The notes beneath the pieces are model-generated. The model searched no databases. It was not told the DNA's origin and saw only the letters and a program-made list of their open reading frames with translations. From Lepidostoma basale (taxonomy: Eukaryota; Arthropoda; Insecta; Trichoptera; Lepidostomatidae): a stretch of 64,000 nucleotides of DNA. Each line of letters starts with the position of its first letter. Position 1 is the stretch's first letter. Of the stretch, positions 1-64,000 are shown one piece after another. Location of the stretch: NCBI GenBank assembly GCA_022606425.2, contig JAHDVF020000437.1:1-64000 (forward strand). Direction: 5' to 3'. A program made the translations under genes and the position numbers.

Positions 1-240
1 AAATCATAACAACACAAAGTATGGCGTATATAGAAGAAATTTTATGATATTTTAAACCTTTTTTTAATATCACTGAGGAAGGACCGGGTTGTCCGAAACA
101 TGTCTGATATTTAATTCATTTCTTTTAAAGTTAGTGTTGTATACAAAGTATATGAAAAAGATAAGAAAACATCTACAACACAAAGTATGACGAACATAGA
201 AGAAATTCTTAAATATTTTGTTTAACCTTAATTTATGTTA
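1..240 (+). repeat. Tandem hammerhead-bearing repeat, one and a half units
   Basis: A segment at 11-60 recurs at 177-229 in the same orientation, giving a period of about 166 bp, and a hammerhead motif lies between the two copies. The second unit lacks a hammerhead. Short head-to-tail units carrying a ribozyme are typical of hammerhead-bearing retroelements (family knowledge). No ORF is present. The related copy near 2660-2790 shares the GTTGTATACAAAGTATA flank. Confidence 0.6.
66..111 (+). ncRNA. Hammerhead ribozyme, ACATGT type (best copy)
   Basis: Stem I pairs AATATCA (66-72) with TGATATT (105-111), 7 bp. The core CTGAGGA (73-79) fits CUGANGA. One extra A (80) precedes stem II, GGAC (81-84) with GTCC (91-94) around loop CGGGTT. 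GAAA (95-98) follows. Stem III is the palindrome ACATGT (98-103), which can give only about 2 bp in cis but 6 bp between two molecules. The predicted cleavage site is GTC after C104. Known dimer-acting hammerheads of Penelope-like elements look like this. The extra base before stem II is unusual, and activity is inferred. Confidence 0.8.
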
Positions 241-395
241 TTTATACATCAATCTAGTTTCACACTGTCGTCTGTTTACTATTATATTTATTTATATTTG
301 TGGTAGCGTGTGATAGGCTTAATTTTATTTTTTATAATATATTTAATTAATATCGCTGTATGTTGCCCTTAGTAAATAAATAAATAAATATGAAT
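214..395 (+). repeat. F element, 3' part
   Basis: This stretch resembles, in reverse, 11526-11700, and its end (CGCTGTATGTTGCCC then AAAT repeats) matches the tail of the complete F copy at 24059-24375. It looks like a 5'-truncated retroposed copy. No coding content is seen. Confidence 0.45.
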
Positions 396-1014
396 AGTCG
401 GAAACATCGGCGTGCTTGAATGATATGATAGACCGTTAAGAAATCAAAATAATTTCTAACGAGAAAATTGTTTATCTATTATTTTTCTATGCCTACTGCT
501 TTAGCGGATCGATGCATCCTAATTAAAATCTGTTGTCTATGATTAAAGTAAATTGAATTTTTGATAATGTTCAACGCTCTGCATATTGCGTTAAAAATTA
601 TCAAAATGATATCATTACTAGGCTAATGCACATTAGGGGATGGTGCTCCTACCCCAGCCCGGCGCACTGCTTGCGGAACAACTGCGCGCTTTTCCCTCGG
701 GACCAAGGGATGCTTATTCGCTTCCCCCCACAAGTCGATTTAAAAAAAGAATTGCTTACATGCACTTAATGTGAAATATAACTAATCCGACGGATTGGCA
801 CAGATTGTTCCATTATTCGAATTCAAATAGGTACCAGGCATGTACTTGTCAGTACAAGGAACTTTCCGAAAAGCTCGCATTACGCAATTCTTCAAATACT
901 ATACTAACTAACGATCACGCAGTTATCTAAAGCGTTAGACATAAAATTCAGATCCACTGTGCTTTCCTGGCATACTTTTCTTGCCTTATAAACATTCATA
1001 TATCATGTCATGTA
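396..1014. other. No gene seen
   Basis: AT-rich sequence without a convincing ORF. A somewhat GC-richer island at about 632-735 stands out in base composition, but I recognise nothing in it. Confidence 0.5.
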
Positions 1015-1122
1015 GAATTCATAAAGCGTTGAGACAAGAGAGGATACCCCAAAACGAAGGCAAAGATGCGGACGCTGAGGATGATAGCAGGAAAGACTCT
1101 TCGAGATAGGGTGAGAAACACG
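1015..1122 (+). mobile_element. alpha-RTE-like C-terminal relic
   Basis: Conceptual translation gives MRTLRMIAGKTLRDRVRN, the segment after the RT domain that also occurs in the 27414-27884 copy. Only about 100 bp survives, and a mariner-type MITE follows directly. Confidence 0.6.
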
Positions 1123-1146
1123 TTTACCCGCAAAATCTTAAATTTT

Positions 1147-1456
1147 TGGTGTTTTTTTAGAGGTTTGGTTTTTAAACTGGCAACATTGTTTCTACAGACT
1201 GTCAATTTGACAATTGACAGTTGATTTGTAGTCAATATATTTTGTCATTTTACTCAGTAGCTCATAAAGGTGTTGAAAATTGGACTTCACGATTGCGCTT
1301 CATTCGAGCTAGCCGTGGCGTTCATATGCCCAAAAATATATTTAAACTATAATGGCATAAAATTATCTAATAAATAAAGCCAATATTATAGACATTAACA
1401 GTTTGTTCATGTGTAATTTTTCATTTTAAATTTGTATACCTCTAAAAAAAAACATA
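1147..1456 (+). mobile_element. Mariner-type MITE, copy 1
   Basis: The ends are inverted copies of GTGTTTTTTTAGAGGT. The interior is shared with 20931-21405 and 38264-38574. No ORF survives here. The family is identified through the 20931 copy, which keeps an IS630/mariner-like helix-turn-helix stretch. Confidence 0.65.
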
Positions 1457-1499
1457 ATATAACAATGTGTATAAGGGTCCAAAATGATCTAAATAGACA

Positions 1500-1614
1500 C
1501 GTCGAAATAACTTGGATGCAGTCTGCACAGGACAGAGTGACATGAAAGCGAATGGAGGAGGCCTTTGTCCAAGAGTAGACGGTAATAGGCTGAGGAAGAA
1601 GAAGAAGAAGAAGA
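1500..1614 (+). mobile_element. RTE-like LINE 3' end with GAA tail
   Basis: Translation resembles the terminal WMQSAQDRVTWKRMEEAF segment, close to the C-terminus at 61967-62285, and the copy ends in (GAAGAA)n. It is heavily 5'-truncated. Confidence 0.55.
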
Positions 1615-1800
1615 TGTCCAGCTCATTATGACATATGAAATAGAAACTAGAGCTGACGTAATTAGGACCAAAAGCTTTTTCGGACTTAGAGTGCTGCGAA
1701 AAAAAGCATGAAGGACTCTCTGAGAAAGGGTTAGAAACTCCGAAATAAGAGAATCTTCTCAGATCGAAGTGAGATGGGACAAGAGACAGCGGTATTAACG
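1615..1800 (+). mobile_element. alpha-RTE relic
   Basis: Decayed reading of the ETRADVIRTKS, MKDSLRKRVRNSEIRES and VRWDKRQRY type, matching the region between RT and C-terminus of alpha-RTE. Several stops and frameshifts are present, and it starts right after the GAA tail of the previous LINE. Confidence 0.5.
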
Positions 1801-2033
1801 TTTGAAATTAGAAAAAATAGATAATTTTAGTAGTAGCGGAAGGCTATATTTCATCACACGCTCAGTTGGTTAAGTAAGTTCATGGTCTGATAGCTTAAAT
1901 ACCAACACTTCCCTAGGGAAAACATTTTCTTTGCTAAAATTATAATCCATTTTTTGCTGAATATATTAATTACCTTTTTCTTACTGCACAATATGTAATG
2001 AAGCATTTTTTTACACTATGAAATTTATTTAAT

Positions 2034-2458
2034 TACGTGTAACATAAATTAAATAAACACAAAAGTCCGGATCGTCCATGTCAACATGTGCAACACCGAA
2101 AAAAACATTATGTGTTATTACATTATGTGCTAAATTAAAATAACAGTGGATTCGTGGAACATAAATTAAATAGTCAATATGTGCACCATCTAAAATGAAC
2201 ATTTTGTGTTAAATTATTTTTATTTTGTTATTTTATTTTATATCATTGTATTTTATATTATTTGTTTAAGATTTATTTTCTGGGTGTTGGACGATCGAAG
2301 TGTGCGCGGGAGATGCCTATTGGTGGCGATGAGGTTCGCAACCAATCACACCGGGCGAAAAGAGAAGGATGGAGTGCCGCAAAAGTGTGACAGTCCATTC
2401 TTTCTGCCTACCCTTTCGGGGAGACGGCGTGATGGTTAGTTAGTTAGTTAGTTAGTTA
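2034..2458 (+). mobile_element. G element, non-autonomous, TTAG-RTE tail
   Basis: An AT-rich 5' part is followed by a GC-richer segment containing GAGGTTCGCAACC, which resembles a pol III B box. The end, with a CCCTTTCGGGG-type hairpin and (GTTA)n, is the same as in TTAG-RTE. Homologous copies lie at 12528-13020, 30185-30632, 38612-38722 and 58165-61045. Sharing a LINE tail suggests it is moved by TTAG-RTE (inference). Confidence 0.65.
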
Positions 2459-2711
2459 TGAAATTTATTGTGGAAATTGAGTCTTCTAAATTTTATCTTC
2501 TTCTTATGTTTCAATCCTGGGAATTGGTTTGTAGCAAAGATCTTCATCGTATCCTGCACTTTGTTCGGTCAAGAAAAAGAAATATAAAAATTTACCTACT
2601 TATTAAAGTACATAATTAAGAGGGAAATACCAAATCAAATAAAAAATAAGCTATGATTTATTTATATTTTTCTTTTTCTTTTTTATATACTTTGTATACA
2701 ACACTAAATTA

Positions 2712-2757
2712 AATATCAGACATGTTTCGCACAACCCGGTCCTTCCTCAGTGATATT
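2712..2757 (-). ncRNA. Hammerhead ribozyme, ACATGT type, second copy
   Basis: On the minus strand the order is the same as at 66-111: stem I AATATCA/TGATATT, core CTGAGGA (2744-2750), extra A, stem II GGAC with GTGC (one substituted base), GAAA, ACATGT and cleavage site GTC. The stem II mismatch may weaken it. The flanks also match copy 1. Confidence 0.75.
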
Positions 2758-2905
2758 ATAAAAATATTTAAAATATTATAAAATTGTTTACAAATATGAT
2801 CAGTTTTGACAGATGTTTATGCTTTTGTTTTAAGAAATATTATGAATAAATTTAAATATTAAAATAATAATTTTAAGTTTTTATTGGAGTTCAATTCAGG
2901 TCAAT

Positions 2906-3234
2906 TTCTCTGACTCCTCACATGGCCGACATTCAATCGGTCCTCGGTTTTCCTCGGTCTTCCTCTATTTCTGGTTCCATTTACATCGTTAACATATAAT
3001 TTTTTTACCATTCTTTCCATATGTCCAAACAATCTTAATGATCCTTTCATTATTTTGTTCATAACACCATCATTCGCACCGCATTCACTTATTATGTTTT
3101 CATTCGACACTCTATCATACACAGAGTATCCACACATTCGTCTAAAAGATCTCATTTCTACTGCATTTATTCTACTTTCATCCTTATTTTGCCAGTGCCA
3201 TGCTTCGCATAATAAGGGTCTCATCTACGCCGAA
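2906..3234 (-). mobile_element. TTAG-RTE C-terminal fragment
   Basis: Minus-strand ORF MRPLLCEAWHWQNKDES... with RRMCGYSVYDRVSNENI and GHMERMVKKLYVNDVNG. This is the region after the RT, ending at RSQRN. Both the RT and the 3' tail are missing. Small deletions occur around the RPRKT segment. Confidence 0.75.
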
Positions 3235-3979
3235 ATATAATAATTCTAAAATATAGAATACATTTTAAGTTGACATTATAATGACGACAGCAGTAAAAGA
3301 AATAAAATAAAAAATCTGGAAGTGAGTGTATTAAAATGCTAAAATGCGCATCCGGAACGGTGTGGGGGTTGGGGTAGGGGGAGGATGAAAAGTCGATGGT
3401 AAACGTAATCTAAACACTTATTAAACAAACAAAACGGGAGTTCCTTGTTTGTCAGACTCTATGCTTCATTTCATCCTAGTACCTTAGGACTACGAAGCAC
3501 GCTTTCCCGGAAATGAGTTTTCTTAAAGACAGTTATTACATACAAGTTGCTTTAGGTTTACATTGAGGCTGTTGAGTTTAATTAATAATTTATTACAAAA
3601 TTGAGGAAAAATACTGAATAACATTTTTGAAAAAAAAAAAAAATCCACACAACCGTATGAACAACAGAAAACTATAGAATTCAATTAAATTTTTTGAGAT
3701 ATTTTTAAAGTGTTTTTCATTAAGAGTGCTTAAACTTTGAAATAAAATAAAGCAACCTCTCTAAGTGATATTGCCACAATTTTTAAATATTTTTAAAGAA
3801 TATTTAATGACATTATGTATGGAATATAATTTCGGCCAAATGGCCACCGTGTTTTTGCTGCAGTTGGTGTATCCTGGTGGTCATAGGGTTTAACAAAAGA
3901 GACGTTCAAACATTGAAAGCATATAGCGGCCATTTTGGTATAGCGACAGCTGTCAAATTTTACGAGAATACGTATTAGT
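3235..3979. other. No gene seen
   Basis: AT-rich. A G-rich tract at about 3359-3386 has three runs of four or more G and one shorter run, at most a weak quadruplex candidate. No repeat family is recognised. Confidence 0.4.
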
Positions 3980-4622
3980 TACTACAGTTTTCAGGGATTC
4001 TCATGTGCTCAGAGTCCTATACAACATATTGGTTCGGAGCATACTCGAAGGTGGTTCTGTGATATGGAATCCTCACGAGGCGAGATATTCCGTTATGCTG
4101 AAGAGGGTTCAGAAAAAAATCTGAGGTATCTCTACATGAGGGAGTATGGTAGCTATGGTTCTATCCCACAGCATTTCTTTTGGGAATGCTTGGGGCCAAT
4201 TCTCTGCAGCTTCGAAGAGATGGGCATCTCATAACCCATTTATTGAGAACTCGGCAGTGCTGGAGGGTGTTCGGCTTTTTGTCCCTGATAGATATCTCCG
4301 ACAGCAACAGCATAGATTGTTTTACCTACCGGCCGCCAGAACCAACCTGCCTTAACTGACACCGGTGGGAAGAGCAATTAATCTGCCCAACGCGGTCTCC
4401 TCGGAGATCGACGTCTTTCATATTAGTGAAAGTACGTTCAGAAGGCAAATATTCTTAATTCTGGAGAGTATCCTGTCTTCCCAATGTTGAACCACTTCTC
4501 ATGCGTGTCTGGTAGTATACTATACACAAAAGGTATATTATTTTACCTGTTCTCAATTATTTTGCCTTAAAAATTAATTTTGTAATGTCTGTTGATGAAA
4601 TAAACTGATTTGATTTGATTTG
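3980..4622 (+). mobile_element. Jockey-like LINE, 3' fragment
   Basis: Aligns by eye with 42250-43018 (LRVLYN.LVRS, SPHEARYSVMLERVQKK, then the C-terminal RRQ.FL segment). It is broken by frameshifts and has a 3' UTR ending in (TTTGA)n. The copy is dead. Confidence 0.7.
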
Positions 4623-4804
4623 ATCATTTCACCATAGAACGTTACACGCTTCAATAACGCGTTGAAATTATTAAAATTTATTATCAAAATCAGTGCTCTT
4701 TTCGCCAATTAATGGCATTCATGGCAGTCCGGCAGAGTCCATAATACGTCATTTGATGCATAAATTTGAGACTCGTGTGGCTTAAACTAAATGATATGGA
4801 TACC

Positions 4805-4966
4805 GACAACCTCCATGGCCGAGTGGTAAGTGCATTGACTGCCACCCCGAAGGTTCCGGGTTCGATTCCCGGCGAAGGCAGTGTGATTGTCACACTGTCT
4901 TTGGTCTGGTGTAGGATTCACGTGACAATAAAATGGCGATATATTAGCTACCTATCACATTCTGTA
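4805..4966 (+). mobile_element. tRNA-derived SINE, family 1
   Basis: The 5' part has pol III boxes, TGGCCGAGTGG (A box) and GGTTCGATTCC (B box). A tRNA-unrelated body follows (GTCACACTGTCTTTGGTCTG). An inverted copy lies at 9785-9950. I do not call a functional tRNA: the acceptor arms are not complementary and the body continues past the tRNA end. Confidence 0.75.
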
Positions 4967-5024
4967 TGAGCGATTAAAAATAGAGCGCCCCTATTGAAAT
5001 ACCCCGTGCTTTAGGGTAGCCTTA

Positions 5025-5070
5025 ATACATGGTCCAGAGAACGGCGTCGGACACTGTTTGGGGCCAAAAT
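5025..5070 (-). mobile_element. Small LINE fragment
   Basis: The minus strand reads WPQTVS.AVLWTM, matching a piece of the LINE at 39015-39775. Only about 45 bp is recognisable. Confidence 0.4.
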
Positions 5071-5207
5071 TGTTTAAAATGAAATACCCATTCCATCTAT
5101 TTCACTAATGGTTATTAATAACCAATTATGTATTTCTTGATCGCCAATATTATATGCATCTTTTGAAGTTATTAATTTATTGGCAAGATATTTTACAAAT
5201 TAACAAT

Positions 5208-6050
5208 TTTCAATCTTATTATGGACGAAATTATAGAAGAGGTAGCTGGCCTGGGACTAGGTTATAAAATGGGCAGTGAAACTGTGAATGTCATTTGCTA
5301 TGCGGACGATGCCGCATTAATAGCAGAGTCTGAAGATGACCTGCAAAGAATGTTGTACAAATTCCACACAGTATCCCAAAGGCTAAATATGGCTATATCA
5401 GTCAACAAAACAAAAAGTCTCACTATATCTAGGCAACCTGCAAGATGTAAACTGACTGTTGATGATATACCTGTGGAGCAGGTGATGAGTTTCAGGTATT
5501 TGGGAGTGGAGATCTGCAGCCAAAGTGACCTTTATACCGAAGTACGTGAACAAGTCAGTAAAGCCTCTGCCGTGTCAGGATGTCTGAAGAATCTGGTCTG
5601 GAAAAACAAGCACATGCGTATCGACAGCAAGATCAGAATCTACAAAACATGCGTGCGACCCATCATGACGTACGCTGTAGAGACGCGGGCTGACACTGTG
5701 CGAACCAAGGGACTACTAAGAACATCGGAGATGAAGGTCCTAAGATCAATTACTGGAAAAACCCTCCGAGATCGTGTCCGCAACGCAGACATAAGAAAAA
5801 CCTGCGAAATAGAGGATATCGTTCAGTGGAGTAGATCCAGAAGAAGATACTGGAGGGACCATGTAGCCCGAATGGATGGTGACAGACTCGCATATACAGC
5901 CGCCTATGAAATCCCTTCCGGACACCGCCCACCTGGAAGACCGCCTAAGAGATGGAGGGACAGCTGGATCTCATCATCCGACGAGATATGATTTCTGTAT
6001 CACAGATCGTCAGATCTATCAAAATAAGAAGAAGAAGAAGAAGAAGAAGA
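5208..6050 (+). mobile_element. alpha-RTE, 5'-truncated young copy
   Basis: A 256-codon open frame (5221-5991) corresponds to residues 683-938 of the full-length element at 51398-54393. By eye it differs at one residue (E for K early in the segment). It holds the YADD catalytic motif, the FRYLGVE segment and the C-terminal GHRPPGRPPKRW region, then a short 3' UTR and (GAA)n. Homology begins just before the ATG, so the start is a truncation point, not a real initiator. Near-identity implies recent movement. Confidence 0.9.
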
Positions 6051-6359
6051 ACAATTTTCATTTAAATTGGATTATTGCTTCTCTTTTCCCCTTGCGCCTA
6101 GATGCGAGTATTTTGGCAATCGGCATAACATCTTACAAGACAAAAAGTTATATTTTTAATTGTTAAGTTTCTAATTGAACTATTAATATGGTTATTTGAA
6201 ATTTCATGAAAATAGAATAAAATAATTAACATTTTCTTTGTAGTACATTTTTTCGGCAGCTCGCTGGTGAAAACCGATCGAAGCCGTAAATTATCTTTAT
6301 AATAGTTAGTTAGTTATGTTGTATCTAATTTCATTGTTAAACTTCAATAAAATTGTTAA

Positions 6360-6445
6360 AAATAAATGAAAATTTAAATATTTTATTTTGTTTTCAAAAC
6401 TATCCACCGGGTTTCATCAGGATAACAAAACAAAATACTGAAAGG
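6360..6445 (-). ncRNA. Possible hammerhead remnant
   Basis: The minus strand holds CTGATGA followed by A, a weak ACC/GTT stem and TTGAAAAC. Flanking AAAACAAAATAAAAT can pair with TATTTTGTTTTGTT upstream. The order fits the other motifs, but stem III is lost. Confidence 0.25.
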
Positions 6446-6492
6446 TACAAGGTACAAGATAACATACATGAGTAGTGACAACAAATAGTATA

Positions 6493-6990
6493 CGAGGTGT
6501 GTTCAGAAAATAACGGGAATTTGAGTTTTTTGATATTTTTATTTATTTATTCGTCTACATTAATGTTGTCGCCTTCAAAATAGTTCCTATTAGAGTGCCA
6601 GCGCTTCTTCCAATCCTCGAAACACTTCTTAAACTCGATCTTTGGGATAGCCTGTAGCTCTTTCAGCGATGCGCTTTTAATGTCATCTATGGTTGTAAAA
6701 CGATGGCCCTTAAATGTTCTCTTTATTTTTGGAAATAGGAAAAAGTCAGACGGAGCCATTTCTGGCGAATATGGAAGCTGAGGCATCGTTACAATATTGT
6801 TTTTAAGTGTGAGCAGGTGCATTATCGTGTTGGAAAAGCCATGAATTATTTTGCTTTAAATCCAGGCGTTTTTTTCCGATTGCTTTACGCAAACGGCGTT
6901 TAACTTCTAGGTAGTACTCCTCATAAACTTGAACTGGTTTGCAGAAATTAAGCGTTTGGTGGAGGTTGATTTTTTTTAAGTTCAAACAGA
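6493..6990 (-). mobile_element. Mariner transposase, C-terminal half
   Basis: Minus-strand translation gives RLDLKQNNSWLFQHDNAPAHT, then after a frame change near 6805-6820 PQLPYSPEMAPSDFFLFPK and WKKRWHSNRNYFEGDNINVD. HDNAPAHT and the D about 34 residues later are the mariner D,D34D signature. The end at about 6493 (CGAGGTGTGTTCAGAAAA) looks like a mariner terminal repeat. The N-terminal half is missing, so the gene is dead. Confidence 0.85.
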
Positions 6991-7329
6991 AAACAATTTC
7001 GATTTAATTAAAAAAAATGTAAGTCTTAACAAGAGTTTGCAAGTATAGTCATTATGGGTATAGGAACATTATGAGTACCTATATCCATAGTTTGTTTTAT
7101 GCAGATTTTCGTGAGAGTTTAATTTGCCTTTCTTGTCCCATTAGGGACGCTTGAAGTATGTACGAGTATGTTATAGCGGTCATGTTGTTAAAGCAACACC
7201 TGTTAAATTTATTGTGAATTATTAAGTAGTATATGACAAATCATAATGGGAGGTTCGAGCTCAAACTGCATCTTTAAAAAGTCAGTCTGGAGGCCCATTT
7301 TTGGATGAATAAATGTGTGAACAGAACAG
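6991..7329. other. No gene seen
   Basis: AT-rich spacer between the mariner and LINE fragments, with no supported ORF or recognised repeat. Confidence 0.4.
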
Positions 7330-7618
7330 AACAGTCTTAGGGTAGCAAAAATGCGAACCCTACGCTCTATCGCAGGCAAAACCATCAAAGATCGGATCAG
7401 AAATGAAACGATAAGAACTGTTTGTGGTGTTGAGAACATGGTGAGACGGAGAAGAAGCAAAAGGCGCTTTTGGAGAGACCTCGTGGACCGCATGGAGAAT
7501 ACAAGAATTGCAAAAATGGTTATAGATGGAGAGATGGCTAGACATCATCATCCCAGGACAGCTCACCTTCATAAACAGGTCATACGACCTAATCTAAGAG
7601 GAATAAGAAGAAGAAGAA
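7330..7618 (+). mobile_element. alpha-RTE-like C-terminal fragment, subfamily 2
   Basis: Reads MRTLRSIAGKTIKDRIRNET, CGVENMVRRRRSKRRFWRD and VDRMENTRIAK, then a decayed C-terminus and (GAAGAA)n. Copies of the same subfamily lie at 56150-56425 (+) and 49930-50280 (-). Confidence 0.7.
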
Positions 7619-7939
7619 TGGGTGAACAAAGTCCCTCCGAAAGAGGGCGAGGGGGGATTTAGGGTTTATGATAAAGTCTTACATTATTGTCAAGTAATGG
7701 AAGACCAGTAATTGTTGGGATTCTATTTATAAAAAAAGTCTGTTCCCGAGGGGAAGATAAGAGGAGCAGTACCTGGATGGAGTTGTGGTAGGAGATAGCA
7801 CTGCGTGAGATCACCCTATACAAGTTGTATACAAACAAAATATTAATTTATAGGTACATTTTGAATGTAATCCAATGGAATCTTCTGCTTCTTCCTAGAA
7901 ATAATTAGAAAAACCCTCTTCGTAAATGTAACATCCCTA
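7619..7939. other. No gene seen
   Basis: Mixed-composition spacer upstream of the CpG-rich block; nothing recognised. Confidence 0.4.
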
Positions 7940-8290
7940 GATGCCGCGTTCCCGCGTGACGTCACCAACAATGTAATTCCTCGACAAGACATTCCACGGA
8001 ATGAGATTTTTATTAACTTGTAATGACGTTTGTCATCGCTTCGGAGAGTCGCGAAATTGCTTCCACGGAGCGAGCGAGAGGCCCGATGCGCGGCGCGCGG
8101 GAGGGAAAGAGTCGGGGCGACGATCAGAGCGCGGGAAGCGAGCGAGCTCTTTGATTGGCGGAGCGCCTGCCGCTACGTTCACACTGGTTTAATTTGAATA
8201 TTTAAGGAACGATAATTTCCGCGCGGATTTAATATTAACGCCGGCACTGTTTGCGAAGAAGGTATTTATTTTTGAACAAGGGTGAATATT
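7940..8290 (+). promoter_or_regulatory. CpG-rich candidate promoter / 5' exon
   Basis: This is the most CpG-dense stretch before the SKOR exons, in otherwise AT-rich DNA. It holds a perfect CRE palindrome TGACGTCA (7957-7964) and an inverted CCAAT box ATTGG (8154-8158). Several GCGAGCG-type repeats follow, and GAAGAAGGTATTT near 8255-8265 could be a splice donor. A + orientation would make it the promoter and non-coding first exon of the SKOR gene about 10 kb downstream. That link is inference. The 63-codon frame inside looks like chance. Confidence 0.4.
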
Positions 8291-8469
8291 TCGTGCGCTA
8301 AGTTGAAATTCAAACATATTGTATTCGTTATTAAGTTATTTAAATAATGGAATTGTCTTCAATATAACAATAATTCGTATAGCGCCATCTTCTTATTACT
8401 TCAGTTCAAATCAAATTTAAACTATTTAAGTACCTATTTGGGTACAAATTATTTTGATGGTAACGAATG

Positions 8470-8616
8470 GTTAAAATGTAACGAATGGTTAAAATGTTGT
8501 ATACACGACGTATGAATGTAGAGGAAGCGAGAGAAGTATGTCAGAACAGAACAATATGGCGGTCCATTTCATCTGCCTACCCGTCCGGGGAACCGGCGTG
8601 ATGGTTAGTTAGCAGT
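8470..8616 (+). mobile_element. TTAG-RTE 3' end
   Basis: Contains the CMNVEEAREVCQ-type C-terminus and the 3' hairpin CCCGTCCGGGG (a UNCG-type loop), ending GATGGTTAGTTAG. It is internally rearranged near its 5' end, where AACGAATGGTTAAAATG is duplicated. Confidence 0.65.
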
Positions 8617-8783
8617 TTAAAAAAATTGATTAGGCATAAGCAAATGTTTTAATAAAGTCGAAGCAAGGCGAATCATGTCATTCCCATAATAAAACATTAC
8701 TTTCGTATATAATATTAAAAATACTTTAAATCACTTGTATACTTAATTAATTCGAATGAAAACTTGTGTTTTATAGAAGTTTT

Positions 8784-8822
8784 ATAATTACATGTTTCGC
8801 CTGTATATGACATTATCCAAAG
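8784..8822 (-). ncRNA. Hammerhead remnant, fused to TTAG-RTE
   Basis: The minus strand keeps GTC...GGC stem II remains, GAAA and ACATGT, but the core is degraded (TTGGATAA). It joins directly to a TTAG-RTE fragment on the + strand, with the same join as at 35832-35985. Confidence 0.4.
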
Positions 8823-9062
8823 ACTAATGTTCGAGAAGAATGGTTAAACTATTGTGTACAAGCAGTGTGAGTGGAAAGAGAAGCCGTGGAAGACCAAGAA
8901 AAGCGGGGCGTGACCAAATTAATCAAATACGAAAAGGCGGCCACATTCGAAGTCGGAAAAATCGTCGAGCATGCATTTTACGATGTATGAATGTAAAGGA
9001 TGCTAGAGAGGGACATGTCAGAACAGAGAAATATAGTGACCCATCCTCTCTGCTTACTTAGT
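8823..9062 (+). mobile_element. TTAG-RTE C-terminal fragment (chimeric 5' join)
   Basis: Reads MVKLLCTSSVSGKRSRGRPRKAGRDQINQIRKGGHIRS.. CMNVKDAREGHVRTEKYSDPSS. This is the LINE C-terminus without the final tail. The 5' boundary at AAGAATGGTT is the same breakpoint as in the 35875 copy. Confidence 0.65.
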
Positions 9063-9074
9063 TCAATTCCCATG

Positions 9075-9260
9075 ATAAGTAATACGAATGAAAACATCTG
9101 TTTTCTAGAAGTTTTATTGTACATTATTTTATGTGAATGACATGTTTCGCCAGTCTAAGGCATTGTCAAGGGACATTTGGAGAGATGAAACATGACATTC
9201 ACAGAAAATATAATAATACTTCTAGAAAACATACGTTTTCATTCGTAATAATTATTTAAT
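9075..9260. repeat. Fold-back hammerhead element
   Basis: A left arm (9080-9140, GAATGAAAACATCTGTTTTCTAG...) reappears inverted at 9190-9255. The left arm carries the motif at 9132-9172; the right arm keeps only a decayed GATGAAACATGACATTCAC. Confidence 0.6.
9132..9172 (-). ncRNA. Hammerhead variant with TTGACAA core
   Basis: Minus strand: core TTGACAA (9163-9169), extra T, stem II GCC/GGC around TTAGACT, GAAA, ACATGT, then C as the cleavage base. Relative to CUGANGA, C3 and G8 are replaced by U and A, a compensatory swap of the C3-G8 tertiary pair. Stem I is not convincing in this copy. Confidence 0.5.
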
Positions 9261-9319
9261 ATGGACTTTTGTATCAATCATTGTTCAAGAAACAATTTAC
9301 CCATAATAAGTATTTAGTA

Positions 9320-9645
9320 TTAATAAGGATATATGATTTTTAGAAGTTTTAGTATAATATATGGATGGGAGTGAAATGTTTCGCCTTGCAAGGGCATCAT
9401 CAAATTAAGTTTAAAAGGTAAAATATATCACATGCATAAAATATATTGTATGTTGTACAATTTCGTATGATAATTTTCTTAATTTTTCTGTTTTTTTTTT
9501 TGCAATGAATTGAAAATAAAATTAAAAATAAAGGTATTTTGAGAGAAAATATTTTTAAAATGCATTTTATAATGCCATACCATGGTGAAAATGTCACTTC
9601 CGTATAATATTATATAACAGACTTCTATAAAACCAATGTTATATC
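9320..9645. repeat. Fold-back hammerhead element
   Basis: The arm at 9325-9410 returns inverted and diverged at 9570-9640 (ACTTCTATAAAACC against the left-arm GATTTTTAGAAGTTTTAG). An AT-rich loop of about 150 bp separates the arms. The right arm keeps GCCATACCATGGTGAAAATGTCA, a degraded hammerhead. Confidence 0.5.
9370..9410 (-). ncRNA. Hammerhead variant, GCC/GGC stem II
   Basis: Minus strand: TTGATGA (9397-9403), extra T, stem II GCC/GGC around CTTGCAA, GAAA and ACATTTC. The stem III palindrome is damaged by one base, so the copy is probably inactive. Confidence 0.45.
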
Positions 9646-9659
9646 AATATCAAAATTTT

Positions 9660-9780
9660 CAATAAATAATTTATATCATAATTATTATAATTATTATTAT
9701 TATTATTATTTTGTTGAATCGCTCTTTACATCATGACAGCATGAGCTAAATCGATGTAACGGGTATTATAGCTATTATAT
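9660..9780 (-). mobile_element. LINE 3' end with (TAA)n tail
   Basis: The minus strand ends in TAA repeats preceded by GATGTAAAGAGCGATTCAAC. The same 3' end occurs at 40165-40490 and 50541-51318. Only the UTR is left. Confidence 0.55.
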
Positions 9781-9784
9781 TGAT

Positions 9785-9950
9785 TCTCGTGATACGTGAT
9801 AGGTAGCTAATCTATCGCCATTTTATTGTCACGTGAATTCTACACCAGACCAAAGACAGTGTGCCAATCACACTGCCCTCGCCGGGAATCGAACCCGGAA
9901 ACTTCGGGGTGGCAGTCAATGCACTTACCACTCGGAGACGAAGGTCGTCT
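9785..9950 (-). mobile_element. tRNA-derived SINE, family 1, second copy
   Basis: Inverted copy of 4805-4966 with both pol III boxes recognisable (GGTTCGATTCC kept). The 5' end has diverged. Confidence 0.75.
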
Positions 9951-9984
9951 AATCTTTTATCACCATTTATTTTTTTAATATCAT

Positions 9985-10030
9985 TTAATTAATTTAATAA
10001 CAGTAGTTTCGCCAACTGATTTGGTATCAT
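9985..10030 (-). ncRNA. Possible hammerhead remnant
   Basis: Minus strand shows ATAATGA, ACCAA/TTGGC pairing and GAAACTACT. The core is degraded and stem III is no longer palindromic. Confidence 0.25.
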
Positions 10031-10084
10031 TATGTGTTACAATCAGCTGTTGGAGAATGGTTGTTTGGGGATATGGGAGTTTAA

Positions 10085-10938
10085 AGATTTCATATTGTTT
10101 GGAAAAACTGTTTTTTTTTAATTATATTATTTAACAATATAATAGCTAAAAACAAATTGTATACAGTAATTGGGTTCAAATGACGAAACAACCAGTTGAC
10201 ATTGCTCATCGATTCATAGCATTCGCCTAGAAAGTGAAAGGTTGCGCTAGTAATGTGTTGAATTATTTGTTTATTAATGTTTTCTGTATATCGTCACCTG
10301 AGAGTAAGAGGGTTCCAACTAACAAAATTTCACATTGGGCTTTTTTTCGTGAAAAGGGTTCTTTCTAACCTTATCTATACGTTCAATAAAAAAAAACATG
10401 TAGTAGTATCGTCATTGACATCTATGATCTATTTATTCCAACTACCACTTACCGCTACTGCCATCTATTGCAAAATGGCGGAAGCAAAGTTATACACCTA
10501 ATAAATAAACCAATGATTTTCGGTTTATAGTAATTTTATTATTATTATTATTATGATTTGTATTTTAAGTGCGCCGTTTTGTAAAATCAATTACTCCAAG
10601 GGCGCACTAGGAAATGACTGACCGAACAGTGCAGTCTTCAGATGTTTCTTAAATTTAACGTCACTATCCTCATACTTAATACTAACGTGGAGGCTATTCC
10701 ATGCCAACGGACCCGCAACGCTGAAAGCACGATCATAGAAACATGCTTTATTGGCTCTGACTGGAATCGCTATGTTGTTTGCACTTGTTTCTACTGATCG
10801 GAGTATACGTTGCCTTTCCGTTGGCACGGGTGTCACGCAGAGGTCCGATATATACGCTGGCGCTCTAATAGTAATATACCTATAAACCGAAAGTCATTGG
10901 TTTATTAAAAAAAAAACAGTTTTTCCAAGCAATATGAA
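10085..10938. repeat. Interrupted inverted-repeat element
   Basis: The TTTCATATTGTTTGGAAAAA arm near 10088-10120 and AATAAACCAATGATTTTCGG at about 10502-10521 reappear inverted within 10872-10938. The left arm seems split by about 380 bp, and a CR1-like fragment (10541-10860) sits in the centre. Confidence 0.55.
10541..10860 (-). mobile_element. CR1/L2-like LINE, 3' end
   Basis: 81-codon minus frame reading DRAFSVAGPLAWNSLHVSI and LKTALFGQSFPS, the typical C-terminus of these LINEs. A 3' UTR with AAGGGCGC...GCGCC and an (ATA)n-type tail follows. A close copy lies at 36010-36430; a related family is at 58518-60901. Confidence 0.75.
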
Positions 10939-10984
10939 ACACAATTAATTCGCACCGTGGCCACGGTGCGAATTAATTGTGTTT
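10937..10984. repeat. Perfect 48-bp palindrome
   Basis: Two 24-bp arms meet with no spacer at 10960/10961 (centre CACCGTGGCCACGGTG). Pairing stops exactly at 10936/10985. It lies at the outer end of the inverted-repeat element. Confidence 0.9.
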
Positions 10985-11129
10985 TGTTTATTAATATTGT
11001 TTCAAATTAAACAGTAAATAAATATACTCGTACAATACAAAAATAGTACTTATATTGAAAATATAATATTATTTTTTAGGCGATCTTTAGACTTAAATCT
11101 ATTGTACGTTACAAATTAAGGACGTTAAA

Positions 11130-11330
11130 TAATTAACCGAAATTGTGTGGGGGCGCCCCATTGTACGGGGCGCTGGTGTCAAATTGAATTAACAACCCCC
11201 CGCCCTTCCTGCGCTGCCACCCTGCCGCCCCTTGGGACCGCCCTCCAGGGCCGCCTCTCCGCCTACCGTAATTAAAGCCGCCCACACAATCAACGTGAAC
11301 ACAACCCCGTGTAATCAAAACAAAAGATTT
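11130..11330. other. GC-rich island
   Basis: C/G-rich block holding GGGGCGCCCC and several CCGCCC runs, then TAATTAAAG. It has no repeat relatives in the window. It could be a regulatory element or part of a non-coding exon; no ORF is supported. Confidence 0.3.
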
Positions 11331-11525
11331 CGAAATTTGGAATTAGTTTTGAGTAATAATTAGGTTCATTAAGTTAATGTTTATAAACTTTTATATAACT
11401 ACCAGCGGACACAACAGCTATTCGCTATTGCTATATTCGAGTATACGACAAATACAAATGAAATTTGATAAATTTATTTATGCCATAGAATGAAATACAT
11501 CCATCAACATATTACTCCAAACAAA

Positions 11526-11700
11526 AGATTTATGTATATAGGGTAACATACAGCGATATCAATAACATTTGTATATAATAAAACATTTAGAATAATTAAA
11601 ATAAGGCCAATTACCTACATGCTACCAAAATATAAAATAACAATTTATAATTAACAAATGATAGTGTGAAACGAGATTGAAGTTAAACTAAGATAAAATG
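11526..11700 (-). repeat. F element, 3' part
   Basis: The reverse complement matches 214-395, including the CGTTTCACACTATC stretch and the CGCTGTATGTTACCC terminal segment. It is diverged. Confidence 0.45.
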
Positions 11701-12004
11701 ATGTATACATAATATTTTAGAGTTAAAATACTTATAGAACTGGAAAAAAAAATTAAGATAAAAAAAAGGAATATACGAGTATTGTAAGATCATGTAACAT
11801 CGTGGTCACATCCACGCCGAAATGCTCTGATCATTTACTTAAAATTTCGCTCGTTCAAATGAAAAACATCAATGTCTCCAAAATGCTTGTTGTGGTTGTC
11901 ACAGATTCGATACAATGCCGCGTTCTGAGCGTAGTTCGTGCGATAAACATGAAGATGTAAAACTTGGCTCGCGGTGTGTCTCGTGCGAGACATGATGTTA
12001 AAAA
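11701..12004. other. No gene seen
   Basis: AT-rich sequence with no recognised feature. The long minus-strand frame that covers this area is the antisense of LINE-derived sequence, not a gene. Confidence 0.4.
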
Positions 12005-12345
12005 ATGAACGCTGAAGAAAAAATTCAATAGAAATGAGTCTCTTAGACGAATGTGTTGAAATACTGTGTATGATAGAGGGTCGAATGAGAACATAAGAAA
12101 TGAATGCAGTGCGAATCAAAATACTATGTACAAAATAATGAAAAGAACATCTAGATGGTTTGGACACTTGGAAAGAATAAATATATAAACAATGGTAAAA
12201 AAAGTATATGTTAACGATGTAAATATAACTTGAAATAGAGGAAGACCAAGAAAATCGTGGCACGATCAAATATTGAATGTCGGCCACTTGATAGTCAAAG
12301 AAATCGTCGTGCACGCATGGCGCAATGCTTGAATACACGTGCAGT
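12005..12345 (+). mobile_element. TTAG-RTE relic
   Basis: Corresponds to MSLLRRMC.., the FGHLERI segment, MVKKVYVNDVN and RGRPRKSWHDQ. Stops and small deletions break every frame. Confidence 0.6.
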
Positions 12346-12527
12346 AATGTCATAACGATTTACTAACGATTGACAGCTGTTATTCAAAGCGATTCAAGCG
12401 CCATCTCTTGGTGACTTACATTACACACAATTAAACACTCGCATCAAACACAATTAGTGCATACAAATATAGACTGTAAAACACCTATCGACAATAGAGT
12501 TATTTGCCTGTCAAACTAAGAATTCAT

Positions 12528-13020
12528 TTACATGCCATCACGCCGTCTCTCCGAAAGGGTAGGCAGAAAGAATGGACTGCCACACGTTAATCGATGCGGC
12601 ACTCCATCCTTCTCTTTTCGCCATCGCGAGAGACGCGGTGTGATGGGTTGCGAACCTCATCGCCACCAAAAGGCATCTCCCGCGCACACATCGATCGTTC
12701 AACGTCTACATAATAAATCTAAAACAAATTATCTGAAATACAATGATATAAAATAAAATAACAAAGAAAAATAATTTAACACATAATGTTATTTTAGATG
12801 GTGCACTTGTCATCAGCTGGACGATCCGGACATTTGTGTTTATTTAATTTTTATTCCACGTTATCCACTGTTTTTTTAAAATTTATTGTAATTAGGCACT
12901 CAAAACAATCCAACACCAGCAAGAACTTTAATATATTATTGAAGAATTTATTCAAAGTGTCATTGGAACAAATGAAAAATGTATTTTTTCATCTGTCAAA
13001 ATTCTTTTTATAAACGAAAA
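12528..13020 (-). mobile_element. G element, longest uninterrupted copy
   Basis: Minus strand: AT-rich 5' region (to about 13020), the GAGGTTCGCAACC box and the TTAG-RTE-like 3' end at 12535-12560. The (GTTA) tail is missing. It defines the element's length at roughly 490 bp and allows the CR1 insertion in the 58165 copy to be read. Confidence 0.6.
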
Positions 13021-13089
13021 AAACTTGTGTAATTTTACTTACTAAGTATTTGATATTAGATTTTTTTTACGAAAATGAAGATTTTCCAC

Positions 13090-13400
13090 TTTATGAGTTA
13101 TTTATATAGAATGTATCTTCATATAAGAGGACTCTATGCGACAGAATGAGAAACACAACTATCAGAAGAATGTTTGATATCTAGGATGTTGTTATATAGG
13201 GGAGACAGAGAATAAGGTTTTGAAGGGACCATGTAGAAAGAATGGACACGCAGAGACTACCACACCTTATCCGACATAAAAAAACCCAGAGGGAAGTAGA
13301 ATGCCTGGAAGACCCTCCAAGAAGTGGAAAAACAGCTGAGAATCCACGTCACATGAGGCAGAAAACTCTGTATAAACAGGCCTAAGTTTAAGAAGAAGAA
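13090..13400 (+). mobile_element. alpha-RTE relic
   Basis: Decayed reading with the DSMRQNEKHNYQKNV, WRDHVERMDTQR and PGRPSKKWKNS segments, then a GAAGAAGAAG tail near 13392. Dead. Confidence 0.5.
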
Positions 13401-13583
13401 GATATTTAGCTCCAGATTAAATATTTAAAAAATGACAATATGTCTCTTGAAGTTTTATAATATTTCTAAGAATGGCATATTTTGCCTGACTAATGAATTG
13501 TTAAAATGGAAACTTAGGAAATAATAGAAGAATAAACTTAAGAAATTGAAAATAACTTTGATTAATCCACAAAATATTAAAAA

Positions 13584-13628
13584 AAACACGACATGTTTCG
13601 AAGGATACCTCCATCTTCAGGTGTGAAA
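13584..13628 (-). ncRNA. Hammerhead ribozyme, ACATGT type with CTGAAGA core
   Basis: Minus strand: stem I ACAC/GTGT, core CTGAAGA (13614-13620), extra T, 5-bp stem II GGAGG/CCTTC around TAT with one G-U pair, GAAA, ACATGT and cleavage site GTC. All required parts are present. Confidence 0.7.
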
Positions 13629-13794
13629 ATATAATAAAAACTAAACAAAGAAAGACTAATGTAAAAACGCATTTAAAACTCGATACAATAATTTAAATAA
13701 AATTAACCTTGGCTATTAGTTATAAGTAGTAATAATAAAAGTAATAATGATAATAGTAATAATAATAATTATAATAATAATAATAATAATAACT

Positions 13795-14024
13795 AACTAA
13801 TCATCACGCCGTCTCCCCGAAGGGGTAGGCAGAAAGAATGGACTGCCACACCTTTCTATCCTGACATATTTCTCTCGCTTCCTCAACATTCATACATCGT
13901 GTCATGCACGCGCGTCGATTTCTCTGACTCCTCACAAGGCCGACATTCAATATTTGATTTATTTGATCGTGCCACGTTTTCCTCGGTCTTCCTCTATTTC
14001 TGGTACCATTTACATCATTAACAT

Positions 14025-14035
<11 letters not shown>
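13795..14035 (-). mobile_element. TTAG-RTE 3' fragment
   Basis: Starts on the + strand with AACTAACTAATCATCACGCC, which is the inverted tail, then the CCCCTTCGGGG hairpin and the C-terminus back to YVNDVNGTRNRGRPRK. It is 5'-truncated and inserted in the AAT repeat of the fold-back element. Confidence 0.75.
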
Positions 14036-14074
<39 letters not shown>

Positions 14075-14299
14075 AAATAATAATAATATTATAATAATTT
14101 AATTATTGTTTTTCAATTATTGTATCGAGTTTTTAATGCGTTTTTATATTAGCCTTCCTTTGTTTAGTTTTAATTTTATTAATACTTTTTCTAAATATTT
14201 TGTGGATTAAACAAAGATATTTTCAATATCCTAAGTATATTACTATGGAATTCCACAGTATTGATTCCTTAGCGTTCAATAAGTTGGTAATTAAACAAA

Positions 14300-15289
14300 T
14301 ACGAATTTTATTCTAACTAAAAAAAAACTTAACCTTAAATAAAAATGCGTAAGTTTTGAGAAATGTTTGAGAAGCGCTGGGTTCTTACATGTCATTCGAT
14401 GGAACAGGGCCTTAAGTAATTCTAACGACGGACATTTTTAGTAATTAAGTAGAAGTTTATGATTAAGCCCTCGCGTTGTTTGATATGGCAACATTATTTA
14501 TGTTTGCGCAATTACTATATGGCTTTAATTGAACGGTATGGATGTCAAGTCCGATCCGTTACCGTCTAAATTGATTATATTTCGTTTGTTTGGGCTCTAT
14601 CGACTACCGCCAATTAAATTAATTATTAGAAAGACAAGGATAGTTATTTACAATCGAAAAATCTCGTATGATTCTTTATTGCAATATTTTACATCAGTAG
14701 AAAAAAACAAATTTGAATTTATCCTCTCGTAAATAAACCGTGTTCATGTTCAGTGTGCCACAAATAATTCATAACAACACTCCTTTTGAACTAAATTTTT
14801 CTCCATCATACAGTAAAAAAAAGTTTAATGTACGAATTGCAACAAAGGGTAAAGATAGATCAGTGTTAAAAGTCCACATGCTTATCCTGTTGTATTACGA
14901 GTTCTTTAAAAACTATGATTTTTAATATTATATTGGGATTTTAACCACCCTACGTATTTGAACGTACGTGATACGTACATTGTGACTACCATTCTGCGCT
15001 ATCCCGTATTACGTACGCGCTTGAGAAAAAGTAATATACCTAAAATGTACAAACTGTTAGGGATACGCGCGTGTGGCAACATCATTCAAGTACAAGTCTT
15101 CTATGAAGATTTATAATATAAAGATTTAGAATATTATAGTTTTACAAGGGGCAGGTGAAGTGTGCGGCCGAGTATTTGATGTTTCGTAAATTAAAACAAC
15201 AAAATTAATATAAATGCTTAATAAACATAAATCTCCATAGATGGCGTTAGTATGTAGATTATATATAGAGTAATCTTAAAAAGATTAAC
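14300..15289. other. Non-repeat sequence, no gene
   Basis: None of the window's repeat families is recognised here. 14380-14700 holds homeodomain-like AT cores (AATTAAATTAATTATTAG) in mixed sequence and is a possible conserved non-coding element. The two ORFs of about 60-70 codons show no recognisable domain. Confidence 0.35.
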
Positions 15290-15602
15290 ATATGTAATCA
15301 AAATCTTCATAGATGGCACATTGAAACTGACATGTGAGGACATGTGAGGTGTAGGACTTTAACATATATACAACTTCCAAAATTTGTCAGACATAACAAA
15401 GGTGGAATGGGGAATGTTGTAATTACATAAAGCGTGCTCTTAACCCAACCAATGACAGGTCATAAGTCCTGTAAACACCTTGATCAACCATATTCAGTTT
15501 CCAATTTGCATATTCGTCTCTATTGAGATACAATTAAATCATGAATTGATAACCCGCAATGGGTGAAATCCAGTATTCGTATACAAGTATAAGTATACAT
15601 TC
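15290..15602 (-). repeat. R element
   Basis: Shares CCCAACCAATGACAGGTCAT, CGTCTCTATTGAGATACAAT and the terminal GTATACAAGTATAAGTATAC with the copies at 16346, 24925, 32560, 56755 and 57060. No ORF. Confidence 0.7.
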
Positions 15603-16345
15603 ACAAAATTATAATTAAATTTCATTAATAAAAAAACTGTCTTTTTTGCACGTTTCACTGAAAATAACCCAAAGGTAGGGCGGTTAAAAAACTGTGATTT
15701 TTATTATTATATTCGGATTTTAAACAGTTTTTACAAATAACATAGCGCAAAATTTTCGAATAAAATGAACAGTTAGTTTGTACTATATTTTACACTTTTA
15801 ACGATTAACTTCATTCATGTCTTCACAACTCGTAAGTTGACACGCGTAAAATCATTGATGGCTAATTTCATCATGTGGCACTTCCGTAACAGGGGGCGCG
15901 CGCAGCTCACACTTTTACCCTCTACTTAACGCACCAATTTAAAAAAATAAAACAAATGTGTGATAGTATGAAAACAACGTTGGCCGCTACTGAGAATGCG
16001 GAGTTGAAGCGAAATATTTGTTAATCAATTCATATTGTATAATAAGTGAAGATGCCAAGAGACTTGTAGTAAACACATTAGGAGGTAGGTCCCTTATCTA
16101 ATCTTTAAGTAAAGCAGAGTCAAGTAACTTGAGAATTGCTTTGTTCGAGGATTTCTCCTATCCTTGGGAGTCCTTGATACCTGACACCAAGCACCGTGAA
16201 GTTAGAATCATTCAGTATTAATTCTCACCCAACTGTTTCTCTATCTAGTGTAGGACTTAATTTAAATGTAAATAAAATAAGCGAATTTAATTTATTCACA
16301 TTTAGATATTGTGTGAAAATATTTTAATTAATGTATACTTTTTGT
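15603..16345. other. No gene seen
   Basis: AT-rich with one GC-rich patch near 15892-15910 (GGGGGCGCGCGCAGC). No ORF or repeat is supported. Confidence 0.4.
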
Positions 16346-16835
16346 TTTTTTGAATGTATACAAATACTTATAGACAAATACTGGATTTTTCTCCTTTGCT
16401 GGTTAATCATTTTTTAAGGATTAATTGTATCTCAATAGAGACGAAGATGTATTTTTTAATAACAGAATATGGAGATTGAATCTCCAGGCGTTATCTAGTA
16501 GTGTGATAATTGCGTAAGCCTTTCACTTTGCATTAATAAAGATTTTCTACTTAATGCTTACAAATAATCTTAATAGATGGCGCTAGTGTAGATTGAACTA
16601 AAAAAATGTGAAGTTATTTAACATAGTAGCATATATACAAGTTCTAAAATTTTTTTAGACGTAGTGGTCGTAAGAAGGGCGAAATGGGTAATATTGTGAA
16701 CATAAAGTGATCGCTTAACCCAACCAATGACAGGTCATAAGTCCTGTAAACGCCTCGACAACCATATTCTGTTTCCAAAAAAATATTATATCTTCGTCTC
16801 TAATGAGATACAATTAATCCTTAAATAATGTATAC
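16346..16835. repeat. R element, rearranged fold-back copy
   Basis: The outer segment (16346-16452) ends in TTGTATCTCAATAGAGACGA. After a spacer the body runs in the opposite orientation (16555-16835) and ends in the same motif inverted. Confidence 0.65.
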
Positions 16836-18322
16836 TTGTTTAATCTTGTTGAATCTATATATGGACAAGTGTATGAAAGAGCTGAAAGGGTTGGATGCAG
16901 GTGCAAAAATGAACGGTGTGTCAGTAAGCTGTTTGTTGTATGCGGACGACGCTGTGCTACTTGCAGACTACAAGTCATGAACTACAAGTCCTGGTGTCTA
17001 GTATGTATGTGCATAATGGTATTCTTGTCCCGACCCTCATGTATGGAAGCGAAGCATGGAACTAGCAAAAGAAGGATAAAAGTAAAATAAATGCAGTAGA
17101 AATGAGTTCTCTAAGACAAATGTGTGGTAAATCTGTATATGATAGATTGTCAAATGCAAGTATAAGAAGTGAATGCAGTTCGAATGATATGAACAAAATA
17201 ATGAAGGGGTCGTTAAGATGGTTAGGACACATGGAAGGAATGAGTGAACGATATGTAAACATCGTGAACGGAGCTAGAAATAGAGGAAGGCCTAGAAAAA
17301 CGTGGCACGATCAAATAAATCAAATATTGAATGTCGGCCATGTGAGGAGAAAGAGAAATCGACGCGCGTGCATGACACGATGTATGAATGTTGAGGAAGC
17401 GAGAGAAATATGTCAGGGTTGGATGCAGGTGCAAAAATGAACGGTGTGTCAGTAATCTGTTTGTTGTATGCGGACGACGCTGTGCTACTAGCAGACAAAG
17501 AACATGATCTACAAGCCCTGGTGTCTAGTATGTATGAGGTATGCAAGCGATACGATTTGATGATGAATGTGAATAAGTCCAAGGTAATGATTTCTGAAAA
17601 AGAAGGAAACATGATATTATGCAACATTAGTGTAAACGGTGAAAATCTGGAACAAGTGGATGAATTTGTTTATTTAGGAACCATGTTTACAAAGGATGGG
17701 AAAGTGAAGAAGGATATTGAAAGAATGGTTGGGGCAGGAAACAGAGTAAATGGTGCACTTAAAGTTGTCATCGCAAACAAAAGCCTATTCAAAAAAGCTA
17801 AGATGGCAGTGCAGAATGTTGTTCTTTTACCGAACCTTATGTATGGAAGTGAAGCATGGAACTGGCAAAAGAAGGATGAAAGTAGAATAAATGCAGTAGA
17901 AATGAGATCTCTAAGACGAATGTGTAGTAAATCTGTATATGATAGAGTGTCAAATGCAAGTATAAGAAGTGAATGCGGTGCGAACGAAAGTGTTAATGAA
18001 AGAAATAATGAAAGGGTCGTTAAGATGTTTTGGACATATGGAAAGAATGAGTGAAGACAGAATGGTAAAGAAGGTATGTATATGTGAACGACGTGAACGG
18101 AGCTAGAAATAGAGGAAGGCCGACGAAAACGTGGCACGATCAAATCAATTAAATATTAAATATCGGTCACGTGAGAAGTCGAAGAAATCGACGTGCGTGC
18201 ATTACAAGATGTATGAATGTAGATGAATCTAGAGAAGTATGTCAAGAAAGAAAAGTGTGGCAGTCCATTCTTTCTGCCTACCCCTCCGATGAAACGGCGT
18301 GATGGTTGGTTAGTTAGTTAGT
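16836..18322 (+). mobile_element. TTAG-RTE, duplicated RT-to-tail copy
   Basis: Two partial copies joined head to tail. The first (16855-17425) has a deletion in the RT. The second starts again at the same GLDAGAKMNGVSV segment (17425) and keeps a 214-codon frame with LLYADDAVLLAD, the RT catalytic motif, then FVYLGTMFTKDG and MRSLRRMCSKSV. A frameshift near 17995 breaks the C-terminus, which continues to CCCCTCCG and (GTTA)n. It ends about 150 bp before the SKOR first coding exon. Confidence 0.8.
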
Positions 18323-18383
18323 TTTTTGTTTGAATAAATGGAATAACACTTTGTCTTTTAACATTCATTATTTTTTCCTTTGT

Positions 18384-18415
18384 AGACATGTTTCGATCCT
18401 TCTTTGATGCACAAA
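18384..18415 (-). ncRNA. Hammerhead remnant next to SKOR exon
   Basis: Minus strand AAAGAAGGATCGAAACATGTCT keeps GAAA, the ACATGT palindrome and the GTC site, but core and stem II are collapsed. It lies only about 55-85 bp upstream of the SKOR exon acceptor. Confidence 0.35.
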
Positions 18416-18468
18416 TTAAAAAAAAAACTATTGATTGATGTTGTTGAAATAATTACTTTCTTTTGCAG

Positions 18469-18562
18469 AATGGATGCTTCGGTGGTTCAGTCTCACAAGT
18501 CAAGAGAACAAAAAGGGTCACATCTCTCTTCCAATCAACACTTTGTCTCAAAACCAAACCAG
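18469..18562 (+). CDS. fuss: SKOR/Fussel corepressor, first coding exon
   Basis: The exon follows a TTACTTTCTTTTGCAG acceptor (AG 18467-18468), has its ATG at 18470 and ends CCAAACCAG before GTAATG. The 31 codons run MDASVVQSHKSREQ... to SKPNQ and leave phase 0, matching the phase-0 start of the exon at 19067. Joined, the junction reads PNQVG..LYGVPIVSLV, the sequence found at the start of the SKI/SNO/DAC domain in SKOR proteins (from memory of the family). The acceptor just before the ATG implies an upstream 5' UTR exon, perhaps at 7940-8290. Confidence 0.8.
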
Positions 18563-19066
18563 GTAATGAAACATGGAAAATACCCCAAATGTACAGATAA
18601 TAAATCCAATTCATTAATCTAAAATCCAGTTTCTACGTTAATGTATCAAAGACCTATATTGATTTGTTACATTCAAAACCTGGTTTCATACATAGGTTTA
18701 GAGTTCTTAAACTTAGTTCTTCAGTTTCTCACATTTATTGATTGTAAACCTAGATACTTGGTGTTTTGACAATAAAAATAATTAAACTCTTTTTCACTGT
18801 GTATAAACCACGTTATTTAAGTTAGTTGCATCGACTGGTTTTACTCTGTAGCGGGTTTCCTCTAGGCTATACAAAAACTATTAGCATGGCCTTTGTGTAT
18901 GACCCTGAGGAATCTCACTACAAACTGAAAGTGAAAAAGTATTTAATTTTATTTCTATCGATTGTATTTTGTATTATCAATAGGGAAGTAATTCTTATAG
19001 TATAATTCCAGTACATTCATTTCTTGTATATTGTTGGATATGTAATGATTTGGATTCTTGTTTCAG

Positions 19067-20248
19067 GTCGGAACGGTTCTGCTCTATGGAGTACCGATAG
19101 TTTCTCTCGTGATAGATTCCCAAGAACGACTTTGCCTCGCTCAAATATCTAACACACTCCTCAAGCAATTCAGCTACAACGAAATTCACAATAGACGCGT
19201 TGCACTCGGGATAACCTGCGTTCAGTGCACTCCGGTGCAGCTGGAGATTCTCAGGAGAGCGGGCGCCATGCCTGTATCATCTAGGAGATGCGGAATGATC
19301 ACTAGAAGAGAAGCAGAGAGACTGTGCAAGTCCTTTTTGGGAGATAACGCTCCACCGAGACTCCCGGATGACTTCGCATTCTCAGTCCACCACGAGTGCG
19401 CCTGGGGATGTAGAGGAGCATTTCTTCCGTCAAGGTATAACTCTTCAAGGGCCAAGTGTATCAAGTGCACATTCTGTGGACTGTTCTTTTCACCGAACAA
19501 GTTTATTTTCCACTCGCACAGAACGGGCCCAGGCGATAAGTACGTGCAACCAGACGCGGCCAATTTCAATTCATGGAGAAGACACATGAAATTAAGCGGG
19601 AATCCTCCAGATGAAATAATTCACGCGTGGGAGGATGTTAAAGCGATGTTCAACGGAGGCACAAGAAAAAGACTAATGGCTTCTTCTACTGGTCCAACAG
19701 AGAATAATTCGAGAGTCACACCTCCAAAGCAAGCCAAGATCAGCAACGAAAGTCCGACTCCTGTACCTTCTGTGTTAAACTTTCCCGTGACGAGTCCTTC
19801 TCCAGCATTAACAGCTCCATCTCCAAGAGTTCCTCCGTTTCCAGAGATAGCGCTACCTCTCTCAAGAAGTCTGGTGATGGATTACGTGTGGCATCAAAGC
19901 CAAGCTGTGAAACAGCACCACCAGTTTCCGTTTTCACCTTATACGCTACCTTGGTTAAAAAGAGGTTCACCTCTGTTCTTTGGACATACAGCGGCAGAAA
20001 ATTCGCTAATCTCCTTTCACAGGAACGCGGCTGCCATACAAGAAGCTAAGCCATCTTATCATCAGTCGGCTTTTAGGCCGGTTCAGGCGAGCGGGCTGAT
20101 AGAAACTGGAACCGGGGTTAGAGGAACGGAAGATCTTACAGACGATGAGACTGTGGATATCGAGACTACAGAAGAAGAGGAACTGAATCTCAGGACAAGG
20201 GCAGAATCTCCGCGGCCGGCATGGAGTTCCCCACAGAGGATAGGCAGT
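19067..20248 (+). CDS. fuss: SKOR/Fussel Smad corepressor, main exon
   Basis: 394 codons between a TTCTTGTTTCAG acceptor and an AGT|GTGAGT donor, both phase 0. The joined product is residues 1-425 so far. Residues 32-124 are the SKI/SNO/DAC domain (LYGVPIVSLVID, NRRVALGITCVQCTPVQLE, AERLCKSFLG). Residues 133-225 are the c-Ski-type Smad4-binding domain (HECAWGCRG, CIKCTFCGLFFSPNKFIFHS) with the Cys/His zinc ligands kept. A Pro/Ser-rich region (240-300) and an acidic stretch (386-404) follow. The family comprises nuclear corepressors of TGF-beta/BMP signalling, mainly neuronal. Nearness to SKOR rather than Ski/Sno is judged from NRRVALGITCVQCTPVQLE. The C-terminus must lie in later exons outside the window or too short to see. 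Reading through the donor adds a low-complexity tail to a stop at 20414 and is unlikely. Confidence 0.93.
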
Positions 20249-20429
20249 GTGAGTACTAAAAATATATTTATTATTTTATATTTCTTCTTTTCGGCACCAC
20301 ATCCAATTGCGGGATTTGAGATTTGTCTCCTCTGTCCCTCTTTTCATTTCCCGCTATCATGTGTCCATGAGTGTTCTTTCCATATAACCCAGTATCTCTT
20401 TTTATATTTTGTTTAGCAATACTTTTTTT

Positions 20430-20660
20430 AAAGTGTAATCAATATGTACGGCGGGATATAAAGGAAAATAGGAATAGATTAAATGTGGTCTGGGTCCCCC
20501 TTGATTTCTTACATATAATTTTTCTAACGTAAGTCCCGGACTGACAAGGGATTGGCCTAGGGATTGAATGAGCAAAGCTGACGAAAGGTGCCGATCGCCT
20601 ATAACAGCTTCGGGTAAGCGGTGGGAATCATCAATGTTTTCTATTTGGGATATGTCTCCT
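20430..20660 (+). repeat. F element, internal part
   Basis: Shares GTAAGTCC, GGCCTAGGGATTG, GCAAAGCTGACGAA and CCTATAACAGCTTCGGGTAA with the complete copy at 24059-24375. The 3' tail is missing. Confidence 0.6.
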
Positions 20661-20930
20661 CTACAGTAGCCCTCAACTGACTCTAATGTCCCTGGGGATC
20701 CCTCTCCATTCCCCATACCTTTCTCCAAGTCCTTCCATATGTTTTTGGCTAGGTCGTTGTTCATTGGTACGTCCGAATCCCAAGGCGATTGTGTTGGTAG
20801 TCGTAATCATGTGTTCTTTTACCATGCAGGGTGATTAACCCTGCGATTAACCATCCTCCTTTATCCACATATTGTCATCTACTGGAATGATGTCAGTTTC
20901 AGACTATGGATGTGTTTGTAGCAAATATAG

Positions 20931-21405
20931 GGTGTTTTTTTAAAGGTTTGGTTTTTAAACTAGCAACATTGTTTCTACAGACTGTCAATTTGACAGTTGA
21001 TAGTTGATTTGTAGTCAATACGCTTTGCCATTTTACCATAAATAGACTTACGTCAGAACAGCGATTTCGAATTGTGAAAATTTATTTTGAAAATCATGGT
21101 TCGGTTCGCCAAACTTATCGTGCACTACGTCCATCCGAGCAAGTTATTCGGAAGACCATGGATCGTTTTCGCACCACGTACACTCTAGTAGATAATACGC
21201 ATGCACAAAGACGACAATTGTCGAAAATTGGATTTCACGATTGCGCTTCATTCGAGCCAGCCGTGGCGCTCATATGCCCGAAATCATATTTAAACAATAA
21301 TGGCATAAAATTATCTGTTTAATAAAGCTAATATCATAGACATTAACATTATTTAAATGTGTTTTTTTTTTCATTTTGAATATGTATTGTATACCTCTAA
21401 AAAAA
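20931..21405 (+). mobile_element. Mariner-type MITE, copy 2, with transposase remnant
   Basis: Same ends as 1147-1456 and 38264-38574, but longer. A frame at 21074-21230 reads IYFENHGSVRQTYRALRPSE and IRKTMDRFRTTYTLVD, resembling the N-terminal DNA-binding helix-turn-helix of IS630/mariner transposases. The catalytic domain is absent, so it is an internal-deletion derivative. Confidence 0.75.
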
Positions 21406-21429
21406 ACAACCTATATATTTACTAATATT

Positions 21430-21610
21430 ACTTCTCGGCGCTACGCATGGGACTTGGCCTCCTCCACTGACTTTTGTCCCTGGCCATCTCTCTCCATTCC
21501 CCAGCTCTTTCCATTATCTCCTAATCTTCTTCAACGCAATCCGCCCATTTTTTCCTCGGTATGCCTCTTGGTCTCTTTTCACGGGGTATCGTGTTCTACC
21601 AGTTTTCTAC
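21430..21610 (-). mobile_element. RTE-like LINE C-terminal fragment
   Basis: The minus strand reads KRPRGIPRKKWADCVEED, then DRKKWRELWR-like text after frame changes. This Gly-Arg-Pro-rich C-terminus is common to many RTE-like ORFs; the family was not assigned. Confidence 0.45.
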
Positions 21611-22384
21611 AGGTTTTAAAATAATTGAAAGCAATTATAATATATTGACTTAGCCATTTTTCATTATTTTGTTCCCACAATTTGTGTGATGGTTGTGCCA
21701 ACTAAATTATTCAAATACCTCGCTGCATAAAATAGTTTCATAAAAGGAACTTCGTCAAAAACCACACCCTCTCTGTTGTAGTATTATTTGACTCCATATT
21801 TTGACAATAGGGTAGGGGGAGGTTTTTTCACTTGTTATTCTATTACCATCCGCCGAACGGGGAGAACACAATGCCTTTAGGGTGGGCTTTTAATCGATGC
21901 AATAAAATGCGATAAATGTAATTACATAATGTTGTGCCATAAAAAATATGAAACCGATATAGTTTTGGTTTAACATAAAAATATCGTTCTTTTTTAATGG
22001 CCACACTAAAATTATACTATTCGATGTTATCATCATCATCAGATGTATCGGAGGAAGACTGTCCTTCACGGTTGTGAGTCCTCGTGTTGCTATTGAGTCC
22101 AAAAACAAGACACACACTCTGGACCAACTAGAGCAGGAAAAGGGGTTGGCAGTAATCCGCCACCATCTCTCGAAGGTCTCTCGTTTCGTTTCCTCCTCCT
22201 CTGTGTCTCTGCGTTGTGCTTCAAAGTCTTGCATACCTATATGTTCTGTTATTATCCACCTAGGTCTGTAGGTTTTTTCCTAGCTCATTAATTATCAATA
22301 TGAGTCCTTTGAAGGTTCGCTTTTAGGGAGTCTTTAAAGCGTTACTTCTGACCTCAGTGTTCTGGGGTATACGAGTATGATAAC
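21611..22384. other. No confident feature
   Basis: AT-rich, with a more GC-rich part at 22030-22260 that may be LINE debris on the minus strand. No motif is clear enough to name. Confidence 0.35.
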
Positions 22385-22635
22385 TCTCTCTCTGGTTTCA
22401 ATCCTGGGATAGGTTTCCAGCAATTTCCTCTATTCTTCTCTTCTATTCTTCCCTGTCTCGTGCGGCTCTTTTGAAATCTGCATATGATGAGCAGCGCACG
22501 TCCACCAACAGGTCCTCCAGGTACTCTTGGCGTGGGCGTCCCCTAGAGTTTGTCCCCTCGGTCATACCCTCCATTATGGCATGCAAGAGGCCTTCTTATC
22601 GAATTACATGGCCGATCCATCTTGCATGATATAGA
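22385..22635 (-). mobile_element. RTE-like LINE C-terminal fragment, second family
   Basis: The minus strand reads IMEGMTEGTNSRGRPRQEYL, EDLLVDVRCSSYADFKRAA and RDREEW, a typical C-terminus with the R-G-R-P-R motif. The RT is missing. Confidence 0.6.
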
Positions 22636-22689
22636 GTTCGAATATACCTGTAGGTATGAACAGATTAAGAAAATATGAATTTAATTATC

Positions 22690-22990
22690 AAGTAAAACGA
22701 TGTTTTTTTTTATTAATTAATCCCGGGTAATAAGTGGAAGCCGTTGATAAAAAATACATTTTTATATAATTATTATTCAAAATGAACTTCCATCAAGAGA
22801 TTTAAATAAAATCATTCGAATATCAGAATTAATTGTTTCTTGAACAATGGTGTACATCTCCGTTTTAAATAATCAATACGAATACAAATATCAGTATCTT
22901 TTTTCAAAAAACGTATTCTCTCATAAGTGGGGTATTAGGCTTCATGAATGAAAAGGATATTATCTAGAGAAGCATACTTTCATAAAGGCT
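22690..22990 (+). repeat. Hammerhead-associated repeat, arm without ribozyme
   Basis: AAAATGAACTTCCATCAAGA and TTCTCTCATAAGTGGGGTAT recur at 34015-34065 and, inverted, at 34380-34500, next to the ribozyme-bearing fold-back there. Traces recur at 44420 and 46395 (-). No ribozyme motif is seen in this copy. Confidence 0.5.
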
Positions 22991-23026
22991 ATGCTTTATT
23001 CAATGAATAAAAATAATAATTTTCTG

Positions 23027-23100
23027 CTTAATGCTTACACCTAATCAATCAACTAATAAGAAGGCCGGAATGGGGAATGTTGTTAGCATAAAGCGATCGC
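23027..23100 (-). repeat. R element fragment
   Basis: GGAATGGGGAATGTTGTTAG and CATAAAGCGATCGC match the R body. It is cut where the mariner starts. Confidence 0.55.
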
Positions 23101-23475
23101 CATTCGATTTTTACCAATGATTTGGGCATGAGAAGGGTCGCCGCGAAATTCGTACCGAAATTGCTCAATTTCGCATCGATGCTTGTGTGCGAATTTTTGG
23201 CCAAAAACAACGCACTAATAATGCCGCAGTCATCGTATTTCCCATATCTGGCCCCCTGTGACTATTTCTTGTTCCCGAAACTGAAGAGGCCCATGAAAGG
23301 ACGACGCTACGCTACGATTGAGGATATAAAGACGGCATCGAAAGAGGAGCTGAACAAGATCACAAAAAATGATTTTTTGAAGTGCTTCGAGGATTGGAAA
23401 AAACGTTGGGACAAGTGTATAATATCTGGTGGGGATTACTTTGAAAGGGACAAAATAGATATTCATTAATAAATA
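23101..23475 (+). mobile_element. Mariner with internal deletion
   Basis: A 115-codon open frame starts MGMRRVAAKFVPKLLNF (transposase region before the catalytic core) and jumps to MLVCEFLAKNNALIMPQ, LAPCDYFLFPKLKRPMKG and CFEDWKKRWDKCIISGGDYF. The stretch between, with the first two catalytic Asp residues, is gone, while the third region with its Asp remains. The frame is intact across the deletion. Non-functional as a transposase. Confidence 0.85.
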
Positions 23476-23569
23476 AATCATTTCTGAAAAAAAAAACCTA
23501 CATAAATACCCTGCATAAATAAAAAATATCAAATTCTATTATGTTAAAAAATGATAGATACACTCTTTA

Positions 23570-23885
23570 GAAACCATATCAAGTCTCAGATCCTTTGAGA
23601 TGAATATATGTTACCCGTATGGAGCCTCGCCTCATTAACGTGCCGTAATCACCGAGGCACCGTAAGCCCTTTGAGATGGCGCAGGAAGCAGGTAATTGGT
23701 CGGAGGCTGTAGCGGGAAAAGCCCTTGAGTAAATTATGCTCGCGATAAATAATCTGTGATTACATACAACTCCATAGACTAGAGCAGCTTCTCTTCAAAC
23801 GGAGTAATTATTATCTGACGCAATGTAATAATTTCGGATAATTAGGGCAGGATTATGAAACGGTGCTCAAGAATTGAGCTGATGC
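23570..23885. other. Possible conserved non-coding island
   Basis: Mixed-composition block with no repeat relatives, including CTCATTAACGTGCCGTAATC and a diffuse run of TAAT cores. It lies in the presumed SKOR intron about 3.5 kb after the donor, so an enhancer is possible. This is inference only. Confidence 0.3.
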
Positions 23886-23929
23886 TTGAGAAGTATTGAT
23901 TTTTTTACATACGTCATGAATTTTCTTCT

Positions 23930-24780
23930 TCCGGTACTGTGTCAGATTCTTCCAACGTTGGCGATCACTGCAGCAAAGGCATATCTGTCCTGCGTCCACT
24001 TTTTAATGTTCCGCAGCCAGCACAGCTGCCTTCTTCCACTCGCCGATGTCCCTCCACTGCTTTGCTTTGTTTTGTTAGATTGGGACATACGAGTATAAGT
24101 GGATTGAAATTAAACTGGATTAAATTTGGCCTAGATTCCCCTTTGCGTTTTGCTTTTTTATTCTGGAACGGTGCATTTTCCGGCTAATGTAAGTCCTGCG
24201 TGGATGGGGGGCGGGCCTAGGGATTGTTTGAGCGAAGCTGACGAAGGGGCGCCGCTGCGTCCTATAACAGCTTCGGGTAAGCGGCGGGTAACCTTCTATG
24301 TCTTTATTTAACTGTTAGTTTGTTCATTTGCATTTGTATTAACAATCACTGTATGTTATACCCTATAATAAATAAATGTCCCTCCACTTTACCCATTAAT
24401 ATCAGTGGAAGGAGGTGGTATTTTTCTCCCCTTAGCACACGACCCAAATATGAGACATTTCTAATTTTCATACTCGACAACAGCTCTCTATAGGCTCTGG
24501 CTCTCTGCAGTACGTCTGCATTAGTGACCCTATTGGTTCACGATATACGGAGCATTCTGCGGTATATCCACATCTTGAAGGCCTCCAACCGGTTCATTAC
24601 ATTCACTTTCAGAGTCCAGGTTTCGCAGCCATGTAGTAGAACAGATCATATATAACACTTAATCATTCTTTGTCGGAGTTTCAAGTCCGGGTCAAGCGCT
24701 TTAATTTTTGTAACCCTGGTGGCAGCAAAATAAAGAATATCATGGTTTAAATACAAAGTAACAATATATTAATATTATGT
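23930..24780 (-). mobile_element. RTE-like LINE (MNRLEAFKMW type), 5'-truncated, interrupted
   Basis: Minus-strand text includes LRQRMIKCYI, LHGCETWTLKVNVMNRLEAF, KMWIYRRMLRI and a SGLLHSLQK-type tail. It is split by an F element at 24059-24375 with a 13-bp duplication. A + strand copy of the same family is at 31205-31590. Confidence 0.7.
24059..24375 (+). mobile_element. F element, complete, with 13-bp target duplication
   Basis: Flanked by ATGTCCCTCCACT at 24046-24058 and 24376-24388. The 317-bp insert ends CACTGTATG...AATAA. There is no tRNA-like A or B box that I can see and no ORF, so it may be a SINE of other origin or a 5'-truncated LINE tail. It was inserted into the LINE at 23930-24780. 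Confidence 0.8.
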
Positions 24781-24819
24781 CTTTTATTTACTTTGACTTG
24801 ACTTGATTGTTGACTGTTC

Positions 24820-25470
24820 TTTCCTGACATAATTCTCTCCCTTTATTATTTTTTATATCATTCTTTCCCCGTGTCCAAAGAATCTTCAAAACATTTTCAT
24901 TCACACTGCATTCACTTATTATATGTTTGTTTTTGAATGTATACAAATACTTGTAGACAAATACTGGATTTTGTCCATTGCGGGTTAATCATTTTAAAGG
25001 ATTAATTGTATCTCAATAGAGACGAAGATGTAACTTGTTTTTTTTTTTTTTTAAATTTATACAGATATTCTTAATAGATGGCGCTGTGTAGGTTGACCTA
25101 AAAAATGTGAAGTGTGTCTCAACACAGTAGCATATATCCATCTTTCGAAAATTTGTCAGACGTGTGGTCGTAAGAAGGGCGGAATGGGGAATGTTGTTAA
25201 CATAAAGCGATCGCTTAACCCAACCAATGACAGGCCATAAGTCCTATAAACGCTTCGGCCACCATATTCTGTTTCGAAAAAAAAAACATTTACGTCTTCG
25301 TCTCTATTGAGATACAATTAATCCTTATTATACTCGTATGTGTATTTGACACTTTATCATATACAGCTTTACCGTATATTCTTCTAAGAGATCTCATTTT
25401 TGGTGCATTTATTCTACTTTCATCATGTTTTGGCAGTTCCATGCTTCACTTCCACACATACATGTAACTA
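24820..25470 (-). mobile_element. TTAG-RTE relic split by an R element
   Basis: The minus strand reads the ..SECSVNE, LKILWTRGKNDI part left of 24925 and WNCQNMMKVE, FDTLSYTALPYI antisense text right of 25335. The two halves are continuous in the LINE, so R entered later. Confidence 0.6.
24925..25335. repeat. R element, rearranged fold-back copy
   Basis: Same order as 16346-16835: outer segment, TTGTATCTCAATAGAGACGA, spacer, inverted body (CCCAACCAATGACAGG) and inverted terminal motif. The shared rearrangement suggests a subfamily rather than independent events. Confidence 0.65.
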
Positions 25471-25930
25471 ACCAATTGTAAAATATGAAAAGGAAAAATA
25501 TGAATTAACTCTTTCGAATTCAACCATTAGAGTAAATTCAAAATATCCCAAATTATTGGTATTCTCGTATTTATAAATAAAATAATTTTATTAATGAATT
25601 TTTATAGCTAAGTAACAGACAAATATTCTCTCCACGCAGAGGATTCGTGGTTTTTCCTAATTAAAGCGAAATTGATGGCCTTAAAAGTTTTAATCACCAA
25701 CAGAGCTTTCGTTATCGAATTTAAATTAGGGAGCGGTTTTACAAAAAGTTTGTTACATTTAAATACGAGTAGGTACCTTATAGTAAAAAAAACGAGAATA
25801 CAAGGAAATTGTATTTATGCAATTTGTAGAAATGTATATATTTTCGTTTCAATTTCATTCATTTATTTATTTAATTTTAATATCAGAAACATTACAGAAT
25901 TAAAGGTAATACCAACCAACTACCTAATTA
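25471..25930. other. No gene seen
   Basis: AT-rich spacer. The 95-codon + frame at 25672-25959 has no recognisable domain. Confidence 0.4.
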
Positions 25931-26420
25931 ACCGTACTACTGTTTCCCCGGAGGGGTAGGCAGAGAGGATTTACCGCCACCAATGTTCTACATTCACACA
26001 TCGTGACATGCACGCTCGCCGATTGTTTTGTACTTCGAACATTGTCGCCTTTCAGTAATTGATTAATTTGGTCAAGCCATATCTTTCTTGGCCTTCCTCG
26101 ACTTCTTTTTCCATTGTATATACTTTTTTTACCATTCTTCTTTCATGCATTCGTTCCATATGTCCAAACCATTTTAGTGACCCATTCTTAATTTTATTTA
26201 GGACGCATTCATCCGCCTTACATTATTTTCTTACTTCATCATTAGATATTCTATTATATATTGTTTTTCAGCACATTCTTCTCAGTGACCTCATTTATAC
26301 GGCATTTATCCTACTTTCATCCTTCTTTTTCCAACTCCAAGCTTAACTTCTAGTTCTTGCATACACTTGTCCATGTATAGATTAAACAACCACGGGGATA
26401 TTACACAACCCTGTTTGACA
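25931..26420 (-). mobile_element. TTAG-RTE, RT-to-tail relic
   Basis: The minus strand runs from the 3' hairpin (CCCCTCCGGGG at about 25945) back through the C-terminus to the KCMQELEVK-type RT segment near 26360. Decayed. Confidence 0.65.
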
Positions 26421-26459
26421 TTTTGCACTTATAATACAGATTATAAATTTTATACAAAT

Positions 26460-26640
26460 ATATAATAAATATATCTCTTAGACATATGTGTGTCGGCCAT
26501 TTAGAAGTCGGAAAAATTTAAATGCATGTATGACTCGCTGTATGAATGTGGAGGAATCACGAAAGGTTTGTCAGGATAGATTAGTGTGATGGGAAATTCT
26601 TTCCGCCTACCTTTCCGGGAAACAATGTGATGGTTTGTTG
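26460..26640 (+). mobile_element. TTAG-RTE 3' end
   Basis: CHVCVGHLEVGKI-like text, MTRCMNVEESRKVCQD, then a decayed hairpin and GATGGTTTGTTG. Only the last 180 bp remains. Confidence 0.55.
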
Positions 26641-26724
26641 TTCTAAATAAAATTGAGCAAATTATTAAACATGTTTTATTTTAAAAAGAATGTATATTTT
26701 AAATTTAAGAAAATAGTAAACTAT

Positions 26725-27960
26725 CTAACTAACCATCACGTCGGCTGTCCGAAGGGACATGCAGACAGATTTGACCACACACTATTGTTAAATGATATAT
26801 TCTTCTCTTGTTTCTTCAACATTGATACATCTAGTCGTGCACGCACGTTGATTTTTCCAACTCCTTACGTGATCGACATTTTACATTTGATTGATTTGAT
26901 CGTGCAACGTTTTCTTCGGCCTTTTCTATATCTTGCTCCGTTTATGTCGTCAACATATACATTCTTTACTATTCTTTCTTCATTCGTTCTTTCCTGCGTC
27001 CAATCTTTTCATTAACATATTCATAACACTAATTTCATAACACTTTCATATGCACTGCATTAATTTCTTATATTTTCATTTGACACTATCATACACAGAT
27101 TTTCAACACATTCGTCTAAGAGATCTCATTTCTACTGCATTTATTCTACTTTCATCCTTCATTTGCCAGTTTCATGCTTTGTTTTCATACATAAGGGTAG
27201 GTGTGCACTGCTATTTCAGCTTTTTTGGATAGGCTTTCGTTTTTGATGATAACTTAAAGTGCACCATTCACTTTATTGCCTGCCCCAACCCTTCTTTCAA
27301 TATTCCTCTCCACTCGCCCATCCTTTTTTCACGTACTACCTAAATATACAAACTAATCTAATTGTTTCAGATTTTCACTATCCGCGCTAATATTTCAGAC
27401 ATAAATGATTTCTTCTCTTCTTCTTCTTCTTCTTCTTCTCCTTGTAGACCTTTGGTCTGTTCCTGAAATCAGGCTGGCCTCTCTTGGGAGGTTGACTCCC
27501 TGCTCCATCTCTTCGGCGGTCTTCCGGGGGGACAGCAGCCGGCAGGAATCTGATGCGCCACAGTGTGTGGAATTCTGGTGGGATCCATCCTCTGCACGTG
27601 CGCATTCCAGTATCTTCTGCGTTGTCTGTCCCATCTCACGACATCCTCCACCTTGCAGATCTCGCGGATGGCCGTATTCCTCACCCTATCGCGAATAGTC
27701 TTTCCTGCTATCATCCTCAGCGTCCTCATCTCTGCCACCCGTACTTTAGCCTTCGTTCTTGTAGTATCCGCTCTGGTCTCAATGCTAAATGTCAGTATAG
27801 GCCTTACGCAGGTTTTATATATTCTGACCTTACTGTCAGTTCTCATATACTTGTTTTTCCATATTATATCATTGAGTCAACCTGATGATTTCTCATTTTT
27901 CGAAAATCACTACCTTAGACTAACATTTATCATCAGACTATTATGCTCTGCCATTAAGGC
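26725..27960 (-). mobile_element. TTAG-RTE relic with alpha-RTE insertion
   Basis: Minus strand from the decayed 3' end (26725) through ESRINAVEMRSLRRMC and VNGALKVIIKNESLS (about 27250) to DLMMNVSLRVVIFEK near 27940. It is interrupted at 27414-27884. Confidence 0.7.
27414..27884 (-). mobile_element. alpha-RTE-like 5'-truncated copy with 9-bp duplication
   Basis: Flanked by ATGATTTCT at 27405-27413 and 27885-27893. A 125-codon frame reads MRTDSKVRIYKTCVRPILTF, MRTLRMIAGKTIRDRVRN and GCCPPGRPPKRW, then (GAAGAA)n. Related to, but distinct from, the 51398 element. Confidence 0.85.
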
Positions 27961-28424
27961 TTTTAATTTAACACTCTATCATAAACAGATTTAGCAAAAA
28001 AAATCGTTTTTACGAAATCCCGATTACGCTTTTTTAAATGGCTTTTCCGAAATGGGTCCCTGCGCTGTGATTGCGAATTAACGGAATTTAAATAACGAAC
28101 CTCAAACTCGAAGTTGAATGACTCGGTAATGTATTCACTCCTCATCCGGAGAAGACCTTTGTGAGGCAGTTGGCACGCCGTAACTTCTGTAATTACCCCC
28201 GTGACCGAACAACTTACCCCAAACGACTTGCGACTTCAAACTTACACCAGAATCCATATTGACCCCGGTTTACAGTACCTACCCGATCAATGATTAAATT
28301 TACCCACAAATAATAAATTGTTCTCAATGATTTTGTTAAAATTTAATTGTTTACACTTTACAGTGCCTATCTGATCAATGATTAAAAATATACTCCCAAA
28401 TAATAAATGTATGGAAGTGATATG
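27961..28424. other. Non-repeat block, no gene
   Basis: 28000-28280 is mixed-composition sequence with no repeat relatives. 28260-28400 has internally repeated CAGTRCCTA.CCGATCAATGATTAAA, seen again near 28960-29050. Possible conserved element or short local duplication. Confidence 0.3.
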
Positions 28425-28915
28425 TGTGTCCCCTTATGTATGGAAGTGAAGCATGGAACTTGCAAAAGAAGGATGAAAGTAGAATAAATGCAGTAGAAAT
28501 GAGATCTCTAAAACGAATGTGTGGCAAATCTGTTTATGATAGAGTGACAAATGCAAGTATAAGAAGTGAATGTGGTGCGAATGAAAGTGTTATGAACAAA
28601 ATAAGGAAAGGGTCATTAAGATGGTTTGGACACATGGAAAGAATGAGTGAAGACAGAATGGTAAAGAAGGTGTATGTAAACGGCGTGAACGGAGCTAGAA
28701 ATAGAGGAAGGCCGAGGAAAACGTGGCACGATCAAATCAATCAAATATTGAATGTCGGTCACGTGAGGAGTCGGAAAAATCGACGTGCGTGCATGACAAG
28801 ATGTATGAATGTAGAGGAAGCGAAAGACGTATGTCAGGACAGAACAGTGTGGCGTTCCATTCTTTCTGCCTACCCCTCCGGGGAGACGGCGTGATGGTAA
28901 GTAAGTTAGTTAGTA
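28425..28915 (+). mobile_element. TTAG-RTE C-terminus and tail, open frame
   Basis: A 156-codon open frame from LMYGSEAWNLQKKDESRINA through VYDRVTNASIRSECGANESV, GHMERMSEDRMVKKVYVNGV and CMNVEEAKDVCQDRTVWRSI to GETA, then CCCCTCCGGGG and GATGGTAAGTAAGTTAG. It is the best-preserved example of the TTAG-RTE C-terminal region. Confidence 0.85.
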
Positions 28916-29470
28916 ATAAATAATTGTTAATGATTTTGTTTAAATATAATTGTTTTACAGTACCTACCCGACAAATGATTAAATTTACCCACAAAAAATA
29001 AATAATTCTTAATTATTTCGTTACCTACCTGGTCAACGATTAAATTCACCCAAAAATAAGAAATTATTCTGCCAAAAGGAGAGTTGCCAAAGGGAGAGTT
29101 GAGTGTGCAAAATATCGCATTCTGTTCATAGTTTTGAACTCAGAAAAGCTTGCAGATTATGATTCTGAATGTTGCCAGGAGGTTTGTTGGTCCATTTTTT
29201 ATTACACCCCATCCCCTAAGATAACAAGTAAATGGACTGAAAAAATGCTTTGGACCTATTCTAACGATTGTTTTAGTGACAATATCCAATTATTTCTTAT
29301 GATAAAAGATACTTATAGCTAGTCAGGTATCACATAATGTTTCATTTATATATCGAGTCAATTATTTCAAAAGCTTTACCATTGACAGAATAGTAATTCA
29401 TCAGATTCATTGGCTTCTTAGACATGAAAAGATTTTAGACTAATATTGGACACAGATGAAATGCAATGCT
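28916..29470. other. No gene seen
   Basis: AT-rich; begins with the repeated CAGTACCTACCCGACAAATG pieces also present at 28260-28400. No ORF supported. Confidence 0.4.
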
Positions 29471-29474
29471 ATGT

Positions 29475-29790
29475 TCAGACCGTTCACAATGGAGTTCTAG
29501 TTCCAACCCTTATGAATGGAAGTAAAGTATGGAACTGGCAGAAGAAGGATGAGAGAAAAATAACTGCGGTAGAGATGAGATCCCTTAGACAAATGTCGAG
29601 TTTCAAAACCTGATATTAGGAAGGAATATAGAGCGGAAGAAAGTATTATGAACTAAATTACGAAAGGAATACTGCGTTGGTTTGGACATATGGAACGCAT
29701 GGATGAAGAAAGTATACGTCAACAATGTGAATGGAGTACGGAGTCGAGGAAGACTGAGGAAACATGGCATAAATCAGTCTAGGAAGGTAA
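29475..29790 (+). mobile_element. TTAG-RTE relic
   Basis: VHNGVLVPTLMNGSKVWNWQ, the SRFQNLILGRNIERKKVL-type decay and KKVYVNNVNGVRSRGRLRKH. No tail. Confidence 0.6.
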
Positions 29791-30184
29791 TTTTTTTTTT
29801 AAATACAAGAATTATTGATAAAAAAAAATATTTAATACGAAAAAGCAAATTTTTACATAAGTCATCCAAAAAAAAAACATATAATCCCAATCACATTAAA
29901 TTGCAATTCATATAAAATTGCTATTTCAAAGGTAAAAACTTTTCGCTTCTCCGTTTTTTTTCTAACTCCCCTCCTCTATTTGACTTCGCTTTAAAATTAT
30001 TTGTATCTAACACACCTAATTACATTATTTTGCATTTTCTAGAAATTTGCTAAATAATTAAGTTTCATGCTTTGTTTTCATACATAAGGGTAGGTGTGCA
30101 CTGCTATTTTAGCTTTTTTGGATAGGCTTTCGTTTTTGATGACAACTTAAAGTGCACCATTCACTTTATTGCCTGCTAATTTAA
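29791..30184. other. AT-rich spacer
   Basis: A+T-rich. The piece at 30060-30175 (TTTCATGCTTTGTTTTCATA) duplicates 27172-27285, the antisense LINE, so it is a short TTAG-RTE fragment on the minus strand. Confidence 0.4.
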
Positions 30185-30632
30185 AAAAACGGTGGATACG
30201 TGTAACATAAATTAAATAAACACAAAAGTCCGGATCGTCCATGTCAACATGTGCAACATCGAAAAAACATTATGTGTTATTACATTATGTGCTAAATAAA
30301 AAAAACGACGGATTCGTGGAACAAAAATTAAATAGACAATATGTGCACCATCTAAAAAGAACATTTTGTGTTAAATTATTTTTATTTTCTTATTTTATTT
30401 TATATCATTGTTGTTTATATTATTTATTTTAGATTTATTTTGTGGGTGTTGCACGATCAGAGTGTGCGCGGGAGATGCCTATTGGTGGCGATGAGGTTCG
30501 CAACCCATCACACCGCGTCTCCCGCGGAGCGAAAAGAGAAGGATGGAGTGCCGCATCAATAAAAGTGTGACAGTCCATTCTTTCTGCCTACCCTTTCAGG
30601 GAGATGGCGTGATGGTTAGTTAGTTAGTTAGA
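30185..30632 (+). mobile_element. G element
   Basis: Close to the 2034 copy across its length, including the GTCCGGATCGTCCATGTCAA segment, the GAGGTTCGCAACC box and the (GTTA)n end. Confidence 0.65.
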
Positions 30633-30763
30633 AATTTGCTAATTCAAAGGTGAACATTTTATCGCTTATCCCTTTCCTTCTCTCACCCCCCCCCCCCCCT
30701 CTGACTTCACAACCTATGAATTATTTTATGTACATGTAATTTTTTGTTAGTTATAATATTGCC

Positions 30764-30800
30764 CTGATGAAGCTTGGATCCAAGCGAAACTAGTTTGCAT
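30764..30800 (+). ncRNA. Hammerhead ribozyme, ACTAGT type
   Basis: Core CTGATGA (30764-30770), extra A, 5-bp stem II GCTTG/CAAGC around GATC, GAAA (30786-30789), palindromic stem III ACTAGT (30789-30794), cleavage base T. Stem I is weak (GC/GC plus A-T pairs). It stands alone, without a visible inverted partner. Confidence 0.6.
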
Positions 30801-31039
30801 AAATTATAATAACCATACCGTTAAACACAAAATGTTTTATTAATTTATATCCATAAGTTTAGAATTCTTATAATTATAAATATATAATAATCTTAACTTG
30901 AAACTCCGACAATGAATGAGTAAATGTTATATATGGTCTGTTCTACTATATGGCTGCGAAACCTGGACTCTAAAAGTGAATTAATAATAGTAAACACGAT
31001 TGTTTAGTGGTTTTACTTGGATTTAATTTATATAAATTG

Positions 31040-31080
31040 TGTCAAATTTGTTTCGCCTTGCGAGGGCATTCTCAAACTGA
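31040..31080 (-). ncRNA. Hammerhead variant with TTGAGAA core
   Basis: Minus strand: TTGAGAA (31069-31075), extra T, stem II GCC/GGC around CTCGCAA, GAAAC, then AAATTTG. U3/A8 replaces C3/G8. Stem III is atypical. The same type occurs at 38135-38175. Confidence 0.4.
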
Positions 31081-31204
31081 ACCTTATCGCCAAACAGTGT
31101 GTCCTTATATTGAGTTTAGAAATCTTACGGGTGGGGGAGAAAATATATAATGCAAATTTTAGAGTTGTTAAATAAAACAATTTTAAGGTTTTTCTTAGAA
31201 CTAA

Positions 31205-31590
31205 TGATGAGTAGTAAATGCAATGAACCGGTTGGAGGCGTACGAGATGTGGATATACCGCAGAATGCTCCGTATACCGTGGACCGATAGGGCCAGTAAT
31301 GCTGACGTAGGTACTACAGAGAGCCAGAGCCAATAGAGAGCTGTTGAAGAGTGTGAAAATTAGAAAGGTCTCATATTTGTTTCATGTGCTAAGGGAAGAA
31401 AAATACTACCTCATTCAAATGATATTAATGGGTAAAGTGGAGGGACGTTGGGGAGTTAGAAGAACATTAAAGAGTGGACAGGAATTACAAGAGTTCATAA
31501 CCTGTTTCAAGTGGCGTAGGATAGAGATGCCTTTGCTGTAGTGATCGCCAAAGTTGGGAGTCCTGACACGGCACTGAAAGAAGAAGAAGA
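31205..31590 (+). mobile_element. RTE-like LINE (MNRLEAYEMW type), 3' end
   Basis: MNRLEAYEMWIYRRMLRIPW, ELLKSVKIRKVSYLFHVLRE and LIQMILMGKVEGRWGVRRTL across one frame change, then (GAAGAA)n near 31580. Same family as 23930-24780. Confidence 0.75.
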
Positions 31591-32095
31591 TTATTATAAA
31601 TATAGCTTATTATGTGTAATTTTTAGTTATATTTCCAGCTGTCTAAAAACTGGCGATTTACACATACATTCTAGTAATTAAGTAACCGTAACCGTAATGA
31701 AGTGTGTTTAATGCCGTGTGGGAGCTTTCGGGAACGGAAGCTTTCGTTTCAGCTTTTACCTATTCCTACTTCCGTCGGCGGAAGTAAACACCGACTAACG
31801 AGCTTTCTGAAGTTACGCGATTACTGTGAGCTTTTGTACATTTGCGAAAAACAGCGTTCACCATCTAAAATATACTATATTGAATAAATATAAAAATATT
31901 AAAGAAATACTACATATTTTAACCACGAAATTGTTATTATAATTATTGAAGTCAATTAGTTTTGCTTGTAAACTTCAATAGGGCAATATACGAGTAAGAA
32001 CTGCTTATATGAAAATTAGTTGGCTTCAATTATAATTACCATTTTGTGGTTAAAACACTTTGTATTTATTTTATATAGATGGTTGGTTACAACAA
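31591..32095. other. No gene seen
   Basis: AT-rich spacer; the 61-codon frame at 31702 has no recognisable domain. Confidence 0.4.
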
Positions 32096-32335
32096 TTTAT
32101 CAATGAAAGCGAAAACGGCCGTTCACACTGGAGTTCTGGTCCCATCCTTAATGTATAAAAGCGAAGTATGGAACTAGCAGAAGAAGGATGAAAGCAGAAT
32201 AAATGCAGTAGAGATGAGGTCCCTAAGACGTAAGTGTGGTAGAACGATATACGACAGAATCTTAAATGCTGATATAAGAAAGGAATGTAGAGCGGAAGAA
32301 GGTATTATGAACAAAATTATTAAAGGGTCGCTGCG
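32096..32335 (+). mobile_element. TTAG-RTE fragment
   Basis: VHTGVLVPSLMYKSEVWN, MRSLRRKCGRTIYDRILNAD and ECRAEEGIMNKIIKGSLR; ends abruptly where another LINE begins on the other strand. Confidence 0.6.
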
Positions 32336-32545
32336 ATGACGGCAGCAATCTTTTGGGGTTCGCGATGACGGCATCCTCTGCACGTGACAGGCCCATCTCA
32401 GTCTGTTCAGACTGACCTGTGTGGAGAGACTGGGAGCTTTGTAAATATAGTACAGCTCGTCATTATGCCGCACTCTCCAGCCTTCACCGTCATTCACAGG
32501 TCCTAGAATTCTGCGCAGCCCCCTTCTCTCAAAAATATCCAGCTT
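32335..32545 (-). mobile_element. RTE-like LINE fragment (RRILGPVND type)
   Basis: The minus strand reads LDIFERRGLRRILGPVNDGE, GWRVRHNDELYYIYKAPSLS and LNRLRWACHVQRM, a recognisable post-RT segment of another RTE-like lineage. Confidence 0.65.
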
Positions 32546-32559
32546 TTACTCTATACAAC

Positions 32560-32885
32560 ATTTTGAATGTATACAAATACTTGTAGACAAATACTGGATT
32601 TTACCAATTGTGGAAAAAAAATTTTTATAAGGATTATTTGTATCTCAATAGAGACGAAGATGTAAATTGTATTCTGGGAACAGAATATAGTGGTCGAGGC
32701 GCTTACAGGACTTATGACCTGTCATTGGTTGGGTTAAGCGATCGCTTTATGTTTAACAATATTCCCCCGCCCTTCTTACGATGCCCTGACAATTTTTTGG
32801 AAGATGTATATATGCTAGAATGCTGCGCAGCACTTCAATTTTTTTTGTTTAATCTACACTAGCGCCATCCATTACTCTAATCCAC
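32560..32885 (+). repeat. R element, uninverted copy
   Basis: Runs outer segment (GAATGTATACAAATACTTGT), TTGTATCTCAATAGAGACGA, body (GACCTGTCATTGGTTGGG) and CTACACTAGCGCCATC end, in one orientation. It gives the best view of the unit, about 320 bp. Confidence 0.7.
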
Positions 32886-33390
32886 TATCCACTATACTAA
32901 AACAATTAATCTCTTCTCGCCATTAAAAATATATTTGTATTTAATTATATAATTTTATAAGAATATTTATAGTATTAATAACAATATTACAAGTAGGTAT
33001 ACAAAAAATAATTCCAAATAATCCCTGAAAAATCCAGATATTTTAATTAGAGATGAACGCCTCGTTTCCTTTCGAGAGGAGATTACCTGTTATTTTTTCT
33101 GGATTCCTTTGTTTAAAATGGAAGCAATTATTTTCACAAAGAGTAGGTTCCCGAGTTTTCTTTTTAAATACATTCATCATTTAGATAATTGCCTTATCAG
33201 ATTCCTTGGGGGAAAAACAAACTTAAGCTCGTATGTTTTAGCGAAACCGTTTAATAAAAATGACACCATAATCTTCGTTGATGTCTGTCTATTATTACAT
33301 ATTTAATTTTTAATATTATTCTTCGCTTTTATTATTATTCTCTATTTCTTCTTCTTCTTCAACCTATTTCTATTTGCGGTATTGACTTTG
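32886..33390. other. No gene seen
   Basis: AT-rich spacer with a TTC microsatellite at its end (33350-33360). No ORF supported. Confidence 0.4.
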
Positions 33391-33392
33391 AG

Positions 33393-33960
33393 TGCACCAT
33401 TTACTTTGTTTCCAGCTCCAACCATTCTTCCTATCATACTTATTGCATACTTCGTACATTCTTGACACTAGAACTTGTAGATCGTCCATGCTGTCAGCGA
33501 TTAAAACAGCGTCGTCTGCATGTAGCAAACAGCTGATGGACATATCATTCATTTTCGCACCAGCGTTTATGCCATCTAATTCTTTCATACACTTGTCCAT
33601 GTATAGATTAAACGTGAAGCTTGGAGTTGGCAGTAAAAGTATGATAAATCCAGTAGAAATGAGGTCACTAAGAAGAATGTGCGGAAAAACAATGTATTAT
33701 AGAATATCTAATGATGAAGTAGGAAAGGAATGTTAGGCGGATGAATGCGTGATAAATAAAATTATGAAAGGGTCACTAAGATGGTTTGGAGATATGAAAC
33801 TAATGGATGAGGGAAGAATGGTTAAAAAGATATATACAAGTAGTGTGAATGGGAAAGAAGTCGGGGAAGGCCAAGGAAGACATGGCATGACCAAATTAAT
33901 CAATTACTGGTCACCAGTCTGTCGATGCCAGCGAGCCTGGCGAAACCGGTCGCTGTCTAA
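33393..33960. mobile_element. TTAG-RTE with 5' inversion
   Basis: 33393-33605 is inverted (minus strand CMKELDGINAGAKMNDMSIS and LLHADDAVLIADSMDDLQVL). 33615-33960 is direct (MRSLRRMCGKTMYYRISNDE, INKIMKGSLRWFGDMKLMDE). Together they are the RT and the segment after it with their order flipped, the layout left by twin priming. The copy lacks the 3' end, cut by the ribozyme element at 33908. Confidence 0.7.
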
Positions 33961-34145
33961 ATAAAGACAAAAGTGGAAGTAGTTAAAAAACATCGTTTTA
34001 TTTAATTATTATTTAAAATGAACTTCCATCAAGAGATTTCAGTAAAATCATTTGATTATCATTTTAATTAATAATTAAATAAAACAAGGTTTTTAACTAT
34101 TTCCAATTTTGTCTTTATTTCTCGCTGGCATCGACAGACTGGTCT
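33908..34145. repeat. Fold-back hammerhead element, ACCGGT type
   Basis: The left arm (ACCAGTCTGTCGATGCCAGC ... AAAGACAAAAGTGGAAGTAG) returns inverted at 34085-34145. The right arm lost the second half of the ribozyme. The centre has the AACTTCCATCAAGAGATTTC repeat seen at 22770. Confidence 0.7.
33913..33956 (+). ncRNA. Hammerhead variant, ACCGGT type with CTGTCGA core
   Basis: Stem I CAGT/GCTG (4 bp with one G-U), core CTGTCGA (33919-33925), extra T, stem II GCCA/TGGC, GAAA (33942-33945), palindrome ACCGGT (33945-33950), cleavage site GTC. The core has T at position 6 instead of the invariant A, and so does the other arm, so this subfamily is probably inactive or altered. Confidence 0.55.
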
Positions 34146-34257
34146 ATAAGACCTATTTCGGGGAACCTAGCACGGACTCTCTGTCTCACACGTACACACT
34201 GCCGGCGACATGGTACAACGGTGAAGTACCTTAGCAGACACAACACCTATCACGTTC

Positions 34258-34305
34258 ATTACCCAGAAGATGGAGACTGCAACGATCTCCGAAACGTCGG
34301 TCGAG
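34258..34305 (+). ncRNA. Hammerhead variant, ACGT type
   Basis: Stem I ACC/GGT, core CAGAAGA (34264-34270, A for U at position 4), extra T, stem II GGAGA/TCTCC (34272-34276/34286-34290), GAAA (34291-34294), palindrome ACGT (34294-34297), cleavage site GTC. Confidence 0.5.
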
Positions 34306-34379
34306 AAGGAGTTATCACACGGTATTACCCAAAAACACAACAAACATATTGCTGCCAACCGTGAAAATCTACGCAATTA

Positions 34380-34500
34380 TTGTTTGTTCATTGTTTACCA
34401 CAGACTTTCATACCTCTCTAGATAATATCATTTTCATTCATGAAGCCTAATACCCCACTTATGAGAGAATACGTGTATTGAAAAAGGATACAATTATTAT
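34380..34500 (-). repeat. Hammerhead-associated repeat
   Basis: Inverted match to 22895-22990 (ATACCCCACTTATGAGAGAA-like stretch). It lies beside the ribozyme fold-back, suggesting one larger element. Confidence 0.45.
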
Positions 34501-34784
34501 TTTTAACCTCATTTTCCTCTTCTCTCCCTCTGCCACCCCTCCGCAGTCCTCCACTCCCCCACCCCAGAAGTCTCCACGCGCAAGTGTTGGTAAACAAAGC
34601 GAGCAGAGTGTGTCTGTGTTGTGTTAAGCGTGCTTTCCACTTTCCAGTACTAATTTAATTAATCGGGAGTACGTGCCAGTGGCTGCCCGTGAGTTTTTTG
34701 AAACAACGATGCCTAGAATAAATATAAATTCCACATCAAGCAATAATGATTGCAGAAATGATATTATTATATTATTTGTGCAAG

Positions 34785-35375
34785 TGCACAATGGTGTTCT
34801 TGTACCGACCCCTATGTATGGAAGAGAGGCATGGAACTGGCAAAATAAGGATGAAAATAGAATAAACGGAGTACAAAATGAGATCTCTTAGACGAATGCG
34901 GAGATATCATTGATATAAAATCTTCAATTTACTGACCCTTATGTATGGAAAGAGAAGCATGAAAGTTGAATAAATGCAATAGAAATAAGATCTCTTAGAA
35001 TAATGTGTTGATATACGAGTACTCTGGGTATGATAGTGTCGAATAAAAATATAAGATGTGAATGCGGTGCGAATGATCGTTTTATTAACAAAATAATGAA
35101 AGGATCATTTAAATGGTTTGGGAAAGAATAGTAAAAAAGTGTATGTTAACGATGTAAATGGAACTAGAAAAAGAGGAAGACCGAGGAAAACGGGTCACGA
35201 TCAAATATATCAAATATTGAATGTCGGCCACGTGAAGAGTCAGAAAAATCGACGCGCGTGCATGACACGATGTATTAATGTTGAGGAAGCGAGAGAAATA
35301 TGTCAGTAAAGAAAAGTGTGGCAGTCCATTCTTTCTGCCTACCCCTACGGGGAATCGGCGTGATGGTTTGTTGAT
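34785..35375 (+). mobile_element. TTAG-RTE, two overlapping decayed fragments
   Basis: 34785-34900 reads VHNGVLVPTPMYGREAWNWQ. 34925-35375 restarts at LTLMYG and runs through VYVNDVNGTRKRGRPRKTGH and CINVEEAREICQ to CCCCTACGGGG, a UNCG-type hairpin. Confidence 0.65.
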
Positions 35376-35831
35376 GTTGTTTATAACATTAGTCTTTGAC
35401 ACGTTCATCACAAGGTTATACTTATTGCATACTTCGATGAATAATGAAACAAAAGAGGAAATTTGGAGCAGAAAGAGCAGACGGGTCAATCTGCTCTGCT
35501 AACCCCCTCAGAGATGGGGCGTGATGGTCACGGAGCTAGTTGGACTCGCCCCGCCACTGCAGGTACTTGAGCGTATTTCAAAAGCCGGGCATCAAAGCTT
35601 GCCAGTAAATTGATTACAAAATTTCAAATTAATTATAAATTGAAAAAAGAGAATTAATTCCTTTGCAAGTGTCCGAAGGAATTAATTATAAGTGTATTCA
35701 TTAGTTACTCGACTAGTTAAATACTAACATCGATTAAGGTCATAATTAGACACCTGTAATAATTACTATGTTTAAATGTCTTCATTTATATGAATAAAAA
35801 CGTTTCTTTCATAGAAGTTTTATTATTTGTT

Positions 35832-35874
35832 TGTGGGAATAACATGTTTCGCCTTTCTAAGGCATTAACAAAAG
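35832..35874 (-). ncRNA. Hammerhead variant, fused to TTAG-RTE
   Basis: Minus strand: TTGTTAA, T, stem II GCCTT/AAGGC around AGA, GAAA, ACATGT, T. The core departs from CUGANGA at three places. It joins directly to TTAG-RTE at 35875, like 8784-9062. Confidence 0.4.
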
Positions 35875-35985
35875 ATGAATGCTCTAGAAGAATAGTTAAA
35901 ATATTGTATACAAGCAGTGTAAATGGAAAAAGAAGACTTGGAAGACCAAGGAAAGTAATGTGACGAAACTAATTAAGTAGAATAA
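35875..35985 (+). mobile_element. TTAG-RTE fragment (chimeric 5' join)
   Basis: Reads RIVKILYTSSVNGKRRLGRP RK and decays. Its 5' breakpoint matches the 8823 copy. Confidence 0.5.
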
Positions 35986-36009
35986 ATTCATTACAAATGA
36001 GATCTCTTA

Positions 36010-36430
36010 TTTATATTTATTTATTATTATCATTCTGATGACTTGTATTTTAAGTGCCCCGTTTTATAAAATCGATTACTCCAAGGGCGCACTAGGAAAT
36101 GACTGACCGAACTGTGCAGTCTTCAGAAGTTTCTTAAATTTAACGTCACTATCCTCATACTTAATACTAACATGGAGGCTATTCCACGCCAACGGATTCG
36201 CAACGCTGAAAGCGTGATCTGCTTTATTGGCTCTGACTGGAATTATTATGTTGTTTGCAATTGTTTCTACTGATCGGAGTGAACGTTGCCTTTCCGTTGG
36301 CATGGGTGTCAAGCAGACGTCCGATATATACGCTGGCGCTCTCTGGTGTCGAGCCTTAAACACTGTCAAACACAATTCATATTTTACTCGCTCTCGGATT
36401 ATAAGCCAGTGAAGGTGCTTCAGGAGCGGC
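36010..36430 (-). mobile_element. CR1/L2-like LINE, 3' end
   Basis: 118-codon frame: LLKHLHWLIIRERVKYELCL, DVCLTPMPTERQRSLRSVET, DHAFSVANPLAWNSLHVSIK. Close to 10541-10860, with the same 3' UTR. Confidence 0.8.
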
Positions 36431-36439
36431 ATGATATGA

Positions 36440-37470
36440 CAGTATGACTCTTAGACGAATGTGAGCGGAATGTCAGTAAGCTGTCGCTTGAATGCGGATG
36501 ACGCTGTGCTACTTGCAGACAACGAGCATGAACTTGAAGAATAGTATATATGAGGTATGCATGCGAAATGATCTGATGATGAATGTGAATAAGTCTAAGG
36601 TAATGATATTTGAAAAAGAAGAAATCATGACATTAGTGTGAATGGTGAAAATTTGGAACATGTAGATGAGTTTATCATGTAGAGAAATCGATGTGCATGC
36701 ATGACACGTTGTATGAATGTTGAGGAAGCGAGAGATGTATGCCAGGAAAGAAATGTGTGACAGTCCATTCATTCTGCCTTATGATTACTTTAGACTTATT
36801 CACAATCATCATCAGATTATTTTGCATGCACACCTCATACATATTAGTCACCAGGACTTGTAGTTCATGCTCGTTGTCTGCAAGTAGGACAGCGTGATCC
36901 GCATACAATAGACAGCTAATTGAAACACCGCTCATTTTGGCACCTACATCCAACCCTTTCAGCCCTTTCATTATTAAGAATTTATTTATTTGTTTAGAGC
37001 TTACAAAAAAGCTAGAATGGCAGTGCACAATGGTGTTCTTCTACCTACCTTTATGTATGGAGGCGAAGTATGGAACTGGCAAACGAAGGATGAAAGTAGA
37101 ATTAATGCAGTAGAAATGAGATCTCTTAGACGAATGTGTGAAATACTCTGTGTATGATAGTGTCGAATGAAAATATAATAAATGAATGCGGTGCGAATGA
37201 TGGCGAACAAAATAATGAATGGATCATTAAGATGGTATGGACACATGGAAAGAATGAATGAAGCAAAAATGGTAAAAAAGCATTTGTAAACGATGGCGCG
37301 AACAAATAAATCAACTATTGAATATGAGGAGTGAGAAAAATCAACGCGCGTGCATGACACGTTGAATGAATGTTGAGGATGCGAGAGATGTATGTCAAGA
37401 AAGAAAAGTGTGGCAGTCCATTATTTCTGCCTACCCCTTCGGGGAGACGGCGTGATGGTTAGTTAGTTAG
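36440..37470. mobile_element. TTAG-RTE cluster with 5' inversion
   Basis: 36440-36780 is a rearranged + fragment. 36781-36990 is inverted (MKGLKGLDVGAKMSGVSISC, LLYADHAVLLADNEHELQVL). 37010-37470 is direct (KARMAVHNGVLLPTFMYGGE to CCCCTTCGGGG and (GTTA)n). The inverted and direct parts are adjacent segments of the ORF, as left by twin priming. Confidence 0.7.
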
Positions 37471-37695
37471 TTACTACCCAAATATAAAAACTTATCTTCT
37501 TGCTCCAGAATTTCACCATTCATCTAATATTGCAGACTCTCCTGATTTTTTTTTTTTCGAAAATCATCACTTTAGACTCATCATCATCAGATCATTTCGC
37601 ATGCACACCTCATACATACTAGTCACCACACATCACACATTTTGGCACCTACATCCAACCTTTTCAGCTCTTTCATTTTTAAGAATTTATTTATT
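37471..37695 (-). mobile_element. TTAG-RTE RT fragment
   Basis: Minus strand: MKELKRLDVGAKM, then SDDDESKVMIFEK-like text. It stands directly after the previous copy's tail. Confidence 0.5.
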
Positions 37696-38130
37696 TATTT
37701 AATTTGATATAATGTTTGGAAAACCGTTTTATACAAAATGGACACTGCTTCACGTATGGAGAATCGCTTATGAGATTACAGATCCATTTGGTATGATTAA
37801 TATTAGCTGTTTGGACAGTCGTCCCTTTTGACAATCGTCCCGATTAACCGGAACACAGAAAAGGGTGGTCCCTTTCTACCCGCGGCTGAATTACCTTTAA
37901 TACCGGTATAAAAAGCACAACCATACTCGAAATGATTAGTTTGTTTATTGTACCCCTGTTTGCGAGGGCGGTTAGCAAACACAGGGAAAAAGTACAAGAG
38001 AGAGGGACCGATAACGTATAAAAATGAAGCCACATGAAAATATTATAATTTATAATACAAACGCGATCGTTTAATTGGTTTTACAGAGATTTTTATTTAT
38101 ATAAAAAATTCGAGTATACCTATATACTCG
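37696..38130. other. No gene seen
   Basis: Mixed-composition sequence; the two overlapping minus frames at 37803-38035 have no recognisable domain. Confidence 0.35.
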
Positions 38131-38134
38131 TAAA

Positions 38135-38175
38135 TGTCAAATTATTTTCCCCTTGCGATGGCATTCTCAAGTCAT
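38135..38175 (-). ncRNA. Hammerhead variant with TTGAGAA core
   Basis: Minus strand: TTGAGAA (38164-38170), T, GCC/GGG around ATCGCAA, GAAAATAATTTGACA. Closest to 31040-31080; stem II has a mismatch. Confidence 0.35.
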
Positions 38176-38263
38176 TTGTCAATAATATTCATATTTCCAC
38201 GTGCAATATTAAAAACAAAAATCTCCTTAAAACCAATTAAAGAATCGAGTTTATATAAAATAT

Positions 38264-38574
38264 AGTGTTTTTTTTAGAGGTTTGGTTTTTAAACTGGCAA
38301 AATTGATTTTACAGACTGTCAATTTGACAGTTGATAGTTGATTTGTAGTCAATACGTTTTGCCATTTTAACCAGTTTCTCAATAAATGTGTCGAAAATTG
38401 GACTTGACGATTGCGCTTCATTCAAGCTAGCTGTGGCGCTTATATGCCCAAAATCATTTTTAAACAATAATGGCATAAAATTATCTATGAAATAAAGCCA
38501 ATATTATAGACATTAACATTATTTTAATGTGTTTTTTTTCATTGTGAATTCGTATACCTCTAAAAAAACACCCT
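38264..38574 (+). mobile_element. Mariner-type MITE, copy 3
   Basis: Ends are inverted (GTGTTTTTTTTAGAGG ... CCTCTAAAAAAACAC). About the same length as copy 1; no ORF. Confidence 0.75.
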
Positions 38575-38611
38575 TTATATAACAATGTGTATATAATAAA
38601 TATTATATTAA

Positions 38612-38722
38612 CTGGCGAAAAGAGAAGGATGGAGTGCCGCATCAGTAAAAGTGTGACAGTCCATTCTTTCTGCCTACCCTTTCGGAGAGACGGCGTGATG
38701 GTTAGTTAGTTAGTTAGTTTTT
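38612..38722 (+). mobile_element. G element, 3' end only
   Basis: GGCGAAAAGAGAAGGATGGA through the hairpin to (GTTA)n. 5'-truncated, as expected of target-primed insertion. Confidence 0.65.
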
Positions 38723-38779
38723 ATATTAGCACTTGAGTTGCAGAAAAGTAAGATTTGTTAAGAAGTGTGATATGAACAT

Positions 38780-39000
38780 GCAACTAACTAACTAACCATC
38801 ACGCCGTTTCCCGTAATAAGGAAGAAATGTAATACAGATGATTGCATCATAAGAAAAATTAAAAAATAATCGCTGAGATGGTTTGGACATGTAGAAAAAA
38901 TGGACGGGAGAATAATGGTTAAAATGTTGTATACAAGCAGTGTGAGTGAGAAGCCGTGGATGACTAAGGAAGGCATGGCATAACCATGTTAATCAAATAC
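38780..39000. mobile_element. TTAG-RTE fragments, opposite orientations
   Basis: 38780-38815 is an inverted tail (AACTAACTAACCATCACGCC). 38816-39000 is a + strand C-terminal piece (WFGHVEKMDGRIMVKMLYTS). Confidence 0.5.
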
Positions 39001-39014
39001 AGTTATTTGGTTCA

Positions 39015-39775
39015 AATAACCTGGTGTATAACATACATTTTTCTTTTGCTTTCTATAAACCGGATGGATATGCAGAGCAGAAGCTTTGTAGACTTCACGA
39101 GGAAGCGGCAAAAGTAGGTCTCAAGATTAACATGTCCAAGACAGACGACCTACGAGTGTTCACAAATGACTCCACCCCAATTTTGTTCCACGGTATCCCC
39201 CTTGTGACCACGACCAGCTTCTGCTAACTCGATAGTATGATAGAAGAGTCGGGAGGTACGGAGGATAATGTAGCCAGCAGACTTAACAAGGCAAGGCAAG
39301 CTTTCGCTATGCTTCGCCCTGTATGGCGCTCCGGTATCATTTCGAGAAAGCTCAAGCTCCGAATATTCAGCAATAGCGTTAAAAGCACACTGCTGTACGG
39401 ATGTGAGACTTGGAAGTCTACCGCAGACGTTATTGGTCAACTCCAGGTGCTTATAAATAGGTGCCTTCGCTCAATATTTAAAATCTATTGGCCCCAAACA
39501 GTGTCAAATGCCGTTCTCTGGACCATGGCAGACGAAAAGCCAATTAGAGAATAAGTCGCTAGACGCAAATGGCAGCGGTCACACTCTGAGACGGAACCCA
39601 GCCTGCGTCGCTCAGGGCGCACTAGACTGGTCCCTCATGGGGAGAAAGAGAAAGCGAGGCAGACTTAGAGCCACCTGGAGAAGAACCCTGCTGAATAGAG
39701 TCGGGTGGAGAAGGTTCCTTGAGGTCCTATGCACCACGGAGGTGTGACAGGACAAAAAAAGAAGAAGAAGATAAC
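39015..39775 (+). mobile_element. LINE, C-terminal region, GAA tail
   Basis: EEAAKVGLKINMSKTDDLRV, NKARQAFAMLRPVWRSGIIS, LLYGCETWKSTADVIGQLQV and LRSIFKIYWPQTVSNAVLWT, then frame changes and a GAAGAAGAAG end. The RT catalytic part is missing. Lineage probably RTE-related; not assigned further. Confidence 0.7.
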
Positions 39776-40164
39776 CTACATATTGGAAATGAACACTATA
39801 CGGGAAACTAACACATTAAAGCCCAAGTCTCATCCCATGAACCAGAAAAAATATTACGCTTTGTTGCAAACCAATCTAAGGGTTGAAACTTAGCAAGGAA
39901 GAACTTTTAGTATATGCTCCCCCCAGTAGAGACATCCCTCTGGCCGGTGGCAAACAGGCTCCAGTACTATCACGATTAGATACGTTTTACCAAATTGCTG
40001 ACAATTGTCAATCATTTTTTAATAAAGTGGAATAAATATTCAAGCAGCCGACAAGTCATCGTTCTGTTGAGTGATTACCCGATCAAACGTATACCTAAAA
40101 TAACACAGAAACATCTATTTAATATCAGCAAATCACGCATTCCAATTTTGAATATTTGGTATTT
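39776..40164. other. No gene seen
   Basis: Mixed spacer; 39880-39970 contains CCCCCCAGTAGAGACATCCC-type sequence that I do not recognise. Confidence 0.35.
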
Positions 40165-40165
40165 G

Positions 40166-40196
<31 letters not shown>

Positions 40197-40490
40197 TTGT
40201 TGAAAAAACTCCTTACATCATTACAGCGCGAGCCAAATCGATGTAAAGGGTGAAAAAAAGAATATCAAAGGAAATATATATAGAACCTTATGAATAGGGA
40301 AAGCCAGGGTTTTGCTTGCTGCCTTTATCATAAGGGTATTTACGAATTCGCCATAATTGCATCCAAAGAGGTCAATCTCTTTTGCAACCTGATTTAAGAG
40401 ACGAATCGCTTTCAATACAGGAGAACTTCGAAGGGCCTCTGTGCGGCAATTTGGGGTATAAAATAATATATGCCCCCTTGCTCTGCTATA
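40165..40490 (-). mobile_element. LINE 3' end with (TAA)n tail
   Basis: Minus strand: PFEVLLYKAIRLLNQVAKEI, DLFGCNYGEFVNTLMIKAAS, a UTR and TAA repeats. This C-terminal text resembles LINEs with a LDLF-type end. Relatives: 9660-9780 and 50541-51318. Confidence 0.6.
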
Positions 40491-40499
40491 TTACAACAA

Positions 40500-40965
40500 C
40501 AATAACAAACCACCACGCCGTTTACATACCTCTCTAGCTTCCTCCACATTCATACATCGAGTCATACACGCACGTCGATGACCAACCTTTAAAATTTGAT
40601 TAATTTGGTCATGTCATGTTTTCCTCAGTCTACCTTGACTCCGTACTCCATTTACATCTTTAACGTATACTTTCTTACCATTCTTTCTCCATTCATGCGC
40701 TCCATATGTCCGAACCAATGCAACGATCCTTTCATAATTTTGTTCATAATACCTTCTTCAGCTCTACATTTCTTTCATATATCAGCATTTGAGATTTTGT
40801 CATACATCGTTCTACAACACTTACGTCTTAGAGACCTCATCTCTACCGCATTTATTCTGCTCTCATCTTTCTTCTGCCAGTTCCATGCTTCGCTACCATA
40901 CATTAGGGTTGGGACCAGAACTCCACTGTGAACGGCCGTTTCCTCTTTTATTATTACTTTCATTA
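40500..40965 (-). mobile_element. TTAG-RTE C-terminal fragment
   Basis: Minus strand: GVLVPTLMYGSEAWNWQKKD, MRSLRRKCCRTMYDKISNAD, then decayed C-terminus to the tail region. Subtype with AEEGIMNKI. Confidence 0.65.
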
Positions 40966-41636
40966 TTCATTCACATAGTATCTACACACTCGTCTAAGAG
41001 ATCTCATTTCTACTGCATTCATTCTACTTTCATCCCTCTTTTGCCAGTTCCATGCTTCGCTTCCTTACATAAGGATCGGTACAAGAACACCATTGTGCAC
41101 TGCCATTCTAGCTTTTTTGGATAGGTTTTTGTTTGCGATGACAACTTTAAGTGTACCGTTCACTTTGTTGCCTGCCCCGGCACTTCTTTCAATATCCCTC
41201 TCCACTCGCCCATCTTTTGTAAACACACTACCCAAATACACGAACTCATCTACATGCTCCAAATTTTCACCGTTCACATTAATGTCATGATTTCTTCTTT
41301 TTCAAAAATCATTACCTTGGACTTATTCACATTCATCATCAGATCATGGATGGTTTGGACATATGGAATGAATGAATGAAAAAAGAATGGTAAAAAAATT
41401 ATATGTTAATGATGTAAATGGAACCAGAAATAGAGGAAGACCGAGGAAAACGTGGCACGATCAAATAAATCAAATATTGAATGTCGGCCATGTGAGGAGT
41501 CAGAGAAATCGACGCGCGTGCATGACACGATGTATGAGGAAGCGAGGAAGCGAGAGAAATATGTCAGGAAAGAAAAGTGTGGCAGTCCATTCTTTCTGCC
41601 TACCCCTTCGGAGAGACGGCGTGATGGTTAGTTAGT
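40966..41636. mobile_element. TTAG-RTE with 5' inversion
   Basis: 40966-41346 is inverted (MNGENLEHVDEFVYLGSVFT, NGTLKVVIANKNLSKKARMA). 41347-41636 is direct (WFGHMEMNE-type start, VKKLYVNDVNGTRNRGRPRK, hairpin and tail). The join loses about 35 codons. This is the clearest twin-priming structure in the window. Confidence 0.8.
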
Positions 41637-41639
41637 TAA

Positions 41640-42249
41640 CTAGAAAATAAACTTTTTACACCCCTGCAGTATTTCTTGCGACACGGATGATCAAATTTCT
41701 AAATCAGGACGTGTTCCTATAAAATTATTACCCGCCCATTTCGCAATGTTTTAAATCGCACATGTACGTAATACAATTGCCTCTTGGAGGAAGGATTTGG
41801 GTCCAGGGGTGGGGGAGGTTAGAACGGGGATGAGAGGACGGTACGCTCACAACTGAGGCACGACCGCGCGGACTAGCGAGAAGGAACAGAGGGCCTTGGG
41901 AATTCAGGGCGTGTCGATCGCCCGTAAAAGTTTAATCGGTTTCCTCGGATGTACGGAGACAATACTCTTCGACACACGCTATGGCGCGTAATTGGATCGA
42001 GATTTATTTTACAGTTTCCCTCCACGCGCCATGTGTGCCGTATAAGCGACCGTCCCAGAAGTTTGAAGCGATAAAAAACAGTTACATTACCCGAAATTGC
42101 GAATAAAGGAATCACGTAAACTTTCCCGAAAACACATTTTCTTTTCAATACACTTATAAAGTTTATCAGCGGCATCTGTACGCATTCACATCTATTTAAT
42201 TTATTTTAGTTACAAATTTATTTTAACCAATCTATTGTTTTGGCCGAAA
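41640..42249. other. Non-repeat block, no gene
   Basis: 41780-42130 is relatively GC-rich with no repeat relatives, including CGCGTAATTGGATCGAGATT. A possible conserved non-coding element in the SKOR intron; the minus frame here shows no domain. Confidence 0.3.
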
Positions 42250-43018
42250 CACTATGATACTTCAATATGAAATCATCTATGAGAGTAGGCTGACATTTCG
42301 TGCACATATTTGTGACATTGCACTGAGGATGTTGGGCTTCATCATTAGGACCGGAAGAGTTTTCAGAGACCCCAATCTGCTCAGAGTCCTATACAACGCG
42401 TTGGTTCGGAGCAGACTCAAAAGTGGTTCTGTGATATGGAGTCCTCACGAGGCGAGATATTCCGTTATGCTGGAGAGGGTTCAGAAAAAATTACTAAAAT
42501 ATCTCTACATGAAGGAGTATGGTAGTTATCCGTGGCTTTATCCCACGACATTTCTTTTTGGAATCCTCGGAACCAATTTTTTACAGCTTCGAAGAGATGG
42601 GCATCTCATTACCCCTTTCTTTAAATTAATCAAGAGATATTTCGAGAACTCGACCGTGCTAGAGGGTGTTGGACTTTTTGTCGCTGATAGATTTCTCCGA
42701 CAGTGACAACACAGATTGTTTTACCTAGCGGCCGCCAGAACCAATCTGCCTCTGGTGATACCGGTGGGAAGAGCAATTAGTCTGCTGAACGCGGTCTCCT
42801 CGGAGATCGACGTCTTTCATTTTAATGAAAGAACGTTCCGAAGACAAATACTCTTGACATTAGAAATTATCATGTCTTCCTAATGTCGAACCATCTCTAA
42901 TGCGTTCCTGATATTATGTTGTATTTTTTTAATATTTTACTTGTACTCAATAGATGCCTTAAACATTTTTGCTATTTGTAATGTATTTTGAGTTAATAAT
43001 CTGATTTGATTTGATTTG
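42250..43018 (+). mobile_element. Jockey-like LINE, 5'-truncated
   Basis: 150-codon frame: RLTFRAHICDIALRMLGFII, LRVLYNALVRSRLKSGSVIW, SPHEARYSVMLERVQKKLLK. A stop at 42704-42706 splits it from the last part (AAARTNLPLVIPVGRAISLL, ERTFRRQILL) ending near 42884. The 3' UTR ends in (TTTGA)n. Confidence 0.8.
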
Positions 43019-43374
43019 AATATTATTAAAGTTCCTCGAATCGATTATTGAGGATGACACCGTGGAACAATGTTTTTGGTTTAGAAAATTCACGTGATTC
43101 TAATATTGTGTACAAAAATACGTGGAAATCAAATTAAAGTTCCAGGTATCAAGAGCCGGCAAAAATTTTATAAAAAAATATTATATAATAAACATACCGT
43201 GGTTAAATACAATTTTTTTTTATTAATTTTATATTTTTAAAATGTTTAACCACAAAGTGAATGCTTTATATGTAAATAAAAATGTTATACTTTGCCGCAA
43301 AGCAATCGTCAAACTTAAACTAAAATACGAAATTCGATTGAATTTGAAACACTGTTATGACGTATTACAATTTA

Positions 43375-43495
43375 TTTATATAAGTTTTTTGCAACAGCTG
43401 TTTCGCCAACTTATGTTGGCATCGTCAGGTATTATAAACAACGTTGTTTGTTACACCTAATTGGCGGAACAGCTGTCGCGACATACTCATGTAAA
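43375..43495. repeat. Small fold-back with two hammerhead halves
   Basis: GCAACAGCTGTTTCGCCAAC at 43391-43410 is repeated inverted as ATTGGCGGAACAGCTGTCGC near 43460-43480. The right half has lost its core. Confidence 0.5.
43394..43432 (-). ncRNA. Hammerhead ribozyme, ACAGCTGT type
   Basis: Minus strand: core CTGACGA (43422-43428), extra T, 6-bp stem II GCCAAC/GTTGGC around ATAA, GAAA, 8-nt palindrome ACAGCTGT (43394-43401), cleavage base T. Stem I is poor, so cleavage may be slow or absent. Confidence 0.6.
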
Positions 43496-44400
43496 TTAAT
43501 TGTGAAACGTAAAAACAGTGTTTCTAATCTAATACATAATCAGTCATCAAACCGTAAACGGATGATAGGGCCAGTCATGCTAGTTATGAGAAAAATGTAA
43601 AAAAAATTAAGTTCTTTATTTTTTATTTTACAGGCATTTAAAAATCGAGGAAATTAACACTCTGTTTTTTTACTTTTTTATCATCCATTTCCAGTTTATG
43701 TCGACTTCTGGTACCCCTGTATCCAATATGTATAAATATTACTAAAATAAAAATATTTATATATAAATATTACTCAGATAAAAATATTTATATTTTGTAT
43801 ATTTAAATAAAAAATATCAGTCGAACCAATAAAACAATCAAGTTTTCATTATATATTTTAATTCATCAGTTAGTTAACAAGTTTGAAAATCATCGTTTAA
43901 CTATTTTATTAAATTACTATTGTATAGCTAAAATAATTAGAATTTGAAGTAGTTTTAAAATATAACGAAACAAGGCAGTTACTACAAACAGTAAAAGTTA
44001 AATGATAAGGAAGTTCTACATAAGATACCCGGCGGAAGGCGTCGGCGTCCCGACGGTAGGCGCCGGCATCCCGACGGTAGGCATCGCTATTGCCTATTAC
44101 ACCGCTCGCTATATCCGGCGTGGGAATACAATGATAAACATGACATGAACTGCAGAGACGGCACGTGGATATATATGTTTTTACTAATGTTACATTGATA
44201 GTCATTTTATACTATTTTATCATTTTTTAAAAGCAGATTTTTTTATTCGATTCGCTTACTTCCTGCAAAATAACCGTTCTTGGGCTAAACAGTTTCCTTT
44301 GGATATTTTATTTTCCTAATTATGAGATTTTATAAAATTGTAATATTATTAGCGATCGTTTAGAAAATAACATAATATTGTTTTCACATAGAACTATCAA
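43496..44400. other. No gene seen
   Basis: AT-rich. A short three-fold repeat of GGCGTCGG/GGCGCCGG-type units lies near 44033-44090 (CGACGGTAGGC). No ORF with a domain. Confidence 0.35.
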
Positions 44401-44560
44401 ACTTTATTAATATTATAATCAAATGATTTTACTGAAATCTCTTGATGGGGGTTCATTTTAATTAATTATTAAATAAACTATGTTTTTATTTTAAACTATT
44501 TCCGCCTTAATTTCATTTTTATATACTTTATATACAACACTCACATTTATTAAAAAAATA

Positions 44561-44600
44561 AAATATCAAACATATTTCGGACTAACCAGTCCGTCTACAA
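44561..44600 (-). ncRNA. Hammerhead remnant, left arm
   Basis: Minus strand keeps stem II GGACT/AGTCC around GGTT, GAAA, ATATGT and TTGATATTT, but the core is lost. Confidence 0.45.
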
Positions 44601-44633
44601 ATAGGGTCAGTTTTGACAAATGTCCTTCATCGG

Positions 44634-44680
44634 TATATCACTGATGAAGTACTGGTTAGTCCGAAACATGTTTGATATTT
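44634..44680 (+). ncRNA. Hammerhead ribozyme, right arm
   Basis: Stem I ATATCA/TGATAT, core CTGATGA (44641-44647), extra A, stem II GTACT/AGTCC (one mismatch) around GGTT, GAAA (44663-44666), ACATGT (44666-44671), cleavage base T44672. The left arm shows that stem II was once a perfect GGACT/AGTCC. Confidence 0.7.
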
Positions 44681-44735
44681 AATTTTTATTTAATCTTTTT
44701 AATAAATCTGAGTGTTGTATACAAGTATAAAAAAA

Positions 44736-45577
44736 AGAAACTTTGTTTTATTTAATTATTATTAATTTTTATTGTTTGATTACACATAAATTGCAGCCTG
44801 ACATTAAAAGGCTGACAAGTAACAGGAAAGCGATGACGTCATGGAATTTTAAAATGTAAATTTCTCCGTCAGTATTATAGTTAGGTTGCTTAAAACTTGG
44901 AACATTTATGACAAAAGGTTCACAGATGCCAGTATCGTTCGAGATTTGAGAATAAATTGACTAATATACTATTTTTAGACGCAACCGTACCTGTACTGGG
45001 ATACCAACAGACAGGTTAACAATAATAAAACTAGATTTTTTTTTTCTGTGACGTCACTGTAACAAGCTTCCCCACGTGTGGTGAATAAAGTTTCCAGCCC
45101 TCTTGCCCTTCTGTCCTCCGCGATCTAGTGCGGGCACACCCCTCCCCGAAGGGCCATAACACGGACTTATTGTTTTTATACAATTATTGATGACGTTAAA
45201 TCTGATAAAAAAGGGATGTCGTACGTGCCAGCAATACGGAACACCCGGTAAATCTAAATGAATAGATATTTTGGAAAAGTGACAATTTCAGCTATTAAGC
45301 AGTGTTTTTCTATTACCTGGCAATGCTAGAAAATTTCACGCCACAATTTCCGGTCGAAACTTAAAAACGAATGGAATTAAATTAAATACATATTTTACTT
45401 ACAATATTATATATAAATGAAAACATAAGTTTTCAATTATGTAAATTATTTAATAAGGGGTTTTACATCATTGTTTTATAAGTAATAAACGCTTTATCAT
45501 TTATTTATTTGTTTACTCATTTAATGATCTAACGCGTTAGTTCACCGTTTTTGTATTATTATTATTATTATTATTAG
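44736..45577. other. No gene seen
   Basis: Mixed-composition block; a CRE palindrome TGACGTCA occurs at 45049-45056 with CCCCACGTGTGG just after. Possibly regulatory; no repeat family or ORF recognised. Confidence 0.3.
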
Positions 45578-46170
45578 AAGGGTTGGGGCAGGCAACAAAG
45601 TGAATGGTGCACTTAAAGTTGTCATCGCAAACAAAAACCTATCTAAAAAAGCTAGAATGGCAGTGCACAATGGTGTTCTTCTAGCGACCCTTATGTATGG
45701 AAGCGAAGCATGAAACTGGCAAAGGAAGGATGAAAGTTGAATAAATGCAGTAGAAATGAGATCTCTTAGACGAATGTGTGGATATTCTGTGTATGATACA
45801 GTGTCGAATGAAAATATAAGAAGTGAATGCGGTGCGAATGATGGTGTCATGAACAAAATAATGAAAGGATCATTAAGATGGTTTGGACATATGGAAAGAA
45901 TGAATGAAGAAAGAATGGTAAAAGAATTATATGTTAATGATGTAAATGGTACCAGAAATAGAGGAAGACCAAGGAAAACGTGGCACGATCAAATAAATCT
46001 AATATTGAATGTCGGCCATGTGAGGAGTCAGAGAAATCGACGCGCGTGCATGACACGATGTATGAATGTTGAGGAAGCGAGAGAAATATGTCAGGAAAGA
46101 AAGGTTTGGCAGTCCATTCTTTCTGCCTACCCCTTCGGGGAGACGGCGTGATGGTTAGTAAGTTAGTTAG
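45578..46170 (+). mobile_element. TTAG-RTE C-terminus with tail
   Basis: VGAGNKVNGALKVVIANKNL, then a stop (WN to *N) near 45711, then a 131-codon open frame (RRMCGYSVYDTVSNENIRSE, GHMERMNEERMVKELYVNDV, GETA), CCCCTTCGGGG and (GTTA)n. It sits just after an ATT microsatellite. Confidence 0.8.
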
Positions 46171-46194
46171 TTATTATTATTTTAAAACTAGCAA

Positions 46195-46370
46195 GAAGAG
46201 TTTAAATCAATCTACAGTTTGAGCAGAAAATTACTCATTATTCTGAAGACGGAATCTGGTCCTTTCCAGGCTTGAATCCAGGTCCTCTGGATCAGGAAAC
46301 AAGCGTTCAGTTACTAGTCCACCACCCGGTTGTACCAATGTTAATTATTAACCAACTCTTATTTATATAT
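46195..46370 (-). mobile_element. tRNA-like SINE, family 2
   Basis: Minus strand: GGGTGGTGGACTAGTAACTG (A-box-like), GGATTCAAGCC (B-box-like), then a body with AGAATAATGAGTAATTTTCT. A second copy is at the window edge (63880-64000). Confidence 0.55.
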
Positions 46371-46374
46371 GATC

Positions 46375-46440
46375 TCCAATTTCAAATACATTTGTTTGTT
46401 GATAATCTAATGATTTTACTGGAATCTTCTGAAGGAAGTT
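46375..46440 (-). repeat. Hammerhead-associated repeat fragment
   Basis: Inverted AACTTCC...AGTAAAATCATTAGATTATC as at 34020-34065. Confidence 0.4.
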
Positions 46441-46444
46441 AACT

Positions 46445-46620
46445 AGATATCTCCGACAGCGACAGCACAGATTGTTTTACCTACCGGCCGCCAGAACCAA
46501 TCTGCCTCTGGACACACCGGCGGGAAGACCAATTAGTCTTCTGAACGCGGTGTCCTCGGATATCGACGTCTTTCATATTAGTGAAAGAACGTTCAGAAGA
46601 CAAATACACTTGAGTTATTG
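46445..46620 (+). mobile_element. Jockey-like LINE fragment
   Basis: RQRQHRLFYLPAARTNLPLD, RPISLLNAVSSDIDVFHISE, RTFRRQIHL: the same C-terminus as 42250-43018. The 3' UTR is missing. Confidence 0.65.
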
Positions 46621-46909
46621 TTTCTTGAACAACGATGTAAAACTCGTTATCATTAAAAGACATTATCAAATGTGACGAAACTTCAACTCGTCGCAGTTTA
46701 TATACTCGTACACTAGTAAATGGAGCAGAATATGGTGATTAACGAAAAGTTATGTGTCTTTATACATTTTTAACAAAGAATTATTTGGGTAGGTCCAGAA
46801 ATATTGGAAAGTGTTTCTTGGAACTCGTTAAAAAAAATTTGGGGGATACTAAATGATTTCATATAAATCAAAAATAAGTTATTTGAGGTAGGACGAAATA
46901 AAGTGTTTC

Positions 46910-47362
46910 TAACTAACTAACTAACTAACTAACCATCACGCCGTCTCCCCGAAGGGGTAGGCAGAAAGAATGGACTGCCACACCTTTCTTTCCTGACATA
47001 TTTCTCTCGCTTCCTCAACATTCATACATCGTGTCATGCACGCGCGTCGATTTCTCTGACTCCTCACATGGCCGACATTCAATATTTGATTTATTTGATC
47101 GTGCCACGTTTTCCTCGGTCTTCTTCTATTTCTGGTACCATTTACATCATTAACATATAATTTTTTTACCATTCTTTCTTCATTCATTCTTTCCATATGT
47201 CCAAACCATCTTAATGATCCTTTCATTATTTTGTTCATGACACCATCATTCGCACCGCATTCACTTCTTATATTTTCATTCGACACTCTATCATACACAG
47301 AATATCCACACATTCGTCTAAGAGATCTCATTTCTACTGCATTTATTCTACTTTCATCCTTT
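46910..47362 (-). mobile_element. TTAG-RTE C-terminus with tail, open frame
   Basis: 131-codon frame identical in layout to the one in 45578-46170, with inverted (TTAG) tail and CCCCTTCGGGG hairpin. 5'-truncated at MRSLRRMCGYSVYDRVSNEN. Confidence 0.85.
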
Positions 47363-47985
47363 ATTTTATATCAATAGTGTTTCTAAGAAAACATTATTGA
47401 TATAAAATCCTTGGCGTTAGTATTTTTTTTAAATAATAATAATAAAATGTATTTTTTAATAACTGCTTCTACTTTTCTCTTTACGACGATAGCAACTGGT
47501 TTCGCTAGACAGAAATAGAAGTATTATAGTTATTGAAACGCATTTTGTATAAACTTTAAGTGTTGACAATGAATACGAGTAGTGAAGCCTCGTTTACACG
47601 CTGCAATAGCGTTAAAGCTAGCGATGTTTTGAGTGAATACTCCCCAACTAATTACATAGCGTACCCTTCGTAGCGGGACAAGAAAAATACACAAAAGTAT
47701 ACATCTGTATCCGGCAAACGCCCCGAGACGAGTTATTCTCTTGAAGTGCCATTTCTCCAGCGAGCGCGGAACAATCTGCTCCTAAGTATCTATTAAGGAC
47801 GTGATTTGACTCCAGTGTAGTCACAAGTGGACTGCTCGGAGAGGGGTATAAGAAGATGGGGTGTGCCTGAATTATCTCTCGTTCGTTCTGCTGATTGTTA
47901 TTTTTATTTATTATTACCAAAAGCGATTCAACGGAATTATATGGAACGTTTTTCATTCACAATTTAGCAATAAATAAATTTGATT
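47363..47985. other. Non-repeat block, no gene
   Basis: 47560-47900 is mixed composition without repeat relatives, including TTTACACGCTGCAATAGCGT. The minus frame of 102 codons here lacks a known domain. Possible conserved element. Confidence 0.3.
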
Positions 47986-48169
47986 CAATCTTGTGTGAGC
48001 TTTGGTGAAAGTGGCTTAAATTCAATGTTATCATTAAGTAGAATAAATGCAGTAGAAATGAGAATAAACGTAGTAGAAATAAGAGAAAAACTTTTGGCTT
48101 AAACATTGTGAAATTTCATAACGACGATTTTTTATGAAAACTGTTTTTTTTTTACTTTTCAAGAATATT

Positions 48170-48218
48170 TTTCTTGACATGTTTCGAAGGCTTTAAGACT
48201 TCATCATCGGGAGAATGA
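48170..48218 (-). ncRNA. Hammerhead ribozyme, left arm
   Basis: Minus strand: core CCGATGA (48204-48210, one change from CTGATGA), extra T, stem II GAAG/CTTC, GAAA, ACATGT (48177-48182), cleavage site GTC. Stem I TTCT/AGAA-type pairing with one mismatch. Confidence 0.6.
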
Positions 48219-48328
48219 TTCAAACTAATGACAGTTTAATTTTACATAAACTTTAGGCGTTAACACGTTAGAATTTCATAATAATTAATTAATTAATTCA
48301 TAAAAATATCATTACTAACAGTTTATAT

Positions 48329-48370
48329 CGTTCTCCTGATGATGAAGCTTTCGAAACATGTCGAGGAAAA
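48329..48370 (+). ncRNA. Hammerhead ribozyme, right arm
   Basis: Stem I TTCTC/GAGGA with one G-U, core CTGATGA (48336-48342), extra T, short stem II GAA/TTC around GCT, GAAA (48353-48356), ACATGT (48356-48361), cleavage site GTC at C48362. Confidence 0.65.
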
Positions 48371-48911
48371 TGAACTCAGAAGTGGAAAAAACATTGTTTT
48401 AATTCATAAAAAATCGTAGAAATTAGAATAAAAACGGTAGACATCTTGTGTGAGGAATCGTGACAGTGGCTAAGATTCAATAATTTCATTTAGTAGAATA
48501 AAGGCAATAAAAAAGAGAATAATTGCCATAAAAATGCAACAAAAATTGGCATAAATGCAGTAGATATCTGAATAAATGCAGTAGAGATGAGAATCTATGT
48601 AGTAAAAAAGAAAATAAGTGTTCTAAAAATGAGAATAACTGGAGGAAAAATGAGCACAAACGCAGTATAAATGAGAATAAATGCAGTAGAAATGATAAAT
48701 GGAGTATAAATTAGATTAAAAACAGTAAAAGAAATGGTGAGAATAGCTTAAATTCAGTATTTTCATTAAGTAGAATAAATACAGTAGAAATAAAAATAAG
48801 TGCAGAAAAATGAAAATAAATGCAATAGAAATGAAAATAAATGCAGAAGAAATAGCCTTCGATAGTTACGGCTTATTTAAAAAAAAATTCATTATGATTC
48901 AAAATAATTGC

Positions 48912-49420
48912 TAATACAGTAAAACCTCGATATAACGGACTAGTTCGGGGCAGAGGGTGTCCGTTAAAGACGAAAGTCCGTTATATAAAACTGGTTTAAA
49001 ATAAATAAAAAAACTTTGTTTTGAAAATATGTACACCGTATTTAGATATAAATAAACAATACAAAACTCAAATTATATTCTATTTATTATCTTCGGACAC
49101 TCGTCGTGGAGTGACGTCGCTGTTTAATATCGACGCGCTTGCTTTCGGTAATTCTGCTTTGAAAAAGGAATCAAGTTTTGTTTGCACTTTTGAAGTTTGC
49201 TGTTTTTTTTTATAATCATCTCTCTAAAATCATGAGAATGCGTATAATTAGTTGAACTTCGTTATCTGACGAATAATCTATAAATGTTATTATATCGCCG
49301 AGATGTAATCTTACCACTGATAACTTCATTTTTGGCAGTGTTGTTTCTTCTTCTTCGCTATTTTCACTTCCATCCTCACCATTATGTCTCAAATTCTAGT
49401 GCCAGATATTTGACATGATT
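48912..49420 (-). mobile_element. Tigger/pogo-like DNA transposon relic
   Basis: The end at 48912 (CAGTAAAACCTCGATATAAC) matches the terminal-repeat style of pogo/Tigger elements. The minus strand at about 49130-49200 reads KVQTKLDSFFKAELPKASA, the usual C-terminal motif of Tigger-type transposases. The DDE domain and the other end are missing. Confidence 0.65.
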
Positions 49421-49499
49421 ATCATGGCCGCTAAAAATTGTTTACATGCGCGGACACTTGAATTTAAGCATGTACGTATAATAATAACAGGACATTTTT

Positions 49500-49835
49500 T
49501 AATAACTAACTAACTAACTAACCATCACGCCGTCTCCCCGAAGGGGTGGGCAGAAAGAATGGACTGTCACACTTTTCTTTCCTGACATATTTCTCTCGCT
49601 TCCTCAACATTCATATATCGTGTCATGCACGCGGGTCGACTTCTCTGACTCCTCACATGGCCGACATTCAATATTTGATTTATTTAATCGTGCCACGTTT
49701 TCCTCGGTCTACCTCTATTTCTGGTTCCATTTACATTATTAACATATATTTTTTTTACCATTCATTCTTTCCGTATGTCCAAACCATCATTCATTATTTT
49801 GTTCATAACACCATCATTCGCACCGCATTCGATAA
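49500..49835 (-). mobile_element. TTAG-RTE C-terminus with tail
   Basis: Inverted (TTAG) tail, CCCCTTCGGGG, then C-terminus back to SECGANDGVMNK with small deletions. Confidence 0.7.
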
Positions 49836-49929
49836 ATTCTTTCTCGTTTTAAATTTTTAACATTTTCCGGAAATTTTGTTCGTTTAATCCGAAGTTGGTC
49901 AATTAGATCGAGTTTTAATGTACTCGTAA

Positions 49930-50280
49930 TTCTTCTTCTTCTTATTCTTCTTCCTGTAGTTTAATTCGTATAAGCTGTTTATGGCGGTGGGCTGTTCTGG
50001 GATGATGATGTCCAGCCATTTTTCCATCTTTTTGGCAGCCATCCTGATAATGTTTTGCTGCTTGAGTTTTCATCTTAAGCAATTTTTGGGATTCTTGTAT
50101 TCTCCATGCGGTCCACGTGGTCTCTCCTAAAGCGCCTTCTGCTTCTTTCCTATATTGCTATGTCCTCAATACCACAGACAGACCTTATCGTTCCATTTCT
50201 GATCCGATCTCTGTGGGTTTTGCCTGCGATGGAGCGTATCGTTCGCATTTCTGATACTTGTAATCAATGACGCATTTATT
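49930..50280 (-). mobile_element. alpha-RTE-like C-terminal fragment, subfamily 2
   Basis: Minus strand: MRTIRSIAGKTHRDRIRNGT, the RSVCGIEDIAI segment, ALLERPRGPHGEYKNPKNC-like decay, and (GAAGAA)n at 49930. Matches 7330-7618 and 56150-56425. Confidence 0.65.
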
Positions 50281-50540
50281 AATAACCGCATATTGGCACG
50301 TGTAGAAATCATCAAAATATTATCTATTAGATAATGGACATACTTTAATTCTTTCATTCAAAGAATTAGATGGCATAAACGCTGGTGCGAAAATGAACGA
50401 TATGTCCATCAGCTGTTTGCTATATGCAGACGACGCTGTTTTAATAGCTGATGGCATGGACGAACTACAAATCCTAGTGTCAAGAATGTACGAAGTATAC
50501 TATAAGTATGACCTTGTGATGAACGTAACAAAGTCTGAAG

Positions 50541-51318
50541 TTATTATTTTTATTATTATTATTATTTCGTTGAAAAAACTCCTTACATCATTACAGCGCG
50601 AGTCAAATCGATGTAAAGGGTGAAAAAAAAAAGAATATACGAGTATAATATTTTAATTGCACTTAAAGTTGTCATCGCAAACAAAAACCTATCCAAAAAA
50701 GCTAGAATGGCTCTGTGTAGATAGATAAACACAATGGTGTTCTTCTACCGACCCTTATGTATGGAAGCGAAGCATGGAACTGGCAAAAGAAGGATGAAAT
50801 AGAATAAATGCTGTAGAAATGAGATCTCTTAGACGAATGTGTAGATACTCTGTGTATGATAGAGTGTCGAATAAAAATATATGAAGTGAATGCGGTGCGA
50901 ATGATGGTGTCATGAACAAAATAATGAAAGGATCATTAAGATGGTTTGGACATATGGAAAGAATGAATGAAGAAAGAATGGTAAAAAAATTATATGTCAA
51001 TGAAGTAAATGGAACCAGAAATAGAGGAAGACCGAGGAAAACGTGGCACAATCAAATAAATCAAATATTGAATGTTGGCCATGTGAGGAGTCAGAAAAAT
51101 CGACGCGCGTGCATGACACGAGGTATGAATGTTGAGGAAGCGAGATAAATATGTCAGGAAAGAAAAGTGTGGCAGTCCATTCTTTTTCCCTACCCCTTCG
51201 GGGAGACGGCGTGATGGTTAGTTAGTTAGTTAGTTATATACGAGTACATAGAACTTAATAAAAAGGAATATGCCAGTTATTTCCTTGCTGCCTTTATCGT
51301 AAGGGTATTCACGAATTC
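50541..51318 (-). mobile_element. LINE 3' end with (TAA)n tail, itself interrupted
   Basis: 50541-50645 (TAA tail and UTR) and 51247-51318 (GEFVNTLTIKAARK) are continuous in the relative at 40165-40490. A TTAG-RTE copy separates them. Confidence 0.65.
50646..51235 (+). mobile_element. TTAG-RTE copy with 11-bp target duplication
   Basis: Flanked by ATATACGAGTA at 50635-50645 and 51236-51246. Starts at ALKVVIANKNLSKKARMA, has GHMERMNEERMVKKLYVNEV and ends in CCCCTTCGGGG and (GTTA)n. 5'-truncated, with small frame breaks. Confidence 0.85.
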
Positions 51319-51397
51319 GAATACGGTATTTGAAAAGGAAGAATATGTAACGGATTGTGACATAAGTGTGAACGGTGAGAAATTAGAGCAAGTTAGC

Positions 51398-54393
51398 TTC
51401 TTCTTCTTCTTCTTCTTTTGATAGATCTGACGATCTGTGACACAGAAATCATATCTCGTCGGATGATGAGATCCAGCTGTCCCTCCATCTCTTAGGCGGT
51501 CTTCCAGGTGGGCGGTGTCCGGAAGGGATTTCATAGGCGGCTGTATACGCGAGTCTGTCACCATCCATTCGGGCTACATGGTCCCTCCAGTATCTTCTTC
51601 TGGATCTACTCCACTGAACGATATCCTCTATTTCGCAGGTTTTCCTTATGTCTGCGTTGCGGACACGATCTCGGAGGGTTTTTCCAGTAATTGATCTTAG
51701 GACCTTCATCTCCGATGTTCTAAGTAGTCCCTTGGTTCGCACAGTGTCAGCCCGCGTCTCTACAGCGTACGTCATGATGGGTCGCACGCATGTTTTGTAT
51801 ATTCTGATCTTGCTGTCGATACGCATGTGCTTGTTTTTCCAGACCAGATTCTTCAGGCATCCTGACACGGCAGAGGCTTTACTGACTTGTTCACGTACTT
51901 CGGTATAAAGGTCACTTTGGCTGCAGATCTCCACTCCCAAATACCTGAAACTCATCACCTGCTCCACAGGTATATCATCAACAGTCAGTTTACATCTTGC
52001 AGGTTGCCTAGATATAGTGAGACTTTTTGTTTTGTTGACTGATATAGCCATATTTAGCCTTTGGGATACTGTGTGGAATTTGTACAACATTCTTTGCAGG
52101 TCATCTTCAGACTCTGCTATTAATGCGGCATCGTCCGCATAGCAAATGACATTCACAGTTTTACTGCCCATTTTATAACCTAGTCCCAGGCCAGCTACCT
52201 CTTCTATAATTTCGTCCATAATAAGATTGAACAGAAAGGGGCTCAAACTATCTCCCTGTCTTATACCATTGCTTGTAGGAATTTCCCTAGACAGTTCATT
52301 GTCAACCTTAATTTTCGTTTTGCAATTGGTATATAGATCTTGGACAGTCTTTATCAATGTATTGGATATTCCTCCTTCCTGTAATTTTCTTACAATATCT
52401 CTTAACAACACCCTGTCAAATGCCTTAGTCAGATCGACAAAACATATATAGGCTACTTTATTATATTCAATTGCTTTCTCTTTCAGTTGCCTCAGAATGA
52501 AGATTGCATCTGTTGTGGAGCGATTTCGTCGAAAATCCTGCTGTTCTTCCCTATTCGTTATCTTTTGCTCAAGTTTCGTTTTCAGAATACTTGTAAATAG
52601 CTTAAGCATTGTGCATAATAAGGAGATACCTCTGTAGTTCTCTAGGTTTTTCTTTTGCCCTTTCTTAAATACAGGTGTTGTTATACTTATTCTCCATTCC
52701 TGTGGTATAGTTCCAGCGGCCAATATCCTGTTAAATATGTTTAGGATCTCTTTTATACATTCTACGCCAGAGTACTTAATTAATTCATTGGGGATGTTAT
52801 CGATTCCGGGAGCCTTCCTATTTTTCAGCTTCTTAATATGTGTCAGTGTCTCTATTTCACTGAATGTTTCTTCTACAGTAGCTTCAATTGTCGGGTATCC
52901 GTGCCCCGGGTCCATAGAATAGAGTTGTTTGAAGTACCTTTCCCATTCATCAATTGGAATTTTTGTTGTCTGAGTGTATTCATTGATAGGCTTTCTTTGG
53001 TTTTTAAGTAGTTTCCACACTTTTCTTTGGGCACCATGAAGGTCATATTCCATATCTTTTGAGAATTTGGCCCAATATTCTGTTTTTATTTTCTTGATTT
53101 CCGCGTTGACTCTGTTTCTTGTATTCTTATATTTGCGGTATTCTTCTGGTGTGGGGTTGCTCTTATATATTAAGTAGCTTTGTCTTTTTTCTTTGGCAAG
53201 GGTTTTAACTTCTTCAGTAAACCATGGTTTGGGTTTGGTCATTGAATTAATGTTAATATTTCTTTTCCCCAGTGCTTCCGAGGCGGCGTCGTTAATGTTG
53301 GTTTTAATTTTCTCCCATGCCTGTTCCAAAGTATCATGTTCTCCTATGCGATTATCTTTAATTTTCTGTAATATTCGATTTCTGTAAAGATATTTTGTAC
53401 TCTCGTCTTCCAATGATTCAATATTATATTTTTCAATGTATCTAGGGGGCTTTCTTATTTTCTGAGGTCGCTTCATAATCATTTTGCATAACACCAATTG
53501 GTGGTCCGACCCAATGTTTGCCGAACTCAAGGATCGGACATCCAATATTTGTGTAGGGTGTATTGCTCTATTGGTGATAATAAAGTCAATCATTGATTTA
53601 TCGCCCCTTGAGTTCAGGAAAGTGTATTTATGTTGCATCTTATGATTATAATAGGTGTTGGCAATTCTTAGTTCATTGCATGCACAATAGTCGATCAAGC
53701 TCTCTCCGTTTGCATTTATATCGGACTCATTAAACCTTTGCTTGACTCCATCTAAGATGCTGTCACCAACTCTGGCATTAAGATCACCCAGAATAATAGT
53801 CTTCTCTGACTGGGGTGTATTGTCAATAGCATTTTGTAAATTATTATAGAATTCTTCCGTGTCGTCCTTTGGTTTTGTGATATCTGGTGCGTATACGCTA
53901 ATCAGATGTACCTTCTTAGAGTTGAGATCAATCGTCACTTTTAGAATCCTGTCATTAATATATTGGATATTTTCAATGTGGTCCTCGTATCTCTCGTGTA
54001 ATAGGAGGCCAACTCCTGAGTGGGCTCTTTCGGTTTTCTTTTTCCCACTGTATACAAATATGTAATTGGAGAACTTTGATGTTCCGTTCCCTCTCTTTTT
54101 AGTTTCTGACAAGGCACATATATCGATATTGTGGTTATTTAGTTCCATTATGATCTCCTGATCTCTTTTATTCCAAGACACTATGTTCCAGCATGCTATC
54201 CTTGTGGTATTTAATTTCCGAAATCGTTTGTTCCTTTTCAATGCCGAGGTCTTTTTCCAGGTCAATCCGTGTTCCGAGGCTGTGTTTTCTGTACTATGAG
54301 CGCGAATCTTTTTTACCCCGGGCAGGTGGCTAGCCTAACCCAGTGACCCTCCTCCTTTCTCATCCAGGCTTGGGACTGGCAACGGCGGAGTTC
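51398..54393 (-). mobile_element. Full-length alpha-RTE retrotransposon
   Basis: 2996 bp, flanked by AGCAAGTTAGC at 51387-51397 and 54394-54404. A 128-bp 5' UTR precedes one intact ORF. A short 3' UTR and (GAA)n close the element. The 5208 copy is its near twin. It lies in a TTAG-RTE host. Confidence 0.92.
51449..54265 (-). CDS. alpha-RTE endonuclease / reverse transcriptase
   Basis: 938 residues, no internal stop. Residues 20-262 are an apurinic-type endonuclease: N27, E54, Y125, D161/N163, D227 and SDH 253-255 are in place. Residues about 480-760 are the RT: VDLTKAFD (610-617, catalytic D611), GIRQGDSLSPFLFN (667-680), YADD (709-712) and RYLGVE. The C-terminus has a basic RPPGRPPKRW segment, common in RTE-like ORFs. 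The enzyme nicks target DNA and copies its RNA there. Single ORF and length fit RTE-type LINEs (RTE or Proto2). All catalytic residues are kept, so it could be active. The ATG at 54263-54265 is the first one in frame before the domain. Confidence 0.92.
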   Translation of the reverse strand: MTWKKTSALKRNKRFRKLNTTRIACWNIVSWNKRDQEIIMELNNHNIDICALSETKKRGNGTSKFSNYIFVYSGKKKTERAHSGVGLLLHERYEDHIENIQYINDRILKVTIDLNSKKVHLISVYAPDITKPKDDTEEFYNNLQNAIDNTPQSEKTIILGDLNARVGDSILDGVKQRFNESDINANGESLIDYCACNELRIANTYYNHKMQHKYTFLNSRGDKSMIDFIITNRAIHPTQILDVRSLSSANIGSDHQLVLCKMIMKRPQKIRKPPRYIEKYNIESLEDESTKYLYRNRILQKIKDNRIGEHDTLEQAWEKIKTNINDAASEALGKRNININSMTKPKPWFTEEVKTLAKEKRQSYLIYKSNPTPEEYRKYKNTRNRVNAEIKKIKTEYWAKFSKDMEYDLHGAQRKVWKLLKNQRKPINEYTQTTKIPIDEWERYFKQLYSMDPGHGYPTIEATVEETFSEIETLTHIKKLKNRKAPGIDNIPNELIKYSGVECIKEILNIFNRILAAGTIPQEWRISITTPVFKKGQKKNLENYRGISLLCTMLKLFTSILKTKLEQKITNREEQQDFRRNRSTTDAIFILRQLKEKAIEYNKVAYICFVDLTKAFDRVLLRDIVRKLQEGGISNTLIKTVQDLYTNCKTKIKVDNELSREIPTSNGIRQGDSLSPFLFNLIMDEIIEEVAGLGLGYKMGSKTVNVICYADDAALIAESEDDLQRMLYKFHTVSQRLNMAISVNKTKSLTISRQPARCKLTVDDIPVEQVMSFRYLGVEICSQSDLYTEVREQVSKASAVSGCLKNLVWKNKHMRIDSKIRIYKTCVRPIMTYAVETRADTVRTKGLLRTSEMKVLRSITGKTLRDRVRNADIRKTCEIEDIVQWSRSRRRYWRDHVARMDGDRLAYTAAYEIPSGHRPPGRPPKRWRDSWISSSDEI

Positions 54394-54541
54394 AGCAAGT
54401 TAGCGAATTCGTTTATCTGGGAAACATGTTTACAAGAGATGGAAGAATGGAAAAAGGTATCGGAAGAAGGGTTGGCACTGAAAACAAAATAAATGCTGCA
54501 CTCAAAGTCATTACCGCAAATACAAATATATCGACTGAAGC

Positions 54542-54633
54542 TAGAGAGGTATGTCAGGATAGAGTAGCGTGGCGGTCCATTTTCTCTGCCTACCTCTGCG
54601 GCGAAACGGCGTGATGGTTTGTTGTTGTTGTTG
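54542..54633 (+). mobile_element. TTAG-RTE tail-only insertion, 92 bp
   Basis: Flanked by TCGACTGAAGC at 54531-54541 and 54634-54644. Consists only of REVCQDRVAWRSIFSAYLC, the CTCTGCGG hairpin and a (GTT)n tail. An extreme 5' truncation. Confidence 0.85.
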
Positions 54634-55189
54634 TCGACTGAAGCAAAGATGGCAGTGCACAATAAAGTTCTAGTCCCGACCCTTATGTATGGAAGTGAAG
54701 CTTGGAATTGGCAGAAGAAGGATGAAAGTAGGATAAATGCCGTAGATATGAGATCACTAAGAAGAATGTGCGGAAAAACAATGTACTCGTATTATAGAAT
54801 ATCTAATGATGAAGTAAGAAAGGAATGTAAGGCGGATGAATGCGTGATAAATAAAATTAAGAAAGAGTCACTAAGATGTTTTGGGCATATGGAAAGAATG
54901 GATGAGGGAAGAATGGTTAAAAATATATATACAAGAAGTGTGAATGAGAAAAGAATTCGAAGAAGGCCAAGGAAGACATGGCATGACCAAATTAATCAAT
55001 TACTGAAACACGACCATGTTCGAAGTAAGAACAATCGACGAGCGTGCATGTCACGATGTGTGAATGTAGAAGAGGCGTGAGAATTATGCGAGGATAGAAC
55101 AATGTGGCGATCCATCCTCTCTGCCTACTCCTCCAAGGAAACGGCGTGATAGTTAGTTAGTTAGTTAGACATATTTAAAAAACTAACTA

Positions 55190-55425
55190 ACTACATTCAT
55201 TAGAACATCATTCGCACCGCATTCACTTCTATATTTTCATTCGACACTCTTTCATACACAGAGTATCCACACATTCGTCTAAAAAATCTCATTTCTACTG
55301 CATTTATTCTACTTTCATCCTTCCTTTGCCAGTTTCATGCTTCGCTTCCATACATAAGGGTCGGTAGAAGAACACCATTCTGCACTGCCATTCTAGCTTT
55401 TTTGGATATACTTAAAGGTATATAG
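55190..55425 (-). mobile_element. TTAG-RTE fragment
   Basis: Minus strand: KARMAVQNGVLLPTLMYGSE, ESRINAVEMRFFRRMCGYSV. The tail is displaced; a short TTAG repeat lies at 55180. Confidence 0.6.
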
Positions 55426-55714
55426 AATTAAGTATTCATTTCAGTACATTACTTGGACAGTGGTGTATTCGTGGCTTTGAGAGGGTATTAGCCACAAAAG
55501 GGGTTAATAGAGAAATACCCCCATCTCCCCAATCCGCTGCACCCCCGCTGATATTTGCCCTGGGCCTACACATATTCCGGATTAATTTTGTAACATAATA
55601 CCAAACGTTTCAGGTACCCGAGTACCCCTTAATACAGAGCGATACAATAATGTGATTGCATTCACTTTAGAGTCATTTCGATGCAACATTTTCGATATAT
55701 CTTCTTCTTCTTCT

Positions 55715-56135
55715 GATCAAATCAAATCAAATCAGTTTATTTTCTCAAAAGATGTTACAATAATTTTTATAGTTTAAGACATCTATTGAGAACAGGTAAA
55801 AATATAATAAAAATATAATAAATATATAATACCAGGAACGCATGAGATATGGTTTGACATTAGGAATACAAGATACTCTCCAAAGTCAAGAGTATTTGAC
55901 TTCTGAACGTACTTTCACGAATATGAAAGACATCGATCTCTCTTGTTTGATTGCCCCCCCCACCGGCATCACCAGAGGCAGGTTGGTTCGGCATGCTGGG
56001 AGATAAAACAGTCTGTGCTGACGCTGTGGAAGATAACCACCCGGAACTTAAAGATGTATAGCCTCCAAGATGACGGAATTCTCAAAGAATCCCCTGATAA
56101 GTCTGAAGAAATGGGTTAGTGTGCACCCATCCCTT
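55715..56135 (-). mobile_element. Jockey-like LINE, 3' fragment
   Basis: Inverted (TTTGA) tail (ATCAAATCAAATCAAATC), 3' UTR and the C-terminus back to LQIRRDGCTLTHFFRLIRGF. Same family as 42250-43018. Confidence 0.7.
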
Positions 56136-56149
56136 CTTATCTGTAAACT

Positions 56150-56425
56150 ATTGCATTGCATATTGTAGAAATGAAACGATAAGGTCTGTCTGTGGTGTTG
56201 AGGACATAGTGAGATGGGGAAGAAGCAGAAGGCGCTTTTGGAGAGACCACGTGGACCGCATGGAGAATACAAAAATTGCAAAAAATGTTAAAGATGAAAA
56301 CCCAAGCACCAAGAGATTACCAGGAAGGCCGCCGAAGAGATGGAGAGATGGCTGGACATCATCATCCCAGGATAGTCCACGTTTACAAACAGGTCATACG
56401 ACCTAAACTAAGAGGAAGTAGAAGA
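56150..56425 (+). mobile_element. alpha-RTE-like C-terminal fragment, subfamily 2
   Basis: 95-codon frame: NETIRSVCGVEDIVRWGRSR, RRFWRDHVDRMENTKIAKNV, RLPGRPPKRWRDGWTSS. Close to 7330-7618. Confidence 0.75.
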
Positions 56426-56750
56426 TACTTTCACAAATTAATATAATCATTACATTACATCATATTAGATCATGTCATTCAAAATTGATTGGTATTACCG
56501 CATTGAGTGACTATCTGGAATACTCCATCGTAATCAGATAATCTGTCCAGTTGCACATTATCTGAGATCGTAATATATCGATAGCATATTCATTATATTT
56601 GATAAGGTATTGCTAAATGAATTCCCACGTTCGTTATTATTTTGACATTATCTGACAATTGTATCTGAATTACAATATGCATTGAACTTTATTTATTTAC
56701 TTGATAGAGAACACATGTACATAACACATATTCTAATAAAAAAAAACAAT
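56426..56750. other. No gene seen
   Basis: AT-rich, with TATCTGA/TCAGATA elements repeated several times (56510-56660). No ORF. Confidence 0.35.
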
Positions 56751-56754
56751 TAAA

Positions 56755-56960
56755 CATCCATGATTTAATTGTATCTCAATAGAGACGAAGATGCACATTG
56801 GAAACTGAATATGGTTGATCAAGGTGTTTACAGGACTTATGACCTGTCATATTCAGTTTCCAATTTGCATCTTCGTCTCTATTGAGATACAATTAAATCA
56901 TGAATTGACAACCCGCAATGGGTGAAATCCAGTATTCGTATACAAGTATAAGTATACATC
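56755..56960. repeat. R element, tight fold-back
   Basis: Left arm from about 56758 (TGATTTAATTGTATCTCAAT ... AAACTGAATATG) pairs with right arm 56848-56903 around about 35-40 bp. Arms are roughly 55 bp and nearly perfect. The body is almost all deleted. Confidence 0.75.
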
Positions 56961-57059
56961 CAAAAAAATATTGTAATTTAACATCCAATTACAATAGTCT
57001 CCATACACATCAATATAAGGTTATATATTTTTTTTTATATTTATTTAATTCTAAATTTT

Positions 57060-57385
57060 TAATTGTATCTCAATAGAGACGAAGAAACAAACTGGAAACT
57101 GAATATGGATGATCAAGGTGTTTACAGGACTTATGACCTGTCATTGGTTGGGTTAAGCGCACGCTTTATGTAATTACAACATTCCCCATTGTTATTATGA
57201 TCATGCATGATACATTTTTGGAAGTTGTATATATACTCCAAATCCATACCTATCTTCACGTGTCAGTTCCAGTTAGCCATCTACGTAGATTTGATTGTTT
57301 TTAAAATTTAAAATTTAAAAAATTTAAAATTAACCACCCACAGGTGAAAATCCAGGATTCGTATACAGATATAAGTATACATTTC
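57060..57385 (+). repeat. R element
   Basis: TTGTATCTCAATAGAGACGA, GACCTGTCATTGGTTGGG body and terminal GTATACAGATATAAGTATAC; the two ends are in inverted orientation. Confidence 0.65.
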
Positions 57386-57589
57386 ACAAATATTATTTAA
57401 TTCTATTCATAATTTTTGAATGCTCTGCACACTTTTGACGTCCTCAAGTATATCTTCATAAATTTTAAATGCTTTATACATAAGGGAATTCTGAGATTTT
57501 TTTTTTTTTCTGGAGAACCCTTAGTTTATTTTTGTGTTGGTTAGTTAGTTAAAAAAACGATGTTTTATATCAGCTATGTACTTCCACTT

Positions 57590-57635
57590 TTGCCTTTATT
57601 TCGACAGGCTGTCTGGCATCGACCAAACTGCCGAT
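57590..57635 (-). ncRNA. Hammerhead remnant, GCCAG stem II
   Basis: Minus strand GGTCGATGCCAGACAGCCTG and TCGAAATAAAGGC resemble the ACCGGT-type element at 33913, with stem III deleted. Confidence 0.3.
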
Positions 57636-58010
57636 ACCAGACAAGATATGCGTACGTCCTATAATGACGTATGGAATAGGAACGAGAGCTGACACCATCA
57701 GAACAAAAAGTCTCTCAAGAATCACAGAAATGAAGACTCTCTGATCCGTTGCTGGAACGACACTCCGAGACAGAGTAAGAAATTCTGAAATAAGAATGAT
57801 CTGCAATGTGGAAGACGTCGCGCGATGGAGAAGACTGAGAAGACGCTACTGGAGAGATCATGTAGAAAGAGCATGTTCTGAAAGAGTGATAAATATAGTC
57901 GCAAATAAAGTATCAACAGGAAATCGACCTCCAGGAAGAACACGCAAAAGATGGTGAGACAGTTGGACATCTACATCCCAGATAGGCTTCGAGAAATAAA
58001 AGAACGAAGA
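57636..58010 (+). mobile_element. alpha-RTE-like relic
   Basis: Reads the TYGIGTRADTIRTKSLSRIT, RVRNSEIRMICNVEDVARWR and PPGRTRKRW segments with stops, then GAACGAAGAAG. It lies between two ribozyme-element arms (57555-57640 and 58010-58065). Confidence 0.6.
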
Positions 58011-58517
58011 AGTGGAAGTTGTTATTTTAAAAAAACATCGTTTTTATTTTATTGTTATTTAAAATGAATAAGAATGAGAACTATCCGAAACATGCTTGTG
58101 AAGAGTGTTAGAAAGTAAGGAAAATACTGTATTTTAAGGTTGTTTAAAAATGAGTTTATAACTTACTTACTAACCATCACGCCGTTTCCCTGAAAGGGTA
58201 GGCAGAAAGAATGGACTGTCACACTTTTACTGATGCGGCACTCCATCCTTCTCTTTTCGCGCCCGCAAGAGACGCGGTATGATGGGTTGCGAACCTCATC
58301 GACACCAATAAGCATCTCCCGCGCACACTTCAATCGTTCAACCTCCACAAAATAAATCTAAAACAAATTATATGAAATACAATGATATAAAATAAAAATA
58401 ATTTTAACTCATAATGTTCTTTTAGATGGTGCACTTGTCGTCAGCTGGATGATCCTGACATTTTTATTTATTTAATTTATATTCCACGTATCCACCGTTT
58501 TTTATTTAAACGTACTT

Positions 58518-60901
58518 ATAATAATAATAATAATAATATGCTAACTTTTAAAGCGCCGTTTTTGTGATGTAATCACCTCAAGGGCGCATTAAGACGTGTT
58601 TTAAATCTTAAAAATCTAAATGTGACCGCTTAAAAAACGATCGGTTTGAAAGTATAGTAGAACAAAGTATAAATGTTTAAATTGGGTATGAAATATGAAA
58701 AAGATGGGTTTTCAATTTAGATCTGAAATCTGTCGGATCATTTATGCATCTAAGGTGTGAAGGGAGATTGTTCCAAGCTGATGGACCGGCTACCGCGAAC
58801 GCTCGATCCCCGAAATTTGTACTGGGGCAACGCTTCGGCTCAACTAATCTTCCTATTGCTGAGGAGTTCGCCGAGCGAAGTGTGGATTTCCGTGAATTTA
58901 GGCTGTCCGTTATACAGAGTTCAGATATATAACTTGGTGCCATTGCATGTAGCGCTTTGAAGACTGTCCAGCAGAGTTTATACTGGATTCTTTCTGGACT
59001 TTTAAGCCAGTGAAGTTCTTTGAGATGTTGTGTTATATGGGACTTTTTTGGAATGCCTTTAATGAGCCTTGCTGCTGCATTGAACGCAGATTGAAGTTTG
59101 TTTATTTGTTGTTTTGGAATGTTTGCATAAATTCCATTACAATAATCAAGTCGTGACACAACGAAGGAATTTACAAGAGTTTTGAAAGTGTCATGGGGAA
59201 TACTCCTTTTGACGGATTTTAATCGTCTTAGGTGGAAGAAACTAGCGCTGACCGTGTTATTAATTTGGGATTTTAGAGACAGATTTGCGTCAAGATAAAC
59301 ACCAAGAAGCTTTGTGGAGTTTTTGGGAACGATATCATTGTCAGCTGTTGAAATTGAGGAATGATCGATAAGATGTTGACGCTTTGCGGAAGAAGTCCAG
59401 AGAAATTCCGTTTTGGATGGATTTAGTTTAAGTTTGTTTGATGCCATCCATCTGGATATGGCATCAATGCAGTTGACAGTTGTTGACGTAAGATGTTTGG
59501 TGTCATCAGGGTTGCAGAAAAAATAAAGTTGCTGATCATCAGCATAGCAATGTGAGAGGAGGCCAAAGGATTCTATTATTTTGGCAACGTCATTTGTAAA
59601 CATGATAAATAAAAGGGGTCCTAAAACAGGGCCTTGTGGCACACCGGATTGGATATTAGTAAATGAGGATTTTTTACCTGCTAGCTGCACAGCTTGTGAA
59701 CGATCCGACAGATATGAATTTAGCCAGTCTATGGCATTACCTCTAAAACCATACGTGATCGCTAATCGTTGGACAAGATATGAGTGATCAATTGTGTCAA
59801 ACGCAGCGCTCATGTCCAGAAGGGAGAGCAGTGCCAATTTGCCCGATTCGTTTGCCAGTACTAAATCTGACATGACTCTAAGCAATCCCGTCTCCGTTGA
59901 ATGGAAACGTCTGTAGGCGGATTGTAATTTAGACAAAATATTATTTGTCGAAAGGTGATTAGAAATTTGGGAGGCTACAATTTTTCAAGAACTTTAGAGA
60001 TGAAAGGTAGATTTGAGACGGGCCGGAAGTTACTAAGATTTTCGGAATCTAGTTGAGGTTTTTTTAATATGGGAGAAACAATAGCTTTCTTGAGCAAAAA
60101 GGGGACTTGTCCTGTAAGAAGAGATTTGTTAAAAATTTTGACTAAAAATGGAGCAACATGGTGACAGCATCTCTTGAGAAGCCATGTCGGAATCGGATCA
60201 AGCGAACACTGTTTATTAGATGCGTTTAAGATAAGTTTAATCACTTCTTGAGGTGTTGTGATATTAAATTTAGTTAGAAGTTTTCCCTCATATGTCGTGA
60301 AAGTTGGTGGTGTTGTAGATGAAGTCGTTGCACGAATCACAGCGATTTTATCTTCAAAGAATTGGGCGAAGTCCTGAGGAGATAACTTGGTAGAGGCCTT
60401 TTCTTGTTGATTATTTCCGAGTACTGATTTAACGGAATTCCATAGATGTCGGGGATTTTCCTTTTCCGATTCAATTTTACATTTCCAGTACTCCGATCTT
60501 TTCTTCTTGATCAGGTCTCTAAAAGAATTCTGCGATCTCACCCAGGCTTCTCTTGAAGAGCTTAGGCCTGTGTTTCGGTACATACGTTCAAACCTACGCA
60601 TTAGTCTCTTGTTTCTACGACATTCTTCATCAAACCATGCATTAGACACTCGCACCCGGAGTGTTTTTGTCGAATGTGGAGCATGCTTGTCGAGAAGAGA
60701 AGTAAAAACATTGTAGTAGGTTTGAACTAATTCATCTAATGACATTTCGAGGGTATTGTTATTATATTTTTCACAAACATGTGAGTTCATCAAGTCTCTT
60801 TCAAATTTTTCAAAATTGAAAGAGCGCCATGTACGTGAAGTGAAAGTTTGAAACACGGGTCGTGGTGGATGGAAAGGGATCTCCGTACGAATCCTCTCCG
60901 T
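58518..60901 (-). mobile_element. CR1/L2-like LINE, 5'-truncated, 8-bp duplication
   Basis: Flanked by ACGTACTT at 58510-58517 and 60902-60909. Ends in an (ATT)n-type tail and a 3' UTR with AAGGGCGC. The endonuclease is missing; RT and C-terminus are present (next entry). Confidence 0.85.
58677..60856 (-). pseudogene. CR1/L2-like reverse transcriptase, one frameshift
   Basis: Two frames, 59975-60856 (293 codons) and 58677-59936 (419 codons), are one RT broken by a one-base loss in a T run at 59981-59985. Upstream: CRRNKRLMRRFERMYR linker and LKKAIVSPILKKP. Then SLLDMSAAFDTIDHSYLVQR (motif A), SGVPQGPVLGPLLFIMFTND (motif B), CYADDQQLY (motif C) and DRAFAVAGPSAWNNLPSHLR at the C-terminus. Otherwise intact, so the copy is fairly young. 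Confidence 0.88.
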
Positions 60902-61045
60902 ACGTACTTGTGTTAAGACATTTAAAATAATCCAACACCAGCAAAAACTTTAAAATATTATTAAAGAATTTATTGAAATTGTCACTGGCATATACGAAAA
61001 AAATATTTTTAAACCTGTCAAAATTTATTTTTAATCGAAAAAACT

Positions 61046-61540
61046 TGAGTTTATTATGAGTTTATTATATCTAATAACATCTTTGACATATATAAAGTCA
61101 ATACAATGAATCATTTTACATAACTATGATTACCACCACCATCTTTTAATTTCATATTATAAATTGCTATGTAAGTAACAATTTTCATTTTCCCCATGAT
61201 TGACCTTTGGAATCTTTGCCTCTAGGGGCTGTCCGGAGGGCTCCAGAGTATCAGGCGACCTCTGCACCCAGAAATAGCCCCTAGCTTGTTCAAAACTACC
61301 CCTTTGCATTTAGATACAATCTCTTTCAGTAACTACTCTTTCGCTGAGCTAAATGTCACGAGGTGGGAGGTCGTCTTTATTGGTAAATATCATATTTAAT
61401 AACACATACAACCAGACTATTATTAGTATTTCTAAATACCATTTTGTCTACGCGTCTATACAGAAGCATAAGATCATGTCTGCGAAATTACTATGCAATA
61501 CGAAATATTAACCAAATGTAAAAAAAACTGATTAAGTAAC
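61046..61540. other. No gene seen
   Basis: AT-rich with one GC-richer patch (61225-61300, GGGGCTGTCCGGAGGGCTCC). Nothing recognised. Confidence 0.35.
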
Positions 61541-61544
61541 TAAC

Positions 61545-61605
61545 CATCATGCCATGTCACCGAAGGGGTAGGCAGAAAGAAGGGACTCCGCCACCGTGTC
61601 AACAT
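61545..61605 (-). mobile_element. TTAG-RTE tail fragment
   Basis: TAACTAACCATCATGCC, CACCGAAGGGGTAGGCAGAA: the inverted last 60 bp only. Confidence 0.55.
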
Positions 61606-61960
61606 CTATTACCGATGCAATTAATAGTCTTTCGAATTTTTTTCCAAAATAAAATCACAAATTTATACCACAAACGTAATGATCCAAGGTTCATTTTTTA
61701 TCCGGGGGACTATGTTTGGCGCGGGTGATGATGCACGCTTAGCTCCTCCTGGGCGATACCGTGCCGCCGACATTGTGTTTTAATATTTCACGTTCTAGAC
61801 AATTATAAAAATTTTGCATGTAAGAAATAAATGAAACCATTTTTAAATGTGATTTTACAAAGAATTTCTAAACACGAAGATATTTGTAACTTGAGCCAAA
61901 TTGTTTTAAGTTAAGTTACGGCAAAATTGATCCATGGAGCGGCAAATGTTGGTCATAAGT
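61606..61960. other. No gene seen
   Basis: A GC-richer stretch at 61700-61780 stands in AT-rich DNA; no ORF or repeat recognised. Confidence 0.35.
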
Positions 61961-61966
61961 CTGAGT

Positions 61967-62285
61967 GATAGAATTACAAATACAGAAATCAGACGCTGAA
62001 CAAAAGTCGCCGATATCATGGATCGGATCGCAAAATTGAAATGGCAATGGGCAGGACACGTAGCCAGACAGCCAAGTTCAAGATGGACTACCAAAATCTT
62101 AATGTGGAGGCCATGGGAAAACAAAAGGGGTGTCGGTCGGCCACAGAAGAGATGGGCCGACGATATTGTTGTGGTCGCCGGGAAAAAATGGATTGAAGCG
62201 GCACAGGATAGAGAAAAATGGAGACAGATGGAAGAGGCCTACATCCAGCAGTGGGGGGAAGGCTAGGAAGAAGAAGAAGAAGAAA
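61967..62285 (+). mobile_element. RTE-like LINE C-terminus with GAA tail
   Basis: 82-codon frame: MDRIAKLKWQWAGHVARQPS, WRPWENKRGVGRPQKRWADD, WIEAAQDREKWRQMEEAYIQ, then (GAAGAA)n. The GRPQKRWADD motif is a hallmark of this RTE-like lineage. Confidence 0.8.
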
Positions 62286-62699
62286 ATTGACCTAAATACA
62301 TATCCAATTTCTAATTATTTTAAACATTATTTTAATATAGTACGCATTAAGTCGGAATATACTAAATTAAAAAAAAATGAATCGACACGATTTGCATAGG
62401 TTTTCATTTATTATATTTTAAAATTCGAACACCTGCTAAGTTTAATGTTTGTGTTCATTATTATAAGATGCAATCTGTTACCCTACTAATGTCAGTCATA
62501 GAAGATTAATAATATGATATTGTATACACTTGAGGCTTATGATGTATTTGACGAAGGGTATAACGAATCAATTTCAGAATATTTCGCAAGGGTGAATCAC
62601 GAAATTATTTAATTAAATATGGTTATAAATAACTTACCGAATGTAAATTTTTAAGATATGAATTATTAAGGTATACATTTAAATTATACTGTTTGATAA
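62286..62699. other. No gene seen
   Basis: AT-rich spacer with no supported feature. Confidence 0.4.
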
Positions 62700-62845
62700 A
62701 TAATGAACAAAAAGGCTTTGGCAGTATCAGGTTGTCTCAATTATATCATATGGAAGATTATATATATGAGAACTGACAGTAAGGAAAAAATAAACAAAAC
62801 CTGAATATACAAGGCCTATATTGACATACCAGGTTGAGGCTACTA
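62700..62845 (+). mobile_element. alpha-RTE relic
   Basis: ALAVSGCLNYIIWKIIYMRT and DSKEKINKT correspond to the SAVSGCLKNLVWKNKHMRID segment of the full-length ORF. Strongly decayed. Confidence 0.45.
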
Positions 62846-62879
62846 GGAGGAGCGAAGATATTGTGCGGACAGTGGAAAG

Positions 62880-63010
62880 GACATATTATATATAAGGTTC
62901 CCACCACCACCCGAGAGTGTTATAGGACGCAGCGACGCCCTTTCGTCAGTCTCGCTGCACTATCTAGGCCTGTTCCTTGTCCATCCGGGACTTACGTTAA
63001 TTTAATTTAC
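62880..63010 (-). repeat. F element, internal part
   Basis: Reverse complement has ACGTAAGTCCCGGATGGAC, GGCCTAG, GACTGACGAAAGGGCGTCGC and TCCTATAACACTCTCGGGTG, matching 24180-24290. Confidence 0.55.
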
Positions 63011-63130
63011 AGAGTTAATTTAGTAAGCAGAGAGAATGGACCGACACACTACTCTATGCTAGCACACTTCTTAAGCTTCCTCCACATTCATACAGCGAGT
63101 CATCCACGTTGATTCTTCCGAGTTCTAACA
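63010..63130 (-). mobile_element. TTAG-RTE fragment
   Basis: Minus strand: WMTRCMNVEEA-type C-terminus and GRVRTRKNQR; no tail. Confidence 0.45.
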
Positions 63131-63525
63131 TGACCAACCTGTGACAGTGGAAAGGACAGTAGAAAGGTGAAGAACACTGGCGAGAGACCAAGAGGGATGG
63201 CGTGGGGGTGGAGAGGTTTACGTCTAGCAGTGGACGGAGACAACCTGATGAAGATATTGACATATGACATTGAGCCCACAGTGGGTACAGCAAGAACAAG
63301 TCTAAAGCGCGGGTGGGACAATAGAAGGACAGATAATGCAGAAGACACTGGAATGCGCACGTGCAGAGGATGGATCCCTCCAGAATCCCACACGTTGTAA
63401 TGCATCAGATTCTTGTTGGCTAACGTCCCCCTGGAAGACGTCAAAGAGATGGAGGGATATCTGGAAGTCAACTTCCCGAGAGAGGCCAGCCTGACTACAG
63501 TAACAGACCAAAGGTCTTAAAGAAG
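63131..63525 (+). mobile_element. LINE 3' debris and alpha-RTE-like fragment
   Basis: 63190-63260 reads the WRGLRLAVDGDNLMK end of an unassigned LINE. 63290-63525 (ARVGQ..TDNAEDTGMRTCRGWIP, then PLEDVKEMEGYLEVNFPRE) matches the 27414-27884 copy, ending in AAGAAGAAG. Confidence 0.55.
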
Positions 63526-63629
63526 AAGTCTTCTGGGTTTTGGTCGTACCTGTGACTGATGACCTATACCACGGTTCCTAAATGTTCGGCGAACTAGTGT
63601 TCCTTTGTTTTCTTCGACAACAACAACAA

Positions 63630-63865
63630 CAAAGCATCACGCCGTTTCCTCCTAGGGGTAGGCAGAGAGATTGGATTGCCACACTACTCTATTCTGGCCC
63701 ACCTCTCTAGCTTCCTCCACATTCATACAGCGAGTCACGTATGATTCTTCCGACTTCTAACATGACCAACCTTTAAAATTTGATTAATTTGGTCATGCCA
63801 TGTTATCCTCCGTACTCCATTTCATCATTGACGTATACTTTCATAAACATTCTTTTTTTTTTTTT
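63630..63865 (-). mobile_element. TTAG-RTE C-terminal fragment
   Basis: (CAA)n tail, GCATCACGCCGTTTCCTCCT, then C-terminus back toward YVNDEMEYGG. The tail-end hairpin is mutated (CCCCTAGGAGG). Confidence 0.6.
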
Positions 63866-63879
63866 AAAGACTAACACCG

Positions 63880-64000
63880 GAGATTTAAATCAATGATATT
63901 AGAATTTATTTTACAATCTTCAATGTGAGCAGAAAATAGCTCATTATTATGAAGAAGGAATCTGGTCGTGTCCAGGCTCGAACCCAAGTCCCCTTGATCA
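63880..64000 (-). mobile_element. tRNA-like SINE, family 2, cut by window edge
   Basis: Minus strand GGGTTCGAGCCTGG is a B-box-like sequence. The body (TAATGAGCTATTTTCTGCTC) matches 46195-46250. The A-box end lies beyond position 64000. Confidence 0.6.

Follow-up and report, generated by a model that had tools for sequence, protein, structure and literature searches.

A minimal type I hammerhead motif in a repeat of Lepidostoma basale that very probably belongs to a Penelope-like retrotransposon

Near the start of the Lepidostoma basale contig JAHDVF020000437.1, the 46 nucleotides at positions 66-111 raise the question of whether a hammerhead ribozyme whose stem III can hardly close within one molecule is genuine, and, if so, which element carries it and how it could work. 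The window referred to throughout is the whole stretch analyzed (64,000 nucleotides), which starts at base 1 of its contig, and the repeat structure around the motif is readable downstream of that base only.

Anatomy of the motif and its separation from chance

Direct reading confirmed the hammerhead motif at 66-111 (Table 1). All core positions and both helices are intact in this copy, with the 7-bp helix I, the 4-bp helix II and the predicted cleavage site after position 104 that an earlier note on this DNA had claimed. That note's description of a complete hammerhead holds for every part it named but overlooked the unpaired A at position 80. The motif has the CUGANGA...GAAA...UH core and helices I and II of the minimal type I hammerheads of Penelope-like elements (PLEs), with one nucleotide extra after A9, and its helix III is likewise absent or too short in one molecule, with a palindrome able to pair between molecules. 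The surrounding 166-bp tandem unit was upheld in its spacing, as positions 9-53 match 175-219 at 84% over 45 nt, but the second unit is partial, aligning just over 166-235 (77%), and no hammerhead was found after it by direct reading of the window. In tandem copies this junction joins the 3' end of the element to the next unit, giving the 166-bp period.

Table 1 Hammerhead parts and related repeats in the window; family 1 is the repeat family of the motif at 66-111.
Feature	Position	Strand	Remarks	Basis
Minimal type I hammerhead motif, family 1	66..111	+	Predicted cleavage after 104	Direct reading
Helix I, 5' strand AATATCA	66..72	+	Pairs with 105-111	Direct reading, covariation
Core CTGAGGA	73..79	+	C3-A9, N7 = G	Direct reading
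Extra unpaired A	80	+	Between A9 and helix II	Direct reading
Helix II GGAC/GTCC	81-84/91-94	+	Loop CGGGTT (85-90)	Direct reading, covariation
GAA	95-97	+		Direct reading
ACATGT, self-complementary stem III	98..103	+	Full pairing possible only between two molecules	Direct reading
C preceding predicted cut	104	+		Direct reading
Helix I, 3' strand TGATATT	105..111	+		Direct reading
Probable family-1 PLE pseudo-LTR	27..206	+	5' edge uncertain; ends in tail 178-206	61-copy alignment, sharp 3' end
Tail of preceding unit and junction with present unit	9..53	+	Spacing 166	Matches 175-219
Second family-1 copy	2663..2796	-	Hammerhead 2710-2759, one helix II mismatch	
Family-1 relative, hammerhead	44632..44681	+	GTT cleavage triplet, one helix II mismatch	59 bits
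Family-1 copy cut off inside core	44560..44603	-	Without 5' helix I strand	21 bits, E 0.007
Second hammerhead family	13581..13629	-	Helix I ACAC/GTGT, helix II GGAGG/CCTTC	Descriptor, covariance model
Third hammerhead family	48327..48371	+		Descriptor, covariance model
Head-to-head partner of 48327-48371	48167..48219	-	Core CCGATGA	E 0.22, alone not significant

Chance was assessed with a descriptor consisting of the core, a helix II of at least 3 bp starting 0 or 1 nt past the core, GAAA, UH and a helix I of at least 4 bp. Three sites were obtained in the window (73 and 48336 on the plus strand, 13620 on the minus strand) compared to three in 200 dinucleotide shuffles (0.015 per window), and with a helix I of at least 5 bp two window sites remained against none in the 200 shuffles. 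The helix sequences of the three sites differ, while their layout (1-nt spacer plus GAAACATGTC) is common to all. CGAAACATGTC with at most one mismatch occurred at 12 window sites (1.07 expected), with hammerhead-like sequence upstream in six and absent in the other six.

Folding energy and Rfam were silent on the motif. The energy optimum of the 46-nt RNA consists of helix I and helix II, and no unusual stability was found when it was compared to 200 shuffles (z 0.25; 109 at least as stable). With Rfam, the check that the earlier note had proposed, no hammerhead scored above cutoff anywhere in the window, and none was matched at E ≤ 10 in positions 1-3000, the window motif falling short of the gathering cutoff of Hammerhead_1 (RF00163). 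Likewise, no hammerhead was matched at the motif sites of 17 loci searched at E ≤ 10, the only match, below cutoff, lying elsewhere in L064 (21.4 vs 34 bits). Since a helix III, which PLE-type minimal hammerheads lack, is part of the Rfam type I model, this silence was not counted as refuting the motif; annotation by Rfam hammerhead models would miss dimer-type hammerheads, as it did in the window and the 17 loci.

Covariation was analyzed in 39 distinct sequences from 30 family loci and the window, chosen by a regular expression for core and stem III; duplicates were removed, as were sites lacking a stem III of this form. The conserved core of this set thus follows from the choice itself, whereas the helices are unselected. 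Helix cells were paired in 83.1%, compared to 72.1% (sd 1.1) with partners reshuffled and at most 49.1% with the structure slid, and 35 cells were changed on both sides compared to 9.1 in shuffles, a type of count that related copies inflate. A covariance model built from 66-111 and the 38 other sequences gave 66-111 a score of 77.6 bits, a match by construction. The 1-nt spacer after the core was favoured by 43 of 56 distinct hammerhead-like sites from the loci and the window (one without it, 12 undecided). Among 63 distinct ACCGGT-type strings, taken from the 100 ACCGGT-form matches listed, pairing over the four helix II positions was 3.32 when the helix began 1 nt after CTGANGA, compared to 1.05 at 0 nt and 1.65 at 2 nt, and the maximum in 2000 partner reshuffles was 2.70; on the basis of both sets the extra nucleotide is a general trait here. 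It falls within the one or two inserted nucleotides of known hammerhead alignments, as given in the part of PMC10085705 available. Helices, spacer and a palindrome (ACATGT or ACCGGT) are retained in families of differing sequence.

The host assembly (769 Mb, 1572 contigs) contains 6213 forward and 6100 reverse matches to the pattern CTGANGAN{8,16}CGAAACATGTC (ACATGT form, 12,313 in total), compared to 0 + 0 for the reversed pattern, and 170 + 183 matches to the ACCGGT form (reversed control, 1 + 1); both totals (12,313 and 353) are pattern matches, with helix I outside the pattern. No match to the family-1 pattern was found in viral contigs. Taken with the shuffles and the covariation, the reversed patterns refute a chance resemblance of AT-rich DNA to a hammerhead, which the ordinary RNA stability and the Rfam silence would fit and which we regard as vanishingly improbable. 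So large a load of hammerheads is not without precedent, since, according to excerpts of PMC7229834, type I motifs number over 6000 in a coral and reach 126,247 in the axolotl.

Family copies and their link to Penelope-like elements

A search of the genome with window positions 1-260 gave at least 51 matches, a lower bound as 40 of 2438 first-look candidates were scored, and the 29 other family loci fetched match this segment at 83-92%. The motif is conserved in copies elsewhere in the genome. In an alignment of 61 copies, few columns of the repeat are better conserved than those of the motif, an outcome favoured by the anchoring of the copies on it. Within the window, the second family-1 copy (2663-2796) aligns at 79% over 149 columns, and the two relatives at 44560-44603 and 44632-44681 form a head-to-head pair at 44513-44738.

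Other repeats and genes were observed in the window. Positions 13505-13697 (minus strand) and 14111-14266 (plus strand) are inverted copies of one repeat, the second without the ~36 nt that contain the hammerhead. Five CGAAACATGT-like sites following AAGG- or CTGG-like strings (8669-9383 and 35841-35851) are perhaps a further, older hammerhead family. A frame at 19049-20413 (plus strand) with SKI/SNO Dachshund-homology (1.5e-36) and SMAD4-binding (5.2e-24) domains is an exon of a SKI-family gene, and a 961-aa frame with endonuclease and reverse transcriptase domains at 51449-54334 (minus strand) is an intact-looking LINE, of which a partial copy lies at 5176-5991 (plus strand).

The motif at 66-111 is very probably the hammerhead of a Penelope-like retrotransposon, here in a solo or 5'-truncated pseudo-LTR, because the repeat directly follows the end of a GIY-YIG endonuclease in 4 of 30 family-1 loci (fetched with flanks of ~1.5 kb). 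In these four (L017, L011, L029 and L002), the C-terminus of a PLE endonuclease, 41-54% identical to a PLE endonuclease frame of the same genome, stands on the same strand directly before the repeat. The stop codon precedes the core by 181 nt in L017, 174 nt in L011 and 178 nt in L029. The motif after the endonuclease end is degenerate in L029, and in L002 the repeat is broken before the motif. Searches (tblastn) with the PLE frames of the genome gave matches in five of the 30 loci, the fifth (L006) being distant and on the other strand, and no PLE frame was found within the window. The assignment of family 1 to PLEs, including its pseudo-LTR location, therefore rests on the four junctions, which concern the family and not the window copy.

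The search upstream of L017 gave no reverse transcriptase of family 1, nor did the 2959 bases upstream in L073, and an autonomous family-1 PLE encoding one was not encountered. A related element of the host genome, PLE-A, carries reverse transcriptase and endonuclease domains in one 758-aa frame (L062; RVT_1 1.4e-13, GIY-YIG 6.6e-5). At E ≤ 0.001, 506 of 7992 scored candidates were related to residues 250-758 of this frame; six of the 120 listed carry an organism name, and all six are insects. A genome search for GIY-YIG domains gave at least 62 matches (541 candidates, 150 scored), and a full minimal hammerhead was present in the flanks of 4 of 30 such loci fetched. In two of those four (L038 and L042) the frame is that of PLE-A and the family-1 motif merely a neighbour. 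A hammerhead of the family at window 13581-13629 lies just downstream of the GIY-YIG frame in L064, and another hammerhead family lies beside the frame of L067, which is just under the Pfam cutoff (21.5 vs 22.6 bits). Two of these 30 loci, L031 and L033 (contigs C102 and C729), have a bacterial gene layout and frames that we take to be uvrC-like; they are probably bacterial associates of the host or contamination.

A common block was aligned in 61 copies from 30 loci. Its 3' boundary, just after ...ACAACACAAAGTATGGCGAACATAGAAGAAAT, is sharp, and the flanks beyond it are unrelated and AT-rich. In the proposed mechanism, a PLE reverse transcriptase would start at this fixed 3' end (...GAAGAAAT), copy the repeat and insert it into AT-rich DNA. 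Near this end lies an 8-bp complement, GTGTTGTA/TACAACAC, whose variants are mostly one-sided among the 61 copies; it recalls, as a lead only, the AC-rich stem-loop at which reverse transcription of the PLE PAc starts according to the text available from PMC11167929. The tail also contains an ATG at window position 187, which opens MANIEE 82 nt after the predicted cleavage site and could be an ORF start; the ORF of a bdelloid PLE has its first 12 codons inside the pseudo-LTR (PMC3846280, in part). At L011 (~1830-2110, minus strand), a tail with the start codon is joined to the endonuclease end between two pseudo-LTRs, a very short PLE that looks like an internal deletion.

Neighbouring copies of the motif were mostly found head-to-head. 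Among 100 listed of the 12,313 ACATGT-form matches, all 11 pairs within 700 bp were in this orientation (minus-then-plus), and pairs within 1500 bp comprised 12 head-to-head, two minus-minus and one plus-plus. Of the 353 ACCGGT-form matches, 100 were listed; among these, all six pairs within 700 bp were head-to-head, as were 11 of the 12 pairs within 3500 bp. The family-1 copies at 27-175 and 2663-2796 of the window are an exception, being tail-to-tail and 2.5 kb apart, and L016 has tandem hammerheads at 1637 and 1809 (minus strand). Transcription through a head-to-head pair would yield RNA with a single hammerhead beside an antisense copy, not with two hammerheads. Inverted, head-to-head pseudo-LTRs with palindromic junctions are the commonest form of bdelloid PLEs in the portion of PMC3846280 seen, and a DNA-transposon reading of the inverted pairs was dropped for this reason.

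A retrozyme ranks second to the PLE hammerhead and is very unlikely. Retrozymes are non-autonomous non-LTR elements built from 150-400 bp units in tandem, and the small RNA circles set free by their hammerheads serve as templates for reverse transcription. The 166-bp, GC-poor unit with its tandem junction is of fitting size, metazoan retrozymes are tandem repeats of ~170-400 nt that occur in insects as well (PMC7229834, partial text), and no linked endonuclease end was present within the flanks of 26 of the 30 family loci. Conversely, a stable helix III is part of the canonical hammerheads of invertebrate retrozymes (PMC7761336, as far as available) and is absent here, the repeat is linked to PLE endonuclease ends in the other four loci, and the close pairs are head-to-head as counted above.

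Dimerisation and integrity of the hammerheads

The earlier note had proposed that the motif acts as a dimer. Both ACATGT and ACCGGT are self-complementary, neither closes usefully on itself, and they are found in families with different helices I and II; judged from sequence, such a pattern would be expected if identical RNAs paired with each other. Together with the helix covariation, the recurring palindrome supports the dimer idea. Because the same six bases provide both sides of helix III, the topology implies that helix I must also form between the partners. A transcript through the repeat would fold helices I and II. Pairing via the 6-nt palindrome would follow, either between two such transcripts or between two copies within a multimer, with an exchange of helix I strands. 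Cleavage by the resulting composite cores would fall after position 104 in each partner and shorten PLE read-through RNA to unit length. The nested two-strand dimer was calculated at -19.4 kcal/mol compared to 2 x -7.7 for the monomers; since the best dimer fold (-22.7) is another structure, calculated energy does not prove the dimer.

The satellite-like tandem-unit context of the earlier note was not borne out, as the unit is very probably a PLE pseudo-LTR and this copy is without a tandem hammerhead partner inside the window. Its interpretation is hence partly supported, with the hammerhead and the dimer idea upheld and the context replaced. Tandem hammerheads in one element, a further property of PLE minimal type I hammerheads, were not found at 66-111 within the window; this is taken here as a property of full elements rather than solo repeats. 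The excerpt of PMC6466107 at hand counts PLEs among RNAs with double-hammerhead structures and describes the tandem arrangement as needed in eukaryotes, a requirement of which the 66-111 copy falls short. Sites lying close together among those listed for the genome are head-to-head rather than tandem, so cleavage of the 66-111 copy would probably depend on a second molecule acting in trans. The tandem pair of L016 (1590-1820, minus strand) consists of a unit of a helix I-lacking subfamily followed by an intact unit, and the two might form a mixed dimer with one working site if the 5' strand of the former paired with the 3' strand of the latter. L003 and L008 have the same unit order, without an intact second motif among the motifs listed.

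Hammerhead integrity differed between families. When sites were sorted by helix II string, helix I was at least 7 bp in 21 of 28 sites of the 66-111 subfamily and at most 2 bp in 8 of 9 sampled sites of the GGACTG-type subfamily. Of 36 PLE-A pseudo-LTRs sampled (L036-L071, e.g., L062 at 5192), 30 read CTGTCGA (A6 to U) and none reads CTGACGA, and despite this change helix II and the ACCGGT palindrome are retained; CTGACGA with the PLE-A helix II and stem III string was present in 6 of the 100 listed ACCGGT-form matches. The PLE-A protein copies sampled are mostly 89-98% identical. Since a sister subfamily is short of helix I and the PLE-A core is changed, hammerhead activity may be without strong selection. 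For PAc, hammerhead mutants had no effect on insertion in vitro and cleavage needed protein (PMC11167929, text seen in part), and with these mutants, the helix I loss and the PLE-A core change a role for cleavage in spreading is unproven.

The 66-111 copy may well be a decaying relic, having no intact same-strand partner nearby in the window. That it is dead altogether, a PLE ribozyme that was active in the past and is now only carried along in copying, is about evenly balanced and compatible with the PLE explanation. The divergence of the copies (83-92% to window 1-260 in the 29 other loci), the missing tandem partner, the mostly lost helix I of the sister subfamily and the CTGTCGA of PLE-A point to such a relic; the intact core positions and helices of 66-111 argue against it, as do the well-conserved motif columns, with the reservation on anchoring given above. 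It is rather unlikely that the motif is kept mainly as a palindromic element for RNA pairing or recognition by the reverse transcriptase rather than for self-cleavage, a reading suggested by PLE-A, which keeps palindrome and helix II with a changed core, and by the subfamily mostly without helix I. Were cleavage not needed, the motif would be conserved because the template RNA dimerises for insertion, and the preference for head-to-head pairs might be explained in the same way.

The 12,313 pattern matches of one form make up a large, easily counted set of dimer-type hammerheads in a single genome. As the families differ in helices, palindrome and integrity, the purpose of PLE hammerheads can be asked by comparison, i.e., whether a broken core or a missing helix I makes a family amplify less than an intact one.

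Comparison with known systems

Minimal type I hammerheads of PLEs have reportedly been described by Cervera and De la Pena (2014) and by Lunse, Weinberg and Breaker (2017). They are reviewed in PMC7761336, PMC6155905 and PMC6466107, and, in the text of these reviews available, they share with the 66-111 kind the core, helices I and II, the missing helix III, the palindrome, the pseudo-LTR location and thousands of dispersed copies. The host and the sequence family differ here, and close pairs among the listed sites are head-to-head, not tandem. No paper combining hammerhead, Lepidoptera and Penelope was found among those searched. The kind to which 66-111 belongs is already described, and what is new is a member in this host rather than a new machine.

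The metazoan retrozymes of PMC7229834, as far as its text was available, have in common with 66-111 a type I hammerhead, a short GC-poor unit and a partial tandem; in contrast, family 1 is without helix III and is linked to a PLE endonuclease in some copies. Bdelloid Penelope elements share the inverted head-to-head pseudo-LTRs with palindromic junctions, and hammerheads go unmentioned in the main text of PMC3846280 (0 occurrences). PAc, a Poseidon element of Anolis, has in common a hammerhead at the pseudo-LTR, a fixed 3' tail, AT-rich targets and a reverse transcriptase with GIY-YIG endonuclease. According to the sections of PMC11167929 available, cleavage of PAc needed protein and its ORF starts at helix II of the hammerhead, whereas in family 1 the tail ATG lies past the predicted cleavage site.
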